From contig NZ_JAFEUV020000009.1 in NCBI RefSeq assembly GCF_017355915.2, forward strand, positions 124,001 through 188,000: a stretch of DNA of 64,000 bases, in the 5' to 3' direction. Origin of the DNA: Telluribacter roseus. Lineage in GTDB: Bacteria; Bacteroidota; Bacteroidia; Cytophagales; Spirosomataceae. The translations under genes and the position numbers were made by a program. Every line of letters starts with the position of its first letter. Position 1 is the first letter of the stretch. This document shows, one piece after another, positions 1 through 64,000 of this stretch. Under the pieces are notes generated by a model, which was not told the origin of the DNA, did no database searches, and was given only the letters and a program-made list of their open reading frames with translations.

Positions 1-35
1 AGCGATACCATTTACAATTTATTATATCAAAGATT

Positions 36-593
36 ATGGCCAAAGTACCGGTAAATAAACATCAACCCATGTACCAGATGCCGTCCAACCCGGCGGCTGT
101 CAAAACCAAGAAGTACGCACTTGACAACAAAAAGTACATCAGCCTGGCCATGCGCCACTTCATCAAAACCCAGTGGAAATGGGTGTTCGTACCACTGGCC
201 CTGATCCTGGTCAATGCTATTCTGGGTATTACGGGAGTGTATCCCAACATCTGGATCTATGTAACTATTTTTGTCGGCGTTATTCTGTACCTGCTTTTCT
301 GGGTCATCCAGTTTACGGGTATTACCCAGCTGGAACAATACAAGCCTCTTTTTGAGAAATATCAGTACGAGATCGACAACCGTCAGATCCTGATGAAGAT
401 CAACCAGAAGGAAGGCGGCGTGATGAAGTGGGAGCAGATCCAGGAGGTATATAAAGACAAAGAAGCGTTTGTGATGGTGATCTCACGCGGACAGTTTATT
501 TACCTCCCATACAGCATTTTCAACTCGGAGCACGACCTGAAAGTAATGGAGCGCATCCTGAAGCAGAAAAACTTCCTGAAGGACCAGCAGTAA
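36..593 (+). CDS. YcxB-like membrane protein
   Basis: 185-residue protein with a short polar N-terminus, two adjacent hydrophobic segments (about residues 47-65 and 70-92) and a soluble C-terminal half. The C-terminal part, with its MKWEQIQEVYKDKEAFVMV stretch followed by FIYLPYS, resembles the C-terminal domain of YcxB-family proteins, whose function is not known. It is complete: the ATG lies 35 bases inside the window and the gene ends in TAA just before a strong hairpin terminator at 619-649. It stands alone. The family assignment is from pattern memory and the role is unknown. Confidence 0.7.
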   Translation: MAKVPVNKHQPMYQMPSNPAAVKTKKYALDNKKYISLAMRHFIKTQWKWVFVPLALILVNAILGITGVYPNIWIYVTIFVGVILYLLFWVIQFTGITQLEQYKPLFEKYQYEIDNRQILMKINQKEGGVMKWEQIQEVYKDKEAFVMVISRGQFIYLPYSIFNSEHDLKVMERILKQKNFLKDQQ

Positions 594-618
594 TAAGTAC
601 CTGAAAAAGTCTTTCATC

Positions 619-649
619 AGCAAAACCCGGCCCGCAGCCGGGTTTTGCT
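619..649. terminator. Rho-independent terminator
   Basis: Perfect 13-base inverted repeat (AGCAAAACCCGGC, five-base loop, GCCGGGTTTTGCT). The T-rich arm gives U-runs, so it could act on both strands. It lies 26 bases after the YcxB-like gene. Confidence 0.85.
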
Positions 650-851
650 ATTAAGCCCCTATTTACTCCTTCGCTCTGATTTTCTCCTTCTCCAATTTGC
701 TCCTGTGGCCACGGCCTCTGCTCCTGCGGCATGCTTTTTATGATCACCTGATCTACGTATATACCCAACATTATCTGGCAAATTAGCTGAGCAGAACTCC
801 TGCTTAGCATGTACATGGAACTGCTAACTTTACATCTTTGCCGCACTAGAT

Positions 852-2126
852 ATGAAGGATTTTTCAATTGGATTGACCTGTTTTAGCTTTTTGCTTCTGG
901 CACTTGGACTAGTTTTCAAAAAACTCAAGCAGTCTGTCATCAGCGAGCCCATAGTCGCTATGGCAGCGGGTATATTGCTTAGCCCGTATGTACTTGATGT
1001 CTCTGACATGACCAAATGGGGATCATTTGAACAGATTATGGCGGTGGCCAGCCAACTCACTATCAGTATGGCTCTGATGGCTACGGCATTCAGAGTACCT
1101 AAGGAGTACCTTTCAGCCAACAAATTACTGCAGTCACTACTTGTTTTGGGAGGCATGCTGGGTATGTGCGGCATCGCCAGTGCCATCATCTATCTACTGT
1201 TTGATCTGGATTGGGTCCTATGCTTCCTCATCGGGGCTATCGTAACGCCTACTGACCCGGTAGTAGCCTCCACCATTGTGTCAGGAGAAACTGCTCAGAA
1301 GCTACTCCCGGAGCGGGTCCGGCATGCCATATCCTTTGAGTCGGGTGCCAACGATGGTGCGGCCTACCCGCTGGTACTCTTGCCCCTGCTACTAATTCAG
1401 AGCTCGGAGAGTGCCTGGAAAGACTGGTTTCTGAAATCTATACTTTGGGAAACCGGCGGAGGTATTTTATTGGGGTTACTGATAGGGTACCTGGCAGCTA
1501 AAGCTCTGGTCAAAGCCAAGCAGCTAAACTGGATGGAAGAAACGTCTCTGCTGGCGTTCTCATTGTCACTTGGCTTTTTTGTACTGGGAGTTCTTGAGCT
1601 CTTGCACTGCAATGGGATCATTGGTGTGTTTGCAGCCGGCTATATTGCTAATTATGTACTGGATCAGGATGAGGATATTGAGCAGGAAGAAGTACAGGAA
1701 GCGCTCGAACGCATTTTTACGGTACCCATATTTATCCTGTTCGGACTGATCCTTCCCTGGAACGAGTGGTTGGCGCTGGGCTGGAAGGCGGTAGCCTTTG
1801 TAGCAGCACTCTTACTCTTCAGACGCCTGCCCGTTCTGCTGGCTTTGAAGCCTTTCCTCAGGAAGCTTACTACTGCTGATATACTCTTTATAGGGTGGTT
1901 CGGTCCCATCGGAGTTGCGGCTATGTTTTATGCCGTACATACCCTGGCAGTCATTAGCCTTCATACGGTGTGGGTCCTGGCGAGTCTGGCTGTTTTTGGA
2001 TCTACGGTAGTGCATGGCTTTACAGGTTATATTTTCGCAAAAGCCTACCATAACCGAACCGGCGGCAATTACACCGAACCTCAGGGAAAGCCTGCCCACA
2101 ACTCCATCACTGATCACCAACTCTAA
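852..2126 (+). CDS. Cation:proton antiporter, CPA1 (NhaP) type
   Basis: 424-residue polytopic membrane protein, the normal core length for CPA1 sodium(potassium)/proton exchangers, with about twelve hydrophobic segments and a short cytoplasmic tail. The family signatures are clear: the TPTDPV motif in the fifth helix region and ESGANDG in the next, which carries the conserved ion-binding Asp. It would exchange cytoplasmic Na+ or K+ for protons at the inner membrane. The start is an ATG with no strong Shine-Dalgarno. It precedes the GH3-like gene by 30-60 bases on the same strand. Ion specificity cannot be read from sequence. Confidence 0.88.
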   Translation: MKDFSIGLTCFSFLLLALGLVFKKLKQSVISEPIVAMAAGILLSPYVLDVSDMTKWGSFEQIMAVASQLTISMALMATAFRVPKEYLSANKLLQSLLVLGGMLGMCGIASAIIYLLFDLDWVLCFLIGAIVTPTDPVVASTIVSGETAQKLLPERVRHAISFESGANDGAAYPLVLLPLLLIQSSESAWKDWFLKSILWETGGGILLGLLIGYLAAKALVKAKQLNWMEETSLLAFSLSLGFFVLGVLELLHCNGIIGVFAAGYIANYVLDQDEDIEQEEVQEALERIFTVPIFILFGLILPWNEWLALGWKAVAFVAALLLFRRLPVLLALKPFLRKLTTADILFIGWFGPIGVAAMFYAVHTLAVISLHTVWVLASLAVFGSTVVHGFTGYIFAKAYHNRTGGNYTEPQGKPAHNSITDHQL

Positions 2127-2189
2127 TGGGTTCCTGACAAGGCATACTTTTTTTAGGTGAGCTACTGTACTTTAACCTACTACAAGTCC

Positions 2190-3722
2190 ATGCCGATCAT
2201 TGGTAATATTATCAAGAAAGCGATTGAACTGACGGATACCTTATCCGAAGAAGTGTCTCCCCACGATGCGCAGTTGAATGTGCTGAAAAGCTTACTAAAA
2301 AAAGCGAAGAACACGGCCTTTGGCCAACACTATAACTTTGAAGAAATACTGGCCAGCGAGAATATCCAGCAGGAATTTGCCCGTAGAATTCCCCCTCATG
2401 ACTACGACAAGATGGCTCGCGAGTGGTGGCACCGTACGCTGGAAGGCGAGGAGGATGTAACGTGGCCCGGTAAACCCAGCTACTTTGCCCTGAGCTCCGG
2501 TACAACCAGCAACAGCAAACACATCCCCGTCACCGATGATTTGCTGGCAGCCCTACGTAGTACGGCCATTCAGCAGATCCTGAGCTTGTCGGAGTTTGAC
2601 CTGCCGCCCCACTTCTTCGAGAAACAGATCATGATGCTGGGCTCCAGTACCCATCTCAAGGAAAAGGACGGCCACCTGGAAGGTGAAATCAGTGGAATAA
2701 GCGCCAGCACCATCCCGTTCTGGTTTGATATCTACTACAAGCCCGGCAAGGAGATCGCAGGTATTGACGACTGGGATGCCCGTATCCAGCGCATAGCCGA
2801 AAAAGCCCGCGACTGGGACATTGGCAGCCTATCGGGTATTCCGGCCTGGATCGAACTGATGCTGAAGCGGGTGATCGAGTACCATGGTGTCAATACTATC
2901 CACGACATCTGGCCTAACCTGATGGTATATACTTCGGGTGGTGTAGCCCTGGACCCATACAAGAAAAGCCTGGAAAAGCTACTGGCTCACCCGCTGATCT
3001 ATATTGATACCTACCTGGCATCGGAAGGTTTTCTGGCGTATCAGAGCCGCCCCGATACCAAGAGCATGAAGCTCTCGCTGAACAATGGGATCTACTTTGA
3101 GTTCGTCCCTTTTGAGGAAAAAAATATGCAGGAAGATGGTACAGTTCGCCCCGATGCCGAGGTACATACTATCGATGAAGTGGAAGAAAACAGAAACTAC
3201 GTACTGCTGATCTCCACCGTAACGGGCGCATGGCGCTACATGATTGGTGATACCGTACAGTTTACAGATAAGTCACGCAGCGAAATAGAGATTACCGGCC
3301 GTACCAAATTCTTCCTGAACGTGGTAGGCTCGCAGCTATCGGTTCACCAGATGGAGAAGGCCATCCTGCATCTCAATGAGAAGTACAACGTGGATGTTAA
3401 GGAATTTATCGTAGCGGCGGTTAAGCGCGAAGACGGTGAATATATCCACCACTGGTACATGGGCTGCGACTCCTGCGCTGACAACGACCAAATAACGGCG
3501 GCACTGGACGCTAACCTGCAGGAAAACAACAAAAACTACAAGGTAGCCCGGGGCAAAGCCCTTAAAGGGGTAAAGGTTACGATGATTCCGTCGGATATTT
3601 TCTACGACTGGAGCGAAGCTACCAAGAAAAAAGGGGGACAGGTCAAGATCCCCCGGGTTATGAAAGAAGAGCAGTTTCTGGAATGGGAAGAGTTTGTCAA
3701 GAGCAAGCTACAGACTTCCTGA
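2190..3722 (+). CDS. GH3 family acyl-adenylating (auxin-responsive GH3-like) protein
   Basis: About 510 residues. GH3 enzymes belong to the adenylate-forming (ANL-like) fold and, in plants, conjugate amino acids to acyl acids such as indole-acetate. Visible motifs are the ATP-binding loop SSGTTSNSKHIPVT, the central YTSGGVALDPYKKS region and the late WRYMIGDTVQFTD motif. A GTG codon at 2157 opens the same frame, but the ATG at 2190 (MPIIGNIIKK) fits the family N-terminus better. The 3' end overlaps the convergent metalloprotease gene by 15 bases. Bacterial GH3 proteins have no firmly known substrate; amino-acid conjugation is inference. Confidence 0.85.
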   Translation: MPIIGNIIKKAIELTDTLSEEVSPHDAQLNVLKSLLKKAKNTAFGQHYNFEEILASENIQQEFARRIPPHDYDKMAREWWHRTLEGEEDVTWPGKPSYFALSSGTTSNSKHIPVTDDLLAALRSTAIQQILSLSEFDLPPHFFEKQIMMLGSSTHLKEKDGHLEGEISGISASTIPFWFDIYYKPGKEIAGIDDWDARIQRIAEKARDWDIGSLSGIPAWIELMLKRVIEYHGVNTIHDIWPNLMVYTSGGVALDPYKKSLEKLLAHPLIYIDTYLASEGFLAYQSRPDTKSMKLSLNNGIYFEFVPFEEKNMQEDGTVRPDAEVHTIDEVEENRNYVLLISTVTGAWRYMIGDTVQFTDKSRSEIEITGRTKFFLNVVGSQLSVHQMEKAILHLNEKYNVDVKEFIVAAVKREDGEYIHHWYMGCDSCADNDQITAALDANLQENNKNYKVARGKALKGVKVTMIPSDIFYDWSEATKKKGGQVKIPRVMKEEQFLEWEEFVKSKLQTS

Positions 3723-4352
3723 GGGATCTGTCTCGGCTTCTTCCACCAGCAGCATAATATCATCCGGCGACAGGTACAGTCGCCGGATTTTTGCTTTGTA
3801 GCGCTTTGGGATCTTGGCGTGGTCCAGTATAAAGTTTTTGGCCGCTATGATCTTACTGGCCAGTCCGTGCTCGACGGCGTAGGTATCGGCCACCCGCTCA
3901 GCCCCCATGATGTACTTTCTTGAAAAAGAGTATCCAATCCCAAACTTCAGCATCTCGAAGGCATTGCGGTGCAGGTAGTCCATTATGTGCCCCAACTCGT
4001 GCCCTACCCACCCGATCAGTACATCTTTGGGCAGGGTTTCGATCTTCAGATGCTCACCTCCCAGCCTGAACCGGGTGTTCATCTTGATCACGTAGCCTCG
4101 CTCGGCCTGGGGCTTCCACATAGTACCCAGCTTAGGCTGCGCCAGCATCACGGAGTTACGGATACGGTTACTGAACCTGAACTCGATGTGGGTGTTGATC
4201 AACTCAGGGTAGTAAGAGAGCGCAATAAGTATCTCTTCCCTTAGCTGAACAGGGATGATTTTGTTATTCGCGTACTTCTCTAATGGGTTCTTATCTGTAT
4301 GATTGGTTACGGAATAGGTTGTAGTACTAGTATCTGAGGCAGGAAGATTCAT
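3708..4352 (-). CDS. Putative zinc metalloprotease (HELGH motif)
   Basis: 214-residue protein without a signal peptide or obvious membrane helix. A gluzincin-like HExxH motif (HELGH, residues 118-122) is followed 30 residues later by ERVAD, where E152 could be the third zinc ligand, as in M48-like peptidases. I do not recognise a named family. The TAG stop lies inside the end of the convergent GH3 gene (15-base tail-to-tail overlap), so transcription of one may affect the other. Proteolytic activity is inferred only from the motif. Confidence 0.72.
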   Translation of the reverse strand: MNLPASDTSTTTYSVTNHTDKNPLEKYANNKIIPVQLREEILIALSYYPELINTHIEFRFSNRIRNSVMLAQPKLGTMWKPQAERGYVIKMNTRFRLGGEHLKIETLPKDVLIGWVGHELGHIMDYLHRNAFEMLKFGIGYSFSRKYIMGAERVADTYAVEHGLASKIIAAKNFILDHAKIPKRYKAKIRRLYLSPDDIMLLVEEAETDPSGSL

Positions 4353-4431
4353 CTATACACGTATTGGTTACTCTATTTCTAACGAAAAAAACTGCACCAC
4401 AAAAGTACTAACCGTTCCGCTTTTCTGCTGG

Positions 4432-4875
4432 TTACCGTTTGTACATGATATAATCGGTCATAATAGGTTCAAGGCCATGCTCCCTAAAGTCGGTCGCTAT
4501 CTGGGCACGGTGGTAGCTGGTATGGTTCACTACCTGGAATAAGATATCCTGCACGGTATTCTGGAAGGAATCGCCCTTGCTGTTGGTGTAGGAGATGGTG
4601 GTATCCAGGTCTGCTTCGTGCAGGATACGCTGTGTCTGCTGATAGTTATCTTCGTTCCGGTCCAGCATCTCGGTCAGGAGCATAGACTGCCACACGCCTA
4701 CCTCCGGCGACTGACCCAGGATGCGCTTGTTCCAGATATGGTGCGCGTTGAGCATATGGCTCATCAGCCGGTGCGACTTGCTCAGATCCACCGCCTGCTC
4801 TACCATCATTTTCTGGATCAGTACCGTATTAAAGTGATCGGTATACTGAAATAGATTTTCAAAAAAAGCTTTCAT
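4432..4875 (-). CDS. DinB family protein
   Basis: 147 residues, typical for the DinB/YfiT four-helix-bundle superfamily of putative metal-dependent enzymes (some are thiol transferases such as bacillithiol S-transferases). Candidate metal ligands are in the MLNAHHIW segment and the NHTSYHRAQI segment, which together give the usual three-His site. A bshA gene for bacillithiol synthesis is present at 47.6 kb, so a thiol-transferase role is possible but unproven. It stands alone, transcribed away from the TonB-type receptor gene. Confidence 0.85.
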   Translation of the reverse strand: MKAFFENLFQYTDHFNTVLIQKMMVEQAVDLSKSHRLMSHMLNAHHIWNKRILGQSPEVGVWQSMLLTEMLDRNEDNYQQTQRILHEADLDTTISYTNSKGDSFQNTVQDILFQVVNHTSYHRAQIATDFREHGLEPIMTDYIMYKR

Positions 4876-4958
4876 GGAATGATGTGTTAATTCTACCCTA
4901 ATATTAAAAAATCTTCATCCACCGATAGAGGCCCGACCCGGAATTTGTGTCGTTTCAC

Positions 4959-4974
4959 TGCAAAAAGTTTTGCA
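4959..4974. promoter_or_regulatory. Small palindrome between divergent genes
   Basis: Perfect 7+2+7 inverted repeat (TGCAAAA, AG, TTTTGCA) in the 231-base divergent gap between dinB-like (-) and the receptor gene (+). It could be an operator for a dimeric regulator. Nothing else in the gap is recognisable. Confidence 0.3.
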
Positions 4975-5106
4975 TAGCTATCGGTCAAACCTCCCTGTTC
5001 GTCGGCTAGAACCACGAACTGGTAGATTACCGCTACCATTGCCCGCAAAAAGAGTTAAACTTTATATAAGTGCAGGCCTCTAACCAGCAAGCAACTAAAC
5101 CTACCT

Positions 5107-8025
5107 ATGAATACTATTCCTAAACTCTTACTCATCCTGGCCGGCCTGCTACTGACCGCTCTGGTACCTGCCCAGGCCCAGAGCCCCACCTACCGCGTTA
5201 CCGGCTCGGTACTTGATACCACCGACCAATCGGCCATCGTAGGGGCGTATGTAATGGTGACGCAGCCGGGCGACTCTACCGCAGCCCCCAAGATTGTAGC
5301 TACCGATGTCAACGGGCGCTTCGAGATCGGGGGCCTGACCCCTCGTCGCTACCGTATCAAGGTTACCTACCTGGGGTACCGGGACTACGAGCGGAGCATC
5401 CGGCTACGGGAGGAAGACCTGAACCTGGGCGCTATCTACCTCTCCGAAACGGCTGCTACCCTCAACGAAGTAAAGGTAGTGGGTCAGGTACAACAATCGC
5501 AGCAGAAAGGGGATACTACACAATTTAACGCCGCAGCCTTCAAGACTAACCCTGACGCTACGGCCGAAGAACTCCTCCAGAAAATGCCGGGTATGACCGT
5601 GCAGAACGGACAGGTACAGGCGCAGGGCGAAGCGGTACAGCGCGTGATGGTAGATGGTAAGCAGTTTTTTGGAGAAGATGCTACGCTGGCTCTGAGAAAC
5701 CTTCCGGCCGAAATCATTGATAAGATAGAGGTATTTGACCGTCAGAGCGACCAGGCCCAGTTCACCGGCTTTGACGACGGCAATGCCCAGAAGACCATCA
5801 ATATCGTGACCCGCTCTGACCGCAACGCCGGCCAGTTTGGTAAAATATACGGCGGCTATGGCTCCGACGACCGCTACATGGCGGGCGGTAACCTCAACAT
5901 CTTCAACAAAACGCAGCGTATCTCCATCATTGGCCTTTCCAACAACATCAACCAGCAGAACTTCGCCTCGCAGGACCTGGCCGGTGTACTGGGCACCTCC
6001 GGTAACGGCGGTCGTGGTGGGGGCGGTGGTGGACGTGGTGGCCGCGGTGGTGCCGGAGGCGGTGGTGGTGGCGGTGGCAATGCCGGCAACTTCCTGGTAG
6101 GGCAGCAGAGCGGTATCACCAATACCAATGCCTTTGGCCTCAACTATAGCGATATGTGGGGAAAGAACCTCGAAGTAACGGGAAGCTATTTCTTTAACCG
6201 GTCTACCAATGCCAACAGCCAGGTAACCAACCGGGAGACCTTCCTGAGCTCGGGCAACCAATTCTACCGCGAAAACAGCAACTTCGCCAATACCAACATG
6301 AACCACCGGGTCAACTTCCGGTTTGAGTACAAGCTGAATAAGAACAACTCTATCATATTTACGCCCGGCCTGAACTGGCAGAACAACGAGTCGGGTACCC
6401 AGCGTGTGGGGGTAACTACCCTGGCCCCATTAGGTACCCTGCTCAACGAGACCAACAACACCCGCCTCAACGAAACTGCGGCTTTCAACTTTACCAACAA
6501 CCTGCTCTGGCGCCACCGCTTCGCCAAGGCCGGACGTACCCTGTCGATGAATATCTCGACCAACCTCAGCAACCGCGATGGTGAGGGCAGCCTGTACGCC
6601 CTGAACCGGTTTTATAATGCCAGCCGTATACCTGGCGATACCATCGACCAGCAGTCGTACAGCGACTCCCGCAACGTACGCCTGGGCGCCAATATCAACT
6701 ACACCGAGCCCCTTAGCAAGCTGCTCCAGCTGCAGCTGGGGTATAACGTGTCGCTCAGCAACAGCGACTCCCGCAACCGGACCTTCCACTACGTCAATAG
6801 TGAAGAAGGGTACAGCCGCCTGGACACGCTGCTATCCAATACCTTTGACAACCAGTACCTGACGCACCGGGCCGGAGTTACGCTACGGGCCAACAAGAAG
6901 AAATTTACCGGAGCCGTAGGCCTTGAGCTACAGAACGCCGGGCTGTTCAGCCAACAGCTGTTCCCGCGCTTCAATGAAGTAGACCAGACCTTTACCAACC
7001 TGCTTCCCAACGCCTTCCTGATGTTCCGCCCGAGTGAGGGCAAAAACCTGCGGATGTTCTACCGTACCTCTACCAACGAGCCGTCCATCACGCAGCTCCA
7101 GAACGTCATCAACAACAGCAACCCGCTGTTCCTGACGGCCGGTAACCCCAACCTGAAGCAGGAGTACAGCCACCGGGTCAATATCCGGTACTCTTCGTCG
7201 GATGCCAAACTGGGCCGCAACTTCTTTATTCTGGGCTCCGCCAACTATACCGATAACAGCATCACCAACTCTACCTTTGTGGCCGAACGTCCCATGATAC
7301 TGCCCAACGGACTACGCCTGGAGCAGGGGGCACAGCTGACTACTCCTGTCAACCTGGATGGTACCTGGAACACGCGGCTGTTTGTCAACTATGGCTCCCC
7401 TATCAAGGCATTTAAGGTCAATCTTAACCTCAACAGCGGGGTCCTTTACAACCGTAATCCGGGCCTGATCAACCAGCAGCTCAATATCTCTAACAACTAC
7501 GCCCTGTCGCAGGGAATTGTGCTCAGCAGCAACATCAGCCCCAAACTGGATTTTACGGTATCGTTCAACGGCAACTACAACATCGTACGTAACAGTATCC
7601 AGCCACAGCTCGATAACAACTTCTTTACGCAGGTGAGCTCAGCCCGCATCAACTGGATCTTTGGAAAGGGATTTGTGTTCCAGACGGACGTTACCAACCA
7701 GTCCTTCCGCGGCCTGGGCCAGGGCTTCAACCAGAACTTCACCCTCTGGAACGCCAGCCTTGGCAAGAAATTCCTGAAAGACAACCGTGGCGAGCTAAAG
7801 CTGACCCTGTTCGACATACTGGCGCAGAACAACAGCATCAGCCGCAACGTCACCGAAACCTTCGTGGAGGATGTAACCAGCCGCGTGCTGACCCAGTACG
7901 GCATGCTTACCTTTACCTATACGCTACGTAATTTTGGTAAGGCTCCTGCCCCGGCCCCTCGTCGCACTAGTGGTGACCCCGGTCCGGGTGGAACAGGCGG
8001 AAATTGGGGAGGTCCACGAAATTGA
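5107..8025 (+). CDS. Outer membrane beta-barrel protein (TonB-receptor-like)
   Basis: 972 residues. In order: a signal peptide ending at AQAQS, a carboxypeptidase-regulatory-like beta-sandwich (about 28-105), a plug-like region (GMTVQNGQVQAQG, RVMVDGKQFFGED) and a long beta-barrel rich in aromatic and Asn residues. This is the architecture of the Bacteroidota outer-membrane beta-barrel family related to TonB-dependent receptors. A glycine/arginine low-complexity insert sits at about residues 297-330, and the C-terminus is also Gly/Pro-rich (GDPGPGGTGG). No SusD partner follows. A strong hairpin terminator lies 15 bases downstream. The ligand is unknown. Confidence 0.88.
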   Translation: MNTIPKLLLILAGLLLTALVPAQAQSPTYRVTGSVLDTTDQSAIVGAYVMVTQPGDSTAAPKIVATDVNGRFEIGGLTPRRYRIKVTYLGYRDYERSIRLREEDLNLGAIYLSETAATLNEVKVVGQVQQSQQKGDTTQFNAAAFKTNPDATAEELLQKMPGMTVQNGQVQAQGEAVQRVMVDGKQFFGEDATLALRNLPAEIIDKIEVFDRQSDQAQFTGFDDGNAQKTINIVTRSDRNAGQFGKIYGGYGSDDRYMAGGNLNIFNKTQRISIIGLSNNINQQNFASQDLAGVLGTSGNGGRGGGGGGRGGRGGAGGGGGGGGNAGNFLVGQQSGITNTNAFGLNYSDMWGKNLEVTGSYFFNRSTNANSQVTNRETFLSSGNQFYRENSNFANTNMNHRVNFRFEYKLNKNNSIIFTPGLNWQNNESGTQRVGVTTLAPLGTLLNETNNTRLNETAAFNFTNNLLWRHRFAKAGRTLSMNISTNLSNRDGEGSLYALNRFYNASRIPGDTIDQQSYSDSRNVRLGANINYTEPLSKLLQLQLGYNVSLSNSDSRNRTFHYVNSEEGYSRLDTLLSNTFDNQYLTHRAGVTLRANKKKFTGAVGLELQNAGLFSQQLFPRFNEVDQTFTNLLPNAFLMFRPSEGKNLRMFYRTSTNEPSITQLQNVINNSNPLFLTAGNPNLKQEYSHRVNIRYSSSDAKLGRNFFILGSANYTDNSITNSTFVAERPMILPNGLRLEQGAQLTTPVNLDGTWNTRLFVNYGSPIKAFKVNLNLNSGVLYNRNPGLINQQLNISNNYALSQGIVLSSNISPKLDFTVSFNGNYNIVRNSIQPQLDNNFFTQVSSARINWIFGKGFVFQTDVTNQSFRGLGQGFNQNFTLWNASLGKKFLKDNRGELKLTLFDILAQNNSISRNVTETFVEDVTSRVLTQYGMLTFTYTLRNFGKAPAPAPRRTSGDPGPGGTGGNWGGPRN

Positions 8026-8039
8026 GTATTCATTACTCT

Positions 8040-8082
8040 GTAAGACGGGCTGCTTTTGAATTCGGGAAGTAGCCCGTCTTAC
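8040..8082 (+). terminator. Hairpin terminator after receptor gene
   Basis: Perfect 12-base arms (GTAAGACGGGCT at 8040-8051 and AGCCCGTCTTAC at 8071-8082) around a 19-base loop, 15 bases past the receptor stop codon. No long U-run follows, so it may be a stabilising 3' hairpin rather than a classical terminator. Confidence 0.6.
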
Positions 8083-8180
8083 ATGCACATTAAATAAATA
8101 GTACGTTATGCTCAGTCATAAGCAGATGACAAGCACAGAATCAACCGCTGAGTTCCCAAGGGACACTCGCATAAAAATAT

Positions 8181-8275
8181 GGAGAGGCAAAGTTTCGGTA
8201 TCAAAAGAAATGTTTGCTAACTTGTGCGTTATTTTCAACCCTCTCCAAAATAGCTGCCTCGAACGAGGCCTTTTT
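8181..8275 (+). ncRNA. Candidate structured small RNA or terminated leader
   Basis: In the 383-base gap before the phytochrome gene, GGAGAGG (8181-8187) can pair with CCTCTCC (8240-8246). A textbook intrinsic terminator follows at once: GCCTCG, AA, CGAGGC, then CTTTTT (8256-8275). This looks like a short transcript of about 100 bases ending 130 bases before the phytochrome start. An 84-codon frame at 8108-8362 crosses the terminator and has no recognisable product, so I do not call it a gene. I recognise no known RNA family. Confidence 0.4.
8256..8275 (+). terminator. Intrinsic terminator upstream of phytochrome gene
   Basis: Six-base perfect stem (GCCTCG/CGAGGC) with an AA turn, followed by CTTTTT. 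It would end any transcript coming from the receptor side or from a small RNA in this gap, which leaves the phytochrome operon with its own promoter downstream. Confidence 0.65.
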
Positions 8276-8408
8276 CAATCAGTAATGGTAAGTTATGCGT
8301 ACTTACCGCACAACCACTTTTGCCCGTCGAGTCCTGGTACTTTTCCTGCAAGGTACACCTGATTGAAAAACAAGTTTGATTTCTTACTTTCAGTACTTTT
8401 ATTATTGC

Positions 8409-10658
8409 ATGCAAGACGTTGATCTGACCAGCTGCGACCGGGAGCCTATTCACATCCCCGGCAGCATCCAAGCCCACGGTTTTCTGGTAGCCGTACATAA
8501 AGATTCCTACCTGATCAAAAAGGTAAGTAACAACATCAGTACTTATATAAGTACATCCGCCGCAGAGCTCATTGACCAGCCCGTACAGGTACTTGATTCA
8601 TACATTGCCTCCACCGTGCCGGGCTCGGCCCTGGAAGAGCTACTCAACGTGGGGCGTCGCAACCAGTCGTACGAGTGGCTCAATCCGCAGCAGATGCAGG
8701 TAGCCGATCAGGACATGAATCTGATCATACACGCCTCGGGTGAGTACGTGGTGCTGGAGTTTGAGCCCCGGATTACCTGGATGGATGTACTGGACTACCA
8801 GAAGCTCATCACCCGCTCCTTGCAGGAAGTACAGGGAGCCAAGACGCTCCATCTGCTGCTCGACAGAGCTGCCAAGTGGGTGAAGAGTATCACCGGCTTT
8901 GACCGGGTGATGGTATACCAGTTTATGGAAGACTGGCACGGCGTGGTAGTAGCGGAGCAGAAGGAGCCTCATCTGGACCCCTTCCTGGGCTTACACTACC
9001 CCGCCTCGGATATTCCGAAGCAGGCCCGCCAGCTGTATCTGCGCAACCTCGTCCGTCTTATATCCGACGTTTCATCCAGCAGTTCCCGCCTCTACCCTGA
9101 CGAAAAGCCCGGTAGTAACGTACTGGATCTGTCCGACTCAGTACTACGGGCGGTGTCTCCTATTCATATCGAGTACCTTAAGAATATGGGCGTCATGGCC
9201 AGCATGAGTATTTCGCTGGTCGTCAAAGGCAAGCTGTGGGGGCTCATAGCCTGTCACCACTACTCGCCCCGCTTTGTGGATTATCCGGCCCGCAATACGG
9301 CCCGCTTTATCAGCCAGATACTATCGGCCACGCTGGAGCACCACCGTGACGAAACCGACAGCGAGTTTTCCAACCAGATCTACTCCACCGGCCAGCAGTT
9401 GCTCATCCAGATGACCAAAGACTGGAATGTAGCCGAAGGACTGGTCGGCGGCAAAGACAATATTCTGCAGCTTACCAAAGCTACGGGAGCCGCCCTAGTA
9501 TTTGAAGACAAAGTACACCTGGTGGGTAGTACTCCCGCTGAAGACGAGGTACAGGATATTGTCAGATGGCTGGAAAGTATCAAAGTCGACAACTTCTTCC
9601 AGACTACGCACCTGCCTAACCAGTTTGGTCCGGCTGTTCACTATAAAGATAAAGCCTCGGGCCTGATGGCCATTGCCCTGTCTCCCATCCTGGGCGAATA
9701 TGTGCTGTGGTTTAAGCCAGAGCAGATACAGCATGTGACCTGGGCGGGCAATCCGGAAAAAAGTGTCAGTGGCCATGAAGAGGACGGTACCATACGCCTA
9801 AGCCCCCGCAAGAGCTTTGAGAAATGGACGCAGGAAGTAAAGAACAGCTCCTGTCCCTGGGAGGACGTAGAAATATCGGCTGCTCTGCGCCTGCGAGAGG
9901 ACATCCTGCACGTCATCACGCAGAAAGCCAATGAGATCCGTCGTCTTAATGATCAGTTGAAAATTGCCTACGAAGAGCTGGATGCTTTCAGCTATACCAT
10001 TTCGCATGACCTGCGTACCCCGCTGACCACGCTCAAGAGCTATACTGAAATCTTGCTGGAAGACTTTGACGAGCAGCTGGATGACGATGCCAAGCAGGTG
10101 ATAGACCGGATACTCAGGTCGGCCGACCGAATGAGTATGCTGATCCAGAATGTACTGAGCTACTCACGCCTGTCGCGCTCGGAGATCAAGAAGCAGGATA
10201 TACCGATGCGCACCATTATAGATATGCTGGTGGAAGACCTCAATGTAGCCACTACTTCGCACCATCCTAAGGTGACCGTAGGCGGTACTCCCCCGCTATA
10301 CGGCGACCCTACCATGATCGGTCAGATCTTTGCCAATATCATCTCCAATGCCTACAAGTACTCGGTTTCTTCGGCCGATCCTCAGATCAGAATTGAAGGC
10401 AATGTAGAGGGTAATGAGACCATCTACTCAGTAAAAGACAACGGAATGGGTATCAATATGACCCAGGCCAGCAAAGTATTTGATCTGTTCAAGCGGCTTG
10501 ACAACACCTCCAACATCGAAGGGCACGGCGTGGGCATGGCCATTGCCAAGCGTATAGTAAACCGCCACGGCGGGAGAATCTGGTTCCAGAGTAAGGAAGG
10601 GGAAGGCACAACTTTTTTTGTGGCTTTACCAACGCGTGAATCCGTTGAACCTGCTTGA
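8409..10658 (+). CDS. bphP: Bacteriophytochrome histidine kinase
   Basis: 749-residue red/far-red photoreceptor kinase, counting from the ATG at 8409 (an upstream in-frame ATG at 8376 would add 11 residues). In order: an N-terminal segment with the bilin-attaching Cys9 (LTSCDREPIHIPG), PAS (about 15-120), GAF (about 140-310) with the PASDIP motif at 198-203 and His residues near 253 and 283, PHY with the tongue motif PRKSF at 466-470, then HisKA with phospho-acceptor H533 (SHDLRTP) and an HATPase domain. Cys9 in this place is the biliverdin type. A receiver gene, heme oxygenase and second receiver follow in tandem, giving pigment supply and phospho-transfer partners in one operon. Confidence 0.95.
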   Translation: MQDVDLTSCDREPIHIPGSIQAHGFLVAVHKDSYLIKKVSNNISTYISTSAAELIDQPVQVLDSYIASTVPGSALEELLNVGRRNQSYEWLNPQQMQVADQDMNLIIHASGEYVVLEFEPRITWMDVLDYQKLITRSLQEVQGAKTLHLLLDRAAKWVKSITGFDRVMVYQFMEDWHGVVVAEQKEPHLDPFLGLHYPASDIPKQARQLYLRNLVRLISDVSSSSSRLYPDEKPGSNVLDLSDSVLRAVSPIHIEYLKNMGVMASMSISLVVKGKLWGLIACHHYSPRFVDYPARNTARFISQILSATLEHHRDETDSEFSNQIYSTGQQLLIQMTKDWNVAEGLVGGKDNILQLTKATGAALVFEDKVHLVGSTPAEDEVQDIVRWLESIKVDNFFQTTHLPNQFGPAVHYKDKASGLMAIALSPILGEYVLWFKPEQIQHVTWAGNPEKSVSGHEEDGTIRLSPRKSFEKWTQEVKNSSCPWEDVEISAALRLREDILHVITQKANEIRRLNDQLKIAYEELDAFSYTISHDLRTPLTTLKSYTEILLEDFDEQLDDDAKQVIDRILRSADRMSMLIQNVLSYSRLSRSEIKKQDIPMRTIIDMLVEDLNVATTSHHPKVTVGGTPPLYGDPTMIGQIFANIISNAYKYSVSSADPQIRIEGNVEGNETIYSVKDNGMGINMTQASKVFDLFKRLDNTSNIEGHGVGMAIAKRIVNRHGGRIWFQSKEGEGTTFFVALPTRESVEPA

Positions 10659-10700
10659 TCCAGTTAATAACCATTGCTCTTATACACAGTACTTTTATTT

Positions 10701-11117
10701 ATGAAAAAGGTAGACATACTGTACATTGAGGACAATCCGGATGATGTACTGTTCTTTGAACGAATCGTAAAAAAACTTGACGAAACCCTCACCTTCGAAG
10801 TAGCCGGCTCGGGTACCGAAGCCTTCTCAAAACTGAATGGTGAAAACAGCGACCCCATCGTACCCCGGTTAATCCTGGTGGACATGAACCTTCCCGGACT
10901 GAGTGGCGTTGAAATTATCCGATCCCTCCGTCAGAATCAGAAAACCCGTCACCTGCCACTGATCATATTCAGTACATCTGACTTTCCTACTGATATTAAA
11001 AACTCGTACGAAGCCGGAGCCACGGGATACCTGGTAAAATCCAGTAGCTACAAAGGACGTGCCCAGCAACTGGACCACGCCCACAAGTTCTGGATTGTAA
11101 GTAACCAACACTTTTAG
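10701..11117 (+). CDS. Single-domain response regulator
   Basis: 138 residues, counted from ATG 10701 (MKKVDILYIED), 42 bases after the phytochrome stop. CheY-like receiver with the acidic pocket in YIEDNPDD, phospho-acceptor Asp in LILVDMNLPG, a Ser/Thr switch in FSTSD and the conserved Lys in YLVKSS. No output domain is present. It is of the Rcp1 type that commonly follows bacteriophytochromes and is the likely direct phosphate acceptor for the kinase upstream. Ten bases separate it from the heme oxygenase gene. Confidence 0.92.
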   Translation: MKKVDILYIEDNPDDVLFFERIVKKLDETLTFEVAGSGTEAFSKLNGENSDPIVPRLILVDMNLPGLSGVEIIRSLRQNQKTRHLPLIIFSTSDFPTDIKNSYEAGATGYLVKSSSYKGRAQQLDHAHKFWIVSNQHF

Positions 11118-11127
11118 ATTTAGCTGA

Positions 11128-11736
11128 ATGACCCCACTTCATGCACAATTAAAATCAGCAACAGCTGAGCTGCACGACAAGACCGAAAAGGCGCTGTTTG
11201 TAGATGACATTGTCAGTAACCAACTCAACCGCGAACAACTAAGTACCATCATACTGGCACAATACTGGTTTAACGGCAGTCTGGAGCAGGCGCTACGCCC
11301 GTACGATGCCCTTCGGCAGGAGTACGAAGCCAACCACCGATATAAGACAGACCTGCTACTGGCTGACCTGGCTGAGCTGGGTATAGCAGTACCCGACCAG
11401 ATGCCGGAGTGGACTATAAAGTCTGAGGCTGAACTACTTGGAGCCTGCTACGTAGCTGAGGGCTCCACCCTGGGTGGAAAGGTGATCAAAAAACATTTAG
11501 GACAGACTACACAATTAAACGGCCTTTCTTTTCATTATTATAGCGTGTACGCTACCGAAACCGGACCACAATGGAAACGCTTTCTGGCTTTTCTGGATCA
11601 GCAGTCCGGTAAGCTTCCCCAGTCGGAAGTAGTACAGGGAGCGCAGTATGCTTTCTCTTTTTTACTTGATTCGATCAGGTATATTCACCTCCTAACCCCA
11701 CTTAGTTTACCCCAGAGCTACATCCACAACAGCTAA
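11128..11736 (+). CDS. bphO: Biliverdin-producing heme oxygenase
   Basis: 202 residues, normal length for bacterial heme oxygenases. It opens heme to biliverdin IX-alpha, CO and iron, which supplies the phytochrome chromophore. The proximal heme ligand is the His in ELHDKTEKAL near residue 17, and the distal-helix signature appears as CYVAEGSTLGGKVI, typical of the phytochrome-linked BphO group. It lies 10 bases after the response regulator and 13 bases before another, so the four genes form one operon. Confidence 0.92.
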   Translation: MTPLHAQLKSATAELHDKTEKALFVDDIVSNQLNREQLSTIILAQYWFNGSLEQALRPYDALRQEYEANHRYKTDLLLADLAELGIAVPDQMPEWTIKSEAELLGACYVAEGSTLGGKVIKKHLGQTTQLNGLSFHYYSVYATETGPQWKRFLAFLDQQSGKLPQSEVVQGAQYAFSFLLDSIRYIHLLTPLSLPQSYIHNS

Positions 11737-11749
11737 TATCAATAATTTT

Positions 11750-12109
11750 ATGTCGGTTATACTGGTCTATGAAGACGATCTGCATTTACAGGAGCTACTG
11801 GTTCAGGTTGTGCGTAAGGAATTTACAGTGTGTATAGGAAAGGATCCGCAGCAAATGCAAGAAGAGGTCAATGAAGTAGGCCCTGCGTTGATTTTACTGG
11901 ACAACATGATGGAGGCCGATGTGGCCAAAGAAGTACTGGCCGACTACAGGGCAGAGACTCCCTCCCCCATACCCGTAGTACTGTTTACGGCGCATGCCAA
12001 CGGGGCTTCTATTGCTGAGTACATTGGGGCTGATGACTACATTGCCAAGCCCTTCCAACTACTGGACCTGCGAAAAAAGCTGAGAGAGCTAGCAAAAAAG
12101 GGACAGTAA
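11750..12109 (+). CDS. Single-domain response regulator
   Basis: 119-residue CheY-like receiver: acidic pair in VYEDD, phospho-acceptor Asp in LILLDNMM, Thr switch in VVLFTAH, Lys in YIAKPF. No output domain. It is the last gene of the phytochrome operon, 13 bases after heme oxygenase. It is diverged from the first receiver, so the two probably have separate partners. Whether it takes phosphate from the phytochrome or from another kinase cannot be told. Confidence 0.88.
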   Translation: MSVILVYEDDLHLQELLVQVVRKEFTVCIGKDPQQMQEEVNEVGPALILLDNMMEADVAKEVLADYRAETPSPIPVVLFTAHANGASIAEYIGADDYIAKPFQLLDLRKKLRELAKKGQ

Positions 12110-12184
12110 CGGCTAAGGCCTGCTGGCCGATGCACCTGTTACTGCCCCCGAAGGCTTATACCCTGGTACTGAACCAGTTGAATA

Positions 12185-12871
12185 TTATTTTTTGTCGGAA
12201 AACGGAATGATGAGCTTTTCTCCCCGCTGAGCAAAGTCCTTACTCTTTCCGTTGGCCTGCATGAGGAGCTCCTTGCTGATGCCGTACTTACTGGCTACCA
12301 CCCGCAGTACATCACCGGGACCAACGGTATGAACCGCCTTTACCCGGACGTTCAGCCGCGTAACTCCTGATTTGATCGCGGTGGGCTCTATATCCGGATT
12401 AAGCGACCTCAGGGTCTCCGGCTTGAGGTTGTACCGGCTGGCGATACCAAAGAAGGTTTCGCCCGGCTTTACGGTATGCGTCGTGGAGGCACCTCCGATA
12501 TCCGCCGGTTTGGCAGCAGGCTTGGGTGCGGGTGGCGTTGGCTTGGGAGCCTCGGTCACTTCGGCCGGTGCTGCTTCGGTTGCCTCATCGGTGGTAGTTG
12601 CTGGCGAAGAGTCAATAACCAGGCTCGAGTCAATCCGCTCCGGCTCGGCCAGCACCGGATCGGTATTGGTCACAAGGGGCGTAACGCTGCTGGTTGTATC
12701 AGGTACGATATTGGTCAGTTCTTCCGATCCGGTTGTATCGTCGGCTATATACTCGTAGCCTACAAACAGGAGCCCCAGTACTATAAGCACCAGCACCACC
12801 AGGGTAATCAGGGGCAGGTTGGACGACTCAGCAGGCCGAACATTACGCTTCTTTGGACTTTCTTCTTCCAT
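12185..12871 (-). CDS. Membrane-anchored LysM protein
   Basis: 228 residues. A basic cytoplasmic N-terminus (KKRNVRPAES) is followed by one transmembrane helix at about 19-42, an extended Ala/Pro/Thr-rich linker (about 50-130), and two LysM modules: HTVKPGETFFGIASRYNL (about 132-175) and HTVGPGDVLRVVASKYGI (about 181-225). LysM modules bind peptidoglycan, so this is a cytoplasmic-membrane-anchored periplasmic cell-wall binder. No catalytic domain is present. It is transcribed away from purE by spacing of about 85 bases and has its 3' end facing the phytochrome operon. Confidence 0.85.
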   Translation of the reverse strand: MEEESPKKRNVRPAESSNLPLITLVVLVLIVLGLLFVGYEYIADDTTGSEELTNIVPDTTSSVTPLVTNTDPVLAEPERIDSSLVIDSSPATTTDEATEAAPAEVTEAPKPTPPAPKPAAKPADIGGASTTHTVKPGETFFGIASRYNLKPETLRSLNPDIEPTAIKSGVTRLNVRVKAVHTVGPGDVLRVVASKYGISKELLMQANGKSKDFAQRGEKLIIPFSDKK

Positions 12872-12955
12872 AGTACAGTGGGTTTACGAATCGGGTGATA
12901 GACTGTTTTCTTTCTACTATTGTAACGAATGCACTAGGCTCGTTGTATGACTCGG

Positions 12956-13438
12956 TTAAGACTTTTTCAGCTGAGCGTTCATCTCGGCTACCTTACCTTT
13001 GAGCTCCTCCTTATAGGCATCAAGCCGGGCCGCCACTTCATCATCCTGGCTACCAACAATCTGGGCGGCCAGTATGCCGGCGTTCTTGGCACCGTTAAGA
13101 GCTACCGTAGCTACAGGTACTCCACCTGGCATCTGCAGGATGGACAGCACCGAATCCCAGCCATCAATGGAGTTGCTGGACAGGATAGGTACTCCGATCA
13201 CCGGCAGGGAAGTAAGCGACGCTACCATACCCGGTAGGTGGGCGGCACCACCCGCTCCGGCGATAATCGCTTTGAGCCCGCGCTGACGGGCGCTTTGAGC
13301 GTACTCAAACATCCGGTCCGGGGTACGATGAGCCGACACAATCTCCATCTCGAAAGCGACTCCCAGTTCGGTAAGGGCATCGGCAGCTTCCTGCATGATC
13401 TTCCGGTCCGAGATACTTCCCATTATTATTCCAATCAT
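12956..13438 (-). CDS. purE: 5-(carboxyamino)imidazole ribonucleotide mutase
   Basis: 160 residues, full length for class I PurE. It converts N5-CAIR to CAIR in purine synthesis. Signature motifs are GSISDRKIMQEA at the N-terminus, SAHRTPDRMFEYA, and the GAGGAAHLPGM loop that carries the catalytic His. purK lies 91 bases upstream on the same strand, so the two consecutive AIR-carboxylation steps are encoded together. Confidence 0.95.
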   Translation of the reverse strand: MIGIIMGSISDRKIMQEAADALTELGVAFEMEIVSAHRTPDRMFEYAQSARQRGLKAIIAGAGGAAHLPGMVASLTSLPVIGVPILSSNSIDGWDSVLSILQMPGGVPVATVALNGAKNAGILAAQIVGSQDDEVAARLDAYKEELKGKVAEMNAQLKKS

Positions 13439-13529
13439 AATCTTTGTGAGCTATATGCTGTAAGCTTTATGCTTTAGTCTTGTTGTATGAATCAGACGTC
13501 AGGTACTGCCGTCACTTCTCTTTTCTCCT

Positions 13530-14660
13530 TTATCTACTAATCACCCGGATACTCTGTTTGACCAGATCCACTTTTTCTTTCAAAGCCTCCAGATCCTGAT
13601 CCATCACGGTTACGTGGCCCATTTTGCGGAAGGGCTTGGTAATAGCCTTGCCGTACAGGAACGGAAACACTTCCGCCGTAGCCAGCAGCGTTTCCATTCC
13701 TTCGTAGTAGGCAGGGCCGGTATAGCCGTCTTCTCCGAGCAGATTCACCATAGCGGCCGGTCCGTAGGCGTGGGTACTGCCCAGGGGCAGGTCCAGAATA
13801 GCCCGCCAGTGCTGCTCAAATTGCGACGTGGCGTTGGCCCGGATGGTATGGTGACCGCTGTTGTGCGGGCGCGGAGCTACTTCGTTGATAAGTACCTCCC
13901 CCTCGGGTGTTACGAACATCTCAACGGCCAGCAGACCTACTATACCGAAGGCTTCGGCCGTCTGCCGGGCCAGTTGCTGGGCCTGTTGGTCCACCTCATC
14001 CGTAAGCTGAGCCGGGGCGAACAGGTACTCCACCAGGTTCAGTTCGGGATGGAAGGCCATCTCTACCGTCGGGAACGTAACTACCTCTCCTGAGGGACGG
14101 CGCGCTACGATTACGGCTATTTCCTTCTCAAAAGGAACGGCTTTCTCCAGTACTCCCGGTGCATCGAAGGCTTTATCAATATCGTCAACGGATGTAATAC
14201 GCTGCACGCCCCGGCCATCGTAGCCGTCGCGTCCCAGTTTATGAAAAGCAGGCAAAAAGTAGGCCTGATTTTTAACGTCTTCGCGATTTTCGGTCAGTAC
14301 AAAGTCGGCCGTAGGTAGGTTATGCTCCCGGTAAAACTGCTTCTGCACACGCTTGTCCTGGATCAGACGGATTACCGAAGGCTGCGGGTATACCCGCTTT
14401 CCTTCCCGTTCGAGAGCTTCCAGGGCTTCCACATTGACCTTCTCAATCTCAATGGTGATGACGTCGAGGTCTTTTCCAAAGTTATAGACCGTATCGTAGT
14501 CCTGTAAGGAGCCGTGTACAAAGCGGGGAGCAATCCGGCTGCAGGAGGCTTCAGCGTCGGGATCAAGTACACTTATATCTAAATTCCAGTCGATGGCGGC
14601 CTGTAACAGCATCAAACCTAGCTGACCACCACCTAAAATACCAATTCGGGATGAAAGCAT
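13530..14660 (-). CDS. purK: 5-(carboxyamino)imidazole ribonucleotide synthase
   Basis: 376 residues with the start at ATG 14660 (MLSSRIGILGGGQLG). An in-frame start 25 codons upstream is unlikely because the family begins at this Rossmann-like GGGQLG motif. ATP-grasp enzyme that makes N5-CAIR from AIR, bicarbonate and ATP. Visible are the KLGRDGYDGRGV ATP-binding loop, FEKEIAVIVAR and the NEVAPRPHNSGHHT metal/substrate segment. Partner of purE downstream. These purine genes separate the phytochrome operon from the Kai cluster. Confidence 0.95.
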   Translation of the reverse strand: MLSSRIGILGGGQLGLMLLQAAIDWNLDISVLDPDAEASCSRIAPRFVHGSLQDYDTVYNFGKDLDVITIEIEKVNVEALEALEREGKRVYPQPSVIRLIQDKRVQKQFYREHNLPTADFVLTENREDVKNQAYFLPAFHKLGRDGYDGRGVQRITSVDDIDKAFDAPGVLEKAVPFEKEIAVIVARRPSGEVVTFPTVEMAFHPELNLVEYLFAPAQLTDEVDQQAQQLARQTAEAFGIVGLLAVEMFVTPEGEVLINEVAPRPHNSGHHTIRANATSQFEQHWRAILDLPLGSTHAYGPAAMVNLLGEDGYTGPAYYEGMETLLATAEVFPFLYGKAITKPFRKMGHVTVMDQDLEALKEKVDLVKQSIRVISR

Positions 14661-14829
14661 GCGGGTAAAAGGGGCTTTTTGCAAAGTTGGCAGAAAAACA
14701 CCAAACATAAAATCTTTGGTCCCAATTCGCACCAATGACTTCCTGCTGACAGAGATAAATCTTTATAATCACTATTGGAAGTGCCGCACTGGAAGTTCCG
14801 CAAGGGATCTGCTTTGGGGCTAAGCAGGG

Positions 14830-16119
14830 CTATTCAATATTCTGCCTCAGCGGCAGGGTAATCAGGAACTGCGCTCCAGCACCTTCCCGGCTTATGGCTA
14901 CAATTTTACCCTTGTGCTTGTCAATGATCTTTTTTGTGATGGCAAGTCCTATACCTGACCCCTCAAATTTGTCCTTGGAGTTGAGCCGCTCAAAGAGGGA
15001 AAATATTTTTTCGTTGTACTGCGCATCAAATCCTATTCCATTATCCGTAAATGTAATGCAGCAGGTACCATTCAGTTGTATGCCTGCCTGTTCGATCACA
15101 TCATCATTATAACAACCCGTGATACGGATCACCGGCTGCTGACCGGCCTTACAAAACTTGATGGAGTTACTGATCAGATTCTGAAATACCTGCTTGATCT
15201 GCCCCCGGTTTACTTCAATCTTGGGAAGGTCATCTACCTCTATAATGGCTCCGGTTTCCTGGATCAGTACTTCAAAGTCCTCTATGATTTCCCCGACGAT
15301 ATCTTTCAGGCTTATTACTGTAAATCTATTGGTATGGGTAGAAAGACGTGAATAGGTCAGGATGTCAACAATCAGGGCCTTCATCCGGCTGGATGATGAT
15401 ATAATCTTATCCAGGTACACAGTACTCTCCCCGGAAAGCTCATGCCTGTATTTATCCCTCAGCAAGGTTGAAAAAATCATGATCTTACGGAGTGGCTCCT
15501 GCATATCATGGGAAGCAATGGAGGCAAACTGCTGAAGGTCGTGGTTGCTTATCTCGAGCTCATTGTTAATTTCTTCAAGCCGCTTATTATTTTCTTTGAG
15601 CAGCGCCTGTACTTCTTTCTGAAAGGTAAGGTCCGTCAGGATAACACTGAGTGCCTGCCCCTCGTCCAACTGCAGAGTAGTCACCGAAAACAGGCAGGGG
15701 ATCTGGCTATCGCCGCTCTTAATGCTTAGCTCGGTCTTGCTGTCTTTGAGCCAGCCGTTCGTGAATACATCCTGATATAGCTCTTTGCATTCGTCGGGGA
15801 TCAGCGATTCGAAGTGCATGCCTACTACCTTTGAAAGCGGCAGGTTGATCATGGACGAAAACATCGTGTTGCAGTACAGGATGATGCCATCCTCATTGAG
15901 CGTTACGGCTCCCTCGTTCATTTTCTCAATAAATACCCGGTAAGTCTGATCGGCTGTCTTGAGGGTATACAGCTGGTGCTCATTGTCGGCTCCTTTGACA
16001 ACAAGGGCGTCCACCTGCCCGGAACGAATCGCTTCAATGGTTTCACTAGCTTCTTCCAGTTGCCAACGAAGCTCTTCATTCTCTTTCAACAACTGTTCGT
16101 ACGTCTTTGGGGTGCTCAT
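14830..16119 (-). CDS. PAS-domain histidine kinase of the Kai cluster
   Basis: 429-residue soluble kinase with no membrane helix. An N-terminal coiled coil contains the EAIRSGQVDALVV linker motif (residues 29-41) often seen before PAS domains. Then come a PAS domain (about 55-170), a second coiled coil, HisKA with H204 (ASHDMQEPLRK) and HATPase motifs (NLISNSIKF, FTDNGIGFD, GSGIGLAI). The start codon lies 6 bases after the second kaiB stop, so translation is probably coupled. By position it would be the clock-output kinase (SasA-like role), but it lacks the KaiB-like sensor domain of SasA. Confidence 0.9.
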   Translation of the reverse strand: MSTPKTYEQLLKENEELRWQLEEASETIEAIRSGQVDALVVKGADNEHQLYTLKTADQTYRVFIEKMNEGAVTLNEDGIILYCNTMFSSMINLPLSKVVGMHFESLIPDECKELYQDVFTNGWLKDSKTELSIKSGDSQIPCLFSVTTLQLDEGQALSVILTDLTFQKEVQALLKENNKRLEEINNELEISNHDLQQFASIASHDMQEPLRKIMIFSTLLRDKYRHELSGESTVYLDKIISSSSRMKALIVDILTYSRLSTHTNRFTVISLKDIVGEIIEDFEVLIQETGAIIEVDDLPKIEVNRGQIKQVFQNLISNSIKFCKAGQQPVIRITGCYNDDVIEQAGIQLNGTCCITFTDNGIGFDAQYNEKIFSLFERLNSKDKFEGSGIGLAITKKIIDKHKGKIVAISREGAGAQFLITLPLRQNIE

Positions 16120-16125
16120 CCAGAA

Positions 16126-16446
16126 TTATAAGGTAATGCCAATGCCTTTAAGTACTTTCTGGGTATCTGACATATCTCCAATCAGTCTTTTTTCGGGCAA
16201 TGGAAAACTTTTGATCAAAAGAGGCAAGGCAATAATCTGTTCTTTCTCGGCTATTGTTTTTTCCTGGTACACGTCAATGATTTCCAGCGAGTAGTTATCC
16301 TTAATATACGTGTCACAGATTTTTTTGATATTCGTTACCGCACGAAGAGAGTTGACTGATGCCCCCGTAATGAATAAACGCAGAACATAGCAACTGTTTT
16401 CTTTCTGGGGGTCACTAGGCTGACCTATATCTGACAAATCACTCAT
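16126..16446 (-). CDS. kaiB: KaiB-like protein (second copy)
   Basis: 106 residues with the thioredoxin-like KaiB core after a polar 18-residue N-terminal extension. Family marks: [20 protein letters not shown], the EIIDVYQ strand, the IALPLLIK segment and the C-terminal IGDMSD motif, which carries the Gly and Asp of the fold-switch region. Its ATG overlaps the TGA of the first kaiB (ATGA at 16443-16446). It is clearly diverged from that copy, for example [17 protein letters not shown] against [17 protein letters not shown]. It probably interacts with KaiC, but its separate role is unknown. Confidence 0.93.
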
Positions 16447-16742
16447 TCCATTCTTTTTGCAGGTCGTATATTCAACCCAACCAATACTTTTTCTTCGTTG
16501 GATAGATCGCCAATAATCTTACGGATTGGCTCCGGTACTTTCTTGACCAGCGTTGGGATTGCCAGAATCTGATCGCCTTCTGCGAGCTGTGGCTGCTCCA
16601 GCAAATCAATGACTTCTATAACATACTTGTCCTTCAAATGTTCTTCACAGTACCTTTTGAGATTACTCAGTGCCGTTACGGACTTAGCCGTTTTACCCGC
16701 AATGTACAGTCTGAGCTCCCAGATTTCCTTGTTTTCTTCCAT
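16443..16742 (-). CDS. kaiB: KaiB-like protein (first copy)
   Basis: 99 residues, close to the cyanobacterial KaiB length of about 102. Conserved segments are [43 protein letters not shown] and [17 protein letters not shown], which are near-canonical. In cyanobacteria KaiB switches fold and binds the KaiC CI ring to drive the clock. Here it sits 34 bases after kaiC and overlaps the second kaiB by four bases. No kaiA-like gene is present in the window. Confidence 0.95.
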
Positions 16743-16776
16743 TACTTATATTGGATGTGTGCTTCTAACAGGTACC

Positions 16777-18480
16777 TTACTTGCGGGGATCCCGATTGCG
16801 GGTAATCTCCTGGCGATTCTTTTCAAGGATTTCTTTCCTGAGCTCCTCTTCAATATATGTTTTATTGAGTTCATCCTGCAACGATTCAAACTCTTCGTTC
16901 AGGCTGGCAATTTTCGCTTCGAGGACACTCCGCTTTCTTTCTATCTCCCGGTCCTTTCTGGTTACGGCATGGTCGCGCAGTGCGATTCCTGTCTTCTCAA
17001 GCAGTTGCTGGGCTTCTCTGGCCGAGCCGGTCAGGACGCCCTCCGGTCCCAGGAACACATCCACCAGGTCCAGCCCGCTATCCGAAATAACAAACTCACG
17101 CACCTGATTGGAATGCTTCATGCCTCTGGACTTCATGACATGCAAGCCCCGGTTACGCTCACCGTTAAACTCGATGTCACGGATCAACAGCCAGGTGTCC
17201 ACAATGGAAGATACGGTTTCGTCGGTCTGCTCCGATATCACTTCCTTGAATGAAAGCGCCGTAAACATCACGGTAATCTGCTCTTCCTGCAAGAAATCAA
17301 TGAGCCGGATGAGCAAACTTTTCACTTCACTGGCCGAGCCGACCGTGACCAGATTAGTAATAGGGTCCAGAACAACCACGCTTGGCCTGAATTCTTTGAC
17401 CAGCTTATGTACTACCAGCAGATGCATCTCCAGCCCGTTGAGCGTGGGGCGGGATGCGTGGAAGCGGAGTAGCCCTTTGTCTACGTGGCTCTGCAGGTCC
17501 ATACCTACCGAGTTCATATTACGGATGATCTGCTGGGGGGACTCTTCAAAGGCAAAATAAACACAACGCTCCCCTCTCAGACAGGTTTCGTTGGCGAAGC
17601 TGCCTGCAACACTGGTCTTACCCGTTCCGGCGGTTCCTGATATCAGGATACTACTACCGCGGTAGAAACCTTCGCCGCCCAGCATATTATCAAGAGCCGG
17701 AATACCGGATGGGATCCGCTCGGTCGATACATCATGCGACAGGGTAAGTGACGTAATGGGTAGTACCGAGATACCTTCTTCGTCAATCAGGAAAGGGTAC
17801 TCATTGGTACCATGTACCGAACCACGGTACTTGACAATGCGCAGGATACGCGTGGATATCTTATTGGATACCCGGTGATCCAGCAGGATCACACAGTCCG
17901 ACACGTACTCTTCCAGTCCCTGGCGGGTAAGGGTACCATCCCCTTTTTCGCCGGTAATGACCGTAGTTACGCCCTTATCTTTCAGCCAGCCAAACAGTCT
18001 CCTGAGTTCGGCCCGGAGTATGGCCTGATTATCAAGTCCGGAAAAAAGATTCTCGATGGTATCAAGTACTACCCGTTTAGCACCGATGCTGTCAATAGCA
18101 TAGCCTAAGCGTATAAAAAGACCGTCCAGATCATACTCTCCGGTTTCCTCAATCTCACTACGATCTATATGTACATGATCCAGTTTGATTAGCTTGTCTG
18201 CCTGGAGCTGTGCCAGGTCAAAACCGAGCGAAGCCACATTGATGGTGAGCTCTTCCGTTCTTTCCTCGAATGACATGAATACGCCTGGTTCATTGAAGTC
18301 CAGAGCACCATGAACCAGAAATTCCATCGAAAAGAGGGTCTTGCCGCTACCTGCCGCACCACAAATAAGAGTAGGCCTACCCTGCGGTAAGCCGCCCTGC
18401 GTAATCTCATCCAGTCCCTTGATGCCAGTCAGTGCTTTAGGTAGCGAGGGAAGGTGAGATTTTGATCTTTTAGTACTCAT
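16777..18480 (-). CDS. kaiC: KaiC-like double RecA ATPase
   Basis: 567 residues from ATG 18480 (a TTG one codon upstream is ignored). CI domain with Walker A GAAGSGKT at 41-48 and the Glu pair at 72-73 (FEERTEEL). CII domain with Walker A GTAGTGKT at 282-289 and the Glu pair at 312-313 (FEESPQQ). The segment QTDETVSSIVDTW aligns with the cyanobacterial phosphosite region: S424 and S425 lie where S431 and T432 are in Synechococcus, with T419 at the T426 place, so autophosphorylation looks possible. After about residue 500 the KaiA-binding tail is replaced by a charged coiled coil (about 505-560). First gene before two kaiB genes and a kinase. Confidence 0.95.
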   Translation of the reverse strand: MSTKRSKSHLPSLPKALTGIKGLDEITQGGLPQGRPTLICGAAGSGKTLFSMEFLVHGALDFNEPGVFMSFEERTEELTINVASLGFDLAQLQADKLIKLDHVHIDRSEIEETGEYDLDGLFIRLGYAIDSIGAKRVVLDTIENLFSGLDNQAILRAELRRLFGWLKDKGVTTVITGEKGDGTLTRQGLEEYVSDCVILLDHRVSNKISTRILRIVKYRGSVHGTNEYPFLIDEEGISVLPITSLTLSHDVSTERIPSGIPALDNMLGGEGFYRGSSILISGTAGTGKTSVAGSFANETCLRGERCVYFAFEESPQQIIRNMNSVGMDLQSHVDKGLLRFHASRPTLNGLEMHLLVVHKLVKEFRPSVVVLDPITNLVTVGSASEVKSLLIRLIDFLQEEQITVMFTALSFKEVISEQTDETVSSIVDTWLLIRDIEFNGERNRGLHVMKSRGMKHSNQVREFVISDSGLDLVDVFLGPEGVLTGSAREAQQLLEKTGIALRDHAVTRKDREIERKRSVLEAKIASLNEEFESLQDELNKTYIEEELRKEILEKNRQEITRNRDPRK

Positions 18481-18627
18481 CAAAAATGATTGATATCAAA
18501 AATTAATTTGGAACCCTGTCAGTTTACCAGATCAAAATGGCAATAACCTGTAAATGAGTTGCAGTACACTATCAACTCGTACTTTATAAAAGATGTTTTA
18601 CAGAGCTTTTACTGATACTGACTCTCT

Positions 18628-19017
18628 TCAGGAAAGAAAGCGGGCTGTAAGCTGCTCCCCCAGTTTCGCGAACTCCTGAAAGCTGCTGGGCTTGGGTATA
18701 AAGCTATTGATTCCTGCCTGATAAGCAGACTCAATGAGAGACTCGTTGGAAGAGGTAGAAATCATTACAACAGGAATATCAAAGGTAGTGGTATCCGCTT
18801 TTAAGGCTAAGGTCGTTTCTAGTCCATTCATCTTTGGCATATTCATATCCAAAAGGATCAGTGCGGCGGAGAACTTTCCATTCTGCTGGATCAGATCAAG
18901 CAGCTCAAGGCCATTTTCAGCCTCGATTACCTCTACCTCTATCCCCGTTTGCTGAATGGCTTCTTTGATAAGAAACCTGTCATCCTGATCATCATCTACC
19001 AAGTATATTGTCTTCAT
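18628..19017 (-). CDS. Single-domain response regulator of the Kai cluster
   Basis: 129-residue CheY-like receiver with acidic residues in LVDDDQDD, phospho-acceptor in LILLDMNMPKMNG, the switch ISTSS and Lys in FIPKPSS. No output domain. It lies 147 bases upstream of kaiC on the same strand, so it may be co-transcribed or have its own promoter. It is a likely partner of the PAS kinase at the end of the cluster, by context only. Confidence 0.9.
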   Translation of the reverse strand: MKTIYLVDDDQDDRFLIKEAIQQTGIEVEVIEAENGLELLDLIQQNGKFSAALILLDMNMPKMNGLETTLALKADTTTFDIPVVMISTSSNESLIESAYQAGINSFIPKPSSFQEFAKLGEQLTARFLS

Positions 19018-19315
19018 GCCCTTATGTCCAATTTAGCACCCTGTGCTGACTCTAATTCTTCTACTCTGGTATTATTGATTGACGTATTTTTGAAAAAAGG
19101 ACTGAAAGCAGAATACAAATATCAAAAACAATAATAGCTGTAAATATAAGGACATTTTAAGAGCATTTTAAACATCTGCAAGTGCATTGACCAATACTTC
19201 TAGTCTAGCATATTGTAGAATCAGCCGGCCCAAAAAGAAGCTTGATTCTCTTTCAGGCTCGTATTGAACTAAATATAAGAATTTTACAATAGCTCACTAC
19301 CAGCTAAGGCACCTG

Positions 19316-19525
19316 TCAGAGCCCCAACTCATTAGGATCATAGCCGAAGCGCCGGGCCGAGTCCTTCATGATTTCAAGCGTTTCGGTATAGCTGAACAGC
19401 CGCCCCGACAGGTACTCCTGCTCTTCGGGGTCGGCATATACCTTCTTCCCCTGCAGGTCGCGTATGTTTTCGTGTATGGTAATAAGTATATCCTGAAAAA
19501 ATTCCAGCGAGACTTCGGTATTCAT
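19316..19525 (-). CDS. Small acidic protein of unknown function
   Basis: 69 residues, mostly predicted helical and acidic (EFFQDILITIHENIRDLQ, then DPEEQEYLSGRLFSYTE). No signal peptide or membrane segment. I recognise no family. It has an ATG start and normal codon use for the region. It lies about 300 bases upstream of the Kai-cluster response regulator on the same strand, in an otherwise empty stretch. Confidence 0.55.
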   Translation of the reverse strand: MNTEVSLEFFQDILITIHENIRDLQGKKVYADPEEQEYLSGRLFSYTETLEIMKDSARRFGYDPNELGL

Positions 19526-19692
19526 AGCTTGATAAATAAGGCTTTGTTGATGGATCCGGACAGAAAACTAATACCATAGATACCATTTTATTACCCGAAT
19601 GTTATCACCGGAAGCCTGAAAAGCACCTAATCTTCAAGATTGCTTCACATCTGCTTAACCACCTTCTGCTCCTCCACCTGCCAACTTTGCGG

Positions 19693-19730
19693 CGAGTTTG
19701 AGGGCCCCTTGATCAAGGCCTGCAAACTCG
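19693..19730 (+). promoter_or_regulatory. Leader hairpin before susC
   Basis: Inverted repeat with outer arms CGAGTTTG/CAAACTCG, and an inner part centred on the palindrome TTGATCAA with bulges. It ends 31 bases before the susC ATG. A near-consensus promoter box (CAACTTTG against TAnnTTTG) at 19681-19688 would place the hairpin at the very 5' end of the mRNA, where it could stabilise the transcript or serve as a binding site. Confidence 0.4.
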
Positions 19731-19761
19731 TACTTCTTACCCTAATCCAATTAAGCATCGT

Positions 19762-22700
19762 ATGAAATTACGTGTACAACTCTCCCCCACCAGCCTTATT
19801 AGCAGGTGGTTTTTCACGACACTATGCCTGATACTGGCTGCCTGTCTGACAGCAGCCGCCCAGACGGTCGTAACCGGACGCGTGACCGACCAGAGCAACG
19901 GTGAGCCCATTCCGGGTGTAAGTGTTATTGTGAAAGGTACCAACTCCGGTACGATCACCGATGCCGAAGGTACTTATAAAGTAAGCCCTACTGGCAGCAC
20001 CCCTACGCTGGTATTCTCGTTTGTCGGATTTTCGACGCAGGAGGTACCTGTCACTAATCAGACCATCATTAACATAGCCCTGAGCCAGGATCTACGTCAG
20101 CTTCAGGAAGTTGTTGTAACGGCGCTTGGTATCAAAAAAGACGTGCGCCGTACGGGTGTAGCCATTCAGACCGTCGACGGTGCCTCAACCATCAAGGCCC
20201 GCGAGCCGAATGCCATCAACGCCCTGACCGGTAAAGTAGCCGGACTTACCGTAGGTACCCAACCCGAGCTGCTGCGCCGCCCCAACATTCAGCTGCGTGG
20301 TAACTCGGATGTCTTGATCGTAGTGGATGGGGTACCCGTTAACTCCGATACCTGGAACGTTAGTCCCGACGACATAGAAACCTATTCGGTACTTAAGGGT
20401 GCTTCGGCTTCGGCCTTGTATGGTTTCCGGGGTAAGAACGGAGCGATCCTGATCACTACCAAGCGTGGCTCTAAGGACAAGCGCGGCTTCTCGGTAGACG
20501 TCAATTCGTCGACTATGGTTGATAACGGCTTCTATGCTATCCCCAAAGTACAGGACGAGTACGGCCCCGGTGACCACGGCCGCTACGCCTTCGTGGACGG
20601 TAAAGGAGGTGGACTTAACGACGGCGACTACGACGGTGGCTGGGGACCCAAGTTTGAAGGCCAACTAATCCCGCAGTACGATAGCCCTATTGACCCCGCT
20701 ACCGGAAAGCGTATTCCTACCCCTTGGGTGGCCCGTGGTACAGACAACCTGACCCGCTTCCTGGAACCAGGTATTCTTTCTACCAACAATGTGTCGGTAT
20801 CCTCTACCGGCGATAAACACAACCTGCGCTTCTCGACTTCGCACATCTTCCAGAAGGGTATAGTACCCAATACCAAGCTGAACATCACCAACTTCAACGT
20901 AACGGCCGACTACAAGTTCTCGGACCGCCTAAAGTTTGAGTCGGGTCTGCAGTACAACCGCCAGTACACGCCTAATACCCCGGATGTAAACTATGGCCCC
21001 AACTCTATCATCTACAACATGGTACTCTGGGCCGGTGCTGACTGGGACGTAGCCGATATGCGCAACTACTGGCAGCCCGGTAAGGAAGGTATCCAGCAGA
21101 TCTACGCGGAGTACCAGCGCTACAACAACCCTTACTTTATGAGCTATGAGTGGCTCCGTGGCCACTACAAGACCGACATCATTGGTCAGGCGGCCATGAC
21201 GTACAAGCTTACGGACTTCCTGGATGTGATGCTGCGTACGCAGGTAACCACCTGGAACCTGTTCCGCAACGAGAAGTTCCCCTACTCGGCGGGCGTGTAT
21301 GGTCGCGATGAGCGCCGCGGCGACTACCGCGAAGACCGCCGTAACCTGTTTGAGAATAATACCGACGTACTGGTGCGGTTTGACAAAGACCTGTTCCCTG
21401 GCCTCAACGCTAAAGTATGGGCGGGAGGTAACGTCCGTAGCTTTGAGTACAGCTCACAGTGGGGCTCTACCGACTACCTCAACGTACCCGGCCTGTACAA
21501 CTTCAGCAACTCGGCCAACCCGGTTCGGACGTCTAACTTTGCCTCGGCCATGCGTGTAAACTCGGCCTACTACTCGGCTGACTTTACCTACAAGGACTAC
21601 TTTACCCTCTCGACTACCGGACGGGTTGATAAACTCTCGACTCTGCCTACTGGTAACAATACATTCTTCTACCCATCAGTAGCTTTGTCTACAGTGCTGT
21701 CTGACTACATTCAGCTCCCGGAGGTTGTATCGTTCTTCAAGCTGCGCGGCTCGTATGCCAACGTGAAGGATGGTCTGACCCGCTCGACCATTGGATCTAC
21801 CCCCGCCCTGGGCGAAGGCAACCCACTCGGCTACGGCGACCAGTACTACTCGCCTTACGACGGTCCTACCTACCAGAACGCCGCGGTATACTCGACCCCT
21901 TTTGCCTACAACAACACGCCCGCTGCCTACTTTACCAACACCATGAACAACCCCAACCTGCAGCCTAGCTCGACCTCCCAGTCGGAAGTAGGTCTGGATG
22001 TAAGGGTACTGCAGAACCGGATTGGTCTGGATGTAACGTACTATGTGTCTAACGAAGGTCCACGCATCTTCTCTCTGCCTATCTCTACTACTACGGGCTA
22101 CGGAGCTGCCCTTGTAAATGGTATCAAGACCCGCAAGACCGGCCTGGAAGCCTCACTGACCGGATCGCCGCTGAAGAGTGCCAACGGCCTCAACTGGGAC
22201 GTAGTAGCTAACTACTCTACCTTCAAGGAAGTACTGACGGAGATCTATCCCGGCGTAGACGCCCTTAATGTGTTCTTCAAAGTAGGCGACCGCCTGGATA
22301 AGTTCTATGGCCGTGCCTTCGCCCGTACCAACGACGGACAGATCATCAACGATGCCTCGGGACGCCCCGTGTACCTGCCCGTAAGGCAGTTTCTGGGCCA
22401 CGTGAACCCTAAGTTTGTATTTGGTATCAACAACAAGTTCAGCTACCGCAACGTCAACCTGAGCTTCCAGTTCGACGGCCGCATAGGTGGCGTCATCTCC
22501 AACTACATCCAGCGTCAAACCTTCCGCGGTGGTCGCCATATAGCGCTGGTAGAGGGTGAAATGGGCGAAGCCCGCTACCAGGATTACCTGGGTAACAAGA
22601 CCTGGGTAGGTGAAGGCGTACAGGTAGCTAACAACGCGAGCCTCAACTTCGACTCCGAAGGTAAGATCTCCAACCTGGCTGAGCTGCAATTCACTCCTAA

Positions 22701-23001
22701 TACGACGAAGCAGTTCCTACAAGACTGGGTAAGCCGCTACTACGATTCCGACGAAGGCAACCTCATGAGCCGCTCGTTTGGTATGTTGCGCGAAGTAGTG
22801 GTTGGCTATACACTGCCTGCTTCGCTGCTCTCCAAGACTGGCTTTATCCGTGGTGCTTCTATCTCCTTGGTAGGTCGTAACCTGCTGTACTTTGCCGAGA
22901 AGAAAGACATTGATCTGAACCAGTACATTACCGACGGTAGCTCTGGACTACAGACTCCTTCGACACGTCGCTATGGTGTCAATATCAATCTGACTTTTTA
23001 A
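19762..23001 (+). CDS. SusC/RagA-family TonB-linked outer membrane transporter
   Basis: 1079 residues, the usual SusC length. Signal peptide ending near AAAQ, carboxypeptidase-D-like regulatory domain (about 36-115: VTGRVTDQSNGEPIPGVSV), a TonB-box-like LQEVVVTALG at about 118-126, plug (GKVAGLTV, DGVPVN, LKGASASALYG) and a large beta-barrel with a terminal aromatic strand (INLTF). It takes large nutrients across the outer membrane using TonB energy, with the SusD-like lipoprotein encoded 109 bases downstream as lid. No glycoside hydrolase follows; instead phosphodiesterase and PhnZ-like genes do, so the ligand may be an organophosphorus compound (inference). Confidence 0.95.
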   Translation: MKLRVQLSPTSLISRWFFTTLCLILAACLTAAAQTVVTGRVTDQSNGEPIPGVSVIVKGTNSGTITDAEGTYKVSPTGSTPTLVFSFVGFSTQEVPVTNQTIINIALSQDLRQLQEVVVTALGIKKDVRRTGVAIQTVDGASTIKAREPNAINALTGKVAGLTVGTQPELLRRPNIQLRGNSDVLIVVDGVPVNSDTWNVSPDDIETYSVLKGASASALYGFRGKNGAILITTKRGSKDKRGFSVDVNSSTMVDNGFYAIPKVQDEYGPGDHGRYAFVDGKGGGLNDGDYDGGWGPKFEGQLIPQYDSPIDPATGKRIPTPWVARGTDNLTRFLEPGILSTNNVSVSSTGDKHNLRFSTSHIFQKGIVPNTKLNITNFNVTADYKFSDRLKFESGLQYNRQYTPNTPDVNYGPNSIIYNMVLWAGADWDVADMRNYWQPGKEGIQQIYAEYQRYNNPYFMSYEWLRGHYKTDIIGQAAMTYKLTDFLDVMLRTQVTTWNLFRNEKFPYSAGVYGRDERRGDYREDRRNLFENNTDVLVRFDKDLFPGLNAKVWAGGNVRSFEYSSQWGSTDYLNVPGLYNFSNSANPVRTSNFASAMRVNSAYYSADFTYKDYFTLSTTGRVDKLSTLPTGNNTFFYPSVALSTVLSDYIQLPEVVSFFKLRGSYANVKDGLTRSTIGSTPALGEGNPLGYGDQYYSPYDGPTYQNAAVYSTPFAYNNTPAAYFTNTMNNPNLQPSSTSQSEVGLDVRVLQNRIGLDVTYYVSNEGPRIFSLPISTTTGYGAALVNGIKTRKTGLEASLTGSPLKSANGLNWDVVANYSTFKEVLTEIYPGVDALNVFFKVGDRLDKFYGRAFARTNDGQIINDASGRPVYLPVRQFLGHVNPKFVFGINNKFSYRNVNLSFQFDGRIGGVISNYIQRQTFRGGRHIALVEGEMGEARYQDYLGNKTWVGEGVQVANNASLNFDSEGKISNLAELQFTPNTTKQFLQDWVSRYYDSDEGNLMSRSFGMLREVVVGYTLPASLLSKTGFIRGASISLVGRNLLYFAEKKDIDLNQYITDGSSGLQTPSTRRYGVNINLTF

Positions 23002-23027
23002 GTAAAGGAGAAAGGGCGGCCGCCGCG

Positions 23028-23069
23028 CGGAAGAGAGGAGAAAAGAAGGAAGGAAGGAAAGGAGAAAAG
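23028..23069 (+). repeat. Purine tract between susC and susD
   Basis: About 42 bases of nearly pure A/G (GGAAGAGAGGAGAAAAGAAG and on), preceded by a GC-rich stretch with a GCGGCCGC site at 23016-23023. It occupies most of the 97-base spacer before the SusD gene. It may act as a ribosome standby or RNA-binding region that sets the susC to susD expression ratio. Function unproven. Confidence 0.45.
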
Positions 23070-23110
23070 GCTATATGCCTTGAAATACAAACTATTAAAT
23101 GCTACTAACA

Positions 23111-24706
23111 ATGAAAGTAAAGAATTATATACAGCTTGCCCTGATCGGTGTCGGCCTCGTACTAACGAGCTGCGAAAAGAGCTTCGAGGAACTCGAAAAA
23201 GACCCGAACCGGGCCGTTACCGCCCCTGCTTCGCTGGTACTGCAGGGCATTGAGTTTGACATGTACAACAACACGGGCCGTCCGTTCAGCTCCGAAATGC
23301 GCTGGAACCAGTTCTACGCTATCAACTACAACTACTACGGCAACAACGAGTACCAGTGGTCGGAGATGCCCAGCCACTTCTATACACTCAAGAACGTAGT
23401 AAAGATGGAGCAGGAAGCCAAGCGCGCAGGTGCGGCCGATGTAAACCCTTACTCGGCCCTGGGTAAGTTCTTCCGGGCTTTCTTCTACGATCAGATGAGC
23501 GCCCGCGTGGGGGATCTGCCCCTGTCGGAAGCGCTGCAGGGTACTGCGGTCATTACACCTAAGTACGATTCGCAGAAGGACATCTACCTGCAGGTACTGA
23601 AATGGCTGGATGAGTCAAATGCTGACCTGACGGCGCTGATTGCAAAAGGTGAAACTTCCGTAGCGGGTGACTTCTACTTCGGGGGCGACTTGCGCAAATG
23701 GCAGAAGGTAGTTAACGCTTTCAAGCTCCGTGTACTGACCCGCCTGAGCAAAAAGGAGGGCGAAGCCGAGTTGAACATCAAAGGTCGCTTTGCCGAAATG
23801 CTGAACAACCCGGCTCAGTACCCTCTGCTTTCGGGCATGGGTGATAACCTTGAGTTCCGTTTCAATAACTTCAACAAGTACCCTTCCAACCCTGACAACT
23901 TTGGTTTTGATGCTACCCGCCAGAACATGGCTCAGCTGTACATCAGCCTGCTGACCGAGCGTAAGGACCCGCGGGTAATGGTAACCGCCGAACCGGCCGG
24001 TGCCGAACTAAAAGCCGGTAAGCAGCCCTCTGACTTTACAGCCTTCGTAGGAGCCAGCTCCGGTGAAGACCTGGCCGATATGTCGGAGAAGGCAGGACGT
24101 AACAACGGAGCCGGATTTGCCCCCGGTGCGTACTCCTTCCAGAGTCGCTCACGCTACTACACCACCTACACCGGCGAGAATGTATTCATCGTAGGGTACC
24201 CTGAGATGTGCTTCAACATAGCCGAAGGTATTAACCGCGGCTGGGCTACCGGCGAGGCCGAAGACTGGTACATCAAGGGAATCCGGGCGTCACAGGAGTT
24301 CTACGGCGTGAAAGACGGTACCCTTACCATGACGTACTCCAAAACCGGTGGTCGCGATGCAGCTGACTTTGCCCGCTACACCATTGACTTCAACTTTGAT
24401 ACCTACTACGCGCAGCCGCTGGTGAAGTACAGTGGCAACACCGTAGCCGGACTCGAACAGATCATTACGCAGAAGTACCTGGCCTTCTTCATGAACTCAG
24501 GTATGGAAGCCTACTTCAACTACCGCCGTACGGGCTTCCCCAAGTTCCTGACGGGCGTGGGTACTGGCAACTCCGGCCGGATAGCCATGCGCTGGCAGTA
24601 CCCTTTCTCGGAGCGTACCACCAACGAAGCCAACTACAAATCAGCCATCGAGCGTCAGTACAGTGGTAAAGACGATATCAATGATCTGGTTTGGATACTG
24701 AAATAG
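23111..24706 (+). CDS. SusD/RagB-family outer membrane lipoprotein
   Basis: 531 residues from ATG 23111 (MKVKNYIQLALIG). A lipobox LVLTSC around residues 15-20 marks a lipoprotein on the outer membrane surface. The body is alpha-helical with TPR-like features and the Tyr/Trp-rich ligand-binding segments of SusD homologues (FRAFFYDQMSARVGDLPLSEA, GYPEMCFNIAEG). It caps the SusC-like barrel encoded upstream. A strong terminator follows at 24748, which suggests that the phosphodiesterase gene beyond has its own promoter or depends on read-through. Confidence 0.93.
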   Translation: MKVKNYIQLALIGVGLVLTSCEKSFEELEKDPNRAVTAPASLVLQGIEFDMYNNTGRPFSSEMRWNQFYAINYNYYGNNEYQWSEMPSHFYTLKNVVKMEQEAKRAGAADVNPYSALGKFFRAFFYDQMSARVGDLPLSEALQGTAVITPKYDSQKDIYLQVLKWLDESNADLTALIAKGETSVAGDFYFGGDLRKWQKVVNAFKLRVLTRLSKKEGEAELNIKGRFAEMLNNPAQYPLLSGMGDNLEFRFNNFNKYPSNPDNFGFDATRQNMAQLYISLLTERKDPRVMVTAEPAGAELKAGKQPSDFTAFVGASSGEDLADMSEKAGRNNGAGFAPGAYSFQSRSRYYTTYTGENVFIVGYPEMCFNIAEGINRGWATGEAEDWYIKGIRASQEFYGVKDGTLTMTYSKTGGRDAADFARYTIDFNFDTYYAQPLVKYSGNTVAGLEQIITQKYLAFFMNSGMEAYFNYRRTGFPKFLTGVGTGNSGRIAMRWQYPFSERTTNEANYKSAIERQYSGKDDINDLVWILK

Positions 24707-24747
24707 ATCCACACTACTTTTTCTCATAGGTTTGGTTATAGACTTAA

Positions 24748-24777
24748 AGCGGGGGCTCTTTGATCCCCCGCTTTTTT
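24748..24777 (+). terminator. Rho-independent terminator after susD
   Basis: Stem AGCGGGGG/CCCCCGCT with a nine-base loop and a run of six T, 41 bases past the SusD stop. Confidence 0.9.
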
Positions 24778-24838
24778 GACACCTGTTCCTTTCCTATCTT
24801 TCACTAACTCAATCTCCCCTACCTATACCTCCACTAGT

Positions 24839-25765
24839 ATGAAATATCTGCTATTCCTATCCCTCTTTATACTCTCGTTCCACCTGCAGGCCCAGCCGGG
24901 TGCGGCCCAACCAAACGTGGCCCGGCCGGGTGCGGCCCAGCCCCGGCACGTTATTGTGATAGGCATCGATGGGTTGAGCCCTGATGGGATACAGAAGGCT
25001 TCTACGCCGGTGCTGGACTCCCTGATCAAGTCAGGAGCCTATTCCTTCAATGCCAAAGCGGTATATCCTTCATCGAGTAGTCCCAACTGGGCGTCCATGA
25101 TCACAGGTACCTCCCCCGCCCACCACGAAATATGGTCCAACGAATGGAAGCGTACGGACATGGCCAACCGGAGCTACTGCGGCGGCGCCAATGGGCAGCT
25201 ATTCCCGACTATTTTCCGGGTAGTACGGGAAAAGATGCCGCAGGCCACCATTGCTACTTTTTACGATTGGGATGATTTTGGAAGGCTACTCGAAGATGAT
25301 GTATGTACCGTCAAAGAAGACCGTAAGGGAGAAGATGATACCGCCCAGCGTGCCGCCGGGTACATCGCCAAAGAGAAACCCGTCTTTACCTTCATCCACC
25401 TCGACCACGTAGACCACGCCGGCCACGAAAGCGGACACGGCACCCCCGTCTACTATGCCTCGGTAAGTAAAGCCGACTCGCTCATCGGGCAGGTTATGAA
25501 CGCGGTACGCCGGGCCGGTATGACCAACGAAACGGTGGTGATAGTAACGGCTGACCATGGCGGCATCAACAAAGGCCATGGTGGTACCACCCCCGCCGAG
25601 ATTAATATTCCCTGGATCATATCGGGTAAAGGTATCCGGAAAAATGTACGTTTGCAGCAGCCAATCGATACCTTTGATACGGCCGTAACGGTAGCGCACC
25701 TTTTCCGGGCTACCCCACCTGCCTGCTGGACGGGTAAGCCGGTACTTGAAGCTTTACAGAAGTAA
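24839..25765 (+). CDS. Secreted nucleotide pyrophosphatase/phosphodiesterase-family enzyme
   Basis: 308 residues from ATG 24839; signal peptide MKYLLFLSLFILSFHLQAQ, then an Ala/Pro/Gln-rich linker with a repeated PGAAQP unit. The rest is an alkaline-phosphatase-superfamily domain of the type I phosphodiesterase/NPP kind: metal ligand in GIDG, likely Ser nucleophile in YPSSSSPNW (Thr in most NPPs), then HLDHVDHAGHESG, TADHGG and KGHGG, which provide the two zinc sites. It would cleave phosphodiester, pyrophosphate or phosphonate-type bonds outside the cytoplasm. Located between SusCD and the PhnZ-like gene. Shorter than animal NPPs but normal for bacterial single-domain forms. Confidence 0.88.
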   Translation: MKYLLFLSLFILSFHLQAQPGAAQPNVARPGAAQPRHVIVIGIDGLSPDGIQKASTPVLDSLIKSGAYSFNAKAVYPSSSSPNWASMITGTSPAHHEIWSNEWKRTDMANRSYCGGANGQLFPTIFRVVREKMPQATIATFYDWDDFGRLLEDDVCTVKEDRKGEDDTAQRAAGYIAKEKPVFTFIHLDHVDHAGHESGHGTPVYYASVSKADSLIGQVMNAVRRAGMTNETVVIVTADHGGINKGHGGTTPAEINIPWIISGKGIRKNVRLQQPIDTFDTAVTVAHLFRATPPACWTGKPVLEALQK

Positions 25766-25779
25766 TCAGCAGTGAGTTA

Positions 25780-25880
25780 TTAGGCATTAGGTATTAGCTA
25801 TTAGTATGTCGTAGTAACCACCTCAAAGCTAAATGCTAACCCCTAATTACTAACAACCTAACTGCTAACAACCTACTAGC
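25780..25880. repeat. TTAG/CTAA-rich imperfect inverted and direct repeats
   Basis: The spacer between the phosphodiesterase and PhnZ-like genes has TTAG-rich sequence in its first half and CTAA-rich sequence in the second, so the two halves are loosely complementary. CTAACAACCTA occurs twice (25850-25860 and 25865-25875). It may be a simple-sequence spacer; function unknown. Confidence 0.4.
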
Positions 25881-25884
25881 TCCC

Positions 25885-26451
25885 ATGCCCCACACTACCG
25901 ACGATACCCTGCACGATCTACGCGGCCTGTTTGAACAGTTCGGCCGTGAGCCCTACTACGGTGAAGAGGTGTCGCAGTTTGAGCATGCCGCCCAGGCGGC
26001 CGAATTGGCCCGAAAGGCGGGCTACGACGAAGAGGTACAGCTGGCGGCGTTTCTGCACGATATTGGTCACATGCTGCCGGTGGATGATCAGGCAGAGCTA
26101 ATGGAAGGCTACGGCAGACGCGACCACGAGGGTGTAGCCGCCGACTGGCTGCGCAAGCGAGGCTTTTCGGATAAGGTAGGTGTGCTGATTGAGAATCATG
26201 TCAATGCCAAAAGGTACCTGACCTACAAGCACCCGGAGTACCTGGCGGCCCTGTCGCACGCCAGTCTGCAGACGCTGGGCTTTCAGGGTGGACCCATGCA
26301 GGCCGAAGAAGCCGAAGCCTTTGAGCAGAATCCAGAATTTGAGCTGATCATCCGGATGCGCCGCTGGGACGAAGCCGCCAAGATGCAGAACTACCCGACC
26401 CCTGACGTAGATCACTACCTCGACATGGTCAGAAAGTACCTTAATGCGTAA
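25885..26451 (+). CDS. PhnZ-like HD-domain diiron oxygenase
   Basis: 188 residues. As I recall it, PhnZ cleaves the C-P bond of 2-amino-1-hydroxyethylphosphonate with O2 at a mixed-valent diiron site. The match covers the whole chain: Y24 and E27 (YYGE) of the substrate-gating pair, then iron ligands H34 (QFEHA), H58-D59 (FLHDIGH), H81 (RRDHEG), H105 (IENHV) and D162 (RRWDE), with the family hallmark GFQGGPM at 132-138. Spacing is almost identical to PhnZ. The usual partner PhnY is not in the window. The substrate may be a phosphonate or another hydroxylated compound, as related oxygenases differ. Confidence 0.85.
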   Translation: MPHTTDDTLHDLRGLFEQFGREPYYGEEVSQFEHAAQAAELARKAGYDEEVQLAAFLHDIGHMLPVDDQAELMEGYGRRDHEGVAADWLRKRGFSDKVGVLIENHVNAKRYLTYKHPEYLAALSHASLQTLGFQGGPMQAEEAEAFEQNPEFELIIRMRRWDEAAKMQNYPTPDVDHYLDMVRKYLNA

Positions 26452-26498
26452 TTTTATGCGGTTTTACATTCTACACACATTATACTAACTTATCCTTT

Positions 26499-26708
26499 AT
26501 GAAAAGTACAGTTCTGACCGTACTCCTGCTTATGCCCCTGGCTGCCACCCAAGCCAGCACCTCACTAACCAATACCTCGCCCCTGTCTATACCCCTTTTC
26601 CAACAGGTACCGGCGGACAGTGAAGCTTCCAACGAAAAAACGAAGAAAAAGAAAAAGCGAAAGCTGCGTATCCGAAAGAAGGTGATGGACACGCCCAGAA
26701 GCTTTTAA
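26499..26708 (+). CDS. Small secreted lysine-rich protein
   Basis: 69 residues: signal peptide (MKSTVLTVLLLMPLAATQAS), a short Ser/Thr/Pro spacer, and a very basic tail with KTKKKKKRKLRIRKK at about 47-61. I recognise no family. The basic tail could bind lipopolysaccharide, teichoic-like polymers or nucleic acid, but that is a guess. It ends five bases before the 3' end of the convergent CLC gene. Confidence 0.55.
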   Translation: MKSTVLTVLLLMPLAATQASTSLTNTSPLSIPLFQQVPADSEASNEKTKKKKKRKLRIRKKVMDTPRSF

Positions 26709-26712
26709 GGTA

Positions 26713-28020
26713 CTACTTCATCCTGCTTTTTAGGTGTTTTATCTGCAGGAGGCTCTTTCCGGTGCTTCGCCCGAATAAGCCATGCTTGGGACTGCCCACT
26801 ACCTGAGAAGAGTATATACCCGTATGCCCCGAAAATAGATAGGCCGTGACGCAGGCTATACCTACAAACACGCCACATTCGACGCCAAACAGCTCAATGC
26901 CCATGATGGTACAGGCGATGGGGGTATTGGTAGCGCCCGCAAAAACGGCGACAAAGCCCATCCCGGCCAGTAGCGCCACGGGCAGGGGAATAAACAGCGA
27001 CAGGGCATTGCCCAGAGTAGCACCAATGAAGAAAAGGGGTGTCACTTCACCTCCCTTAAAGCCCGCTCCCAGTGTAAAAGTGGTCAGAAGTATTTTGAGC
27101 AGGAAGTCGTAAGGAGGTAAGGGTTCGCTGAAAGCCGCTACGATGGTAGGTATACCTAGGCCGATGTACTTAGTAGTACCCAGTAAATAGATCACTACCG
27201 CCAGCACCAAGCCTCCCATTACCGGCCGCAGGGGCGGGTAACCTATCTTTGTTTTGAATACATCCCCAAAAAAGTGAACGATAGTGGAGAACGTGAGAGC
27301 AGCCAGTCCAAAGCAAATGCCAGCCAGTAGGGCCCATAGTATACCCACCGGCTCCGCACCCGGAACAAAAGGAATGGAATACTGCGTATGCCCCACCTGC
27401 CACCAGTGACAGGTGGAGTCAGCAATGACAGCAGTCAGCAGGCTTGGGAAAAGCGCTTCGTACCTGAGGAAGCCAATAGCAAGTACCTCAAGCGCAAAAA
27501 CAGTACCTGCCAGTGGGGTACCAAACACCGAAGCAAAACCGGCACTGATGCCTATCACCAAAAGTACTTTGCGGTCGCGGGGTTTGAGCCGGAACCATTT
27601 GGTAAACTGGTCGGCAATGGCTCCGCCCATCTGTACCGCGGTACCCTCACGCCCGGCCGATCCACCAAACAGGTGCGTCACCAGGGTACCAAACAACACC
27701 AGCGGAGCCATTTTGAGCGGAATAATCTGCTGGGGACTATGAAACTCCTCCAGGAGCTGATTATTGCCCTTCACTACCTCCTGCCCCCAATAGTGGTAGG
27801 TCAGGCCAATGATGAGCCCGCCCAGAGGCAATAGCCAGATGATCCAGGTATGGGTTTCGCGGTAGGTGGTGACCCAGTCGAGTGAGACCAGGAATAGAGC
27901 TGAGGCCGAGCCAGCCAGTATACCCACAATAGCCGAGATGAATAGCCACTTTACTACGAATATGAGATAGGAGGTTTGCTCAAAGGAGCGAAGAAGAAGC
28001 TTTACTTTGGTAGAAATCAT
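26713..28020 (-). CDS. CLC-family transporter, probably fluoride/proton antiporter (CLC-F type)
   Basis: 435 residues from ATG 28020; two other in-frame starts (28038, 28074) exist, and the second lies at the edge of the riboswitch. About ten to twelve hydrophobic segments. The canonical GSGIP anion loop is replaced by GNNQL (85-89), as I recall for the fluoride-selective CLC-F clade, while the gating Glu is kept in GREGTAVQMGG (E125). A leader matching the fluoride riboswitch lies directly upstream, so I infer F- export that protects enzymes from fluoride poisoning. Databases may call it a voltage-gated chloride channel. Confidence 0.88.
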   Translation of the reverse strand: MISTKVKLLLRSFEQTSYLIFVVKWLFISAIVGILAGSASALFLVSLDWVTTYRETHTWIIWLLPLGGLIIGLTYHYWGQEVVKGNNQLLEEFHSPQQIIPLKMAPLVLFGTLVTHLFGGSAGREGTAVQMGGAIADQFTKWFRLKPRDRKVLLVIGISAGFASVFGTPLAGTVFALEVLAIGFLRYEALFPSLLTAVIADSTCHWWQVGHTQYSIPFVPGAEPVGILWALLAGICFGLAALTFSTIVHFFGDVFKTKIGYPPLRPVMGGLVLAVVIYLLGTTKYIGLGIPTIVAAFSEPLPPYDFLLKILLTTFTLGAGFKGGEVTPLFFIGATLGNALSLFIPLPVALLAGMGFVAVFAGATNTPIACTIMGIELFGVECGVFVGIACVTAYLFSGHTGIYSSQVVGSPKHGLFGRSTGKSLLQIKHLKSRMK

Positions 28021-28025
28021 GGTTA

Positions 28026-28031
28026 GGCGCC
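28026..28031 (-). promoter_or_regulatory. Candidate expression-platform pairing site of the riboswitch
   Basis: GGCGCC, six to eleven bases before the CLC start codon. It is self-complementary and identical to the 3' strand of riboswitch stem P1 (28081-28086). Without fluoride, the two copies could pair and hide the ribosome site; with fluoride, P1 would hold one copy and free the start. This mechanism is inference. Confidence 0.45.
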
Positions 28032-28074
28032 CGGTCATATAGGTACAAAGATAGTCTACGATGACAGTTGTCAT

Positions 28075-28135
28075 TCAGTAGGCGCCATCATTCCCCGGCT
28101 TTATGCAGGGACTGTTCCGGGCAGACACCATTGCC
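28075..28135 (-). ncRNA. Fluoride riboswitch (crcB RNA motif)
   Basis: Read on the minus strand from 28135. The block GGCAAUGGUGUCUGCC has the same length and pattern as the Thermotoga aptamer's GGCGAUGAGGCCCGCC, with the outer pairs covarying (GGCA/UGCC for GGCG/CGCC). The 3' block GAUGGCGCCUACUG matches 12 of 14 bases of GAUGGCCUCUACUG. P1 forms as GGUGUC with GGCGCC (two G-U pairs), and UCCC/GGGA can form the hairpin before UGAUGG. The GAUG of the 5' side is AAUG here. It lies 55 bases upstream of a CLC gene, which fits. Comparison sequences are from memory. Confidence 0.87.
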
Positions 28136-28142
28136 GCTGACG

Positions 28143-28150
28143 CAAAGGTA
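28143..28150 (-). promoter_or_regulatory. Bacteroidota -7 promoter box for the fluoride leader
   Basis: TACCTTTG, a perfect TAnnTTTG match on the minus strand. Transcription would start about six bases downstream, right where the riboswitch aptamer begins. No clear -33 TTG was seen. Confidence 0.6.
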
Positions 28151-28220
28151 GAAAAGGTGTGATTGTCTCCACTATATTTAAACAACTTTGTAATCAGTAA
28201 ACCCTCAACAACTTACTATA

Positions 28221-29009
28221 ATGAACCTGCTCTCCCAACTCCGCCAGCGAAACGCTCCGCTATACTACACAGGAATCATCCATCTGGTAGCGGCAGGCGT
28301 TACCCTGCTGCTCATCCTGTTCAGCCAACAGCAATTACTGGGAATAAACCTGTGGATCAAGCCCTTTAAATTTATGATTTCGGTGAGCATTTACCTGTTT
28401 ACCCTAGCTTGGCTGGTGGGAGATATTGCCAATAAGCGCTATGTTCGTCTTTTCTCCTGGCAGATCATCCTGTGCATGGGTGTAGAAATGTTAGCCGTGA
28501 TTGGACAGGCCGCCCGCGGAGTAAAGTCCCACTATAACACCGACAGCGTGGAGGGTATTATCATCTATGCCGTAATGGGATTCTTCATCCTCTACAGCAC
28601 CATCCTTATTGTTACACTGACTTACCGCTACTGGCGGGGCAGCTTCCCTTCTTTGTCGCGTCCGTACCTTTGGGGAGTACGCCTGGGGCTTCTGCTATTC
28701 TTGATTGGTAGTGCCGAAGGCATATATATGTCCAACCAGCCGGGGCATACGGTAGGCGCCGCCGACGGAGGCGCTGGCCTGACTTTCCTGAACTGGAGTA
28801 CTCAATACGGCGATCTTCGCGTAGCCCACTTTATCGGCCTCCACGGCCTGCAGGTACTCATGCTCCTGGGGGCCTGGCTCGGTAGCAGATCAGGTAGCAG
28901 TTCCCGGAGTACTTACTGGGTAACCGCCGCCTTCGTGCTTATGCTGGGCTTTACTATCCTGACCTACTGGCAGGCCATCCAGCAGATCCCCCTGCTTTCG
29001 TTGAAATAG
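28221..29009 (+). CDS. Polytopic membrane protein of unknown function
   Basis: 262 residues with about seven hydrophobic helices and short loops; a conserved-looking central NWSTQYGDLRVAHFIGLHGLQ segment contains His residues that could bind a cofactor or metal. No signal peptide cleavage site. I recognise no named family. It is transcribed divergently from the fluoride CLC gene and sits 87 bases before the glycosidase gene on the same strand. Confidence 0.72.
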   Translation: MNLLSQLRQRNAPLYYTGIIHLVAAGVTLLLILFSQQQLLGINLWIKPFKFMISVSIYLFTLAWLVGDIANKRYVRLFSWQIILCMGVEMLAVIGQAARGVKSHYNTDSVEGIIIYAVMGFFILYSTILIVTLTYRYWRGSFPSLSRPYLWGVRLGLLLFLIGSAEGIYMSNQPGHTVGAADGGAGLTFLNWSTQYGDLRVAHFIGLHGLQVLMLLGAWLGSRSGSSSRSTYWVTAAFVLMLGFTILTYWQAIQQIPLLSLK

Positions 29010-29096
29010 TAGCGTACCACTTTATAAGAAATAGGCATGAGCCGTAGGTGTAAAAGCCACACATTGCAGTCTATATTTCTAAAATCGATCCAATCC

Positions 29097-31634
29097 ATGC
29101 GCTTTTTATACCTGTTCCTGCTATTTCTCTGCTCTCTGCGTCTTGATGCTCAACCGGTCTCGACCACCAAGCCCTGGACCCAGTGGTGGTGGATGGGTAG
29201 TGCCGTTACCAAAGAGGATATCACCACGCAGCTGCAGCAGTTATCCAAAGCGGGTATGGGAGGCGTGACCATCATTCCTATCTACGGCGTCAAAGGGCAC
29301 GAGCAGCAGTTTATTCCCTATCTGAGCGACAAGTGGCTGGATGTGATGCAGCATGCCGTTCGTGAAGGCCAGCGGCTGGGCATGGGGGTGGACATGGCTA
29401 CGGGTACCGGCTGGCCCTTTGGCGGCCCCAACGTCAGCAAAGAACTGGGGGCACAAAAGTGGAAAGTAGTGGAAGGCAAACTGGTTGCTGAACCTACCCG
29501 CCAGCAGGTGAAGCGATCAGCGCCCGGTGGTGAGGGGCTGGTACTTGATCCATTTAGTGCGGGTGCCATGGACAAGTACCTGGTCTGGTTTGATTCGGCT
29601 TTTGCCAAAACCAAGACCCGTCCCCGCGCCATGTACAACGACTCATATGAGGTGTACGGCGCCAACTGGGCGCACGATTTTCTGACCGAGTTCAAGAAAC
29701 GCCGGGGCTACGACCTGCAGCAGCAACTCCCCCACTTCCTGGACAGTACCTCCAGCGTGCAAAGTACCCTGGTCAAAATAGATTACCACCAGACGCTCGC
29801 CGAGCTCCTACGGGAGCACTACGCCCGCCCTTGGATACAGTGGAGCCGCAAGCACGGCTTCGTGACCCGCTACCAGGCCCACGGCTCACCCGGTAACCTG
29901 CTGGACCTGTACGAGGAAGCCGACATACCCGAAACCGAAGCCTTCGGTACCAGCAAGTTTCCTATCCCCGGCGTCCACATTGACCCCGACTATGAGGTAG
30001 ACCGCTTTGGGGCTCCTCATCCGCTGGCAATGAAGTTTGCGTCGTCGGCAGCCCATTTTTCGGGCAAAAAATTGGTAAGCTCTGAAACGGCTACCTGGCT
30101 GGCCAACCACTTTAAAGTAGCTCTGTCGCAGGTAAAGCCCCAGATCGATGAACTGTTTACGGGCGGTATCAACCATATCTTCTACCACGGTACTACCTAC
30201 TCGCCCGCCCGTGCAGACTACCCCGGCTGGTTATTCTACGCCTCCACCAACTTTGGACCTACCTCCCACTTTTTTGAGCACCTTCACTTACTCAACGGGT
30301 ACATCGAGCGTTGCCAGAGCCTGCTGCAAAACAGTCAGCCCGACAACGACGTACTGGTTTACTTCCCTATCCACGATCTGTGGGCCAAGCCTGCCAAGTC
30401 GTCGGGAGGTATCCACCAGCTGGAAGTACACCACGTGGATCGCTGGCTCCTACAGCTCCCCTTCGGTCAGCTGACCGAGCAACTATGGCGGCAGGGCTAT
30501 GCCTTCGACTTTGTGTCGGATGCGCAGCTGACCCGGCTGAAAGCCGATAAAAACGGTGTAATCAGTACCGGAAGTACCACGTACAAAACGCTCCTCATCC
30601 CCGCCAGTACCTACCTGCCCGAAGAGACGCTGGACCAGCTCATCCGGCTGGCGAACGCAGGTACCAGGATTATCTTTGCCGGGCAAATGCCTGCCTCACC
30701 CGCAGGCTTTCACCAGCACGAGCAGCGTCAGAAGAGCTTTGAGTCCAAGATAAGTACCTTGAAAAGCCTTTCGGCCAATGTATTCGCCACAAATAACTGG
30801 CAGCAAGCTCTGAACCAATACGCAGCTCAGGAGACATGGGCGGAGCAGGGTCTGACCTTTATCCGCAAGAAGCAGAATGGTAATATACTATACTTCATCG
30901 CCAACCTGAACGACCAATTCAAAGAAGGCTGGATCAGGCTGGCTCATCTAAAAGGTCCTATCGAAAAGTACGATCCGCTCACGAATCAGACTACAGTACT
31001 ACCCGCCCGCACCACTGCCGGACAGCCCGAAGTATACCTGAAGCTCCTGCCGGGTCAGTCGTGCTTCCTGCGTGCAGCCACGGCTAAGGGTACTGCCCCG
31101 GCAAGGGTCGCCCCGGCACCCGCTACCAACCAACAGGTACACGCACTGACGGGCCAATGGAAAGTGGATTTTGTAAAAGGGAAACCTTCATTACCTGCCT
31201 CCGCTACTCTGTCTGCACCGCAATCCTGGACCACCACCTCCGACTCCGCCGGGTACTTCACCGGTACCGCGCGCTATACCCTCCGCTTTGACCTGCCCGC
31301 CTCAGTTACCACTAGCAAGAGTGTAACACTGGACCTGGGTGACGTGCGGGAAGTGGCCGAAGTACGCCTCAACGGTAAGCCCATCGGTACGGCCTGGTCG
31401 GTACCCTTTGTGCTGGATATTGCCGGGGGTACTTTGAAGCCCAAAGATAACCTACTGGAAGTAGAGGTTAGCAACCTTTCGGCTAACTACATGCGGCTGG
31501 TGGATAAGCAGTCGCCGGGTTGGAAGAAGTTTTACGACATCAACATCGTCGACATCCAGTACAAGCCCTTCGACGCCTCCAGGTGGGAGCCCATGCCCTC
31601 AGGCCTGCTGGGGCCGGTGCGGTTGGTGTATTAG
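29097..31634 (+). CDS. Secreted glycoside hydrolase, GH106-like (alpha-L-rhamnosidase type)
   Basis: 845 residues from ATG 29097, where the signal peptide MRFLYLFLLFLCSLRLDAQ begins; an upstream in-frame ATG at 29037 would add an improbable 20-residue leader. N-terminal motifs WTQWWWMGSAV, GMGGVTIIPIYGV and DMATGTGWPFGGP are typical of the GH106/PF17132 group. The C-terminus holds a galactose-binding-like jelly roll (about 700-845: LDLGDVREVAEVRLNG, NLLEVEVSNLSANY). It would hydrolyse rhamnosides in the periplasm or outside. It stands alone, not next to a SusCD pair. The specificity is inferred from the family. Confidence 0.82.
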   Translation: MRFLYLFLLFLCSLRLDAQPVSTTKPWTQWWWMGSAVTKEDITTQLQQLSKAGMGGVTIIPIYGVKGHEQQFIPYLSDKWLDVMQHAVREGQRLGMGVDMATGTGWPFGGPNVSKELGAQKWKVVEGKLVAEPTRQQVKRSAPGGEGLVLDPFSAGAMDKYLVWFDSAFAKTKTRPRAMYNDSYEVYGANWAHDFLTEFKKRRGYDLQQQLPHFLDSTSSVQSTLVKIDYHQTLAELLREHYARPWIQWSRKHGFVTRYQAHGSPGNLLDLYEEADIPETEAFGTSKFPIPGVHIDPDYEVDRFGAPHPLAMKFASSAAHFSGKKLVSSETATWLANHFKVALSQVKPQIDELFTGGINHIFYHGTTYSPARADYPGWLFYASTNFGPTSHFFEHLHLLNGYIERCQSLLQNSQPDNDVLVYFPIHDLWAKPAKSSGGIHQLEVHHVDRWLLQLPFGQLTEQLWRQGYAFDFVSDAQLTRLKADKNGVISTGSTTYKTLLIPASTYLPEETLDQLIRLANAGTRIIFAGQMPASPAGFHQHEQRQKSFESKISTLKSLSANVFATNNWQQALNQYAAQETWAEQGLTFIRKKQNGNILYFIANLNDQFKEGWIRLAHLKGPIEKYDPLTNQTTVLPARTTAGQPEVYLKLLPGQSCFLRAATAKGTAPARVAPAPATNQQVHALTGQWKVDFVKGKPSLPASATLSAPQSWTTTSDSAGYFTGTARYTLRFDLPASVTTSKSVTLDLGDVREVAEVRLNGKPIGTAWSVPFVLDIAGGTLKPKDNLLEVEVSNLSANYMRLVDKQSPGWKKFYDINIVDIQYKPFDASRWEPMPSGLLGPVRLVY

Positions 31635-31648
31635 GAGAATACAACATT

Positions 31649-32242
31649 ATGATCGACAAAAAAGAGCTTTTTCTTAATCAATCTATTAGAAGTGGTGGAT
31701 TCTATGAACTTTGTATTCAGGTTTGTCCAAGTGTAGATACTACACCTATCAAAATCTACTCTGATTTCATATGGTCATTAGCATGTGTTGAAGGACCATA
31801 TGATAATAATTTTGAAAGAGTAAGAATTCAACCTGAAAATATGGAACATCAGGGCATTCTACACCTTGATAATTATTATATCCCTTTTAAAACGTATAAT
31901 ATTCGAGAGCAGGCGCCAATCGAAGAAGGCTTTAACTGGTATGATATCTGCTTTTATACTGCAACAATAGATAAAGTATTTGGACTGGAGAATCAAACTT
32001 GGACCGATTATCCTGTTGTACCACAGCAATTGGAAGCCTTCTTAAACAAAACAATGCTTGATTTGTATCAGATTTATCCATTCTTATTAGCTATGATTGA
32101 CTTTGAGATATCTGGGCAATACTACCTTTCTGACTTTAAAGCCAAACTCAATAATTGGTCATCTTCTAAGTTCTTTATTGGACGAGAAAATATGAAGTTA
32201 GTAGCTAAAATGAACAAGGACATTGTTACATTTATTGGCTAA
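31649..32242 (+). CDS. AT-rich orphan protein, probably acquired
   Basis: 197 residues from ATG 31649, with a good ribosome site (AGGAG) 11 bases upstream; the longer in-frame opening at 31520 lies inside the glycosidase gene and is rejected. Base composition and codon use (many AAT, TTT, ATA, TTA codons) differ sharply from the GC-richer neighbours, and GTAC, frequent elsewhere, occurs only once. No signal peptide or membrane helix. I recognise no family; size and composition resemble immunity-type or mobile accessory proteins, but that is only a guess. Confidence 0.7.
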   Translation: MIDKKELFLNQSIRSGGFYELCIQVCPSVDTTPIKIYSDFIWSLACVEGPYDNNFERVRIQPENMEHQGILHLDNYYIPFKTYNIREQAPIEEGFNWYDICFYTATIDKVFGLENQTWTDYPVVPQQLEAFLNKTMLDLYQIYPFLLAMIDFEISGQYYLSDFKAKLNNWSSSKFFIGRENMKLVAKMNKDIVTFIG

Positions 32243-32339
32243 CAGCTTTTTAGTTTCTATCAATAAATCCTTATATTACCTAGGAATAGGTTAATAATAC
32301 TTCGTAAGGAATCAATTAACCCTCAACCCCATTTTTAAT

Positions 32340-32347
32340 TACCTTTG
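32340..32347 (+). promoter_or_regulatory. -7 promoter box for nuoABC
   Basis: TACCTTTG, perfect TAnnTTTG match, 26 bases before the nuoA ATG. No clear -33 TTG was found. Confidence 0.5.
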
Positions 32348-32373
32348 CCGGAGACTACTTGATACGCATTGGT

Positions 32374-32844
32374 ATGCTTTCTGACTTCGGTACTATCTTT
32401 CTGTTTATACTGGCTGCTATTGCCCTGGTATCCATGATGCTGGGCATAGCGCGTTTGCTGCGTCCCAACAACCCCAACGAGGAAAAACTCTCGACCTATG
32501 AGTCGGGGGAAGAGCCGCTGGGCAACGCCAATGTACAGTTCAATGTACGCTTCTATGTTGTGGCCCTGATCTTTGTACTTTTTGACGTAGAATTGATCTT
32601 TTTGTTTCCCTGGGCTGTTGTATTTGGGAACGAAGACCTTATTCAACAGACCAACGGACAGTGGGGCTGGTTTGCCCTGGCCGAGATGACCGTCTTCGTG
32701 GGAATACTGGTACTGGGCCTTGCCTACGCCTGGGCCAAAGGCTACCTCGACTGGGTACGCCCTACGCCCAGAACGCCGCATGTGGATTCGCCCGTACCCA
32801 CCAGCCTGTATCAGCAGGTAAATGAGAAGTACAAAAAGAAATAG
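32374..32844 (+). CDS. nuoA: NADH-quinone oxidoreductase subunit A
   Basis: 156 residues with three transmembrane helices. Complex I membrane subunit. Family marks: [10 protein letters not shown] in the loop after helix 1 and [24 protein letters not shown] across helix 2, with the conserved acidic residues. The ATG at 32374 is chosen over a TTG at 32359. A longer-than-minimal C-terminal tail (about 30 residues after helix 3) ends in KYKKK. nuoB follows 52 bases later. Confidence 0.95.
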
Positions 32845-32896
32845 CGGAAAGAGCACTGCTCCTTACCCGCTGTATCATCAACACAGACCTACATAC

Positions 32897-33469
32897 ATGG
32901 ATACGAATAGAGCTAAAACCGGAGACGGTGGAATCATACTAACCAGTAGCGAAGACCTCATGAACTGGGCCCGGCTTTCGTCGCTGTGGCCGATGGGATT
33001 CGGTATTGCCTGCTGCGCCATTGAAATGATGGCTACCTATGCCTCCCACTACGATCTGGAGCGTTTTGGTATTTTTCCCCGCCCTTCCCCCCGTCAGTCC
33101 GACGTTATGATTGTGGCCGGAACTGTTACCTTTAAGATGGCCGACCGTCTGCGACGCCTCTATGAGCAGATGCCCGAGCCGCGCTACGTAATCTCGATGG
33201 GAAGCTGCTCCAACTGCGGCGGCCCGTACTGGGAGCACGGCTACCACGTCGTAAAGGGTGTGGATCGTATAGTACCCGTTGACGTGTACGTACCGGGTTG
33301 CCCTCCCCGTCCGGAGGCGCTGATCGGAGGCTTTATGAAGTTGCAGGACAAGATCCGGAAGGAGCATCCGCTGGCACCCAAGATGCTGCTGGAAATGGAG
33401 GAAGAAGCCAAAGCCAATGAAGTACCTTTTGGTTCTGAAACTCTCAATACAGAAAAAGTAATGGCGTAA
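32897..33469 (+). CDS. nuoB: NADH-quinone oxidoreductase subunit B
   Basis: 190 residues from ATG 32897 ([12 protein letters not shown]); an earlier in-frame start at 32822 overlaps nuoA. Carries the N2 iron-sulfur cluster, the last in the electron chain to quinone; ligands are the Cys pair of GIACCAIEM, the Cys in MGSCSNCGG and that in VPGCPPRPE. It is a peripheral-arm subunit. A 139-base gap with two REP-like palindromes separates it from nuoC. Confidence 0.96.
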
Positions 33470-33527
33470 CAGGTAGCAGTGTCCATAATTTTAGATACTG
33501 TTGCATACCGTACGTCAACCACAGCCA

Positions 33528-33590
33528 GCTCCGTAGGAGCGCTACTTTAGTAGTAACCAGAAGCACAGAACAATCAAGCCCCAGCGGGGC
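33528..33590. repeat. Pair of REP-like palindromes between nuoB and nuoC
   Basis: Two short GC-rich hairpins: GCTCC-GTA-GGAGC (33528-33540) and GCCCC-AGC-GGGGC (33578-33590), the second followed by GACAC. Both have 5-base arms with 3-base loops. Elements of this type are, as I recall, dispersed in Bacteroidota genomes. Inside an operon they could act as mRNA processing or stability elements. Confidence 0.6.
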
Positions 33591-33608
33591 GACACTACCT
33601 GCTAACGA

Positions 33609-34142
33609 ATGAACTTTTCAGAAATAAAAGAGGTACTACTAAGCCAGTTTGGTGAAGGTATCATTGTTAACTCCGTTGATAATGCGCCTCAGCCCTACCT
33701 GGTAGTACACGCCGAGCGAATAGCCGACCTGGGTACCTTCCTGCACCGGGACGAGCGGCTGTTCTTCGACCACCTGGCCTGCGTAACCGGTATTGACAAC
33801 GGCGCCGAGGCCGGTACCATGGAGGTAGTCTATAACTTCTACTCCATCCCCTACGGCCACGGCCTCATGCTGAAAATAATGCTGGTACGTAACAAAGAGA
33901 ACGAACCCCTGCCCACCGTACCTAGTCTCAGCCACATCTGGCGCACGGCCGACTGGCACGAGCGGGAGGCATATGATCTGGTGGGAATCCATTTTGAAGG
34001 TCACCCCGACCTGCGACGTATCCTGCTTCCCGCCGACTGGGAAGGCCACCCCCTCCGCCGCGACTATACGGTGCAGGAAGTGTACCACGGCATACGCGTC
34101 CGCTATGAAGATCGCGATGTACCTACCTCCGATGATGTATAA
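33609..34142 (+). CDS. nuoC: NADH-quinone oxidoreductase subunit C
   Basis: 177 residues, the usual 30 kDa-subunit fold, not fused to NuoD. Family signature in the C-terminal half: WHEREAYDLVGIHFEGHPDL, LLPADWEGHPLRRDY. Peripheral-arm structural subunit near the quinone site. The operon then stops: the next gene is an unrelated secreted protein and nuoD is not in the window. Confidence 0.95.
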   Translation: MNFSEIKEVLLSQFGEGIIVNSVDNAPQPYLVVHAERIADLGTFLHRDERLFFDHLACVTGIDNGAEAGTMEVVYNFYSIPYGHGLMLKIMLVRNKENEPLPTVPSLSHIWRTADWHEREAYDLVGIHFEGHPDLRRILLPADWEGHPLRRDYTVQEVYHGIRVRYEDRDVPTSDDV

Positions 34143-34219
34143 AATTCACAGACTTGATTATATTGGCAGACCTTTGGGTCTGCCATTTGTTTATAGTACG
34201 TACCCCCATTCTGACAGCC

Positions 34220-35908
34220 ATGATTCGACCTATTACCCTACTACTACTTTTCTTATTCGTATACTCGCATAGCCAGGCCCAACGGGCCGACTCCGTTATC
34301 ATCAGGGGACGCATCCTCAATCTGACTGCACCGCTGTACCGCCAGGCACCCGCTATTACCTTTACCCGTAACAACCTGCTCCAGCCCCAGTCGGAGCTGG
34401 CCCGACAGGCCCCCTTACAGGCCGACGGTAGTTTCAGGGTGGCCCTGCCGCTGATATTCCCGCAGGAGGAAGTCTATCTTGACTACGGCGGCAAGGTATT
34501 CACTACCTTCCTGGCTTCACCGGGTCAGGTCGAGATCACGTTTGATGCCGACTCCATGTTTAAGGCCCGGAGGCTTTTCTACTTTGCCGGTGTCAATGCC
34601 GAAGCCAACAACCAGTACGCCCGCTATGCGATGGAGGAGAGCCGACTACTGAGAGAAAACAAACGGCTGGGGGCCAACTTTTATGACCATTTGTGGGAGC
34701 AGGGTACCCTACCGGTCCGGCGTGCGGTGCAAAACCGGGCCGACCTGCGACTTTCGGCGCTCAGGGCCGCTGCCGATCAGGGGGTGATTGCTCCTGCCTT
34801 ACAGCGTTGGGCCCGTGCCATTACCGATGAAGAACAGCTCACCACACTCTATGAGCATGCTATGGCCAACGGCGTGCAGGTAGAACGGGACCTGCTGGAT
34901 AGCCTCAACCGCCTGATAGCCTCACCGCTTACTTTACAGCGTATTACCTGGGGGCAGACATTTTCAAACTACGCCACCCGCCAGATTACCGAAGCGGCAT
35001 TCGCAAATCCCAACTGGAACCGCTCGCTACCGGTGGATCTGCTGGCCCAACTGATCAAAACGTACGTCAGTCCGCTGTCGCAAAGCGAGCGGGTACAACT
35101 TGACAGGATTATAAGCGAAGAAAGAATAAGCCGGGACGGCGTTGACTTCCTGAGCAGCCTGTACGGTCGTAACCGGCGTCTGCTGGATATAATCACGCAG
35201 TTCGAAAAAATGAAGCGCGCCTACAGCGAGCTGTACAATAGCACAGCGGCCGAGTTCCTGATGGCCCGGTACCTGGTCGATCAGTTTTACCTGTATAATC
35301 TCGACCAGCAGAAGATTATGTACAACCACGTACGGAGGCAGCTTGAAGTACCTCGCATACGGCAGTCACTGGACGAACTGTACCGGTTGGAAGTAAAAGA
35401 CAGCACACTGGTACGACTGGCTCAGACCCGTACCGACCTGGGACAGGACCCGACGGAGGTACTTCCGGGCATCTGGATCGCTCAGTCGGAGGGCAACGGC
35501 CGGGAGTGGTTTAAGCGCATTGAAGAGTTGTATAAAAACAAGGCCCTGTACCTGGTGAAGTGGAGCCTGCGCGATGAAGCCAGCCGGAGAGAAGTAGCCT
35601 TTGTCCCGGCACTTCGGGCACAGCTCCCCGATGATGTAGAAGTTATTTATATTCATCTGCCCACCGAAGAGATGCCCCCTGCCCAGGAGCTTTGGCGGCA
35701 GTACATCCTGCGTCACCAGCTCAGGGGGGTACATCTGTACCTGAATGATGCCCAGGCCATGCAGCTCCTTTTCCGACTCAATCCTATATCAGTACCTACG
35801 TTTGGCATACTCAAACCCAACGGAAAGAACTTTACCCGCAGAGCTCCGCCCCCAAGTGAAGGAGCCGAGGCGTATAAGTCTTTGATGAAGGCCCGGCAAA
35901 GCCACTAG
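34220..35908 (+). CDS. Secreted protein with a degenerate TlpA-like thioredoxin domain
   Basis: 562 residues from ATG 34220, start of the signal peptide (MIRPITLLLLFLFVYSHSQAQ). The N-terminal region up to about 110 resembles the beta-rich domain found before TlpA-like disulfide reductases in Bacteroidota. A long helical middle follows. The C-terminal 130 residues look like a thioredoxin fold (ALYLVKWSLRDEASRREVAF, then DVEVIYIHLP and SVPTFGILKPNG with the cis-Pro), but the CxxC site is missing: the usual WCGPC place reads SLRDEASRR. It therefore cannot be a dithiol oxidoreductase. Periplasmic structural or binding role is inferred. Confidence 0.68.
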   Translation: MIRPITLLLLFLFVYSHSQAQRADSVIIRGRILNLTAPLYRQAPAITFTRNNLLQPQSELARQAPLQADGSFRVALPLIFPQEEVYLDYGGKVFTTFLASPGQVEITFDADSMFKARRLFYFAGVNAEANNQYARYAMEESRLLRENKRLGANFYDHLWEQGTLPVRRAVQNRADLRLSALRAAADQGVIAPALQRWARAITDEEQLTTLYEHAMANGVQVERDLLDSLNRLIASPLTLQRITWGQTFSNYATRQITEAAFANPNWNRSLPVDLLAQLIKTYVSPLSQSERVQLDRIISEERISRDGVDFLSSLYGRNRRLLDIITQFEKMKRAYSELYNSTAAEFLMARYLVDQFYLYNLDQQKIMYNHVRRQLEVPRIRQSLDELYRLEVKDSTLVRLAQTRTDLGQDPTEVLPGIWIAQSEGNGREWFKRIEELYKNKALYLVKWSLRDEASRREVAFVPALRAQLPDDVEVIYIHLPTEEMPPAQELWRQYILRHQLRGVHLYLNDAQAMQLLFRLNPISVPTFGILKPNGKNFTRRAPPPSEGAEAYKSLMKARQSH

Positions 35909-35914
35909 ATTGAT

Positions 35915-35947
35915 AAAGGAGGATCTAATCAGGTCCTCCTTTATTTT
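35915..35947 (+). terminator. Rho-independent terminator
   Basis: Stem AAAGGAGGA/TCCTCCTTT with a ten-base loop, followed by ATTTTT, seven bases past the thioredoxin-like gene's stop. The rest of the 327-base gap up to 36235 is AT-rich and I see nothing in it. Confidence 0.85.
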
Positions 35948-36235
35948 TACTCCACAGTATTTATCTATATAGAGTCCAGCTTAGTGTAAAGTTCTACTCC
36001 ATGTAGTAGCCCCCCCTGTGACATATGTAGCTGCAACTGCGCCCTCAGCCAACAAACGCCTCTGCATTTAGTTCTTTCAGCAATTGTTGGTCTACTACTT
36101 TTTTATCCGGCTTGCGTTAGACAATGGCTTTTGTTCGTTTAATAGAATATATAATCAGTTATAAATGAGCTATCTGCCCTGACTGCCCGGCACAGCGTTT
36201 GGATTAGATAATGAGCAGTCCTTTTCACGAAGTTC

Positions 36236-38077
36236 ATGTTTCGCTATATAGTACTTGTAGTATTTATACTGACTGCCTTTACCGCCCAAAGCCAGAACCT
36301 TGATAGCCTTTCTTCCGCCAGAAACGAAAGGGACAGTATCAGGTATACCCGGCTCAAAGAACGTATGGGCAAAACCAGGCTTTCCCGCCACCTGTACCGC
36401 CTGCTATTCAGGGATGTGTACAACCGGGGCCGGGTCGGTGAAGTCAGTACTATCGAAACGAACCCCTTCATCCCCTTCGAAGGACTAATTATTGGCAGCA
36501 TCAGTATCCAGCAGCTCGATATATTCGGAGAGTCGGTATATGATACCACCCGCAGGGGCAACCGCCTGGAGCGGTTCGTAAGTAAACACCTGCACACCGA
36601 CACCCGCAAGCACATTATCCGCAACTCTTTCTTACTCTTCAATGAGGGAGACCTGATCAACGCCCAGCAGCTCAAGGACAATGAACGTCTGCTCCGGTCC
36701 AACCCTACTATACTGGATGCGCGTATCCTGGTTACGCGGCGGGCCGAGTCGACCTGGCTGGCTGACGTGGTGGTACTGGTTCAGGATGTGTGGTCGCTCA
36801 ATGTCTCCGGCGGCTTTGCCGGGTTTGACCGCTTCAACCTGGGCGTCGACAATATCAACGTAGGCGGGTACGCCCACTCGCACTACAACGCCATCCGCTG
36901 GAACGCCCGCGATACCCTCCAGCGCCTCCAGTTCAGGAGTATCTACACGATTCCCTACATCGGAAAAACCTTCATAACCGGTCAGGCGAGCTTTATCTGG
37001 GAGCGGGACCTGAAGCAGCAGTCCATCCGGCTGTCGCGCCCGTTCCTGACGGTACAGACCAAGTACGCGGGCTCTCTGAATCTGGGGCACGCCCGGATAC
37101 AGGAGTATAAGCGGCCGCTGGAAGACCGAAATTCTATCATCAGCTACCCGGTGGCTTACAACTATTTTGACGTATGGATCGGACGATCCTTCAAGCTGCC
37201 GGGTATCTCGTCACAGGAAAATACTCGCTTTATCGTTGCGCTTCGTACCAACAACTATAATCACACCCAACGACCCGCAGTACGGGCTGACACCAATAAA
37301 CTATACTGGAACCGGCACGCGACGCTGGCCAGTGTCGGATTTTCTAACCGCAACTACCGGCGCGATGTACTTATCTATGGATTCGGGCGTACGGAGGACG
37401 TCCCCCTGGGTCATTTGTTTGCGCTGACCGTAGGCAGAGAAGGTACTGAGTTTGGGCAGCGGGGCTACGGCGGAGTACAGTATGCTACCGGGAACTACTT
37501 GCCACACGGCCTTGGTTATCTGTATGGTATGGTCAATATCGGGAGCTACTTCCAGGGAGGCAAAGCCCAGCAAGGGGTACTTGGCGGACAACTCAACTAC
37601 TTCAGTGGACTGGCTCCCCTAGGTAACAGCTACTTCCGGCAGTTTATTAACATACGCTATACCTATGGTATCAACCGTGACCCGCTGGAGTACCTCAACA
37701 TCAGCCGGAACGAAGGCATCCGGGGCGTGTCAAGTGTGTACCTGCTTGGTACCAAGCGCCTTACTGCGGGGCTCGAGTCGGTGTTGTTTTCTACGCGCAG
37801 CCTTTTGGGCTTCCGGATTGCCTACTTCCTGTTTGGTGATCTGGGACTTGTAGAAAGCAACCGGAGCCTGTGGAAGAGCCCGGTGTATCAGGGGTACGGG
37901 ATTGGATTCAGGTTCCGGAACGAAAACATCACCTTTAATACGTTTCAGGTACGGGTAGGTTATTATCCCAACATCCCGGATGTGTACACCCCCTGGCGGT
38001 TTGAAGGCGGAGGTATATCTACCCTGCAGTTACGCGACTTTGATATAGCGGCTCCCAGTATACTGCCGCTACGCTAG
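36236..38077 (+). CDS. Outer membrane protein with POTRA-like region (BamA/TamA superfamily-like)
   Basis: 613 residues. Signal peptide ends near FTAQSQ; then an N-terminal region with one or two POTRA-like units (LLFNEGDLINAQQLKDNERLLR, followed by DARILVTRRAESTWLADVVVLVQD, the usual beta-strand pair) and a C-terminal beta-barrel of about 380 residues with many aromatic and basic residues. This is the layout of Omp85-like assembly or translocation proteins, shorter than BamA because it has fewer POTRA repeats. Partner and cargo unknown. Confidence 0.7.
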   Translation: MFRYIVLVVFILTAFTAQSQNLDSLSSARNERDSIRYTRLKERMGKTRLSRHLYRLLFRDVYNRGRVGEVSTIETNPFIPFEGLIIGSISIQQLDIFGESVYDTTRRGNRLERFVSKHLHTDTRKHIIRNSFLLFNEGDLINAQQLKDNERLLRSNPTILDARILVTRRAESTWLADVVVLVQDVWSLNVSGGFAGFDRFNLGVDNINVGGYAHSHYNAIRWNARDTLQRLQFRSIYTIPYIGKTFITGQASFIWERDLKQQSIRLSRPFLTVQTKYAGSLNLGHARIQEYKRPLEDRNSIISYPVAYNYFDVWIGRSFKLPGISSQENTRFIVALRTNNYNHTQRPAVRADTNKLYWNRHATLASVGFSNRNYRRDVLIYGFGRTEDVPLGHLFALTVGREGTEFGQRGYGGVQYATGNYLPHGLGYLYGMVNIGSYFQGGKAQQGVLGGQLNYFSGLAPLGNSYFRQFINIRYTYGINRDPLEYLNISRNEGIRGVSSVYLLGTKRLTAGLESVLFSTRSLLGFRIAYFLFGDLGLVESNRSLWKSPVYQGYGIGFRFRNENITFNTFQVRVGYYPNIPDVYTPWRFEGGGISTLQLRDFDIAAPSILPLR

Positions 38078-38159
38078 CACATAGCGCTTATAATTATATA
38101 TAGCTGCTATGTCACTATTTATAGCGAAATTAATATTATCAAAACTTTTTTCAACGAAG

Positions 38160-38199
38160 GGTAGGTCTTCCCGAAAACGGGCCCTACCTTTGTGCAATT
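38160..38199 (+). terminator. Hairpin terminator after outer membrane gene
   Basis: Imperfect stem: GGTAGG (38160-38165) with CCTACC (38183-38188), inner CCCG/CGGG around an AAAA loop, then a T-rich tail. The TACCTTTG at 38185-38192 inside it also fits a promoter box for carB, so terminator and promoter may share bases. Confidence 0.6.
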
Positions 38200-38285
38200 T
38201 TTGGACGTACCCTACTGAGTATTAGGTATTCTCTTCCAGAAGTTACGTTTATAACATAGTTCACAATTTCAAAAACTGTACTACT

Positions 38286-41114
38286 GTGCCCAAAAATCAA
38301 AACATCAATTCCGTTCTAATCATCGGTTCTGGTCCCATTATCATTGGCCAGGCATGTGAGTTCGACTACTCAGGCTCTCAGGCAGCCCGTTCGTTACGAG
38401 AGGAGGGGATTGAAGTAATCCTAATAAACTCTAACCCGGCGACGATCATGACGGATCCGATGAATGCCGACCACGTGTACCTTCGTCCGTTAGAGAAAAA
38501 GTATATTGTTGAGATTCTTGAAAAGCATAAGGTAGACGCCGTTTTGCCAACCATGGGAGGCCAGACGGCGTTAAATTTAGCTATTGACTGCGACAAAGCC
38601 GGTATCTGGAAAAAGTACGGCGTTGAGATCATTGGTGTAGATATACATGCCATTGAAACTACCGAAGACCGGGAGAAATTCCGTCTGAAAATGCTGGAAC
38701 TTGACGCGAACGTGTGCAAGGGACGTACTGCTCGCTCTTTCCTCGAAGGTAAGGAAATAGCTCAGGAAATAGGCTTCCCGCTGGTGATACGGCCCTCTTA
38801 TACATTAGGCGGTACCGGAGGTGGTTTTGTAGATAAACCCGAGGATTTTGATAAAGCGCTTACCAACGGTCTGCACGCTTCGCCGGTACATGAAGTACTC
38901 GTAGAGCAAAGTGTAATGGGCTGGAAGGAGTATGAGCTGGAGCTACTGCGTGACGGCAATGGCAACCTCATCATTGTCTGTTCCATCGAGAACTTCGACC
39001 CTATGGGGGTACACACCGGTGACAGCATCACGGTAGCCCCGGCCATGACCCTCCCCGACACCCTGTACCAGAAAATGCGCGACCTGGCCATTAAGTGTAT
39101 GAATGGCATCGGGCAGTTTGCGGGGGGCTGTAATATTCAGTTCTCGGTAAATCCCGAAACGGATGACATCATTGTGATCGAGATCAACCCACGCGTATCC
39201 CGTTCGTCGGCGCTGGCTTCCAAAGCTACCGGATATCCTATTGCCAAGATTGCCGCTAAAATGGCCATTGGTTATAACCTCGATGAGCTGATCAACCCGA
39301 TCACGGGTAGTACCTCAGCGTTCTTCGAACCTACCATTGACTATGTGATCGTGAAGGTACCTCGCTGGAACTTTGACAAGTTCCCGGGAGCGGATCGCCA
39401 CCTGGGCTTACAGATGAAGTCGGTAGGTGAGGCCATGGGTATCGGTCGTAACTTCCAGGAGGCCTTACAGAAAGCCTGTCAGTCGCTCGAAATCCGCCGC
39501 AACGGACTGGGTGCTGACGGCCGCGAACTGCAGGATCAGGAAACCATCAAGAAGAGCCTGGCTAACCCTAGCTGGGACCGCCTGTTCCATATCTACGATG
39601 CCTTTAAGATTGGCCTTTCGTTCAAAACCATACAGAATCTAACTAAGATTGATGCGTGGTTCCTGCGCCAGATCGAAGAGCTCATTGAGCTGGAACGTGA
39701 GATAGAAAACTATGACCTGTCGGATCTGCCGTACGAGCTGATGCTCACTGCCAAGCAGAAGGGCTACGCCGACCGTCAGATTGCACACCTGCTGGGTACC
39801 AAGGAGAGCAAGGTCATGAACCGCCGGCTGGAAATGGGTATCAAGCGTGTATATAAATGCGTAGATACCTGTGCGGCCGAATTCGAAGCCAGGACTCCCT
39901 ACTACTACTCTACCTTCAACGCCTCAATGGATCAGCCGGATAACGAATCCATCGTGAGTGACCGCAAAAAGGTAGTAGTACTGGGCTCAGGTCCTAATCG
40001 TATCGGACAGGGTATCGAGTTTGACTACTCCTGCGTACACGGGGTACTGGCCGCCAAAGAGTGTGGCTACGAGACCATCATGATCAACTGTAACCCCGAA
40101 ACGGTTTCGACAGACCCCGATATTTCGGATAAGCTGTACTTTGAGCCGGTGTTCTGGGAGCACGTATACGATATTATTCAGCACGAAAAGCCAGAGGGCG
40201 TAATCGTGCAGCTCGGTGGACAGACGGCCCTTAAAATGGCCGAGAAGCTGGATAAGCTGGGTATAAAGATTATCGGTACCAGCTACCACTCACTCGACTG
40301 GGCCGAAGATCGGGGACGTTTCTCGGCGCTGCTGCGCGAGCTGGACATCCCGTATCCGAAGTTCGGAACGGTTCGTACCTCTGATGCGGCCGTAGAGCTT
40401 TCGCGTGGGCTAGGCTTCCCGCTGCTGGTACGCCCCAGCTACGTACTGGGAGGCCAGAGCATGAAGATCGTTATCAACGAGAAGGAACTTGAGCAGCACG
40501 TTGTAAAGATCCTGCACGATATTCCTGATAACAACATCCTGCTCGACCACTTCCTGGAAGGGGCTATCGAAGCCGAAGCGGATGCGATCTGCGACGGAGA
40601 AGACGCTTACATCATCGGTATTATGGAGCACATCGAGCCCGCAGGTATCCACTCCGGCGACTCACACGCGACTCTGCCTCCTTTTGATCTGTCTCTGGAC
40701 GAAATCCGCCAGATCGAAGAGCATACCCGCAAGATTGCTCTGGCGATGGAGGTAAAAGGTCTGATCAACGTACAGTTTGCGGTAAAGAATGGCGTGGTGT
40801 ACGTAATTGAGGCCAATCCTCGTGCTTCACGTACGGTACCATTCATATGCAAAGCGTATCAGGAGCCTTACGTCAACTACGCGACCAAGCTGATGCTGGG
40901 AGAGAAGAAGGTGAAGGATTTTGACTTCAACCCGGTTAAGAATGGCTGGGCGATCAAGATTCCGGTGTTCTCGTTCAACAAGTTCCCGAACGTAAACAAG
41001 GAGCTGGGTCCAGAAATGAAATCGACCGGTGAAGGTATCTATTTCATTGAGAACCTTCAGGACGACTTCTTCCTGCGTGTGTACGGTGAGCGTAATATGT
41101 ACATGAGCCGCTAA
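38286..41114 (+). CDS. carB: Carbamoyl phosphate synthase large subunit
   Basis: 942 residues from a GTG start (MPKNQNINSVLIIGSGP). Two ATP-grasp halves: carboxyphosphate domain (about 1-400; IGSGPIIIGQACEFDYSG, RPSYTLGGTGGG) and carbamoyl-phosphate domain (about 555-935; LGSGPNRIGQGIEFDYSC, RPSYVLGGQSM), joined by an oligomerisation domain. It makes carbamoyl phosphate for pyrimidine and arginine synthesis with the glutaminase CarA, which is not in the window. The chain stops right after the second synthetase domain; the roughly 130-residue regulatory MGS-like domain of the 1073-residue E. coli enzyme is absent. Confidence 0.96.
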   Translation: MPKNQNINSVLIIGSGPIIIGQACEFDYSGSQAARSLREEGIEVILINSNPATIMTDPMNADHVYLRPLEKKYIVEILEKHKVDAVLPTMGGQTALNLAIDCDKAGIWKKYGVEIIGVDIHAIETTEDREKFRLKMLELDANVCKGRTARSFLEGKEIAQEIGFPLVIRPSYTLGGTGGGFVDKPEDFDKALTNGLHASPVHEVLVEQSVMGWKEYELELLRDGNGNLIIVCSIENFDPMGVHTGDSITVAPAMTLPDTLYQKMRDLAIKCMNGIGQFAGGCNIQFSVNPETDDIIVIEINPRVSRSSALASKATGYPIAKIAAKMAIGYNLDELINPITGSTSAFFEPTIDYVIVKVPRWNFDKFPGADRHLGLQMKSVGEAMGIGRNFQEALQKACQSLEIRRNGLGADGRELQDQETIKKSLANPSWDRLFHIYDAFKIGLSFKTIQNLTKIDAWFLRQIEELIELEREIENYDLSDLPYELMLTAKQKGYADRQIAHLLGTKESKVMNRRLEMGIKRVYKCVDTCAAEFEARTPYYYSTFNASMDQPDNESIVSDRKKVVVLGSGPNRIGQGIEFDYSCVHGVLAAKECGYETIMINCNPETVSTDPDISDKLYFEPVFWEHVYDIIQHEKPEGVIVQLGGQTALKMAEKLDKLGIKIIGTSYHSLDWAEDRGRFSALLRELDIPYPKFGTVRTSDAAVELSRGLGFPLLVRPSYVLGGQSMKIVINEKELEQHVVKILHDIPDNNILLDHFLEGAIEAEADAICDGEDAYIIGIMEHIEPAGIHSGDSHATLPPFDLSLDEIRQIEEHTRKIALAMEVKGLINVQFAVKNGVVYVIEANPRASRTVPFICKAYQEPYVNYATKLMLGEKKVKDFDFNPVKNGWAIKIPVFSFNKFPNVNKELGPEMKSTGEGIYFIENLQDDFFLRVYGERNMYMSR

Positions 41115-41137
41115 TTAGCTCGTACCAATAAAGCATA

Positions 41138-41165
41138 AGCCCCCGCCCGTGCGGGGGCTTTTTTT
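41138..41165 (+). terminator. Rho-independent terminator after carB
   Basis: AGCCCCCGC, CCGT loop, GCGGGGGCT, then seven T. Strong intrinsic terminator 24 bases past the stop. Confidence 0.92.
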
Positions 41166-41253
41166 GTATCCTGATGGTAGTATCCCTATTACCGAAAGCC
41201 TATGTCTAAGTACTACGAGTTATGAAAACCCAGATAACATTTAGCCTCCCCTG

Positions 41254-42129
41254 ATGTTTTCTGATAGTACTCTTCCTGTTCATGTACCAGGTTATTTAAT
41301 CCAACTACTCCAGATGAAAGGCAGGGATAAGAAGAGAATCCTTATTCATTATCTACCTGTTTATGGGTGTATTGCTACCGGAATCATTTATGTAGCCATA
41401 GGCCTGATTGCTATTCTTTCCTACTTAAAATTAAAGGAAGGCGGTGCCGATGAAAGTAGTCTGCTGGTTTTCCTGGACAGGTACTTCCTGGGCAAAATCC
41501 TGAACCTCGTCATTTTGCTGGGTACCCTTTGCTATATATTCTGGCGGATCTACGAGACCATCTATGATCCTTACAATTACGGAAAAGGGGCAAAAGGACT
41601 GGCAAAGCGAGCGGGAGTTGCCCTTAGCACTACTGCCGATGCTCTGATTGCCTACGCCGCCATTGAGGTGCTGCTCGGCATTGGGAACATACCGGAGAAT
41701 GGCGAACCCGAAGAACAACGTCAGCTGGTAGGCAGCATTCTGCAGGAAAGCTGGGGCAAGTGGCTCATTATAGGCGTAGGGGCTATAATTGCCCTAACGG
41801 CTATTGTTCAATTTATTTATGGCGTTACCAGGGGGTACAGGGAGCGACTGGACATTGATCATTTCAGCTCTGGCACCAGGAGACTCATCCACACCCTGGC
41901 CAAGATAGGGTACCTGGCCCGGGGTATTATCCTGGGGCTAATCGGCTTTTTCTTCATCAAGGCTGGCGTTTGGAATAGTGCCTACTATATCGTGAATACT
42001 GATAAGGCGTTTGACTTTATCGGGGATCATGTCGGGCATGTATACTTCATTCTGGTAGCCTTAGGTACCATCTGCTATGGCCTGTTTATGTTTGCCCTTG
42101 GGGTCGCCTATGATGTAGACAGAGACTAG
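41254..42129 (+). CDS. DUF1206 membrane protein
   Basis: 291 residues (271 if the internal ATG at 41314 is used). Six hydrophobic segments in three pairs, each with the small-residue G-x-x-Y/A-R-G type pattern of DUF1206 (for example KIGYLARGIILGLIGFFFIKAG). An internal duplication origin is visible. Function is unknown for the family. Confidence 0.8.
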   Translation: MFSDSTLPVHVPGYLIQLLQMKGRDKKRILIHYLPVYGCIATGIIYVAIGLIAILSYLKLKEGGADESSLLVFLDRYFLGKILNLVILLGTLCYIFWRIYETIYDPYNYGKGAKGLAKRAGVALSTTADALIAYAAIEVLLGIGNIPENGEPEEQRQLVGSILQESWGKWLIIGVGAIIALTAIVQFIYGVTRGYRERLDIDHFSSGTRRLIHTLAKIGYLARGIILGLIGFFFIKAGVWNSAYYIVNTDKAFDFIGDHVGHVYFILVALGTICYGLFMFALGVAYDVDRD

Positions 42130-42289
42130 ATCTGCTCCCCTAAGGCATCAGGAGCTTATAAAGTTACAGCCATGTATATAGTTGGGTATACGACTGGCAA
42201 TCAGTAAAGAGTACCGTAGCAAATAGCTCTGCTGCTTTTCATTTTAAGTCGTTTACGAAATTTAATCCTAACTATTGGAAGTAGTTTTC

Positions 42290-42297
42290 TATTTTTG
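42290..42297 (+). promoter_or_regulatory. -7 promoter box for the SGNH gene
   Basis: TATTTTTG, perfect TAnnTTTG match, 56 bases before the ATG at 42354. No good -33 element at the expected distance. Confidence 0.4.
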
Positions 42298-42353
42298 TTT
42301 CCTTAGAAAGGGGTTATGTGTAACCAGAAGAGTGTACATCCATACTTAGTTAT

Positions 42354-43709
42354 ATGAAACAGAATATCAAATTCACCCTTTACGTTTTCCTTATCCTTGT
42401 CGTTCTGCAGTTTGGACAAGGCGCCATCCTGAAGGTTTTTACGGGCATTAGCCAGTGGTTTATCGGCAGCTTTGGTAGCATCATGACCTACCTCAAGATA
42501 TTCCTGATCCTGTTCTGGATCCTGGGTATCACGTACAATTACTGGAAGAAGCCCTTCAAGCAGTCTGTTGCTTTCCGGGTAGCCGTGCTTCTGCTGATCC
42601 CGCTGATTATGTACGGCTGGAGTCTGCGTATGCAGATGCTCCCCATGTACAACCTGGCCAAAGAACGGGGCGAGAAGGTAGGTAAGGTATACGTAAATGA
42701 TGACCAGCTTGGCTACAAGCATCTCCCCCACTCTACGGGCTACCGTCAGCTGGGATTCAGAGATATCATTATCTACCACGACGAAAACGGCAACCGCATC
42801 CCGCAGGGATACAAGCACAATGGCCGCAAGCCTCTGGTGCTATACCTGGGATGCTCTGTAAGCTACGGTGACGCTGTGTTTGCTGATAGTACCTTTGCCT
42901 ATTACCTCGCCCAGAAATTGGGTGGAGACTATGTCAATGCGGCTACGAGTGGATATGGACTGTCGCAGATGGTATTGAAAGCCGAGGAGCTGATTCCAAA
43001 GCTTAAGCCTGACTACGTGGTGACCCAGTATACTACCTGGCTGGCGCATCGCTCCATGAGCCCCTATCAGAACTTCCTGGGCGGTACCTTCCCAATTCCC
43101 TATTTCAGCGAAAATGGCGTAGAGCGTCCGGCGTTCTCACCCAAAGGACTTCGTATTCCGCTGGCCGATTTCAAGAATACCCCACGCAACGGCTGGGACT
43201 TCACCAAGTTCTATGGTCGGGTCGCTCCGGTACTGGTGTATCAGGATATCATGGCCGGTATCACCAGCCTGAAAATGATGGTAGGTATTACGCCACGCCC
43301 CACCAAAGATGCCGAAAAAGTAGAGCAAATTGGTTATGGACGTATTGCTGACCTGTGCGATAAGTACGGTGCCAAGATGTACGTATGGACCACCGGTACC
43401 GGCTGGAGCTACGAAACCAAGCTGCCTCCTGCGCTTGTTTACGATCGTAAGATACCGGTTATCCATGCGGATACGGCTCTGATCAAGAAGTACAACATAC
43501 AGGATGGCGACCGCTACGGCCGACTATACGGACACTGGTACAAGCCCGATGGAAAGGATTCGGTCATGGCTGACGGACACCCCAATCCCCACGCGCACCA
43601 GATTATCGCTGACGAAATGTACCGGATTATTACAGGAAAGAGCAGCGCTCAAACTGACAGCACTGCCCTGGCTAATCTGAAAGTAAAGACAGTAAATAAG
43701 GACGCCTAA
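42354..43709 (+). CDS. Membrane-anchored SGNH/GDSL-type hydrolase
   Basis: 451 residues. Three N-terminal transmembrane helices (about 8-28, 40-62, 70-88), then a large extracytoplasmic domain with an SGNH block I (LGCSVSYGD, Ser nucleophile) and a block V (DGHPNPHAH) carrying the Asp and His of the catalytic triad. Such membrane-linked SGNH domains often add or remove acyl groups on surface polysaccharides; the substrate here is not known. The stop codon touches the stop of the convergent DUF4834 gene (43709/43710). Confidence 0.75.
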   Translation: MKQNIKFTLYVFLILVVLQFGQGAILKVFTGISQWFIGSFGSIMTYLKIFLILFWILGITYNYWKKPFKQSVAFRVAVLLLIPLIMYGWSLRMQMLPMYNLAKERGEKVGKVYVNDDQLGYKHLPHSTGYRQLGFRDIIIYHDENGNRIPQGYKHNGRKPLVLYLGCSVSYGDAVFADSTFAYYLAQKLGGDYVNAATSGYGLSQMVLKAEELIPKLKPDYVVTQYTTWLAHRSMSPYQNFLGGTFPIPYFSENGVERPAFSPKGLRIPLADFKNTPRNGWDFTKFYGRVAPVLVYQDIMAGITSLKMMVGITPRPTKDAEKVEQIGYGRIADLCDKYGAKMYVWTTGTGWSYETKLPPALVYDRKIPVIHADTALIKKYNIQDGDRYGRLYGHWYKPDGKDSVMADGHPNPHAHQIIADEMYRIITGKSSAQTDSTALANLKVKTVNKDA

Positions 43710-43952
43710 TTAATCCTTGACCTCCTCATAGTCTACGTATTCACCACCCTGGTAGCGTGACTGATTACCCCCCGGAGGTACATGATCTACATTGATATTA
43801 TTCCGACCAGACCGCTGCCGCGCCTGGTCGGCTTTTTTTTGCTCCTTGATCAGTTGTCGCCCTACCAGCAGGTGGAACAGGAGCCGGCGGAACGGTGGAA
43901 CAAAGGCTGTCAGCAGCATGAATATGAGGATAACATTAAATAGTAGTTTCAT
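43710..43952 (-). CDS. DUF4834 family small membrane protein
   Basis: 80 residues: one N-terminal transmembrane helix (MKLLFNVILIFMLLTAFVPP), a basic FRRLLFHLL motif, and a polar tail ending in GGEYVDYEEVKD. The pattern is that of DUF4834, a small protein found in Bacteroidota with unknown function. It is tail-to-tail with the SGNH hydrolase gene, without a single intervening base. Confidence 0.8.
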   Translation of the reverse strand: MKLLFNVILIFMLLTAFVPPFRRLLFHLLVGRQLIKEQKKADQARQRSGRNNINVDHVPPGGNQSRYQGGEYVDYEEVKD

Positions 43953-44094
43953 GAGGTTAGGCTTCTTCTAAAAGAATAATTTCAACACCACAAAGGTCGT
44001 AACACTTCAGTAATATAACGAAAATTTCCAGTACGAGTTTCATCCCGGCTCCAAGAATGGTTTTTAAATGTTAGGAATGGCTCAGCCAGTATTT

Positions 44095-44102
44095 TAAATT
44101 TG
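44095..44102 (+). promoter_or_regulatory. -7 promoter box for nitrilase-family gene
   Basis: TAAATTTG, perfect TAnnTTTG match, 32 bases before the ATG at 44135. It overlaps an alternative GTG start at 44102 and so supports the later start. Confidence 0.5.
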
Positions 44103-44134
44103 TGGAAACACACTTAAAAAACCCTTTATTAGAC

Positions 44135-45088
44135 ATGGAAAACATCAGGATTGCTACCGCCCAGTTTGAGAATAAAAGTGGTGATAAGGACTACAACCTA
44201 TCAGTTATCGCTGATCTTACCGCCAGGGCCAAACAACAGGGAGCACAGGTAGTTGCGTTTCATGAGTGTTCCATTACCGGCTATACCTTTGCCCGGCACC
44301 TCTCCCGCGAGCAGATGCTCGACCTGGCGGAGTACATACCCGAAGGAGAAAGCATTAAGAAGCTAACGGCCATAGCCCGCGAAAACGATATGGCCATACT
44401 GGCCGGCCTCTTCGAGAAAGATCAGGACGGTAACCTTTTCAAAGCCCATGTGTGTGTAGATAAGAATGGTCTGGTGGCAAAGTACCGCAAGCTGCATCCG
44501 TTCATCAATCCCCACCTGACCCCTGGCGACAAGTATGTGGTGTTTGACCTGCTGGGCTGGAAGTGCGGTATCCTGATCTGCTACGACAACAACGTGATCG
44601 AAAATGTACGGGCCACTACCCTGCTGGGTGCTCAGATCATCTTTATGCCGCACGTGACCATGTGTACTCCCTCCACCCGCCCCGGCGCCGGCTTTGTGGA
44701 TCCTAAGCTGTGGGAAAACCGCATTGGCGACCCTACCTCCCTCAGGCTTGAGTTCGACGGCATGAAAGGACGGGGCTGGCTGATGAAATGGCTGCCCGCC
44801 CGTGCATACGACAATGGCATTTATGCCGTGTTCTCTAACCCGATTGGTATGGACGACGACCAGCTCAAAAACGGCTCATCAATGATCATCGATCCGTTTG
44901 GGGATGTACTGGCCGAGTGCCGCTCTCTGGACAATGAGGTGACTACCGCCGTATGTACGCCGCAGAAGCTTACCCAGGCCGGTGGCCATCGCTACATCAA
45001 AGCCCGCCGCCCCGAACTATACGGTGACGTGATAGCTCAGTCACACCAGTCGGAGCAGAAGGTGGTATGGTTACAGACCAAGGAGTAA
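44135..45088 (+). CDS. Carbon-nitrogen hydrolase (nitrilase superfamily amidase)
   Basis: 317 residues from ATG 44135 (MENIRIATAQFE). The Glu-Lys-Cys triad is intact: E44 (FHECS), K119 (YRKLH) and C149 (LICYDNN). It hydrolyses a C-N bond of an amide, carbamoyl or nitrile substrate in the cytoplasm. An insert of about 30 residues (CTPSTRPGAGFVDPKLWENR and following) after the active Cys is typical of one nitrilase branch. Neighbours give no clear pathway. It ends nine bases before the 3' end of purN, convergent. Confidence 0.9.
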   Translation: MENIRIATAQFENKSGDKDYNLSVIADLTARAKQQGAQVVAFHECSITGYTFARHLSREQMLDLAEYIPEGESIKKLTAIARENDMAILAGLFEKDQDGNLFKAHVCVDKNGLVAKYRKLHPFINPHLTPGDKYVVFDLLGWKCGILICYDNNVIENVRATTLLGAQIIFMPHVTMCTPSTRPGAGFVDPKLWENRIGDPTSLRLEFDGMKGRGWLMKWLPARAYDNGIYAVFSNPIGMDDDQLKNGSSMIIDPFGDVLAECRSLDNEVTTAVCTPQKLTQAGGHRYIKARRPELYGDVIAQSHQSEQKVVWLQTKE

Positions 45089-45097
45089 GGGCTCCCG

Positions 45098-45670
45098 TCA
45101 GGAGAGACTGCGGAGTACCTCCTCCACCACGCGTGGGTAGTGCTGGTGCTCCAGAGCGTGGATTTTCTGAGCCACATCGGCGGCGGTATCGGTAGGTGCT
45201 ACCGCACAGCTAGCCTGGAAGATGATCTGCCCCTCGTCGTAGTGCTCGTTGACGTAGTGGATGGTGATGCCCGACTCTACCTCACTGGCAGCTACTACGG
45301 CCTCGTGCACAAAATCACCGTACATGCCTTTGCCGCCAAACTTGGGCAGCAGGGCCGGGTGAATGTTGAGCATCCGACTGGGGAATGCCGCTACCAGTGC
45401 CTCGGGAATTAGCATCATAAAGCCCGCCAGTACAATCAGGTCGATGTGCTGGTTCTGGAGGAGTTGTAGTATACGGTCGGTTTCGTAGAAGGTTTTACGG
45501 TCAAATACGACTATCGGGATATGTAGCTTCCGGGCCCGCTGTATCACTCCGGCCTGCGGGTTGTTGGTAAGAATCAGGGTGATTTCGACGTCCGGATTAG
45601 GAGCAAAGTACTCGGCAATTTTTTCGGCGTTGGAGCCGGAGCCGGAAGCAAATAGGGCAATGCGTTTCAT
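45098..45670 (-). CDS. purN: Phosphoribosylglycinamide formyltransferase
   Basis: 190 residues, normal PurN length. It transfers a formyl group from 10-formyl-THF to GAR in purine synthesis. Motifs: ALFASGSGSNAEKI (phosphate-binding), the LAGFMMLIPEALV segment, and NIHPALLPKFGGKGMYG with the catalytic Asn/His pair, then the downstream Asp in HYDEGQII. It stands alone, away from purE-purK in this window. Confidence 0.95.
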   Translation of the reverse strand: MKRIALFASGSGSNAEKIAEYFAPNPDVEITLILTNNPQAGVIQRARKLHIPIVVFDRKTFYETDRILQLLQNQHIDLIVLAGFMMLIPEALVAAFPSRMLNIHPALLPKFGGKGMYGDFVHEAVVAASEVESGITIHYVNEHYDEGQIIFQASCAVAPTDTAADVAQKIHALEHQHYPRVVEEVLRSLS

Positions 45671-45749
45671 TCGTAGTACAATAGAGAGGTAAATAGGCCT
45701 GAATCAGCTACGGCTGAATAGTAGGTGCAAAGCTACTCGATTTCATTAA

Positions 45750-45779
45750 AAAACCCGTACAGGCTTCTGTACGGGTTTT
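45750..45779. terminator. Rho-independent terminator
   Basis: Stem AAAACCCGTACAG/CTGTACGGGTTTT with a GCTT loop. It lies 21 bases past the end of the TapB-like gene (minus strand), which it most likely terminates; it could work both ways. Confidence 0.85.
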
Positions 45780-45800
45780 ATGGTTAATGGCCCTTAGTGG

Positions 45801-46490
45801 TCAGAATACCTTGCTCAATTCTGTATAGCCTATCAGTTTTCCTCTCCGATAAGTTTCACTTTTGACATCCCATAGCATCCCCGGCACCCGGTAGGCGATG
45901 GACTGCACCTCTATCGTCATGCCCACGCCCATTTTGGTTTTTACGGCCATATCGGACGTTACCTTGTAGGCATCAAAAGTACCCGCAGGTACCGTTACTT
46001 TCTGCTGCCCTTCCACTTTACGGTTCTTTATATCCATATCAAATGTAACGGGAATCGGCCCCGAAGTACCTTCACCGTGCAGGGAAGCATCCTTTAGCTG
46101 CTGCCCCACCGATAGCTGTCCCGGATACACCACATCATTGGATGTAAACTTCATCTGCATATCTCTGAACATCCTGAGCTGCTCTTCCGAGACCAGCGCA
46201 TTGGCATCCATCATCAACTGGTTGCCATCGCAGCGCATCTTGTACAGGCTTTTCATCTGTGACGTCCCTTTCTTGTCCAGCGACTCAAACTCTACGTCCA
46301 TTACCGTCGCTCCGCCTTCGGCCGTTACATTCCTGATCTTGTACAGCAGGGTACCGTTTTCTTTTCCTTTGCCGTCATAGCTTTTCATTTCAAAGCCACT
46401 ACCCTCCTTGACCGATACCCCCAGGCAGTTCTGCGCCCATAGTTCCAGACCCATAGTAATGAGCCCCAATAGTAGCAGTATTCTTTTCAT
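45801..46490 (-). CDS. TapB/DUF3108-like secreted protein
   Basis: 229 residues from ATG 46490 (MKRILLLLGLITMGLELWAQ signal peptide); a longer in-frame opening at 46532 adds a poor leader. The mature part is beta-rich with the late VTVPAGTFDAYKVTSD motif that is the hallmark of the DUF3108/TapB-like group. Likely a periplasmic or surface-associated protein. Function unknown. No operon partners. Confidence 0.75.
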   Translation of the reverse strand: MKRILLLLGLITMGLELWAQNCLGVSVKEGSGFEMKSYDGKGKENGTLLYKIRNVTAEGGATVMDVEFESLDKKGTSQMKSLYKMRCDGNQLMMDANALVSEEQLRMFRDMQMKFTSNDVVYPGQLSVGQQLKDASLHGEGTSGPIPVTFDMDIKNRKVEGQQKVTVPAGTFDAYKVTSDMAVKTKMGVGMTIEVQSIAYRVPGMLWDVKSETYRRGKLIGYTELSKVF

Positions 46491-46573
46491 AAACCTTCGG
46501 ATTATTGGTTGAACAAAAACTACTAGTACCAAAAAGCTGTATTTAAACTTTTATCAACTGTCGAACAGGCTCC

Positions 46574-47455
46574 TCAGGCCCACAGCATGGTAGTGAGCCC
46601 CAGCAGCATGATAAGCTTGCAGAGGCTACTCAGCGCCGCAAAGTCCCGGCGCGTATCGGCCCGGATCAGACGATACACCAGCCAAGCAATAGGAAGCAGA
46701 AGCGCCGCAAAGAGCCAGGCCAGTATGGTGTTGTCGAGTGTATCAGCCATCAGAAACAGGGTAAGCACAAACAGGCTGATCAGAAAGTACAGAAAGTACT
46801 TGGTGTGCCGGATGCCCCACACAATGGGTAAGGTACGGCAGCCGTGGGCTTCGTCGCCACGGACATCCTCCATGTCCTTGATGATCTCACGGACCAGCGA
46901 AATAAAGAAAGAGAATGTAGCGTACACAAACACCAGATGGCGGTTGTGAGGGTAATAGACCGTAAGTACCACCAGCGAAAGGGCCGTCAGCAGCGACACC
47001 ACAAAGTTGCCGATAAAGGGTAAACGCTTGAACTGGGCCGAATAAAACCACAGCAGCGTTACCGACAGTACATTGACCAGAAATACCCACCGGCTGACCA
47101 TTAGCCCCAGTAGCACCCCCAGCACATTCAGTACCTGGTGAGCTCCCATCGCCACACGGCGCTTCAGGTACCTGCCTACCACGACGCGCTCGGGTTTGTT
47201 GACAATGTCGATCTTTACATCGAAGTAGTCATTGATGATATACCCGGCCGCCGCGATCATCACCGTTGAGAGTACGATCTGAAACAGGGCCGGATCACGC
47301 ATGATCAGGTACCAGTCCTCCCGGGGGCCGATCAGCAGGATACGGGTGAGGTACTGGGTCAGGGCTACAATAAACAGATTTCGTACCCGTACCAGGCGCA
47401 GAAATCCTTCTACGTAGTGACGGAACGTTAATTTCTGACGAGCTGACACATTCAT
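46574..47455 (-). CDS. UbiA-family prenyltransferase (GGGP synthase-like)
   Basis: 293 residues with about eight transmembrane helices. The two Asp-rich motifs that bind prenyl diphosphate through Mg2+ are present: NDYFDVKID (first) and KDMEDVRGD (second). In Bacteroidota, proteins of this branch are annotated as geranylgeranylglycerol-phosphate geranylgeranyltransferases, but the acceptor cannot be decided here. A quinone or heme O role is also possible. Located at the inner membrane. Confidence 0.85.
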   Translation of the reverse strand: MNVSARQKLTFRHYVEGFLRLVRVRNLFIVALTQYLTRILLIGPREDWYLIMRDPALFQIVLSTVMIAAAGYIINDYFDVKIDIVNKPERVVVGRYLKRRVAMGAHQVLNVLGVLLGLMVSRWVFLVNVLSVTLLWFYSAQFKRLPFIGNFVVSLLTALSLVVLTVYYPHNRHLVFVYATFSFFISLVREIIKDMEDVRGDEAHGCRTLPIVWGIRHTKYFLYFLISLFVLTLFLMADTLDNTILAWLFAALLLPIAWLVYRLIRADTRRDFAALSSLCKLIMLLGLTTMLWA

Positions 47456-47648
47456 TGGGTTAGGGACATGGCTAAAATTAGAGATTAAACAGCCGCTACG
47501 CAGCCTATTTCACCTGTTAACAAAATCTTTATTTAAGAAATGGAATAAAACGGGTGCGTTTTTGTGTTACTAATCCAAAACTAATTGAACAAGCTAGTTT
47601 TTCCCAAAAAGAATACATTAAAGAGCCGTCCATCGAAATCACCTAACT

Positions 47649-48785
47649 ATGAAAATAGGTATTGTGTGCTACCCGACTTTTGGGGGTAGTGGCGTAGTAG
47701 CCACTGAATTAGGCAAAGCACTAGCCAAAGCAGGCCACCAGGTACATTTTATTACGTATTCCCAGCCCCAACGGCTCGATTTCTTCAATGAAAACCTCTA
47801 CTACCATGAAGTAAATATACCTGCTTATCCACTTTTTCAGTACCCCCCTTACGAGTCAGCTCTTTCGAGTGAAATGGTGCAGGTAGTAAAGTACATGAAG
47901 CTCGACCTGCTGCATGTACACTATGCTATTCCGCACGCCTCATCGGCTTACCTGGCTAAGCAGATCCTGGCAGCTCAGGGTATACACATTCCAGTCATCA
48001 CTACCCTGCACGGAACAGATATTACCCTGGTAGGTAAGGACACTTCCTATGAGCCCGTGGTTACGTTCAGTATCAACCAGTCGGATGGTATCACTGCGGT
48101 GTCAGAGTTTCTGAAGAATGATACCTATCGCCACTTCAAGATAACAAAAGATATTGAAGTGATCCCTAACTTTATTGATCTTGAACGCTTTAAGAAACAA
48201 AAAAAGGATCACTTTAAAACGGCAATATGTCCGAACGGCGAAAAACTAGTAGTACACACGTCTAATTTCCGGGAGGTCAAGCGTATTGATGACGTAGTGA
48301 TGGTGTTCCATAAGCTTCGTGATCTTGTTTCCAGTAAGCTCCTGCTGGTAGGTGACGGTCCCGAGCGTGCCCGTATTGAGAAGCTGTGCCGTCAGTTGGG
48401 CATGTTTGAAGATGTACGCTTTCTGGGCAAACTGGATGCCATTGAAGAAGTACTCTCGGTAGCCGACCTGTTCCTGATGCCTTCCCAGTCCGAAAGCTTC
48501 GGTCTGGCTGCGCTGGAAGCCATGGCCTGCGAAGTACCTCTGATTACCTCCAACGCCGGAGGCCTGCCCGAGCTGAATGTCCAGGGAGTTACAGGATTCA
48601 TGAGTAATGTAGGTGATGTGGATGATATGGTGAAGAACGCCATACATATTCTGGATGAAGACAATCTGCCCACTTTCAAGGCCAATGCACTGGCCCGCGC
48701 CAAGGAATTTGATATTACCAAGATCCTGCCGGACTACGAAAACTACTACGAGCGCGTAGTAGCAGACAGTAGAGCGCTGGTCTGA
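47649..48785 (+). CDS. bshA: N-acetyl-alpha-D-glucosaminyl L-malate synthase
   Basis: 378 residues. GT4-family glycosyltransferase that joins UDP-GlcNAc and L-malate in the first step of bacillithiol synthesis. The opening KIGIVCYPTFGGSGVVATELGKAL and the HVHYAIPHA motif are diagnostic of BshA; the C-terminal lobe carries SESFGLAALEAMACEVP with the nucleotide-binding Glu pair. It indicates that this organism uses bacillithiol as a low-molecular-weight thiol. Confidence 0.95.
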   Translation: MKIGIVCYPTFGGSGVVATELGKALAKAGHQVHFITYSQPQRLDFFNENLYYHEVNIPAYPLFQYPPYESALSSEMVQVVKYMKLDLLHVHYAIPHASSAYLAKQILAAQGIHIPVITTLHGTDITLVGKDTSYEPVVTFSINQSDGITAVSEFLKNDTYRHFKITKDIEVIPNFIDLERFKKQKKDHFKTAICPNGEKLVVHTSNFREVKRIDDVVMVFHKLRDLVSSKLLLVGDGPERARIEKLCRQLGMFEDVRFLGKLDAIEEVLSVADLFLMPSQSESFGLAALEAMACEVPLITSNAGGLPELNVQGVTGFMSNVGDVDDMVKNAIHILDEDNLPTFKANALARAKEFDITKILPDYENYYERVVADSRALV

Positions 48786-48798
48786 AATATATAAAGTG

Positions 48799-48843
48799 AA
48801 AGGCTCTGGCTCAGCAGGTACCTGCTGAGCCAGAGCCTTTTTT
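48799..48843. terminator. Strong terminator between bshA and efflux operon
   Basis: Twenty-base perfect arms (AAAGGCTCTGGCTCAGCAGG and its complement) around a TA turn, then a T-run. Convergent genes on each side; it can end both. Confidence 0.95.
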
Positions 48844-48858
48844 AGCATTTAATCATAA

Positions 48859-50301
48859 CTACTCCCAGCCGCCACCCAGCGAACGGTACAGGTCAACCAT
48901 CGACAGGAACTGCTGTTGCTGTATTTCAGCGAGCTCCAGCTCAGTCTGCAGCACGCTACGCTGCGCGGTGATCACCTCCAGGTAAGAGGCGTACCCGGCC
49001 AGGTATAGGTCGTTAGAGACCGAAACCGCCTGCTGGAGCGCCAGTGCCTCCTGTGACTTAAGATCCGCTATTTTTTCCAGGTTCTCAATGCTTCGCATGC
49101 TGGTCACCACTTCCTGATAGGCTCTCACAACGGCCTGATTATAGATAGACAATGCTTCCAGACTACTTGCCTGCGCCCATAGCCTTCCGGCCTCCAGTGC
49201 TTTACGATTGAGTAAAGGTGCCGATAAGCCCCCTAGCAGGCCGTAAGCCAGCGAAGCAGGATTAAATAGATAAGCGGCCGTGAAGGCATTGAACCCAGCG
49301 TGCGCCGAGATCGTAAGCGAGGGTAGAAAAGCCGCCCGCGCTGCCTGCAGATCAGCTCTGGAGGCCCTCAGCTCAAGCTCGGCCTGCCGGATATCCGGAC
49401 GACGGCGCAGCATACTAGCCGGCACACCCGCACTAAGCTCCTCAGGCAGCTTCTGCTGAAGGATAGATTCGCCCCGGGTGATGGGCTGCGGGAACCGGCC
49501 CAGCAGGGCGTTGATCTGATTTTCGACCTCAATAATCTGCTGCTGCTTCTGCACCTCGAGGCTCTGGGTATTCAGGAGCTGAGCCTTAAACTGCCGTACT
49601 GCCAGCTCGTTGGCCCTCCCCGCTTCTTTTTGAATCTGGATAGTCTCCAGGGCTGACTCCTGCAGCGTCTTGTTCTTCCGGATGATATCCAGCTCATTAT
49701 CCAGCGTGAGCAGTTGGTAGTACAGACTGGCTACTTCCGCGACCAGCCGGGTCACTACTAGTTGCCGTCCCTGCTCAGTAGCCAGGTACCGGGCATAGGC
49801 GGCTTCTCGCAGAGTTCTTAATCTCCCCCAGATATCCACCTCCCACGAACTCCGTAGTCCCAGGAAATAGTCGGGCAGGACACGGGGTATCCGACGGTCC
49901 TCATCAATATTAGGCGAGAAGTTGGTGTCGTAGTTACCGACGCCATCCATGGTGTAGTCTCCGTACTTGCGTACTCCGGTCGAACCCTCTACCTGAACCG
50001 ACGGGATCAGAAGCCCCTTGGTACGGAGGACATCCGCCCGTGCCATTTCGATACGCTGCACCGCAATCTTCAGATCAGGATTACTCCGCAGGGCCGTATC
50101 AATCAGCGATACCAGGTAAGGGTCCTGGAAAAATTCCTTCCAGGGTACCCGCCCGATACTTGTGGTGTCGGCCTGGCCGGTAAAGGTTTCTGTTGCCTGA
50201 ATGGTGGAGGGCATCTTGACGGGGGCCAGCATTTTACAGCCCCCCAGCGTCAATAGCCCCAGTAGTAAGCTTACTCTATATAAATATTGGAACGAATGCA
50301 T
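48859..50301 (-). CDS. RND efflux outer membrane channel (TolC/NodT type lipoprotein)
   Basis: 480 residues from ATG 50301 (MHSFQYLYRVSLLLG); the lipobox LTLGGC (around residue 21) marks lipoprotein processing. Two outer-membrane-factor repeats with long helices and the conserved LRRRPDIRQAELELRAS segment. It forms the outer membrane exit duct of the tripartite pump encoded just upstream; it starts 13 bases after the RND stop. Confidence 0.93.
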   Translation of the reverse strand: MHSFQYLYRVSLLLGLLTLGGCKMLAPVKMPSTIQATETFTGQADTTSIGRVPWKEFFQDPYLVSLIDTALRSNPDLKIAVQRIEMARADVLRTKGLLIPSVQVEGSTGVRKYGDYTMDGVGNYDTNFSPNIDEDRRIPRVLPDYFLGLRSSWEVDIWGRLRTLREAAYARYLATEQGRQLVVTRLVAEVASLYYQLLTLDNELDIIRKNKTLQESALETIQIQKEAGRANELAVRQFKAQLLNTQSLEVQKQQQIIEVENQINALLGRFPQPITRGESILQQKLPEELSAGVPASMLRRRPDIRQAELELRASRADLQAARAAFLPSLTISAHAGFNAFTAAYLFNPASLAYGLLGGLSAPLLNRKALEAGRLWAQASSLEALSIYNQAVVRAYQEVVTSMRSIENLEKIADLKSQEALALQQAVSVSNDLYLAGYASYLEVITAQRSVLQTELELAEIQQQQFLSMVDLYRSLGGGWE

Positions 50302-50314
50302 AGGTAAAATAAAG

Positions 50315-53300
50315 TTAGTAACTCGATACGGCATCTTGCTCCATTGGCTGGGTCTTTCCCGGCTTACGCCGGTCGGTCAGACTGGCAAATAGTACATACA
50401 GCCCCGGGATCAGGATAACCCCGAACACAGTACCTATCAGCATTCCTCCGGCGGCCGCCGTACCGATTGAGCGGTTACCAAGGGCACCCGCTCCGGTAGC
50501 TATACACAGAGGAATCAGACCCGCGATAAAGGCAAAGGAGGTCATCAGGATCGGACGCAGACGCTCGGTAGCTCCCTCGATGGCGGCCTTCACCACCGAC
50601 AGCCCCTCCTCGCGTCGCAGAATAGCGAACTCCACGATCAGAATGGCGTTTTTACCTAATAGACCAATCAGCATCACCAGTGATACCTGTGCATAGATGT
50701 TGTTCTCGAGGCCCAGCAGCTTCAGGGCCAGGAAGGCTCCGAATATACCCGTTGGCAAGGACAGGATCACCGGTAGGGGCAGCAGGAAGCTCTCGTACTG
50801 AGCCGCCAGCAGCAGGTACACAAACACCAGACAGATCAGGAAGATGTAGATAGCCTGGTCACCCGACAGGATCTCTTCGCGGGTCATACCCGACCACTCG
50901 TAGGTAAAGCCTTTGGGCAACTTCTGCTTGGCTACTTCCGCTACGGCGTTGATGGCATCCCCACTACTAAATCCGGCCGACGGACTACCGTTGATCATAG
51001 CCGAGGTATACATGTTGTAGCGGGTGATCTGCTCCGGACCATATACCCGCTCCAGTCGCGCAAACGAAGAGATAGGGATCATCTCACCCCGGTCGTTCTT
51101 CACAAACATCTTGTTGACATCCTCCGGCGCCAGGCGGTAGTGCGGATCTGCCTGTACCATTACCTTGTACATCTGCCCGAACCGGATGAAGTTGGAGGCA
51201 TAGAAGCTTCCGAACAGCGTCTGCAGGGTACTCATGGCGTTCTCCACCGTTACCCCCTTCTGGGCGGCCACATCCTGATCCATGTGGATGAGGTACTGCG
51301 GATAGCTGGCATCAAATCCCGAGAAGGCATTGCTGATGGCCGGATGCTTCTGAAGCTCTTCGATAAACGCATTGGCAACGCGTGCCGTTTGCTGTAAGTC
51401 GCCGCTACCGGTCTTATCCAACAGACGTAGCTCGAAGCCACTGGAGTTACCGAAGCCGGGTACCGTTGGTGGCGGGAAGTACTCGATCCTGGCATCGTAG
51501 ATGGACTTGGTTTTTTCCTCCATCAGGGCAATGATGTCATCCACCGACCGCTCCCGCTCATCCCAGGGCTTAAGGTTGATCATCCCCATCCCATACGAAG
51601 CCCCTTCCGACTCCGTCATCAGACTATATCCTGAAAGCGTCGATACCGACTCTACCTCATCAATAGAGGCGGCAGCCTTCTGAACTGCATCCAGTACGGT
51701 TTCTGTCCGCTCCACCGTAGCACCCGCCGGGGTAGTGACGTTCACATAAAGCATCCCCTGATCTTCAGTCGGAATAAAGCCCGAAGGAAGAACTGTATTA
51801 ACTCCCCAGGTAGCTACACAAAAGGCGATCAACACGCCCAGGGTCACCACCCGCCGGCTGACGATACGGCTCAGTAGTCGCTGGTAACTACCCGCTACGG
51901 AATCATACCCACGGTTGAACCCGTTAAAGAAGCGCTGCAACCATGTATTTTTCTTTTCTTCGTGGTGCGTATTTTTCAGGAGCAGAGCGCACAGAGCCGG
52001 GGTCAGGGTAAGCGCATTGATACCTGATATAACGATGGATATAGCCAGCGTCAGTGAGAACTGCCGGTAGAATACGCCGACCGGGCCCGTCATGAAGGCA
52101 ACGGGTATAAACACCGCTGACATTACCAGCGTAATGGCTACAATCGCGCTACTGATCTCTTTCATAGCCGAGAATGTAGCCTCGCGAGCCGACATGTCTT
52201 CCTGGGCCATCTTGGCGTGGACGGCCTCTACCACCACAATGGCATTATCCACCACAATACCTATGGCCAGTACCAGCGCAAACAGGGTAAGCAGGTTGAT
52301 GGAGAAGCCCAGCATCTGCATAAACGCGAAGGTACCTACCAGCGCCACCGGCACTGCCAGGGCGGGTATGAGCGTGGAGCGGAAGTCCTGCAGGAACAGG
52401 TACACGATAATAAATACCAGTATGAAGGCTTCAAACAGGGTACGTACTACCTCCTGGATTGAAGCATCCAGGAAGCGCGATACATCGTACGAAACGCTGT
52501 ATGTCATGCCCGGCGGAAAGGATGTTTCCTTAAGCTCGGCCATCCGCAGCTTCACGTTTTCGATTACCTCGCGGGCGTTGGAACCCGGACGCTGCTTAAG
52601 CATGATGGATGCCGAGGGGCGTCCGTCCGACTTGGAAGCAATTTCGTAATCCAGCGATCCGAATTCAATTTCAGCTACATCCCTCAGCTTAAGCATGGAG
52701 CCGTCCGGATTGGCCCGAATGACTATGTTTTCGTACTGCTGGGGCTCAAACATCTTACCCGTGTAACGCAGTACATACTGAAGGCTTGGGGAGGTGCGGC
52801 CTGAGCCTATCCCTGATTTACCGGGGGCGGCTTCTACGTTCTGAGCCCTGATGGCCTCGATTACCTCCTCGGTTGATACATTGTAACCTACCATACGATC
52901 AGGCTTAAGCCATACCCGCATGGAGTAGTCGCGATGGCCCATGATCTGGGCAAAGCCTACGCCGTCAATCCGCTTAAGCTCAGCCAGTACGTTGATGTCG
53001 GTGAAGTTGTACACAAACTTCTCCCCTACTGTAGGGTCCGAGCTTGTGATATCGAGGTACATCAGCATACTGTTTACCTCTTTCTCCACCATCACCCCCG
53101 CCCGGATTACCTCTTCGGGCAGCTCATCAATAATAGTCTGTACGCGGTTCTGAACGTTAACCGCGGCCAGATCCGGATCAGTACCTACCTCAAAGAACAC
53201 CGTAATAAGGCTCATTCCGCTGTTGGAAGAAACGGACGTCATGTAGGTCATGCCTGGCACCCCGTTAATAGCTCTTTCGAGCGGAATAGCCACTGCCTTG

Positions 53301-53473
53301 GTACAAACCTCGGCGTTGGCCCCGTTATAGTTGGCCGTCACCGTCACCGAAGGAGGAACAATCTCCGGAAACTGTGTAACAGGCAAGCCTATCAGCGCCA
53401 GTACCCCCAACAGGGTAATGATCAATGATATGACCAGCGAAAGGACCGGCCTCTTTATAAAAATATCAAACAT
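50315..53473 (-). CDS. RND-family multidrug efflux inner membrane transporter (HAE1, AcrB-like)
   Basis: 1052 residues with twelve transmembrane helices and two large periplasmic loops, usual HAE1 length. N-terminus FDIFIKRPVLSLVISL and the DPDLAAVNVQNRV segment are family-typical. Proton relay: the AcrB D407-D408 pair reads D409-N410 here (GIVVDNAIVVVE), while the Lys of the GKNAILIVEFA motif is kept. It exports hydrophobic toxins by proton antiport with the adaptor upstream and TolC-like protein downstream. The Asn change may alter coupling, but may also be common in this branch. Confidence 0.94.
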   Translation of the reverse strand: MFDIFIKRPVLSLVISLIITLLGVLALIGLPVTQFPEIVPPSVTVTANYNGANAEVCTKAVAIPLERAINGVPGMTYMTSVSSNSGMSLITVFFEVGTDPDLAAVNVQNRVQTIIDELPEEVIRAGVMVEKEVNSMLMYLDITSSDPTVGEKFVYNFTDINVLAELKRIDGVGFAQIMGHRDYSMRVWLKPDRMVGYNVSTEEVIEAIRAQNVEAAPGKSGIGSGRTSPSLQYVLRYTGKMFEPQQYENIVIRANPDGSMLKLRDVAEIEFGSLDYEIASKSDGRPSASIMLKQRPGSNAREVIENVKLRMAELKETSFPPGMTYSVSYDVSRFLDASIQEVVRTLFEAFILVFIIVYLFLQDFRSTLIPALAVPVALVGTFAFMQMLGFSINLLTLFALVLAIGIVVDNAIVVVEAVHAKMAQEDMSAREATFSAMKEISSAIVAITLVMSAVFIPVAFMTGPVGVFYRQFSLTLAISIVISGINALTLTPALCALLLKNTHHEEKKNTWLQRFFNGFNRGYDSVAGSYQRLLSRIVSRRVVTLGVLIAFCVATWGVNTVLPSGFIPTEDQGMLYVNVTTPAGATVERTETVLDAVQKAAASIDEVESVSTLSGYSLMTESEGASYGMGMINLKPWDERERSVDDIIALMEEKTKSIYDARIEYFPPPTVPGFGNSSGFELRLLDKTGSGDLQQTARVANAFIEELQKHPAISNAFSGFDASYPQYLIHMDQDVAAQKGVTVENAMSTLQTLFGSFYASNFIRFGQMYKVMVQADPHYRLAPEDVNKMFVKNDRGEMIPISSFARLERVYGPEQITRYNMYTSAMINGSPSAGFSSGDAINAVAEVAKQKLPKGFTYEWSGMTREEILSGDQAIYIFLICLVFVYLLLAAQYESFLLPLPVILSLPTGIFGAFLALKLLGLENNIYAQVSLVMLIGLLGKNAILIVEFAILRREEGLSVVKAAIEGATERLRPILMTSFAFIAGLIPLCIATGAGALGNRSIGTAAAGGMLIGTVFGVILIPGLYVLFASLTDRRKPGKTQPMEQDAVSSY

Positions 53474-53544
53474 GTAGTGTAGTCAGTTAAGTACCAATAA
53501 ATTAGTATCGGGTCGTATCCCTCTATCTATTCTCTGCTTGTAGC

Positions 53545-54711
53545 CTATTCTCTGCTTGTAGCCAGACGCTCCGACTCTGCTGGTCCTTCTTTACTATCCA
53601 GCGATACATACTTAGGCAGGATCTTAGCTCCATCCTTGAGGCTCTGGATACCTTCGTACACTATTTCATCTCCCGGCTCAAGACCTGACTCAACGACGTA
53701 GAAGTCCGCGGTGCGCGTCCTGGGCAGGAAGTTTTTCATCTTTACCTGCTTGTTCTTATCTACTATGTACACATAGTTTTTGTCCTGTATTTCAAATACG
53801 GCCTTCTGTGGTACCAGCACGACGTCCTCAATGGTATTGGTGAGTCGTACTTTACCGGATGAACCATGCTTGAGTATGCGTGTAGGATTGGGAAAGCGGG
53901 CCCGGAAGGCAATGGAGCCGGTACCTTCGTCAAATTCGCCCTCCATAGTCTCTATATTACCCTTATTGGCGAAGTGCGAGCCATCGGCCAGCATAAGCTC
54001 AACCTCTTTGTTATGATTACCCTTGTTGAGTCGGTTGGCTTTGACGTACTCGAGGTACTCTTTTTCCGAAACATCAAAGTACACGTACACCGTATTGATA
54101 TCAGAAAGGGAAGTAAGCAGCGTACCTTCGTCGATCAGACTACCGACCTTGTAGGGGAGCCGGTTAATGATACCGCTAAAAGGGGCTTTGATGGTCGTAT
54201 TAGCCAGACGAATGGAAGCATTGGCGAGAGCAGAGCGGGATTCCATGATTTTGGCTTCCACGGCAGCGTACCGGGCCTGGGCTACTTCGAGTTCCGTTTT
54301 GGAGACTACGTTCTTGTCAACCAGTAGCTTTACCCGATTCACTTCCAGCTGGGCTGCCTTGGCTTCGGCTATTGCACTCTGCAGGTTAGCCTTGGCCGAG
54401 GCTACTTCCGCCTCATATTCTTCATTATTGATTCTAAAAAGGGTTTGTCCTTTGCTTACATATCTGCCTTCGTCAACATACACTTGCTCAAGGTACCCCT
54501 TTACGCGGGCGTAGATATCCACGTTTTGTATCGCCTGGATATCTCCCACATATTCGCGATGAAGATCTGTTTGTTGGGCCGTCAAGCGCATCACCGGAAA
54601 CTCCCGGACCGTACTTACCGGTTGTTCGGTTTCGCTTTCCTTGCTGCTTACTGTACAGCCACCAAGGCAGACAGCCAGCAGGAAGAGCGGATAATTCAGA
54701 AACTTATTCAT
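53545..54711 (-). CDS. RND efflux periplasmic adaptor (HlyD/AcrA type)
   Basis: 388 residues from ATG 54711; lipobox LAVCLGGC makes it a lipoprotein. Order: lipoyl half (IQNVDIYARVKGYLEQV), coiled-coil hairpin (EVASAKANLQSAIAEAKAAQ), second lipoyl half and beta-barrel (IKAPFSGIINRLPYKVGSLID), membrane-proximal domain (DVVLVPQKAVFEIQDKNYVYIVD). It bridges the RND pump (71 bases downstream) and the outer channel. Confidence 0.94.
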   Translation of the reverse strand: MNKFLNYPLFLLAVCLGGCTVSSKESETEQPVSTVREFPVMRLTAQQTDLHREYVGDIQAIQNVDIYARVKGYLEQVYVDEGRYVSKGQTLFRINNEEYEAEVASAKANLQSAIAEAKAAQLEVNRVKLLVDKNVVSKTELEVAQARYAAVEAKIMESRSALANASIRLANTTIKAPFSGIINRLPYKVGSLIDEGTLLTSLSDINTVYVYFDVSEKEYLEYVKANRLNKGNHNKEVELMLADGSHFANKGNIETMEGEFDEGTGSIAFRARFPNPTRILKHGSSGKVRLTNTIEDVVLVPQKAVFEIQDKNYVYIVDKNKQVKMKNFLPRTRTADFYVVESGLEPGDEIVYEGIQSLKDGAKILPKYVSLDSKEGPAESERLATSRE

Positions 54712-54884
54712 AATAAACTTGTATGGTTGGGTTGAAAAATTGCTTAATAGAGATCTACCCAAGCAGTAGCATTGCCCATGGGTATAGGATTGTCACAATC
54801 ACCGAAATGACAGGACAACCACCGAAGCGGAACCTATACAGGCACCACATCGGCATCCGGAAAAGTCACAAGGAATGGAAGACG

Positions 54885-55316
54885 TTACCCCTGCGGAGGA
54901 GGTACCGGTAATTGTATAAGTGGATGATCCCACTTTAGCAGATAAAGCATCATAGATGCCCGGCTTCGCAGCTCCAAGTAGTCGGAGCCAGATGACAGGA
55001 CAGTATCATCATCATAATCCAGTTTGATCTCCTGATCAGCCGAATCATGCTTACTTAGGCCGGTAGTAGAGTCTACGGGAATAGCCTCCAGAGGACCATC
55101 ATCCTGGGAATATATATTTTTGATTAGAGAGCGGTAGCAGCGCGGCCACTTGGTTTTGAGGATCTGCTCTTTAGCGCAGCTGCTTTTATTACCAGCTAAT
55201 AATAGCTCAGTCCTATTATTTAGCAGAATGTTCACATTCTTGGCAGAACATTCCGTACTCAGAAAAGAAGAGTGGAGTAATGTCAGAATAAGTACTATGT
55301 GCAGTACAGTATTCAT
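54885..55316 (-). CDS. Secreted protein of unknown function upstream of efflux operon
   Basis: 143 residues with a hydrophobic N-terminus (MNTVLHIVLILTLLHSSFLS) that reads as a signal peptide, followed by a polar chain with three Cys and an acidic central part, ending PVPPPQG. No family recognised. It lies 173 bases upstream of the adaptor gene on the same strand, where regulators of RND pumps often lie, yet it has no DNA-binding motif. Codon use is less biased than in its neighbours, so it may be spurious or recent. Confidence 0.42.
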   Translation of the reverse strand: MNTVLHIVLILTLLHSSFLSTECSAKNVNILLNNRTELLLAGNKSSCAKEQILKTKWPRCYRSLIKNIYSQDDGPLEAIPVDSTTGLSKHDSADQEIKLDYDDDTVLSSGSDYLELRSRASMMLYLLKWDHPLIQLPVPPPQG

Positions 55317-56059
55317 AATTTTGGTTTGTAACTGGTATGTATCTGCCTTACTTTAATAAAGCATCTGGTTGTATTTTTCTAATATACTCAAAGTAATAAA
55401 ATTCTGAGGTAATATGCTCTATATTTCTTCATAAAATATACCTAATTGTCCATAAGTTACAATTTTATGCACTTGTCCGGTTCCAGAAGGAGTGTAATGA
55501 GAGATATATGTGGCGAATCTCCGACTCAATGGCACAATAATTTATTATATAGATAGCTCCCTCCGCAGCGGCCCTTCATCAAAAGAGTACAAGCGCTTCC
55601 AGGATCTAACCAGTGCGCACGGAATTCACATAAATATAACAATATAACATGAGGCTGGTTTATAGAATATATTCAAGAGAAACGATTAGAATATACCTAC
55701 TAGTCACGGCAAATAAGCTTTTTTAGAGATGGATAGAAACGGAGCGGGGCGAAGAAAAAGTAAGGCATTAAGCCAGCACAAACTAGTGAAATCATAGAGC
55801 TGGCGGAGCAATCCTGAGAGCATGAAGGAGCAAAAATTTGATTAAGAATTTATTGACTCATACCACCTTATAAAGCCTCTGTGTTACAGTCAGAATCCCT
55901 ATAAAACTGACACTTTCACAAAGGTTGTGTAACGACAAAATAAGGTGGAACAGGAACCAAAAAAAAAGCTCGAATGTAAATTAATCATTGAATTCCGCCT
56001 GTCTGAGTAACTTTTTGACTTAGAAGTTTTATTCGTCAACCGAAAAAATCATCAACGCC
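55317..56059. other. Gene-free AT-rich stretch
   Basis: 743 bases with no credible ORF on either strand; many stop codons, runs such as TATAATATAACAATATAACA-like AT tracts, and no hairpin or repeat that I can recognise. It ends at the fatty acid hydroxylase gene. A partial promoter box TAACTTTT (5 of 6 to TAnnTTTG) is near 56008. Confidence 0.6.
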
Positions 56060-56728
56060 ATGGCAAAAGACTACGTTAATTCCTACAAGCCTAAACATAA
56101 GGGTTCCAAACAGCTTTTCGAAAATCCAGTCCTTGAAAGGCTATCGCGTACACACATTTCCGTTCCGGTCTCGATGTACCTCGTTACATCAGTTGCGTTT
56201 GGCTGGTATGCCTTTACGTATACGGATATGAGCAACGGATGGATACTATCTCTGTTTTTCCTGGGCCTGCTGACATTCACGTTTGTAGAGTACTGGGTAC
56301 ACCGCAGCATTTATCACATAGAGCCTACTACTCCTGCCCGGGCTAAGTTTCAGTACACCATGCACGGCGTACACCACGAGTACCCCAAAGACAAAAGCCG
56401 CCTGGCCCTGCCTCCGATCCTGGCCATTCTGATTGGTGCTATGCTCTTCGGGATTTTCTTCGTATTGATGGGGGAAGCCTCCTATGCATTCTTCCCGGGC
56501 TTTCTGGTAGGATATGCCGGGTACCTGACCATTCATTTCCTGGTGCACGCGTACAATCCGCCCAAGAACTTCTTCAAGTACTTATGGATCAACCACGCGA
56601 TTCATCACTACAAAGACGGAGATACTATGCTGGGCGTGTCGTCGCCACTGTGGGACCATGTATTTGGTACAACCGAGCCCAAAGCGGATGAGAACCTAAA
56701 ACGACAGGCCGTAGAGCGTGGCCTGTAG
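56060..56728 (+). CDS. Fatty acid hydroxylase / sterol desaturase family protein
   Basis: 222 residues with about four transmembrane helices and the eight-His diiron pattern HRSIYH, HGVHH and HAIHHY plus a further His (HFLVHAY). The compact size and motif spacing resemble fatty acid 2-hydroxylases acting on sphingolipid acyl chains, which Bacteroidota make. That substrate is inferred. Two terminator-like hairpins follow at 56730-56802. Confidence 0.85.
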   Translation: MAKDYVNSYKPKHKGSKQLFENPVLERLSRTHISVPVSMYLVTSVAFGWYAFTYTDMSNGWILSLFFLGLLTFTFVEYWVHRSIYHIEPTTPARAKFQYTMHGVHHEYPKDKSRLALPPILAILIGAMLFGIFFVLMGEASYAFFPGFLVGYAGYLTIHFLVHAYNPPKNFFKYLWINHAIHHYKDGDTMLGVSSPLWDHVFGTTEPKADENLKRQAVERGL

Positions 56729-56729
56729 T

Positions 56730-56757
56730 AGTAGCAGCTACCGTTGGGTAGCTACTA
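56730..56757 (+). terminator. Hairpin after fatty acid hydroxylase gene
   Basis: Near-perfect stem (AGTAGCAGCTACC with GGTAGCTACTACT, one mismatch) directly after the stop codon. No T-run follows, so on its own it is a 3' stabilising hairpin rather than a terminator. Confidence 0.5.
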
Positions 56758-56778
56758 CTCACTTTATAGCTATTGTAC

Positions 56779-56801
56779 AGGAGCTTCGGCTCCTTTTTTT
56801 G
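56779..56801 (+). terminator. Rho-independent terminator
   Basis: AGGAGC, UUCG-type tetraloop (TTCG), GCTCCT, then seven T. Strong terminator for the hydroxylase gene, 50 bases past its stop. Confidence 0.9.
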
Positions 56802-56820
56802 TTTCTGAAGGAAGACCGGG

Positions 56821-57486
56821 CTACTTCATCAGGTGCCCGTCAAAGCCCAGCTCGACCAGGCGCTCCCAGGCTTTCCATACCTGTTCGGGAATCTCCTGAT
56901 GGATCTGAAAGCCCAGGGCCGGGTACTCCCGAATTCGCTGCAGATCTCCTACCATGATATGAATCACCCGCTCCATGGTAATATCTTCGTTGGGATAATC
57001 CTGGAAAGACAGCTGCGGAGAAGTTACTATTAACTTCTGATGAGGCAGGTACATACGGCAGGTAGCATAGGCACGTCGCTCCATATTGGGCTTTTGTACC
57101 ACTATATACGACGTAGGAGTAAGCCCGCGCTCAGCTAGCAACCGGTGGGTAAACTGCAGGTTTTCGCCTGTATTGGTGGATTTGTTCTCTACCAGCATAG
57201 CCTCGTCCGGTACTCCCATTTCGCGGGCAATTCGCGCAAACTGATCGGCTTCCGGCTCGGTCCATATCTCTTTGGTAAAGTTGCCCAACCCACCCGAAAA
57301 TATGAGCAGCGGAGCGTAACCATCCAGCCAGAGTTGGGCGCCTCTTTCGGCCACCCGCGGGTCGTGGCTTCCTAGTACAAATATACAATCGGCCTTTTCG
57401 AGCGTATGATTCAGACGGTGGTAGTCCCAGATAAGCTCAGCTAACTGTAGTACCTCCTCGGTAAGCAAAGTCTTCGTGTTATGCAT
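56821..57486 (-). CDS. YdcF/ElyC-family protein (DUF218)
   Basis: 221 residues from ATG 57486 (MHNTKTLLTEEV). DUF218 signature: ADCIFVLGSHDPRVAERGAQ, IFSGGLGNFTKEIW, ENKSTNTGENLQFT and IVVQKPNMERRAY. No membrane helix, so it is the soluble YdcF type rather than ElyC/SanA type. As recalled, E. coli YdcF binds S-adenosylmethionine; the reaction is unknown. It is followed by the convergent hydroxylase and lies just downstream of the beta-helix gene. Confidence 0.85.
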   Translation of the reverse strand: MHNTKTLLTEEVLQLAELIWDYHRLNHTLEKADCIFVLGSHDPRVAERGAQLWLDGYAPLLIFSGGLGNFTKEIWTEPEADQFARIAREMGVPDEAMLVENKSTNTGENLQFTHRLLAERGLTPTSYIVVQKPNMERRAYATCRMYLPHQKLIVTSPQLSFQDYPNEDITMERVIHIMVGDLQRIREYPALGFQIHQEIPEQVWKAWERLVELGFDGHLMK

Positions 57487-57530
57487 TGGTAATAGGTCGC
57501 AAACTTTCAATAGCAGCAACTACTAAGTAG

Positions 57531-59969
57531 TTACTGTTTTACTACTTTGCGAATATATACCTTTTCAGGCGTAACTACCTTAAGTATATAAGTACCACTT
57601 GCCAGATTATCCAGGTTAACAGAGCGGGCGCCCTGGGCACCAGCTACCTGGCGTACTACCTTGCCGCTGTTATCCAGCAGGTAGTAGCTGGCCTGGCCGG
57701 TGCTGCTACGCTCGATGCCTTCTTCGTCCGTCTCTACCAGATCCACAAATACTTCGTCGATGGCCGGATTGGGATAGAGCGTCAAAGAAGTGGCCCCGGC
57801 TGTACCTGCCTTACCCTTCAGGGTAGCTATATCAGGCTCAGTAACTCCGACTCTGGCCCCTGAGGGTGCTGTGCTCAGGCCATAGATCTCAATGCCACAT
57901 ACCAGAGGATCTTCGTTGATACGCTCAAACAGTACGGTTAGCTTGCCATCGGCTACCTGTACTTCAAAAGTCTTTTTGAGGGCATTCCTGAGGCCTGCTT
58001 CTTCCCGGATCTGGAAGTTAGAGGCTACCGTACTTCCTTCCATCAGGATATTGAATACCCGGGTTACACTGCTTACCGACTCTACAAAGTATAGATTAAC
58101 CCGGTACCAGCCCGACGCTGCCGCCACAGGAAACTCCCACACCATGTTGCCTCCCCCCCGACTGTCACGACGCATAGTCTGGAATAGCTCGGTAGGTGCG
58201 CCGGTTGTATTGGTAGTTACTGCCATGGTACCAGGTGTACTGGCGGCGGCCGCTACGTTGGTGTAAGGGCTGGGGCTAGTCTGGGTGTCAGTAGACCAAT
58301 TCAGCTCCGAATTGATCAGCTCAGCACCTCCGGCATTGACTCTGAATAGCAACTGAGGAGAAGCAGGCGTATCAAGTACATACAGATTGACCACCTGGCT
58401 GCTGGTTCCGCCCGTACCATCACTGACTGTAATGGTAAACTGAAAAGTACCCGTCTGCCCCTGAGGGTTGATAGACAGCTCGGCTGATGTAGCAGACTGC
58501 TGCGCCAGGGTCACAAAGGCAGGTAATGACTGGGCACCGAAAGTAAGCGCATCTCCATCCGCATCAGTGGCAGTCAACGCTACCTGTAACGTTTCCGTTT
58601 TTAGTAAAGAGATATCTTCAATAGTAGTAAGTACCGGCGGATTCTGCTCTGACTCGTAGGCACCTATTTCAAAGGCTCCCCCCAATGGACGTACCCGTCC
58701 CTGCAGGTCGCTCACGATACCCCAGGCGCTTACATCGGTACCTGTATTAACAGCCGGTGAACTAACAAGCAGGTTGTAGTTACCCGCCGCACTATTCACA
58801 AAGTTGGCCTCACTTACCTGCGCTACTTTGATATTGGTACTTTCGGTACTGGTAGCGCCGTTACCATGTACTACATACAGCCCGTTCTGAGGGGCCACCA
58901 GCAGGTTGTTATACAAGGCCTTGGTAGTACGGCTGCCGTACATCCGGATTGTTTCGCTTCCAGGCGTCACGATGGTATTATTGGCAATCGTAAGACCTGA
59001 GCCCTGGGCGGGTACAGTACGGTCGTCGGTGAAGATGCCGTAGCCTCCCGGCGATACGATAAGGTTATTATAGACCTTAAGCCCTCCTACATAGTCCGTT
59101 ACGAGTATACCATTGCCCGTACCATTGAGCACCTTATTGTTGTAGCACAGTCCCCCGGCTCCGGCTCCGATCTGTATACCCATGTTCTGGTGAGCAGCAA
59201 AGGGATCAGTACCGTAGGTTTCCACCTGGTTGTTGTATACTTCGGCATCGGGTGCACAGGCGTACTGTATACCGTCGGCCCCGGTTTCCTTTACAATATT
59301 ATTATAGATTTTTAGTCCGTAGATCAGGTGGGGCAGAGCCGTGACAGTAGTACCATTGCAGGTCAGGCTGACGCCCTGGTAGCTGGTATGCCCAATGTAT
59401 ATACCCTCCGCACCGGTGTTGTGAACGTAGTTATCACGCACCACTACATTGTTCATGGTGAAGTTTTGCCGCCAGGTAGTTGGGTCACAGGCAGGGTCGG
59501 TTTTGATCAGCATGCCAGCAAATCCCGTCCCGCTGATCTCCACATGATCAATTTCGATATCGGTGGTTTTGGCACCAACCACCAGGCCGCTGGCTCCACT
59601 ACCGGTGCCGCTGATAACGATCCCGTAGGGTGTAGCACTATCACCGGCACCCGTTAGCTTTATATGCCTGGATTCCCATATATCCAGAGCGCCAAAGTAG
59701 GTGGCATGAGCTATGTTGACAGCTCCGCCACAGTTCTTGATTGTGATAGGTTGCTCGGCCGTTCCCTGAAAGTTAATGAATCTGAATCGTGAGTAGGTAC
59801 CAGCCTGTATACATACGACATCCCCCGGCTTTACATCCATCTGACTTCCGTCATAGATACCGCTGGCAGTAATGGTAGTGGTGCAGCCACAGGCTTGTGC
59901 CCGTGCGACCTGGGGTAATACACTTAACAGTACGAGGAGTAAACAGATGGAGTAGAAGTTTTTATTCAT
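57531..59969 (-). CDS. Secreted beta-helix/malectin-like protein with T9SS sorting signal
   Basis: 812 residues from ATG 59969 (MNKNFYSICLLLVLLSVLPQ signal peptide); a longer opening to 60065 adds a non-secretory leader and is rejected. In order: right-handed parallel beta-helix (about 40-420, repeated xxNxIxxxxxxGI patterns, pectate-lyase-like), an Ig/cadherin-like domain (about 435-525), a malectin/carbohydrate-binding domain (about 540-690) and a type A T9SS C-terminal sorting domain (LTLYPNPAIDEVF, then SGTYILKVV and a final basic strand). It should be exported across the outer membrane, likely to bind or cleave a plant or algal polysaccharide. Confidence 0.85.
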   Translation of the reverse strand: MNKNFYSICLLLVLLSVLPQVARAQACGCTTTITASGIYDGSQMDVKPGDVVCIQAGTYSRFRFINFQGTAEQPITIKNCGGAVNIAHATYFGALDIWESRHIKLTGAGDSATPYGIVISGTGSGASGLVVGAKTTDIEIDHVEISGTGFAGMLIKTDPACDPTTWRQNFTMNNVVVRDNYVHNTGAEGIYIGHTSYQGVSLTCNGTTVTALPHLIYGLKIYNNIVKETGADGIQYACAPDAEVYNNQVETYGTDPFAAHQNMGIQIGAGAGGLCYNNKVLNGTGNGILVTDYVGGLKVYNNLIVSPGGYGIFTDDRTVPAQGSGLTIANNTIVTPGSETIRMYGSRTTKALYNNLLVAPQNGLYVVHGNGATSTESTNIKVAQVSEANFVNSAAGNYNLLVSSPAVNTGTDVSAWGIVSDLQGRVRPLGGAFEIGAYESEQNPPVLTTIEDISLLKTETLQVALTATDADGDALTFGAQSLPAFVTLAQQSATSAELSINPQGQTGTFQFTITVSDGTGGTSSQVVNLYVLDTPASPQLLFRVNAGGAELINSELNWSTDTQTSPSPYTNVAAAASTPGTMAVTTNTTGAPTELFQTMRRDSRGGGNMVWEFPVAAASGWYRVNLYFVESVSSVTRVFNILMEGSTVASNFQIREEAGLRNALKKTFEVQVADGKLTVLFERINEDPLVCGIEIYGLSTAPSGARVGVTEPDIATLKGKAGTAGATSLTLYPNPAIDEVFVDLVETDEEGIERSSTGQASYYLLDNSGKVVRQVAGAQGARSVNLDNLASGTYILKVVTPEKVYIRKVVKQ

Positions 59970-60231
59970 ATCCAGACGGTTAAAGATAGGTAGTTGCTTA
60001 TAATCGAGTACTGTAAACCTTTGTCCTACGGGAGGAACCCGATTCCACACTTCATACTGTTGCAATTTCCCTATTCACTCGTCCAGATGCTTTACCATTC
60101 TGGGGAAGTCACGTTGAGTAATATCTCTGCTCTAAAGGCTCCTAAACATAGTGTTTTAGTACTAATCTAACAAGTTTTTGGAGGCCTATTGTGTAAGCGG
60201 AGCCGCCTTAACAGGATTATATTTTACACCG

Positions 60232-60239
60232 TACCTTTG
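60232..60239 (+). promoter_or_regulatory. -7 promoter box for DMT transporter gene
   Basis: TACCTTTG, perfect TAnnTTTG match, 58 bases before the ATG at 60298. The remaining 328-base gap (59970-60297) shows nothing else. Confidence 0.45.
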
Positions 60240-60297
60240 TTCCATTCATTCGGATTCCAATCTTTACTAATTCTGAACCGACCAAACCTGTTCATTC

Positions 60298-61218
60298 ATG
60301 CTTTACTTTTTACTGGCTGTAATATTCACGGTAGCGCTGTACCTAATTATGAGGGCCTACCCCCGCTACAAGGTCAATTCTTTTCATGCCATTGTGTTTA
60401 ACTACTACGCCTGCGTAGCCACCGGCCTGGTCCTGATGGAAGACTGGTCGCAGTTCAGGGAGATAGCCTGGGGATCGGCCCCTACCCTTCTCACCTTGGC
60501 CCTGGGTTTACTATTTGTAACAGTCTTTGTACTCATTGGCCTGACTGCACAGAAGGTAAGCGTAACAGCTGCTTCCCTGGCGGGTAACATGTCGCTGGTC
60601 ATCCCGGTCGTATTCGGGTTGTTTGTGTTCAAGAATGCTAACAAGGTATATACGCTGTGGAACTACATCGGGCTCATCACCGCTCTGGTGGCACTGGCTC
60701 TGGGAGCTATTCAGAATAAAGAGGCTTCTACCACCACGACAGCAACCCGTACCGCGGCTCAATTCCTGTGGCTGCTCCCGATTCTGGTATTTCTGGGCAG
60801 TGGCACCAACAATACGCTTATCAACTACCTAAGCATGAGCTACTACCGGCCCGAGCAGACTACCCTGTTCATGATCATTGCCTGTACGGGAGCCATCCTG
60901 GTAGGAACTACCATACTGGTCTTTCGTCTGGTGCGGCAGGGGGAGCACCTGCAGGTACGGAGCGTGGCGGGGGGGCTGATGCTGGGAGTACCTAACTTCC
61001 TGTCGCTGTACTTCCTGCTGAAAGCACTGGCCGCTTTTGGTAACAGTGCCGCCTTTGTATTCCCGATCTACAACATCCTGACCATGCTGGTCTCCTCGGC
61101 TACGGCCTGGCTGATCTTCCGCGAACGCCTCAACGGTCTCAATCGTCTGGGTCTGGTGCTGGCGGTGATTGCCATTATTTTGATCTCTTACCAGGAGCTG
61201 GGAATCAATCTGGAGTAA
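60298..61218 (+). CDS. EamA/DMT-superfamily transporter
   Basis: 306 residues, ten hydrophobic helices in two five-helix repeats, the standard DMT layout. An AGN-MSLVIPVVFGLFVF region and the matching second-repeat FGNSAAFVFPIYNILTML are characteristic. It probably exports small metabolites or amino acids; substrate unknown. Gene stands alone and ends before a long palindromic terminator at 61229. Confidence 0.82.
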   Translation: MLYFLLAVIFTVALYLIMRAYPRYKVNSFHAIVFNYYACVATGLVLMEDWSQFREIAWGSAPTLLTLALGLLFVTVFVLIGLTAQKVSVTAASLAGNMSLVIPVVFGLFVFKNANKVYTLWNYIGLITALVALALGAIQNKEASTTTTATRTAAQFLWLLPILVFLGSGTNNTLINYLSMSYYRPEQTTLFMIIACTGAILVGTTILVFRLVRQGEHLQVRSVAGGLMLGVPNFLSLYFLLKALAAFGNSAAFVFPIYNILTMLVSSATAWLIFRERLNGLNRLGLVLAVIAIILISYQELGINLE

Positions 61219-61228
61219 GTTCTTAAGC

Positions 61229-61262
61229 ACCAAAGGCCGATCTGATCAGATCGGCCTTTGGT
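61229..61262. terminator. Bidirectional terminator (perfect palindrome)
   Basis: A 34-base perfect palindrome from ACCAAAGGCCGATCTGA to TCAGATCGGCCTTTGGT, between two convergent genes (DMT transporter and hemA). It can end both transcripts. Confidence 0.85.
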
Positions 61263-61292
61263 AGTATATCCAGTACAGTAGTAGTAACTACC

Positions 61293-62555
61293 TTAGTGTT
61301 TTTCTTCGGGTTGTTTTTCCAGGTTGAACAGGTCATTCAGCACGTCGATCAGTGTCTCGGCTTCACCACGCTTACAGGCCGCTTTCAGCTGCAGTACAGG
61401 TAGCTTAATGATTTTCTGCATCATGCTGGATGTAATACGCTCCAGCTTGGCCGCTTCAGCGTCGGTCATACCCTTCATATAGCGGGCCATTTCCTCCTGG
61501 CGGATCTGCTCGAGAGCATTTTTCAGTTTCTGGATGGTTGGAGATACGATCATCTCCTTCGACCAGTCGTTAAACTCGGTTACAGCTTCTTCGATGATCG
61601 ATTTTACCTTAGGTACTGCCTGCATACGACGTACCAGCGCCTCATCGGCACGGCTACGTATGGTGTCAATGTTATACAGTACTACGCCGGGTACTTCTTC
61701 TACTTCGGGCTCTACGCTGCGGGGTACCGACAGGTCAATGAGGTACTTGAAGGTAAGGCCGCCCAGCTTGTTCATGAGCTCCCTGGTGAAGTAAGGCTCG
61801 TCACGTACAATAGAAGATACTATCACATCCGCCCGCATGATCTCAATGTCAATATCTTCGAAATCAGCTACGCGGAAGCCCAGCTCAGTGGAGAGGGCAT
61901 CGGCTTTGGAGCGGGTGCGGTTTACCAGTGTGATATCAGCGCCTTCCTTGTTAGCCAGGTTGCGGCATACATCGGTACCGATTTCACCCAAACCTACCAC
62001 CAGTATCTTAGGATTGACGGTAAGGGTATCCACCAGCTCAACGGCTGAGTAAGAAACCGAAGCGGCGCCATCGCGGAAGGAAGTCTCCTGCGCTACGCGC
62101 TTATTGGCAAAGAAGATGGTATGCATCAGGCGGTGCAGGAACGGCCCCGCCATATTCAGATCGGCTGACCACTGGTACGACTGTTTGATCTGATTAGGGA
62201 TCTGCATGTCACCTACTACCTGCGAAAGCAGGCCGGTGGCTACCTCGAACAGATGGCGTACTGCCTCGTCACCGTTGCCAAACTGCTCAAAGTACGGCAG
62301 GAAAGCATGTACGTCGGTAATACCATTCTGAATCAGAAGTAGCTTGATCAGCTCTTCGTTCAGATTCTCAGAAGCAGAATAGTAAATCTCAGTGCGGTTG
62401 CAGGTTGATACAACCAATACGTCTGAAACATCAAAGAATTCCCTTATACGAAGCATTAAAGCCTTGGCTCCCTCTTCGTTAAGTGCAATTTGCTCCCGAA
62501 TTGCAAGGGGAGCGACCTTATACGATAAACTGACGGATTTGAACTGATTATACAT
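61293..62555 (-). CDS. hemA: Glutamyl-tRNA reductase
   Basis: 420 residues, full length. It reduces glutamyl-tRNA to glutamate-1-semialdehyde, the first step of the C5 path to heme (and so of the heme that heme oxygenase uses to make biliverdin). Catalytic Cys52 in STCNRTEIYYS; the NADPH-binding GLGEIGTDVCRNLANK domain and the C-terminal dimerisation helix are intact. It may feed the phytochrome system, but it is a housekeeping gene. Promoter box TATTTTTG lies at 62579-62586. Confidence 0.96.
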   Translation of the reverse strand: MYNQFKSVSLSYKVAPLAIREQIALNEEGAKALMLRIREFFDVSDVLVVSTCNRTEIYYSASENLNEELIKLLLIQNGITDVHAFLPYFEQFGNGDEAVRHLFEVATGLLSQVVGDMQIPNQIKQSYQWSADLNMAGPFLHRLMHTIFFANKRVAQETSFRDGAASVSYSAVELVDTLTVNPKILVVGLGEIGTDVCRNLANKEGADITLVNRTRSKADALSTELGFRVADFEDIDIEIMRADVIVSSIVRDEPYFTRELMNKLGGLTFKYLIDLSVPRSVEPEVEEVPGVVLYNIDTIRSRADEALVRRMQAVPKVKSIIEEAVTEFNDWSKEMIVSPTIQKLKNALEQIRQEEMARYMKGMTDAEAAKLERITSSMMQKIIKLPVLQLKAACKRGEAETLIDVLNDLFNLEKQPEEKH

Positions 62556-62578
62556 TACTTACGCCTGAATTCTGACCA

Positions 62579-62586
62579 CAAAAATA
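62579..62586 (-). promoter_or_regulatory. -7 promoter box for hemA
   Basis: TATTTTTG on the minus strand, a perfect TAnnTTTG match, 23 bases before the hemA ATG at 62555. No clear -33 TTG. Confidence 0.5.
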
Positions 62587-62835
62587 GGGTACAATCTCCA
62601 CATTATGAAACGTCTTTTGCACAGGATGAGTTTATTTAGAAATAGTATAAATAACTACCTGAACAACTGAACAAAGTTCGCAGTTATAGTCAATCTAAAT
62701 TATGACCTGGATCAGTTTTTTAGTTGATTTAACCCCGCTATAGTAAATACAGTAAATGACGGAAAATCGTTTATATTTACAGTATACAGCCAAAATAAAA
62801 TCCTAAATTCTCCTGGTACAGTTGTCCACTACTAC

Positions 62836-64000
62836 ATGAGTACGGTAAACGACGAAAAACGCCCCCGCTTCTTCCTGCATCCGGTAGCCCTGCTCAATAG
62901 TCTGCGTTTGCGCCGTACTCTGCTTGATACCTACGGACAAAAAAACAGCTACAAGTTCCTGATCGGCCTCAACCTGTTCCTGATCAGTGTAGGGTCGCTA
63001 TTTTACACCAGTGACCTGGTGACAAAGCTGGAAGAAAGGGAGCTGCGCCAGGTAAAGCTGTACGCGGAAGGCCTTCGCTACGCGATCAACAGTGACTTCG
63101 ACGAAGACTTTAACGTCGTAATGCAGAATATTATTGAAGCTAACTCCTTCTACGAGATTCCGGCCATCTATCTAGATGAGAACAACATGCCGGCTGCTCA
63201 TAACAATATATCGTTTCCTGAGAATGCCAGTCCGGAAGCCATCGAACGTTTGCTGGAAGAACGACTCAATCAGATGAAGGAAGAGCACGCTCCTATCGCC
63301 GTAGAGCTTGGTGACGGCCGTACCGGCTACGTATACTACAGCAATTCTTTCCTGCTGACTCAGCTCAAGTACTACCCTTACATACAGCTCTCGGGGCTAT
63401 TCCTGATCGGGTTTCTGGCCTACCTGGCATTTAGTTCGGCCCGACGGGCCGAGCAGAACCGGGTGTGGGTAGGACTGGCTAAGGAAACGGCCCACCAGCT
63501 GGGTACTCCCCTGTCGTCCCTGATGGCCTGGATCGAGTACTTTCGCTCTGACCCTGATTTTGATCCGGCTATTGCCGAAGAACTGGAAAAAGACGTGCAG
63601 CGCCTGGAAATGATCACCACCCGCTTCTCCAACATTGGCTCGGTACCTACGCTGAAGGAGGAGAACCTCGCTCAGGTCATTACAGAGTTCGTGACGTACC
63701 TTCAGAAACGGGTATCTTCCAAAGTCGCCTTCCACATAGACAACCAGCTCACCGAGGGACAGACGGTACTAATTAACCGTAACCTTTTTGAGTGGGTGGT
63801 GGAGAATATCTGTAAAAATGCCGTAGACGCCATGGCCGGGATAGGCGAAATCAGAATCACCATCATTCCTCATAAGCCCCAAAAAGAAGTCTTCATTGAT
63901 ATACAGGACAACGGCAAGGGAATCAGCAAGAGCAACCTGCAGAAGATATTCAGCCCCGGCTTCAGTACCAAAAAGCGCGGCTGGGGCCTGGGCCTGACGC
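62836..64000 (+). CDS. Membrane sensor histidine kinase (3' truncated by window end)
   Basis: Open frame of 388 codons from ATG 62836 to the last base without a stop. In order: N-terminal transmembrane helix (about 40-57: FLIGLNLFLISVGSLFY), periplasmic sensor region (about 58-175), second helix (about 176-195: LSGLFLIGFLAYLAF), then a kinase core with the H-box HQLGTPLSSL, N-box ENICKNAVDAM, IQDNGKGI, SPGFSTKKRG and GWGLGL. All ATP-binding boxes seen are intact. The gene continues beyond 64000. Signal unknown; a response regulator may lie further on. Confidence 0.9.
   Translation, partial: MSTVNDEKRPRFFLHPVALLNSLRLRRTLLDTYGQKNSYKFLIGLNLFLISVGSLFYTSDLVTKLEERELRQVKLYAEGLRYAINSDFDEDFNVVMQNIIEANSFYEIPAIYLDENNMPAAHNNISFPENASPEAIERLLEERLNQMKEEHAPIAVELGDGRTGYVYYSNSFLLTQLKYYPYIQLSGLFLIGFLAYLAFSSARRAEQNRVWVGLAKETAHQLGTPLSSLMAWIEYFRSDPDFDPAIAEELEKDVQRLEMITTRFSNIGSVPTLKEENLAQVITEFVTYLQKRVSSKVAFHIDNQLTEGQTVLINRNLFEWVVENICKNAVDAMAGIGEIRITIIPHKPQKEVFIDIQDNGKGISKSNLQKIFSPGFSTKKRGWGLGLT

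What the first reader, a model, noticed from the sequence alone, without database searches (positions are those of the whole stretch)
19762..26451. SusCD, NPP-type phosphodiesterase and PhnZ-like oxygenase in a row: possible organophosphorus utilisation locus
SusCD pairs usually sit with polysaccharide enzymes. Here the next genes are an extracytoplasmic phosphodiesterase-fold enzyme and a homologue of PhnZ with conserved Y24, E27 and all iron ligands in the same spacing. Import of a phosphonate- or phosphodiester-bearing compound is a testable model. A terminator after susD argues for separate promoters.
Basis: partly seen in the sequence, partly recalled or inferred. Interest (0 to 1): 0.65.

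Follow-up and report, generated by a model that had tools for sequence, protein, structure and literature searches.

The report
Bacteroidota locus for scavenging phosphonates
This bacterium carries a conserved set of genes that appears to pull phosphorus compounds with a carbon-phosphorus bond through its outer membrane and break them down for phosphate, linking a transport system best known for sugars to phosphonate digestion.

Summary
In detail: SusC, SusD, a secreted alkaline-phosphatase-superfamily (NPP-like) phosphoesterase and a PhnZ-type HD oxygenase follow one another at 19762-26451, with a strong terminator after susD. Of 53 distinct HD loci examined across Bacteroidota, 44 have SusCD within 10 kb and 41 a phosphoesterase. 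In 78 of 138 family genomes with the HD gene, a TIGR03364 aminophosphonate-type FAD oxidase lies within 20 kb. A PhnX-like phosphonatase and a DUF5690 transporter, whose best structural match is the glucose-6-phosphate:phosphate antiporter, recur beside it. In the window's genome these three sit together about 75 kb downstream, outside the window. One relative in another family has PhnW-PhnY-PhnA next to SusCD-HD. An HD-less genus has an NPP relative beside PbfA, the (R)-1-hydroxy-2-aminoethylphosphonate (R-HAEP) lyase. No PhnY*, PhnW or C-P lyase candidate was found in the genome, so the PhnZ homologue may act on R-HAEP taken from the environment. Phosphate control is untested; no PHO box was found. 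I file it as a new variant of Bacteroidota phosphate-utilisation (Pus) loci aimed at aminophosphonates. The imported substrate and the phosphoesterase's bond remain inferred.

The parts
19762..23001 (+). SusC/RagA-family TonB-dependent outer-membrane transporter
   Evidence: TIGR04056 485 bits over cut-off, TIGR04057, plug and CarbopepD_reg domains; orthologues beside HD in relatives
23099..24706 (+). SusD-like surface lipoprotein (PF12771), the specific orthologue that marks this locus
   Evidence: PF12771 E 8.5e-61; 14 close genomes (own included) carry an orthologue of 56% identity or more, 11 of them with HD within 8 kb; next-best match in the own genome 28% identical
24747..24775 (+). intrinsic terminator between susD and the phosphoesterase
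   Evidence: hairpin with T-tract, -18.7 kcal/mol, z -3.7
24839..25765 (+). secreted alkaline-phosphatase-superfamily phosphoesterase, NPP-like, with Ser at the nucleophile position
   Evidence: PF01663 E 1.3e-33; nearest solved relatives are Xanthomonas NPP and ENPPs; catalytic and metal-site residues conserved; relatives of 45-50% identity lie beside HAD, FAD, PbfA and MFS genes in another genus
25885..26451 (+). PhnZ-type HD-domain mixed-valent diiron oxygenase homologue, probably cytoplasmic
   Evidence: PDB 4mlm E 3e-40; TIGR03276 213.4 bits; YxxE loop and H..HD..H..H..D motif conserved in 47 aligned sequences

Best explanation
This is the outer-membrane and periplasmic half, plus one catabolic enzyme, of an aminophosphonate-scavenging locus. 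Model: SusCD captures and imports an ester-linked or oligomeric aminophosphonate (for example a phosphonolipid head group or phosphonoglycan fragment). A secreted phosphoesterase (NPP-like here, calcineurin-type or other alkaline-phosphatase-superfamily enzymes in relatives) releases the free aminophosphonate in the periplasm. A DUF5690 transporter of the organophosphate-antiporter type carries it into the cytoplasm. There the FAD oxidase and the PhnX-like hydrolase take AEP or N-methyl-AEP through phosphonoacetaldehyde to acetaldehyde and phosphate, while the PhnZ-type HD oxygenase cleaves (R)-1-hydroxy-AEP to glycine and phosphate without needing PhnY*. Shown: gene identities, active-site conservation, conserved linkage, and the companion block about 75 kb away on the same contig. 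Inferred: substrate, direction of flow, phosphate control, and which bond the phosphoesterase cuts.
For: HD active site complete, including YxxE, in which the Glu contacts the substrate amino group in PhnZ (PMC8177086). HD lies within 20 kb of the FAD oxidase in 78 of 138 HD genomes, against about 1 expected by chance (my estimate). The window's genome carries the PhnX-like hydrolase, with a Lys aligned to the residue that is Lys in PhnX 2iof and Arg in 2ioh (Lys53 from memory), the FAD oxidase (363.9 bits, cut-off 285.1) and DUF5690 in one block on the same contig. TIGR03364 includes PbfD1, shown to oxidise N-methyl-AEP and AEP to phosphonoacetaldehyde (PMC10590968). SusC-SusD-phosphoesterase-HD order kept, also in other families (12 of 13 HD loci with SusCD). 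L119: SusCD-AP-HD-PhnA-PhnY-PhnW, the last three over curated cut-offs. An HD-less genus has NPP beside PbfA (730 bits, cut-off 525); PbfA and PhnZ both act on R-HAEP and are alternatives in AEP clusters (PMC8154272). Seven of the top ten structural matches of DUF5690 are G6PT.
Against: In this genome the catabolic block is not adjacent but about 75 kb away. The terminator after susD suggests the four genes are not one transcript. A predicted MFS fold does not give the substrate, and other MFS transporters score nearly as well. The phosphoesterase could act on phosphate diesters rather than phosphonate esters. No regulator or PHO box was found at the window locus. SusCD pairs are common in these genomes, so loose matches in distant families carry limited weight. 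PbfA and HD coexist in one genus (g31), so they are not strictly exclusive.
Confidence: 0.72

Rival explanations
1. A general organophosphate (phosphodiester) scavenging locus of the known Pus type: SusCD and the phosphoesterase release phosphate from nucleotides, lipid head groups or teichoic acids, and the HD gene is a neighbour that handles occasional phosphonates.
For: PusCD loci with phosphodiesterases and phosphomonoesterases are described in Flavobacterium (PMC8115612). NPP relatives are mostly diesterases. Some relatives add a phosphocholine-specific phospholipase C (L051).
Against: The HD, FAD, PhnX-like and MFS genes are the recurrent company of this SusCD orthologue and of the NPP, also where HD itself is missing.
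Confidence: 0.17
2. A classic two-step PhnY*-PhnZ oxidative AEP pathway with the hydroxylase encoded elsewhere, one of the four unlinked PhyH proteins.
For: Four PhyH proteins in the genome; HD is PhnZ-like.
Against: None of the four matches an NCBIfam phosphonate hydroxylase model or sits with phosphonate genes; no TauD homologue; no PhyH family recurs next to HD in relatives. A PhnY*-specific query was not available, so this is not excluded.
Confidence: 0.07
3. An ordinary carbohydrate utilisation locus: the SusCD serves the GH106 rhamnosidase downstream, and the HD protein is a MIOX-like sugar oxygenase.
For: GH106 family protein at 29037-31634; MIOX shares the HD oxygenase fold (weak PF05153 hit).
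Against: GH106 is not linked to SusCD-HD outside the closest relatives; a divergent chloride-channel gene lies between; HD has the PhnZ/TmpB-specific YxxE loop that MIOX lacks (PMC8177086).
Confidence: 0.04

Closest known systems
Phosphate utilisation systems (PusCD loci PUSI/PUSII) of Flavobacterium johnsoniae (PMC8115612)
   Same: SusCD pair beside secreted phosphoesterases instead of glycoside hydrolases; [quoted passage not shown]
   Different: The core here is a PhnZ-type oxygenase with TIGR03364 oxidase, PhnX-like hydrolase and DUF5690 transporter; low-phosphate induction is not shown
PhnY*-PhnZ and TmpA-TmpB oxidative phosphonate pathways
   Same: HD mixed-valent diiron oxygenase homologue with all metal ligands and the YxxE loop
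   Different: No hydroxylase partner found; linked instead to hydrolytic-pathway enzymes and to SusCD
PbfD/PbfA-PhnX hydrolytic aminophosphonate clusters (PMC10590968, PMC8154272)
   Same: TIGR03364 FAD oxidase with a PhnX-family HAD; PhnZ without PhnY* is reported beside AEP clusters, where PbfA is then absent
   Different: PhnW absent in this genome; joined to a SusCD outer-membrane import system and a secreted phosphoesterase
NPP-type phosphodiesterases (Xanthomonas NPP, PDB 2gsn) and phosphonoacetate hydrolase PhnA
   Same: Alkaline-phosphatase-superfamily metal site and Asn of NPP conserved
   Different: Ser in place of the nucleophile Thr, shorter (last His only a few residues after the DH motif), secreted, and only a 33.6-bit hit to PhnA (cut-off 407.6)

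Membership tests
PhnZ/TmpB HD mixed-valent diiron oxygenases | H...HD...H...H...D metal ligands | tested here: met
   Aligned to PhnZ H34, H58, D59, H80, H104, D161 and kept in 46-47 of 47 sequences
PhnZ/TmpB HD mixed-valent diiron oxygenases | YxxE substrate loop (absent in MIOX) | tested here: met
   Y24 in 46 and E27 in 47 of 47 sequences, the window included (PMC8177086)
PhnZ/TmpB HD mixed-valent diiron oxygenases | score over the TIGR03276 curated cut-off | tested here: inconclusive
   213.4 against 214.6 bits; 68 of 200 family genomes hold a member over the cut-off
PhnZ/TmpB HD mixed-valent diiron oxygenases | cleavage of a C-P bond with O2 | not testable with these tools
   needs purified enzyme
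PhnY*-PhnZ two-step oxidative pathway | partner alpha-ketoglutarate hydroxylase (PhnY* or TmpA) | tested here: not met
   no linked PhyH/TauD gene; four unlinked PhyH proteins without a phosphonate model match; no TauD; no PhnY*-specific query available
Pus (phosphate utilisation system) loci | SusCD next to secreted phosphoesterases rather than carbohydrate enzymes | tested here: met
   41 of 53 HD loci have a phosphoesterase and 44 of 53 SusCD within 10 kb
Pus (phosphate utilisation system) loci | induction by phosphate depletion / PHO box | tested here: inconclusive
   best E. coli-type PHO-box match upstream of susC no better than shuffled sequence; the Bacteroidota consensus is not known to me; expression not testable
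Hydrolytic aminophosphonate pathway (PbfD/PhnW-PhnX) | amine-removing enzyme making phosphonoacetaldehyde | tested here: met
   TIGR03364 363.9 bits over 285.1 at G000:C9:225110-226252; PhnW not found over cut-off
Hydrolytic aminophosphonate pathway (PbfD/PhnW-PhnX) | PhnX-type HAD with Schiff-base lysine | tested here: met
   Lys of GLHK aligns with the Lys that is Arg in PhnX variant 2ioh; but TIGR03351 169 bits under 218.9 and TIGR01422 100 under 220
NPP phosphodiesterases | metal-site Asp/His, Asn111 and nucleophile Thr | tested here: not met
   metal-site residues and Asn conserved, nucleophile position is Ser; I call it NPP-like

The most novel reading that the evidence does not exclude
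A dedicated trans-envelope pathway for conjugates of (R)-1-hydroxy-2-aminoethylphosphonate, such as amoebal phosphonoglycan: SusCD imports the conjugate, a secreted phosphonate-ester hydrolase frees R-HAEP, a DUF5690 antiporter imports it, and a PhnZ working without PhnY* cleaves it, with PbfA doing the same job in a sister genus.
Probability: 0.35. Interest if true: 0.75.

Novelty: new variant of a known kind. Interest (0 to 1): 0.58.

Why it matters
SusCD systems are studied almost wholly as sugar importers. A conserved SusCD module tied to C-P bond chemistry would extend them to phosphonates, give candidate functions to DUF5690 and to several orphan phosphoesterases, and suggest why PhnZ genes occur without PhnY*. 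It also points to soil and freshwater Bacteroidota as possible consumers of complex phosphonates such as amoebal phosphonoglycans, a substrate class whose outer-membrane uptake appears not to be described: no paper in the held open-access library mentions both PhnZ and SusD.

Tried and rejected
Searched the genome for PhnY-type hydroxylases (PhyH: four unlinked proteins, none identified as phosphonate hydroxylases; TauD: none), PhnW (only weak hits under cut-off) and C-P lyase PhnJ (none). PHO-box scan upstream of susC: no signal above shuffled sequence; a TAnnTTTG-like promoter element recurs upstream of susC in relatives instead. Structure prediction of the phosphoesterase was too poor to use (mean pLDDT 54, only five sequences) and was not searched. 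Profile search of DUF5690 against PDB sequences found nothing; only the fold comparison was informative. The PhnZ and TmpB crystal-structure papers are not held. Strict mutual exclusion of HD and PbfA was considered and rejected, because genus g31 has both. Linkage to the GH106 rhamnosidase was considered and rejected as limited to the closest relatives.
Full report
Check of the observation. The window is part of contig C9 (124001-188000) of a 6.3 Mb genome; its nearest named relative is Telluribacter humicola, with 87-95% protein identity across the four genes. The four genes stand as described: SusC 19762-23001 and SusD 23099-24706; an alkaline-phosphatase-superfamily protein (PF01663, E 1.3e-33) whose likely start is the ATG at 24839 with a signal peptide; and an HD protein at 25885-26451 that matches PhnZ (4mlm) at E 3e-40 and TmpB (6npa) at E 1.4e-32. 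The hairpin between susD and the phosphoesterase folds at -18.7 kcal/mol, z -3.7, so separate transcription of susCD is plausible.

The HD protein. On an alignment of the window and 46 relatives with PhnZ, Y24, E27, H34, H58, D59, H62, H80, H104, K108, S126, R158 and D161 are each kept in 46 or 47 of 47 sequences. [quoted passage not shown] It scores 213.4 bits on TIGR03276, a hair under the 214.6 cut-off. A phosphonate oxygenase acting on an amino-hydroxyphosphonate is therefore the best reading; chemistry is not shown.

The phosphoesterase. Nearest solved relatives are Xanthomonas NPP and the ENPPs. The metal-site Asp and His residues and the NPP Asn are conserved in eight aligned sequences, but the nucleophile position is Ser rather than Thr and the last metal-site His comes only a few residues after the DH motif. 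I call it NPP-like. In relatives the same slot holds a Tat-signal calcineurin-type phosphoesterase or a different alkaline-phosphatase-superfamily protein, often with an added beta-propeller phosphoesterase. Replacement by unrelated or only distantly related phosphoesterases suggests that the conserved function is release of a P-O ester.

Conservation of the locus. In named relatives the order SusC-SusD-(phosphoesterase)-HD is kept from Telluribacter through Persicitalea, Arundinibacter, Emticicia, Spirosoma and Fibrella. The SusD is a specific orthologue: 14 of the close genomes searched (own included) carry one of 56% identity or more, and 11 of those have HD within 8 kb; in a twelfth (G006, without HD) it sits by the PhnX-like and FAD genes; the next-best match in the window's own genome is only 28% identical. 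Over 53 distinct HD loci, 44 have SusC and SusD, 41 a recognised phosphoesterase, 38 the FAD oxidase, 34 the PhnX-like hydrolase and 37 the DUF5690 transporter within 10 kb; these are lower bounds, as some loci end at contig ends. Outside the family 12 of 13 HD loci have SusCD. SusCD pairs are common in such genomes, so weakly similar pairs outside the family count for less than the orthologues inside it.

Phosphonate company. TIGR03364 (FAD oxidase) lies within 20 kb of HD in 78 of 138 HD genomes; by chance I expect about one. The family includes PbfD1, which oxidises N-methyl-AEP and AEP to phosphonoacetaldehyde (PMC10590968). The PhnX-like hydrolase aligns with phosphonoacetaldehyde hydrolase, and its Lys aligns with the residue that is Lys in 2iof and Arg in 2ioh (Lys53, the Schiff-base lysine, from memory). 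In the window's own genome these two genes and DUF5690 form one block at C9:224299-227480, about 75 kb downstream of HD and outside the window; the sister species has the same spacing. Locus L119, in another family, reads SusC-SusD-phosphoesterase-HD-PhnA-PhnY-PhnW, with the last three over their curated cut-offs. Because PhnW, PhnY and PhnA have tested functions, this is the most direct sign that the SusCD-HD module belongs to phosphonate catabolism.

The hydroxylase question. No PhnY* or TmpA candidate was identified: four unlinked PhyH proteins, no TauD, no PhyH family recurring beside HD. PhnW is absent above cut-off and C-P lyase is absent. In an HD-less genus the locus reads XRE regulator, PhnX-like, FAD, NPP-like (45-50% identical to the window's), PbfA, DUF5690. 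PbfA is the ammonia-lyase specific for R-HAEP, and PhnZ genes found beside AEP clusters without PhnY* never co-occur there with PbfA, which its discoverers read as alternative handling of R-HAEP; R-HAEP was first isolated from the polysaccharide of a soil amoeba (PMC8154272). Among 200 family genomes PbfA occurs in 40: 29 without HD (one genus) and 11 with HD (another genus), so the replacement is a tendency and not a rule. R-HAEP as the HD substrate is thus a reasoned inference.

Transport. SusCD would bring the conjugate across the outer membrane. A model of DUF5690 (pLDDT 80.6) has human glucose-6-phosphate transporter G6PT as its best match and in seven of its top ten; other MFS proteins follow closely. 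This fits an organophosphate antiporter but does not prove it. A sequence profile found no PDB relative.

Relation to the known. PusCD loci of Flavobacterium pair SusCD with phosphoesterases, are induced by phosphate depletion, and some are noted beside phosphonate-degrading enzymes (PMC8115612). The present locus is a variant with a defined aminophosphonate module. No paper in the held open-access library mentions both PhnZ and SusD; papers outside that library were not searched.

Weak points. Phosphate control is untested and no PHO box was seen. The phosphoesterase may act on phosphate diesters. The window genes and the catabolic block are physically separate here. All substrate assignments rest on homology and gene context.

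Noticed in passing
G000:C9:224299-227480 (L071:9300-12481), outside the window: PhnX-like hydrolase, TIGR03364 FAD oxidase and a convergent DUF5690 MFS gene; the missing half of the locus, about 75 kb downstream with the same spacing in the sister species.
   Followed up: yes
L119:4682-13531: Another Bacteroidota family carries PhnW, PhnY (phosphonoacetaldehyde dehydrogenase) and PhnA directly beside SusCD, an alkaline-phosphatase-superfamily enzyme and the HD oxygenase.
   Followed up: yes
L108:7937-14965; L109:8477-14273: HD-less genus with XRE regulator (annotated in L108), PhnX-like, FAD oxidase, NPP-like, PbfA and DUF5690 in one run: a candidate R-HAEP cluster without SusCD.
   Followed up: partly
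L048:10542-13340 and similar loci: A roughly 930-residue beta-propeller plus PF04185 phosphoesterase fusion recurs next to the HD gene; function unknown and a candidate secreted phosphoesterase of this pathway.
   Followed up: no
24890-24950: The linker after the phosphoesterase's signal peptide repeats PGAAQP(N/R) motifs in Telluribacter and is absent in relatives such as L045 and L076; probably a recent repeat expansion.
   Followed up: no
25766-25884: The spacer between the phosphoesterase and the HD gene is made of degenerate short repeats (TATTAGC/TAACAACCTA types) not seen elsewhere in the window.
   Followed up: partly
23002-23098: The susC-susD spacer is an unusually long purine-rich (GGAAGGAA-type) run.
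   Followed up: no
29037-31634: A GH106-family (alpha-L-rhamnosidase-like) protein with a jelly-roll domain lies downstream, beyond a divergent chloride-channel gene; not linked to the phosphonate locus outside the closest relatives.
   Followed up: partly
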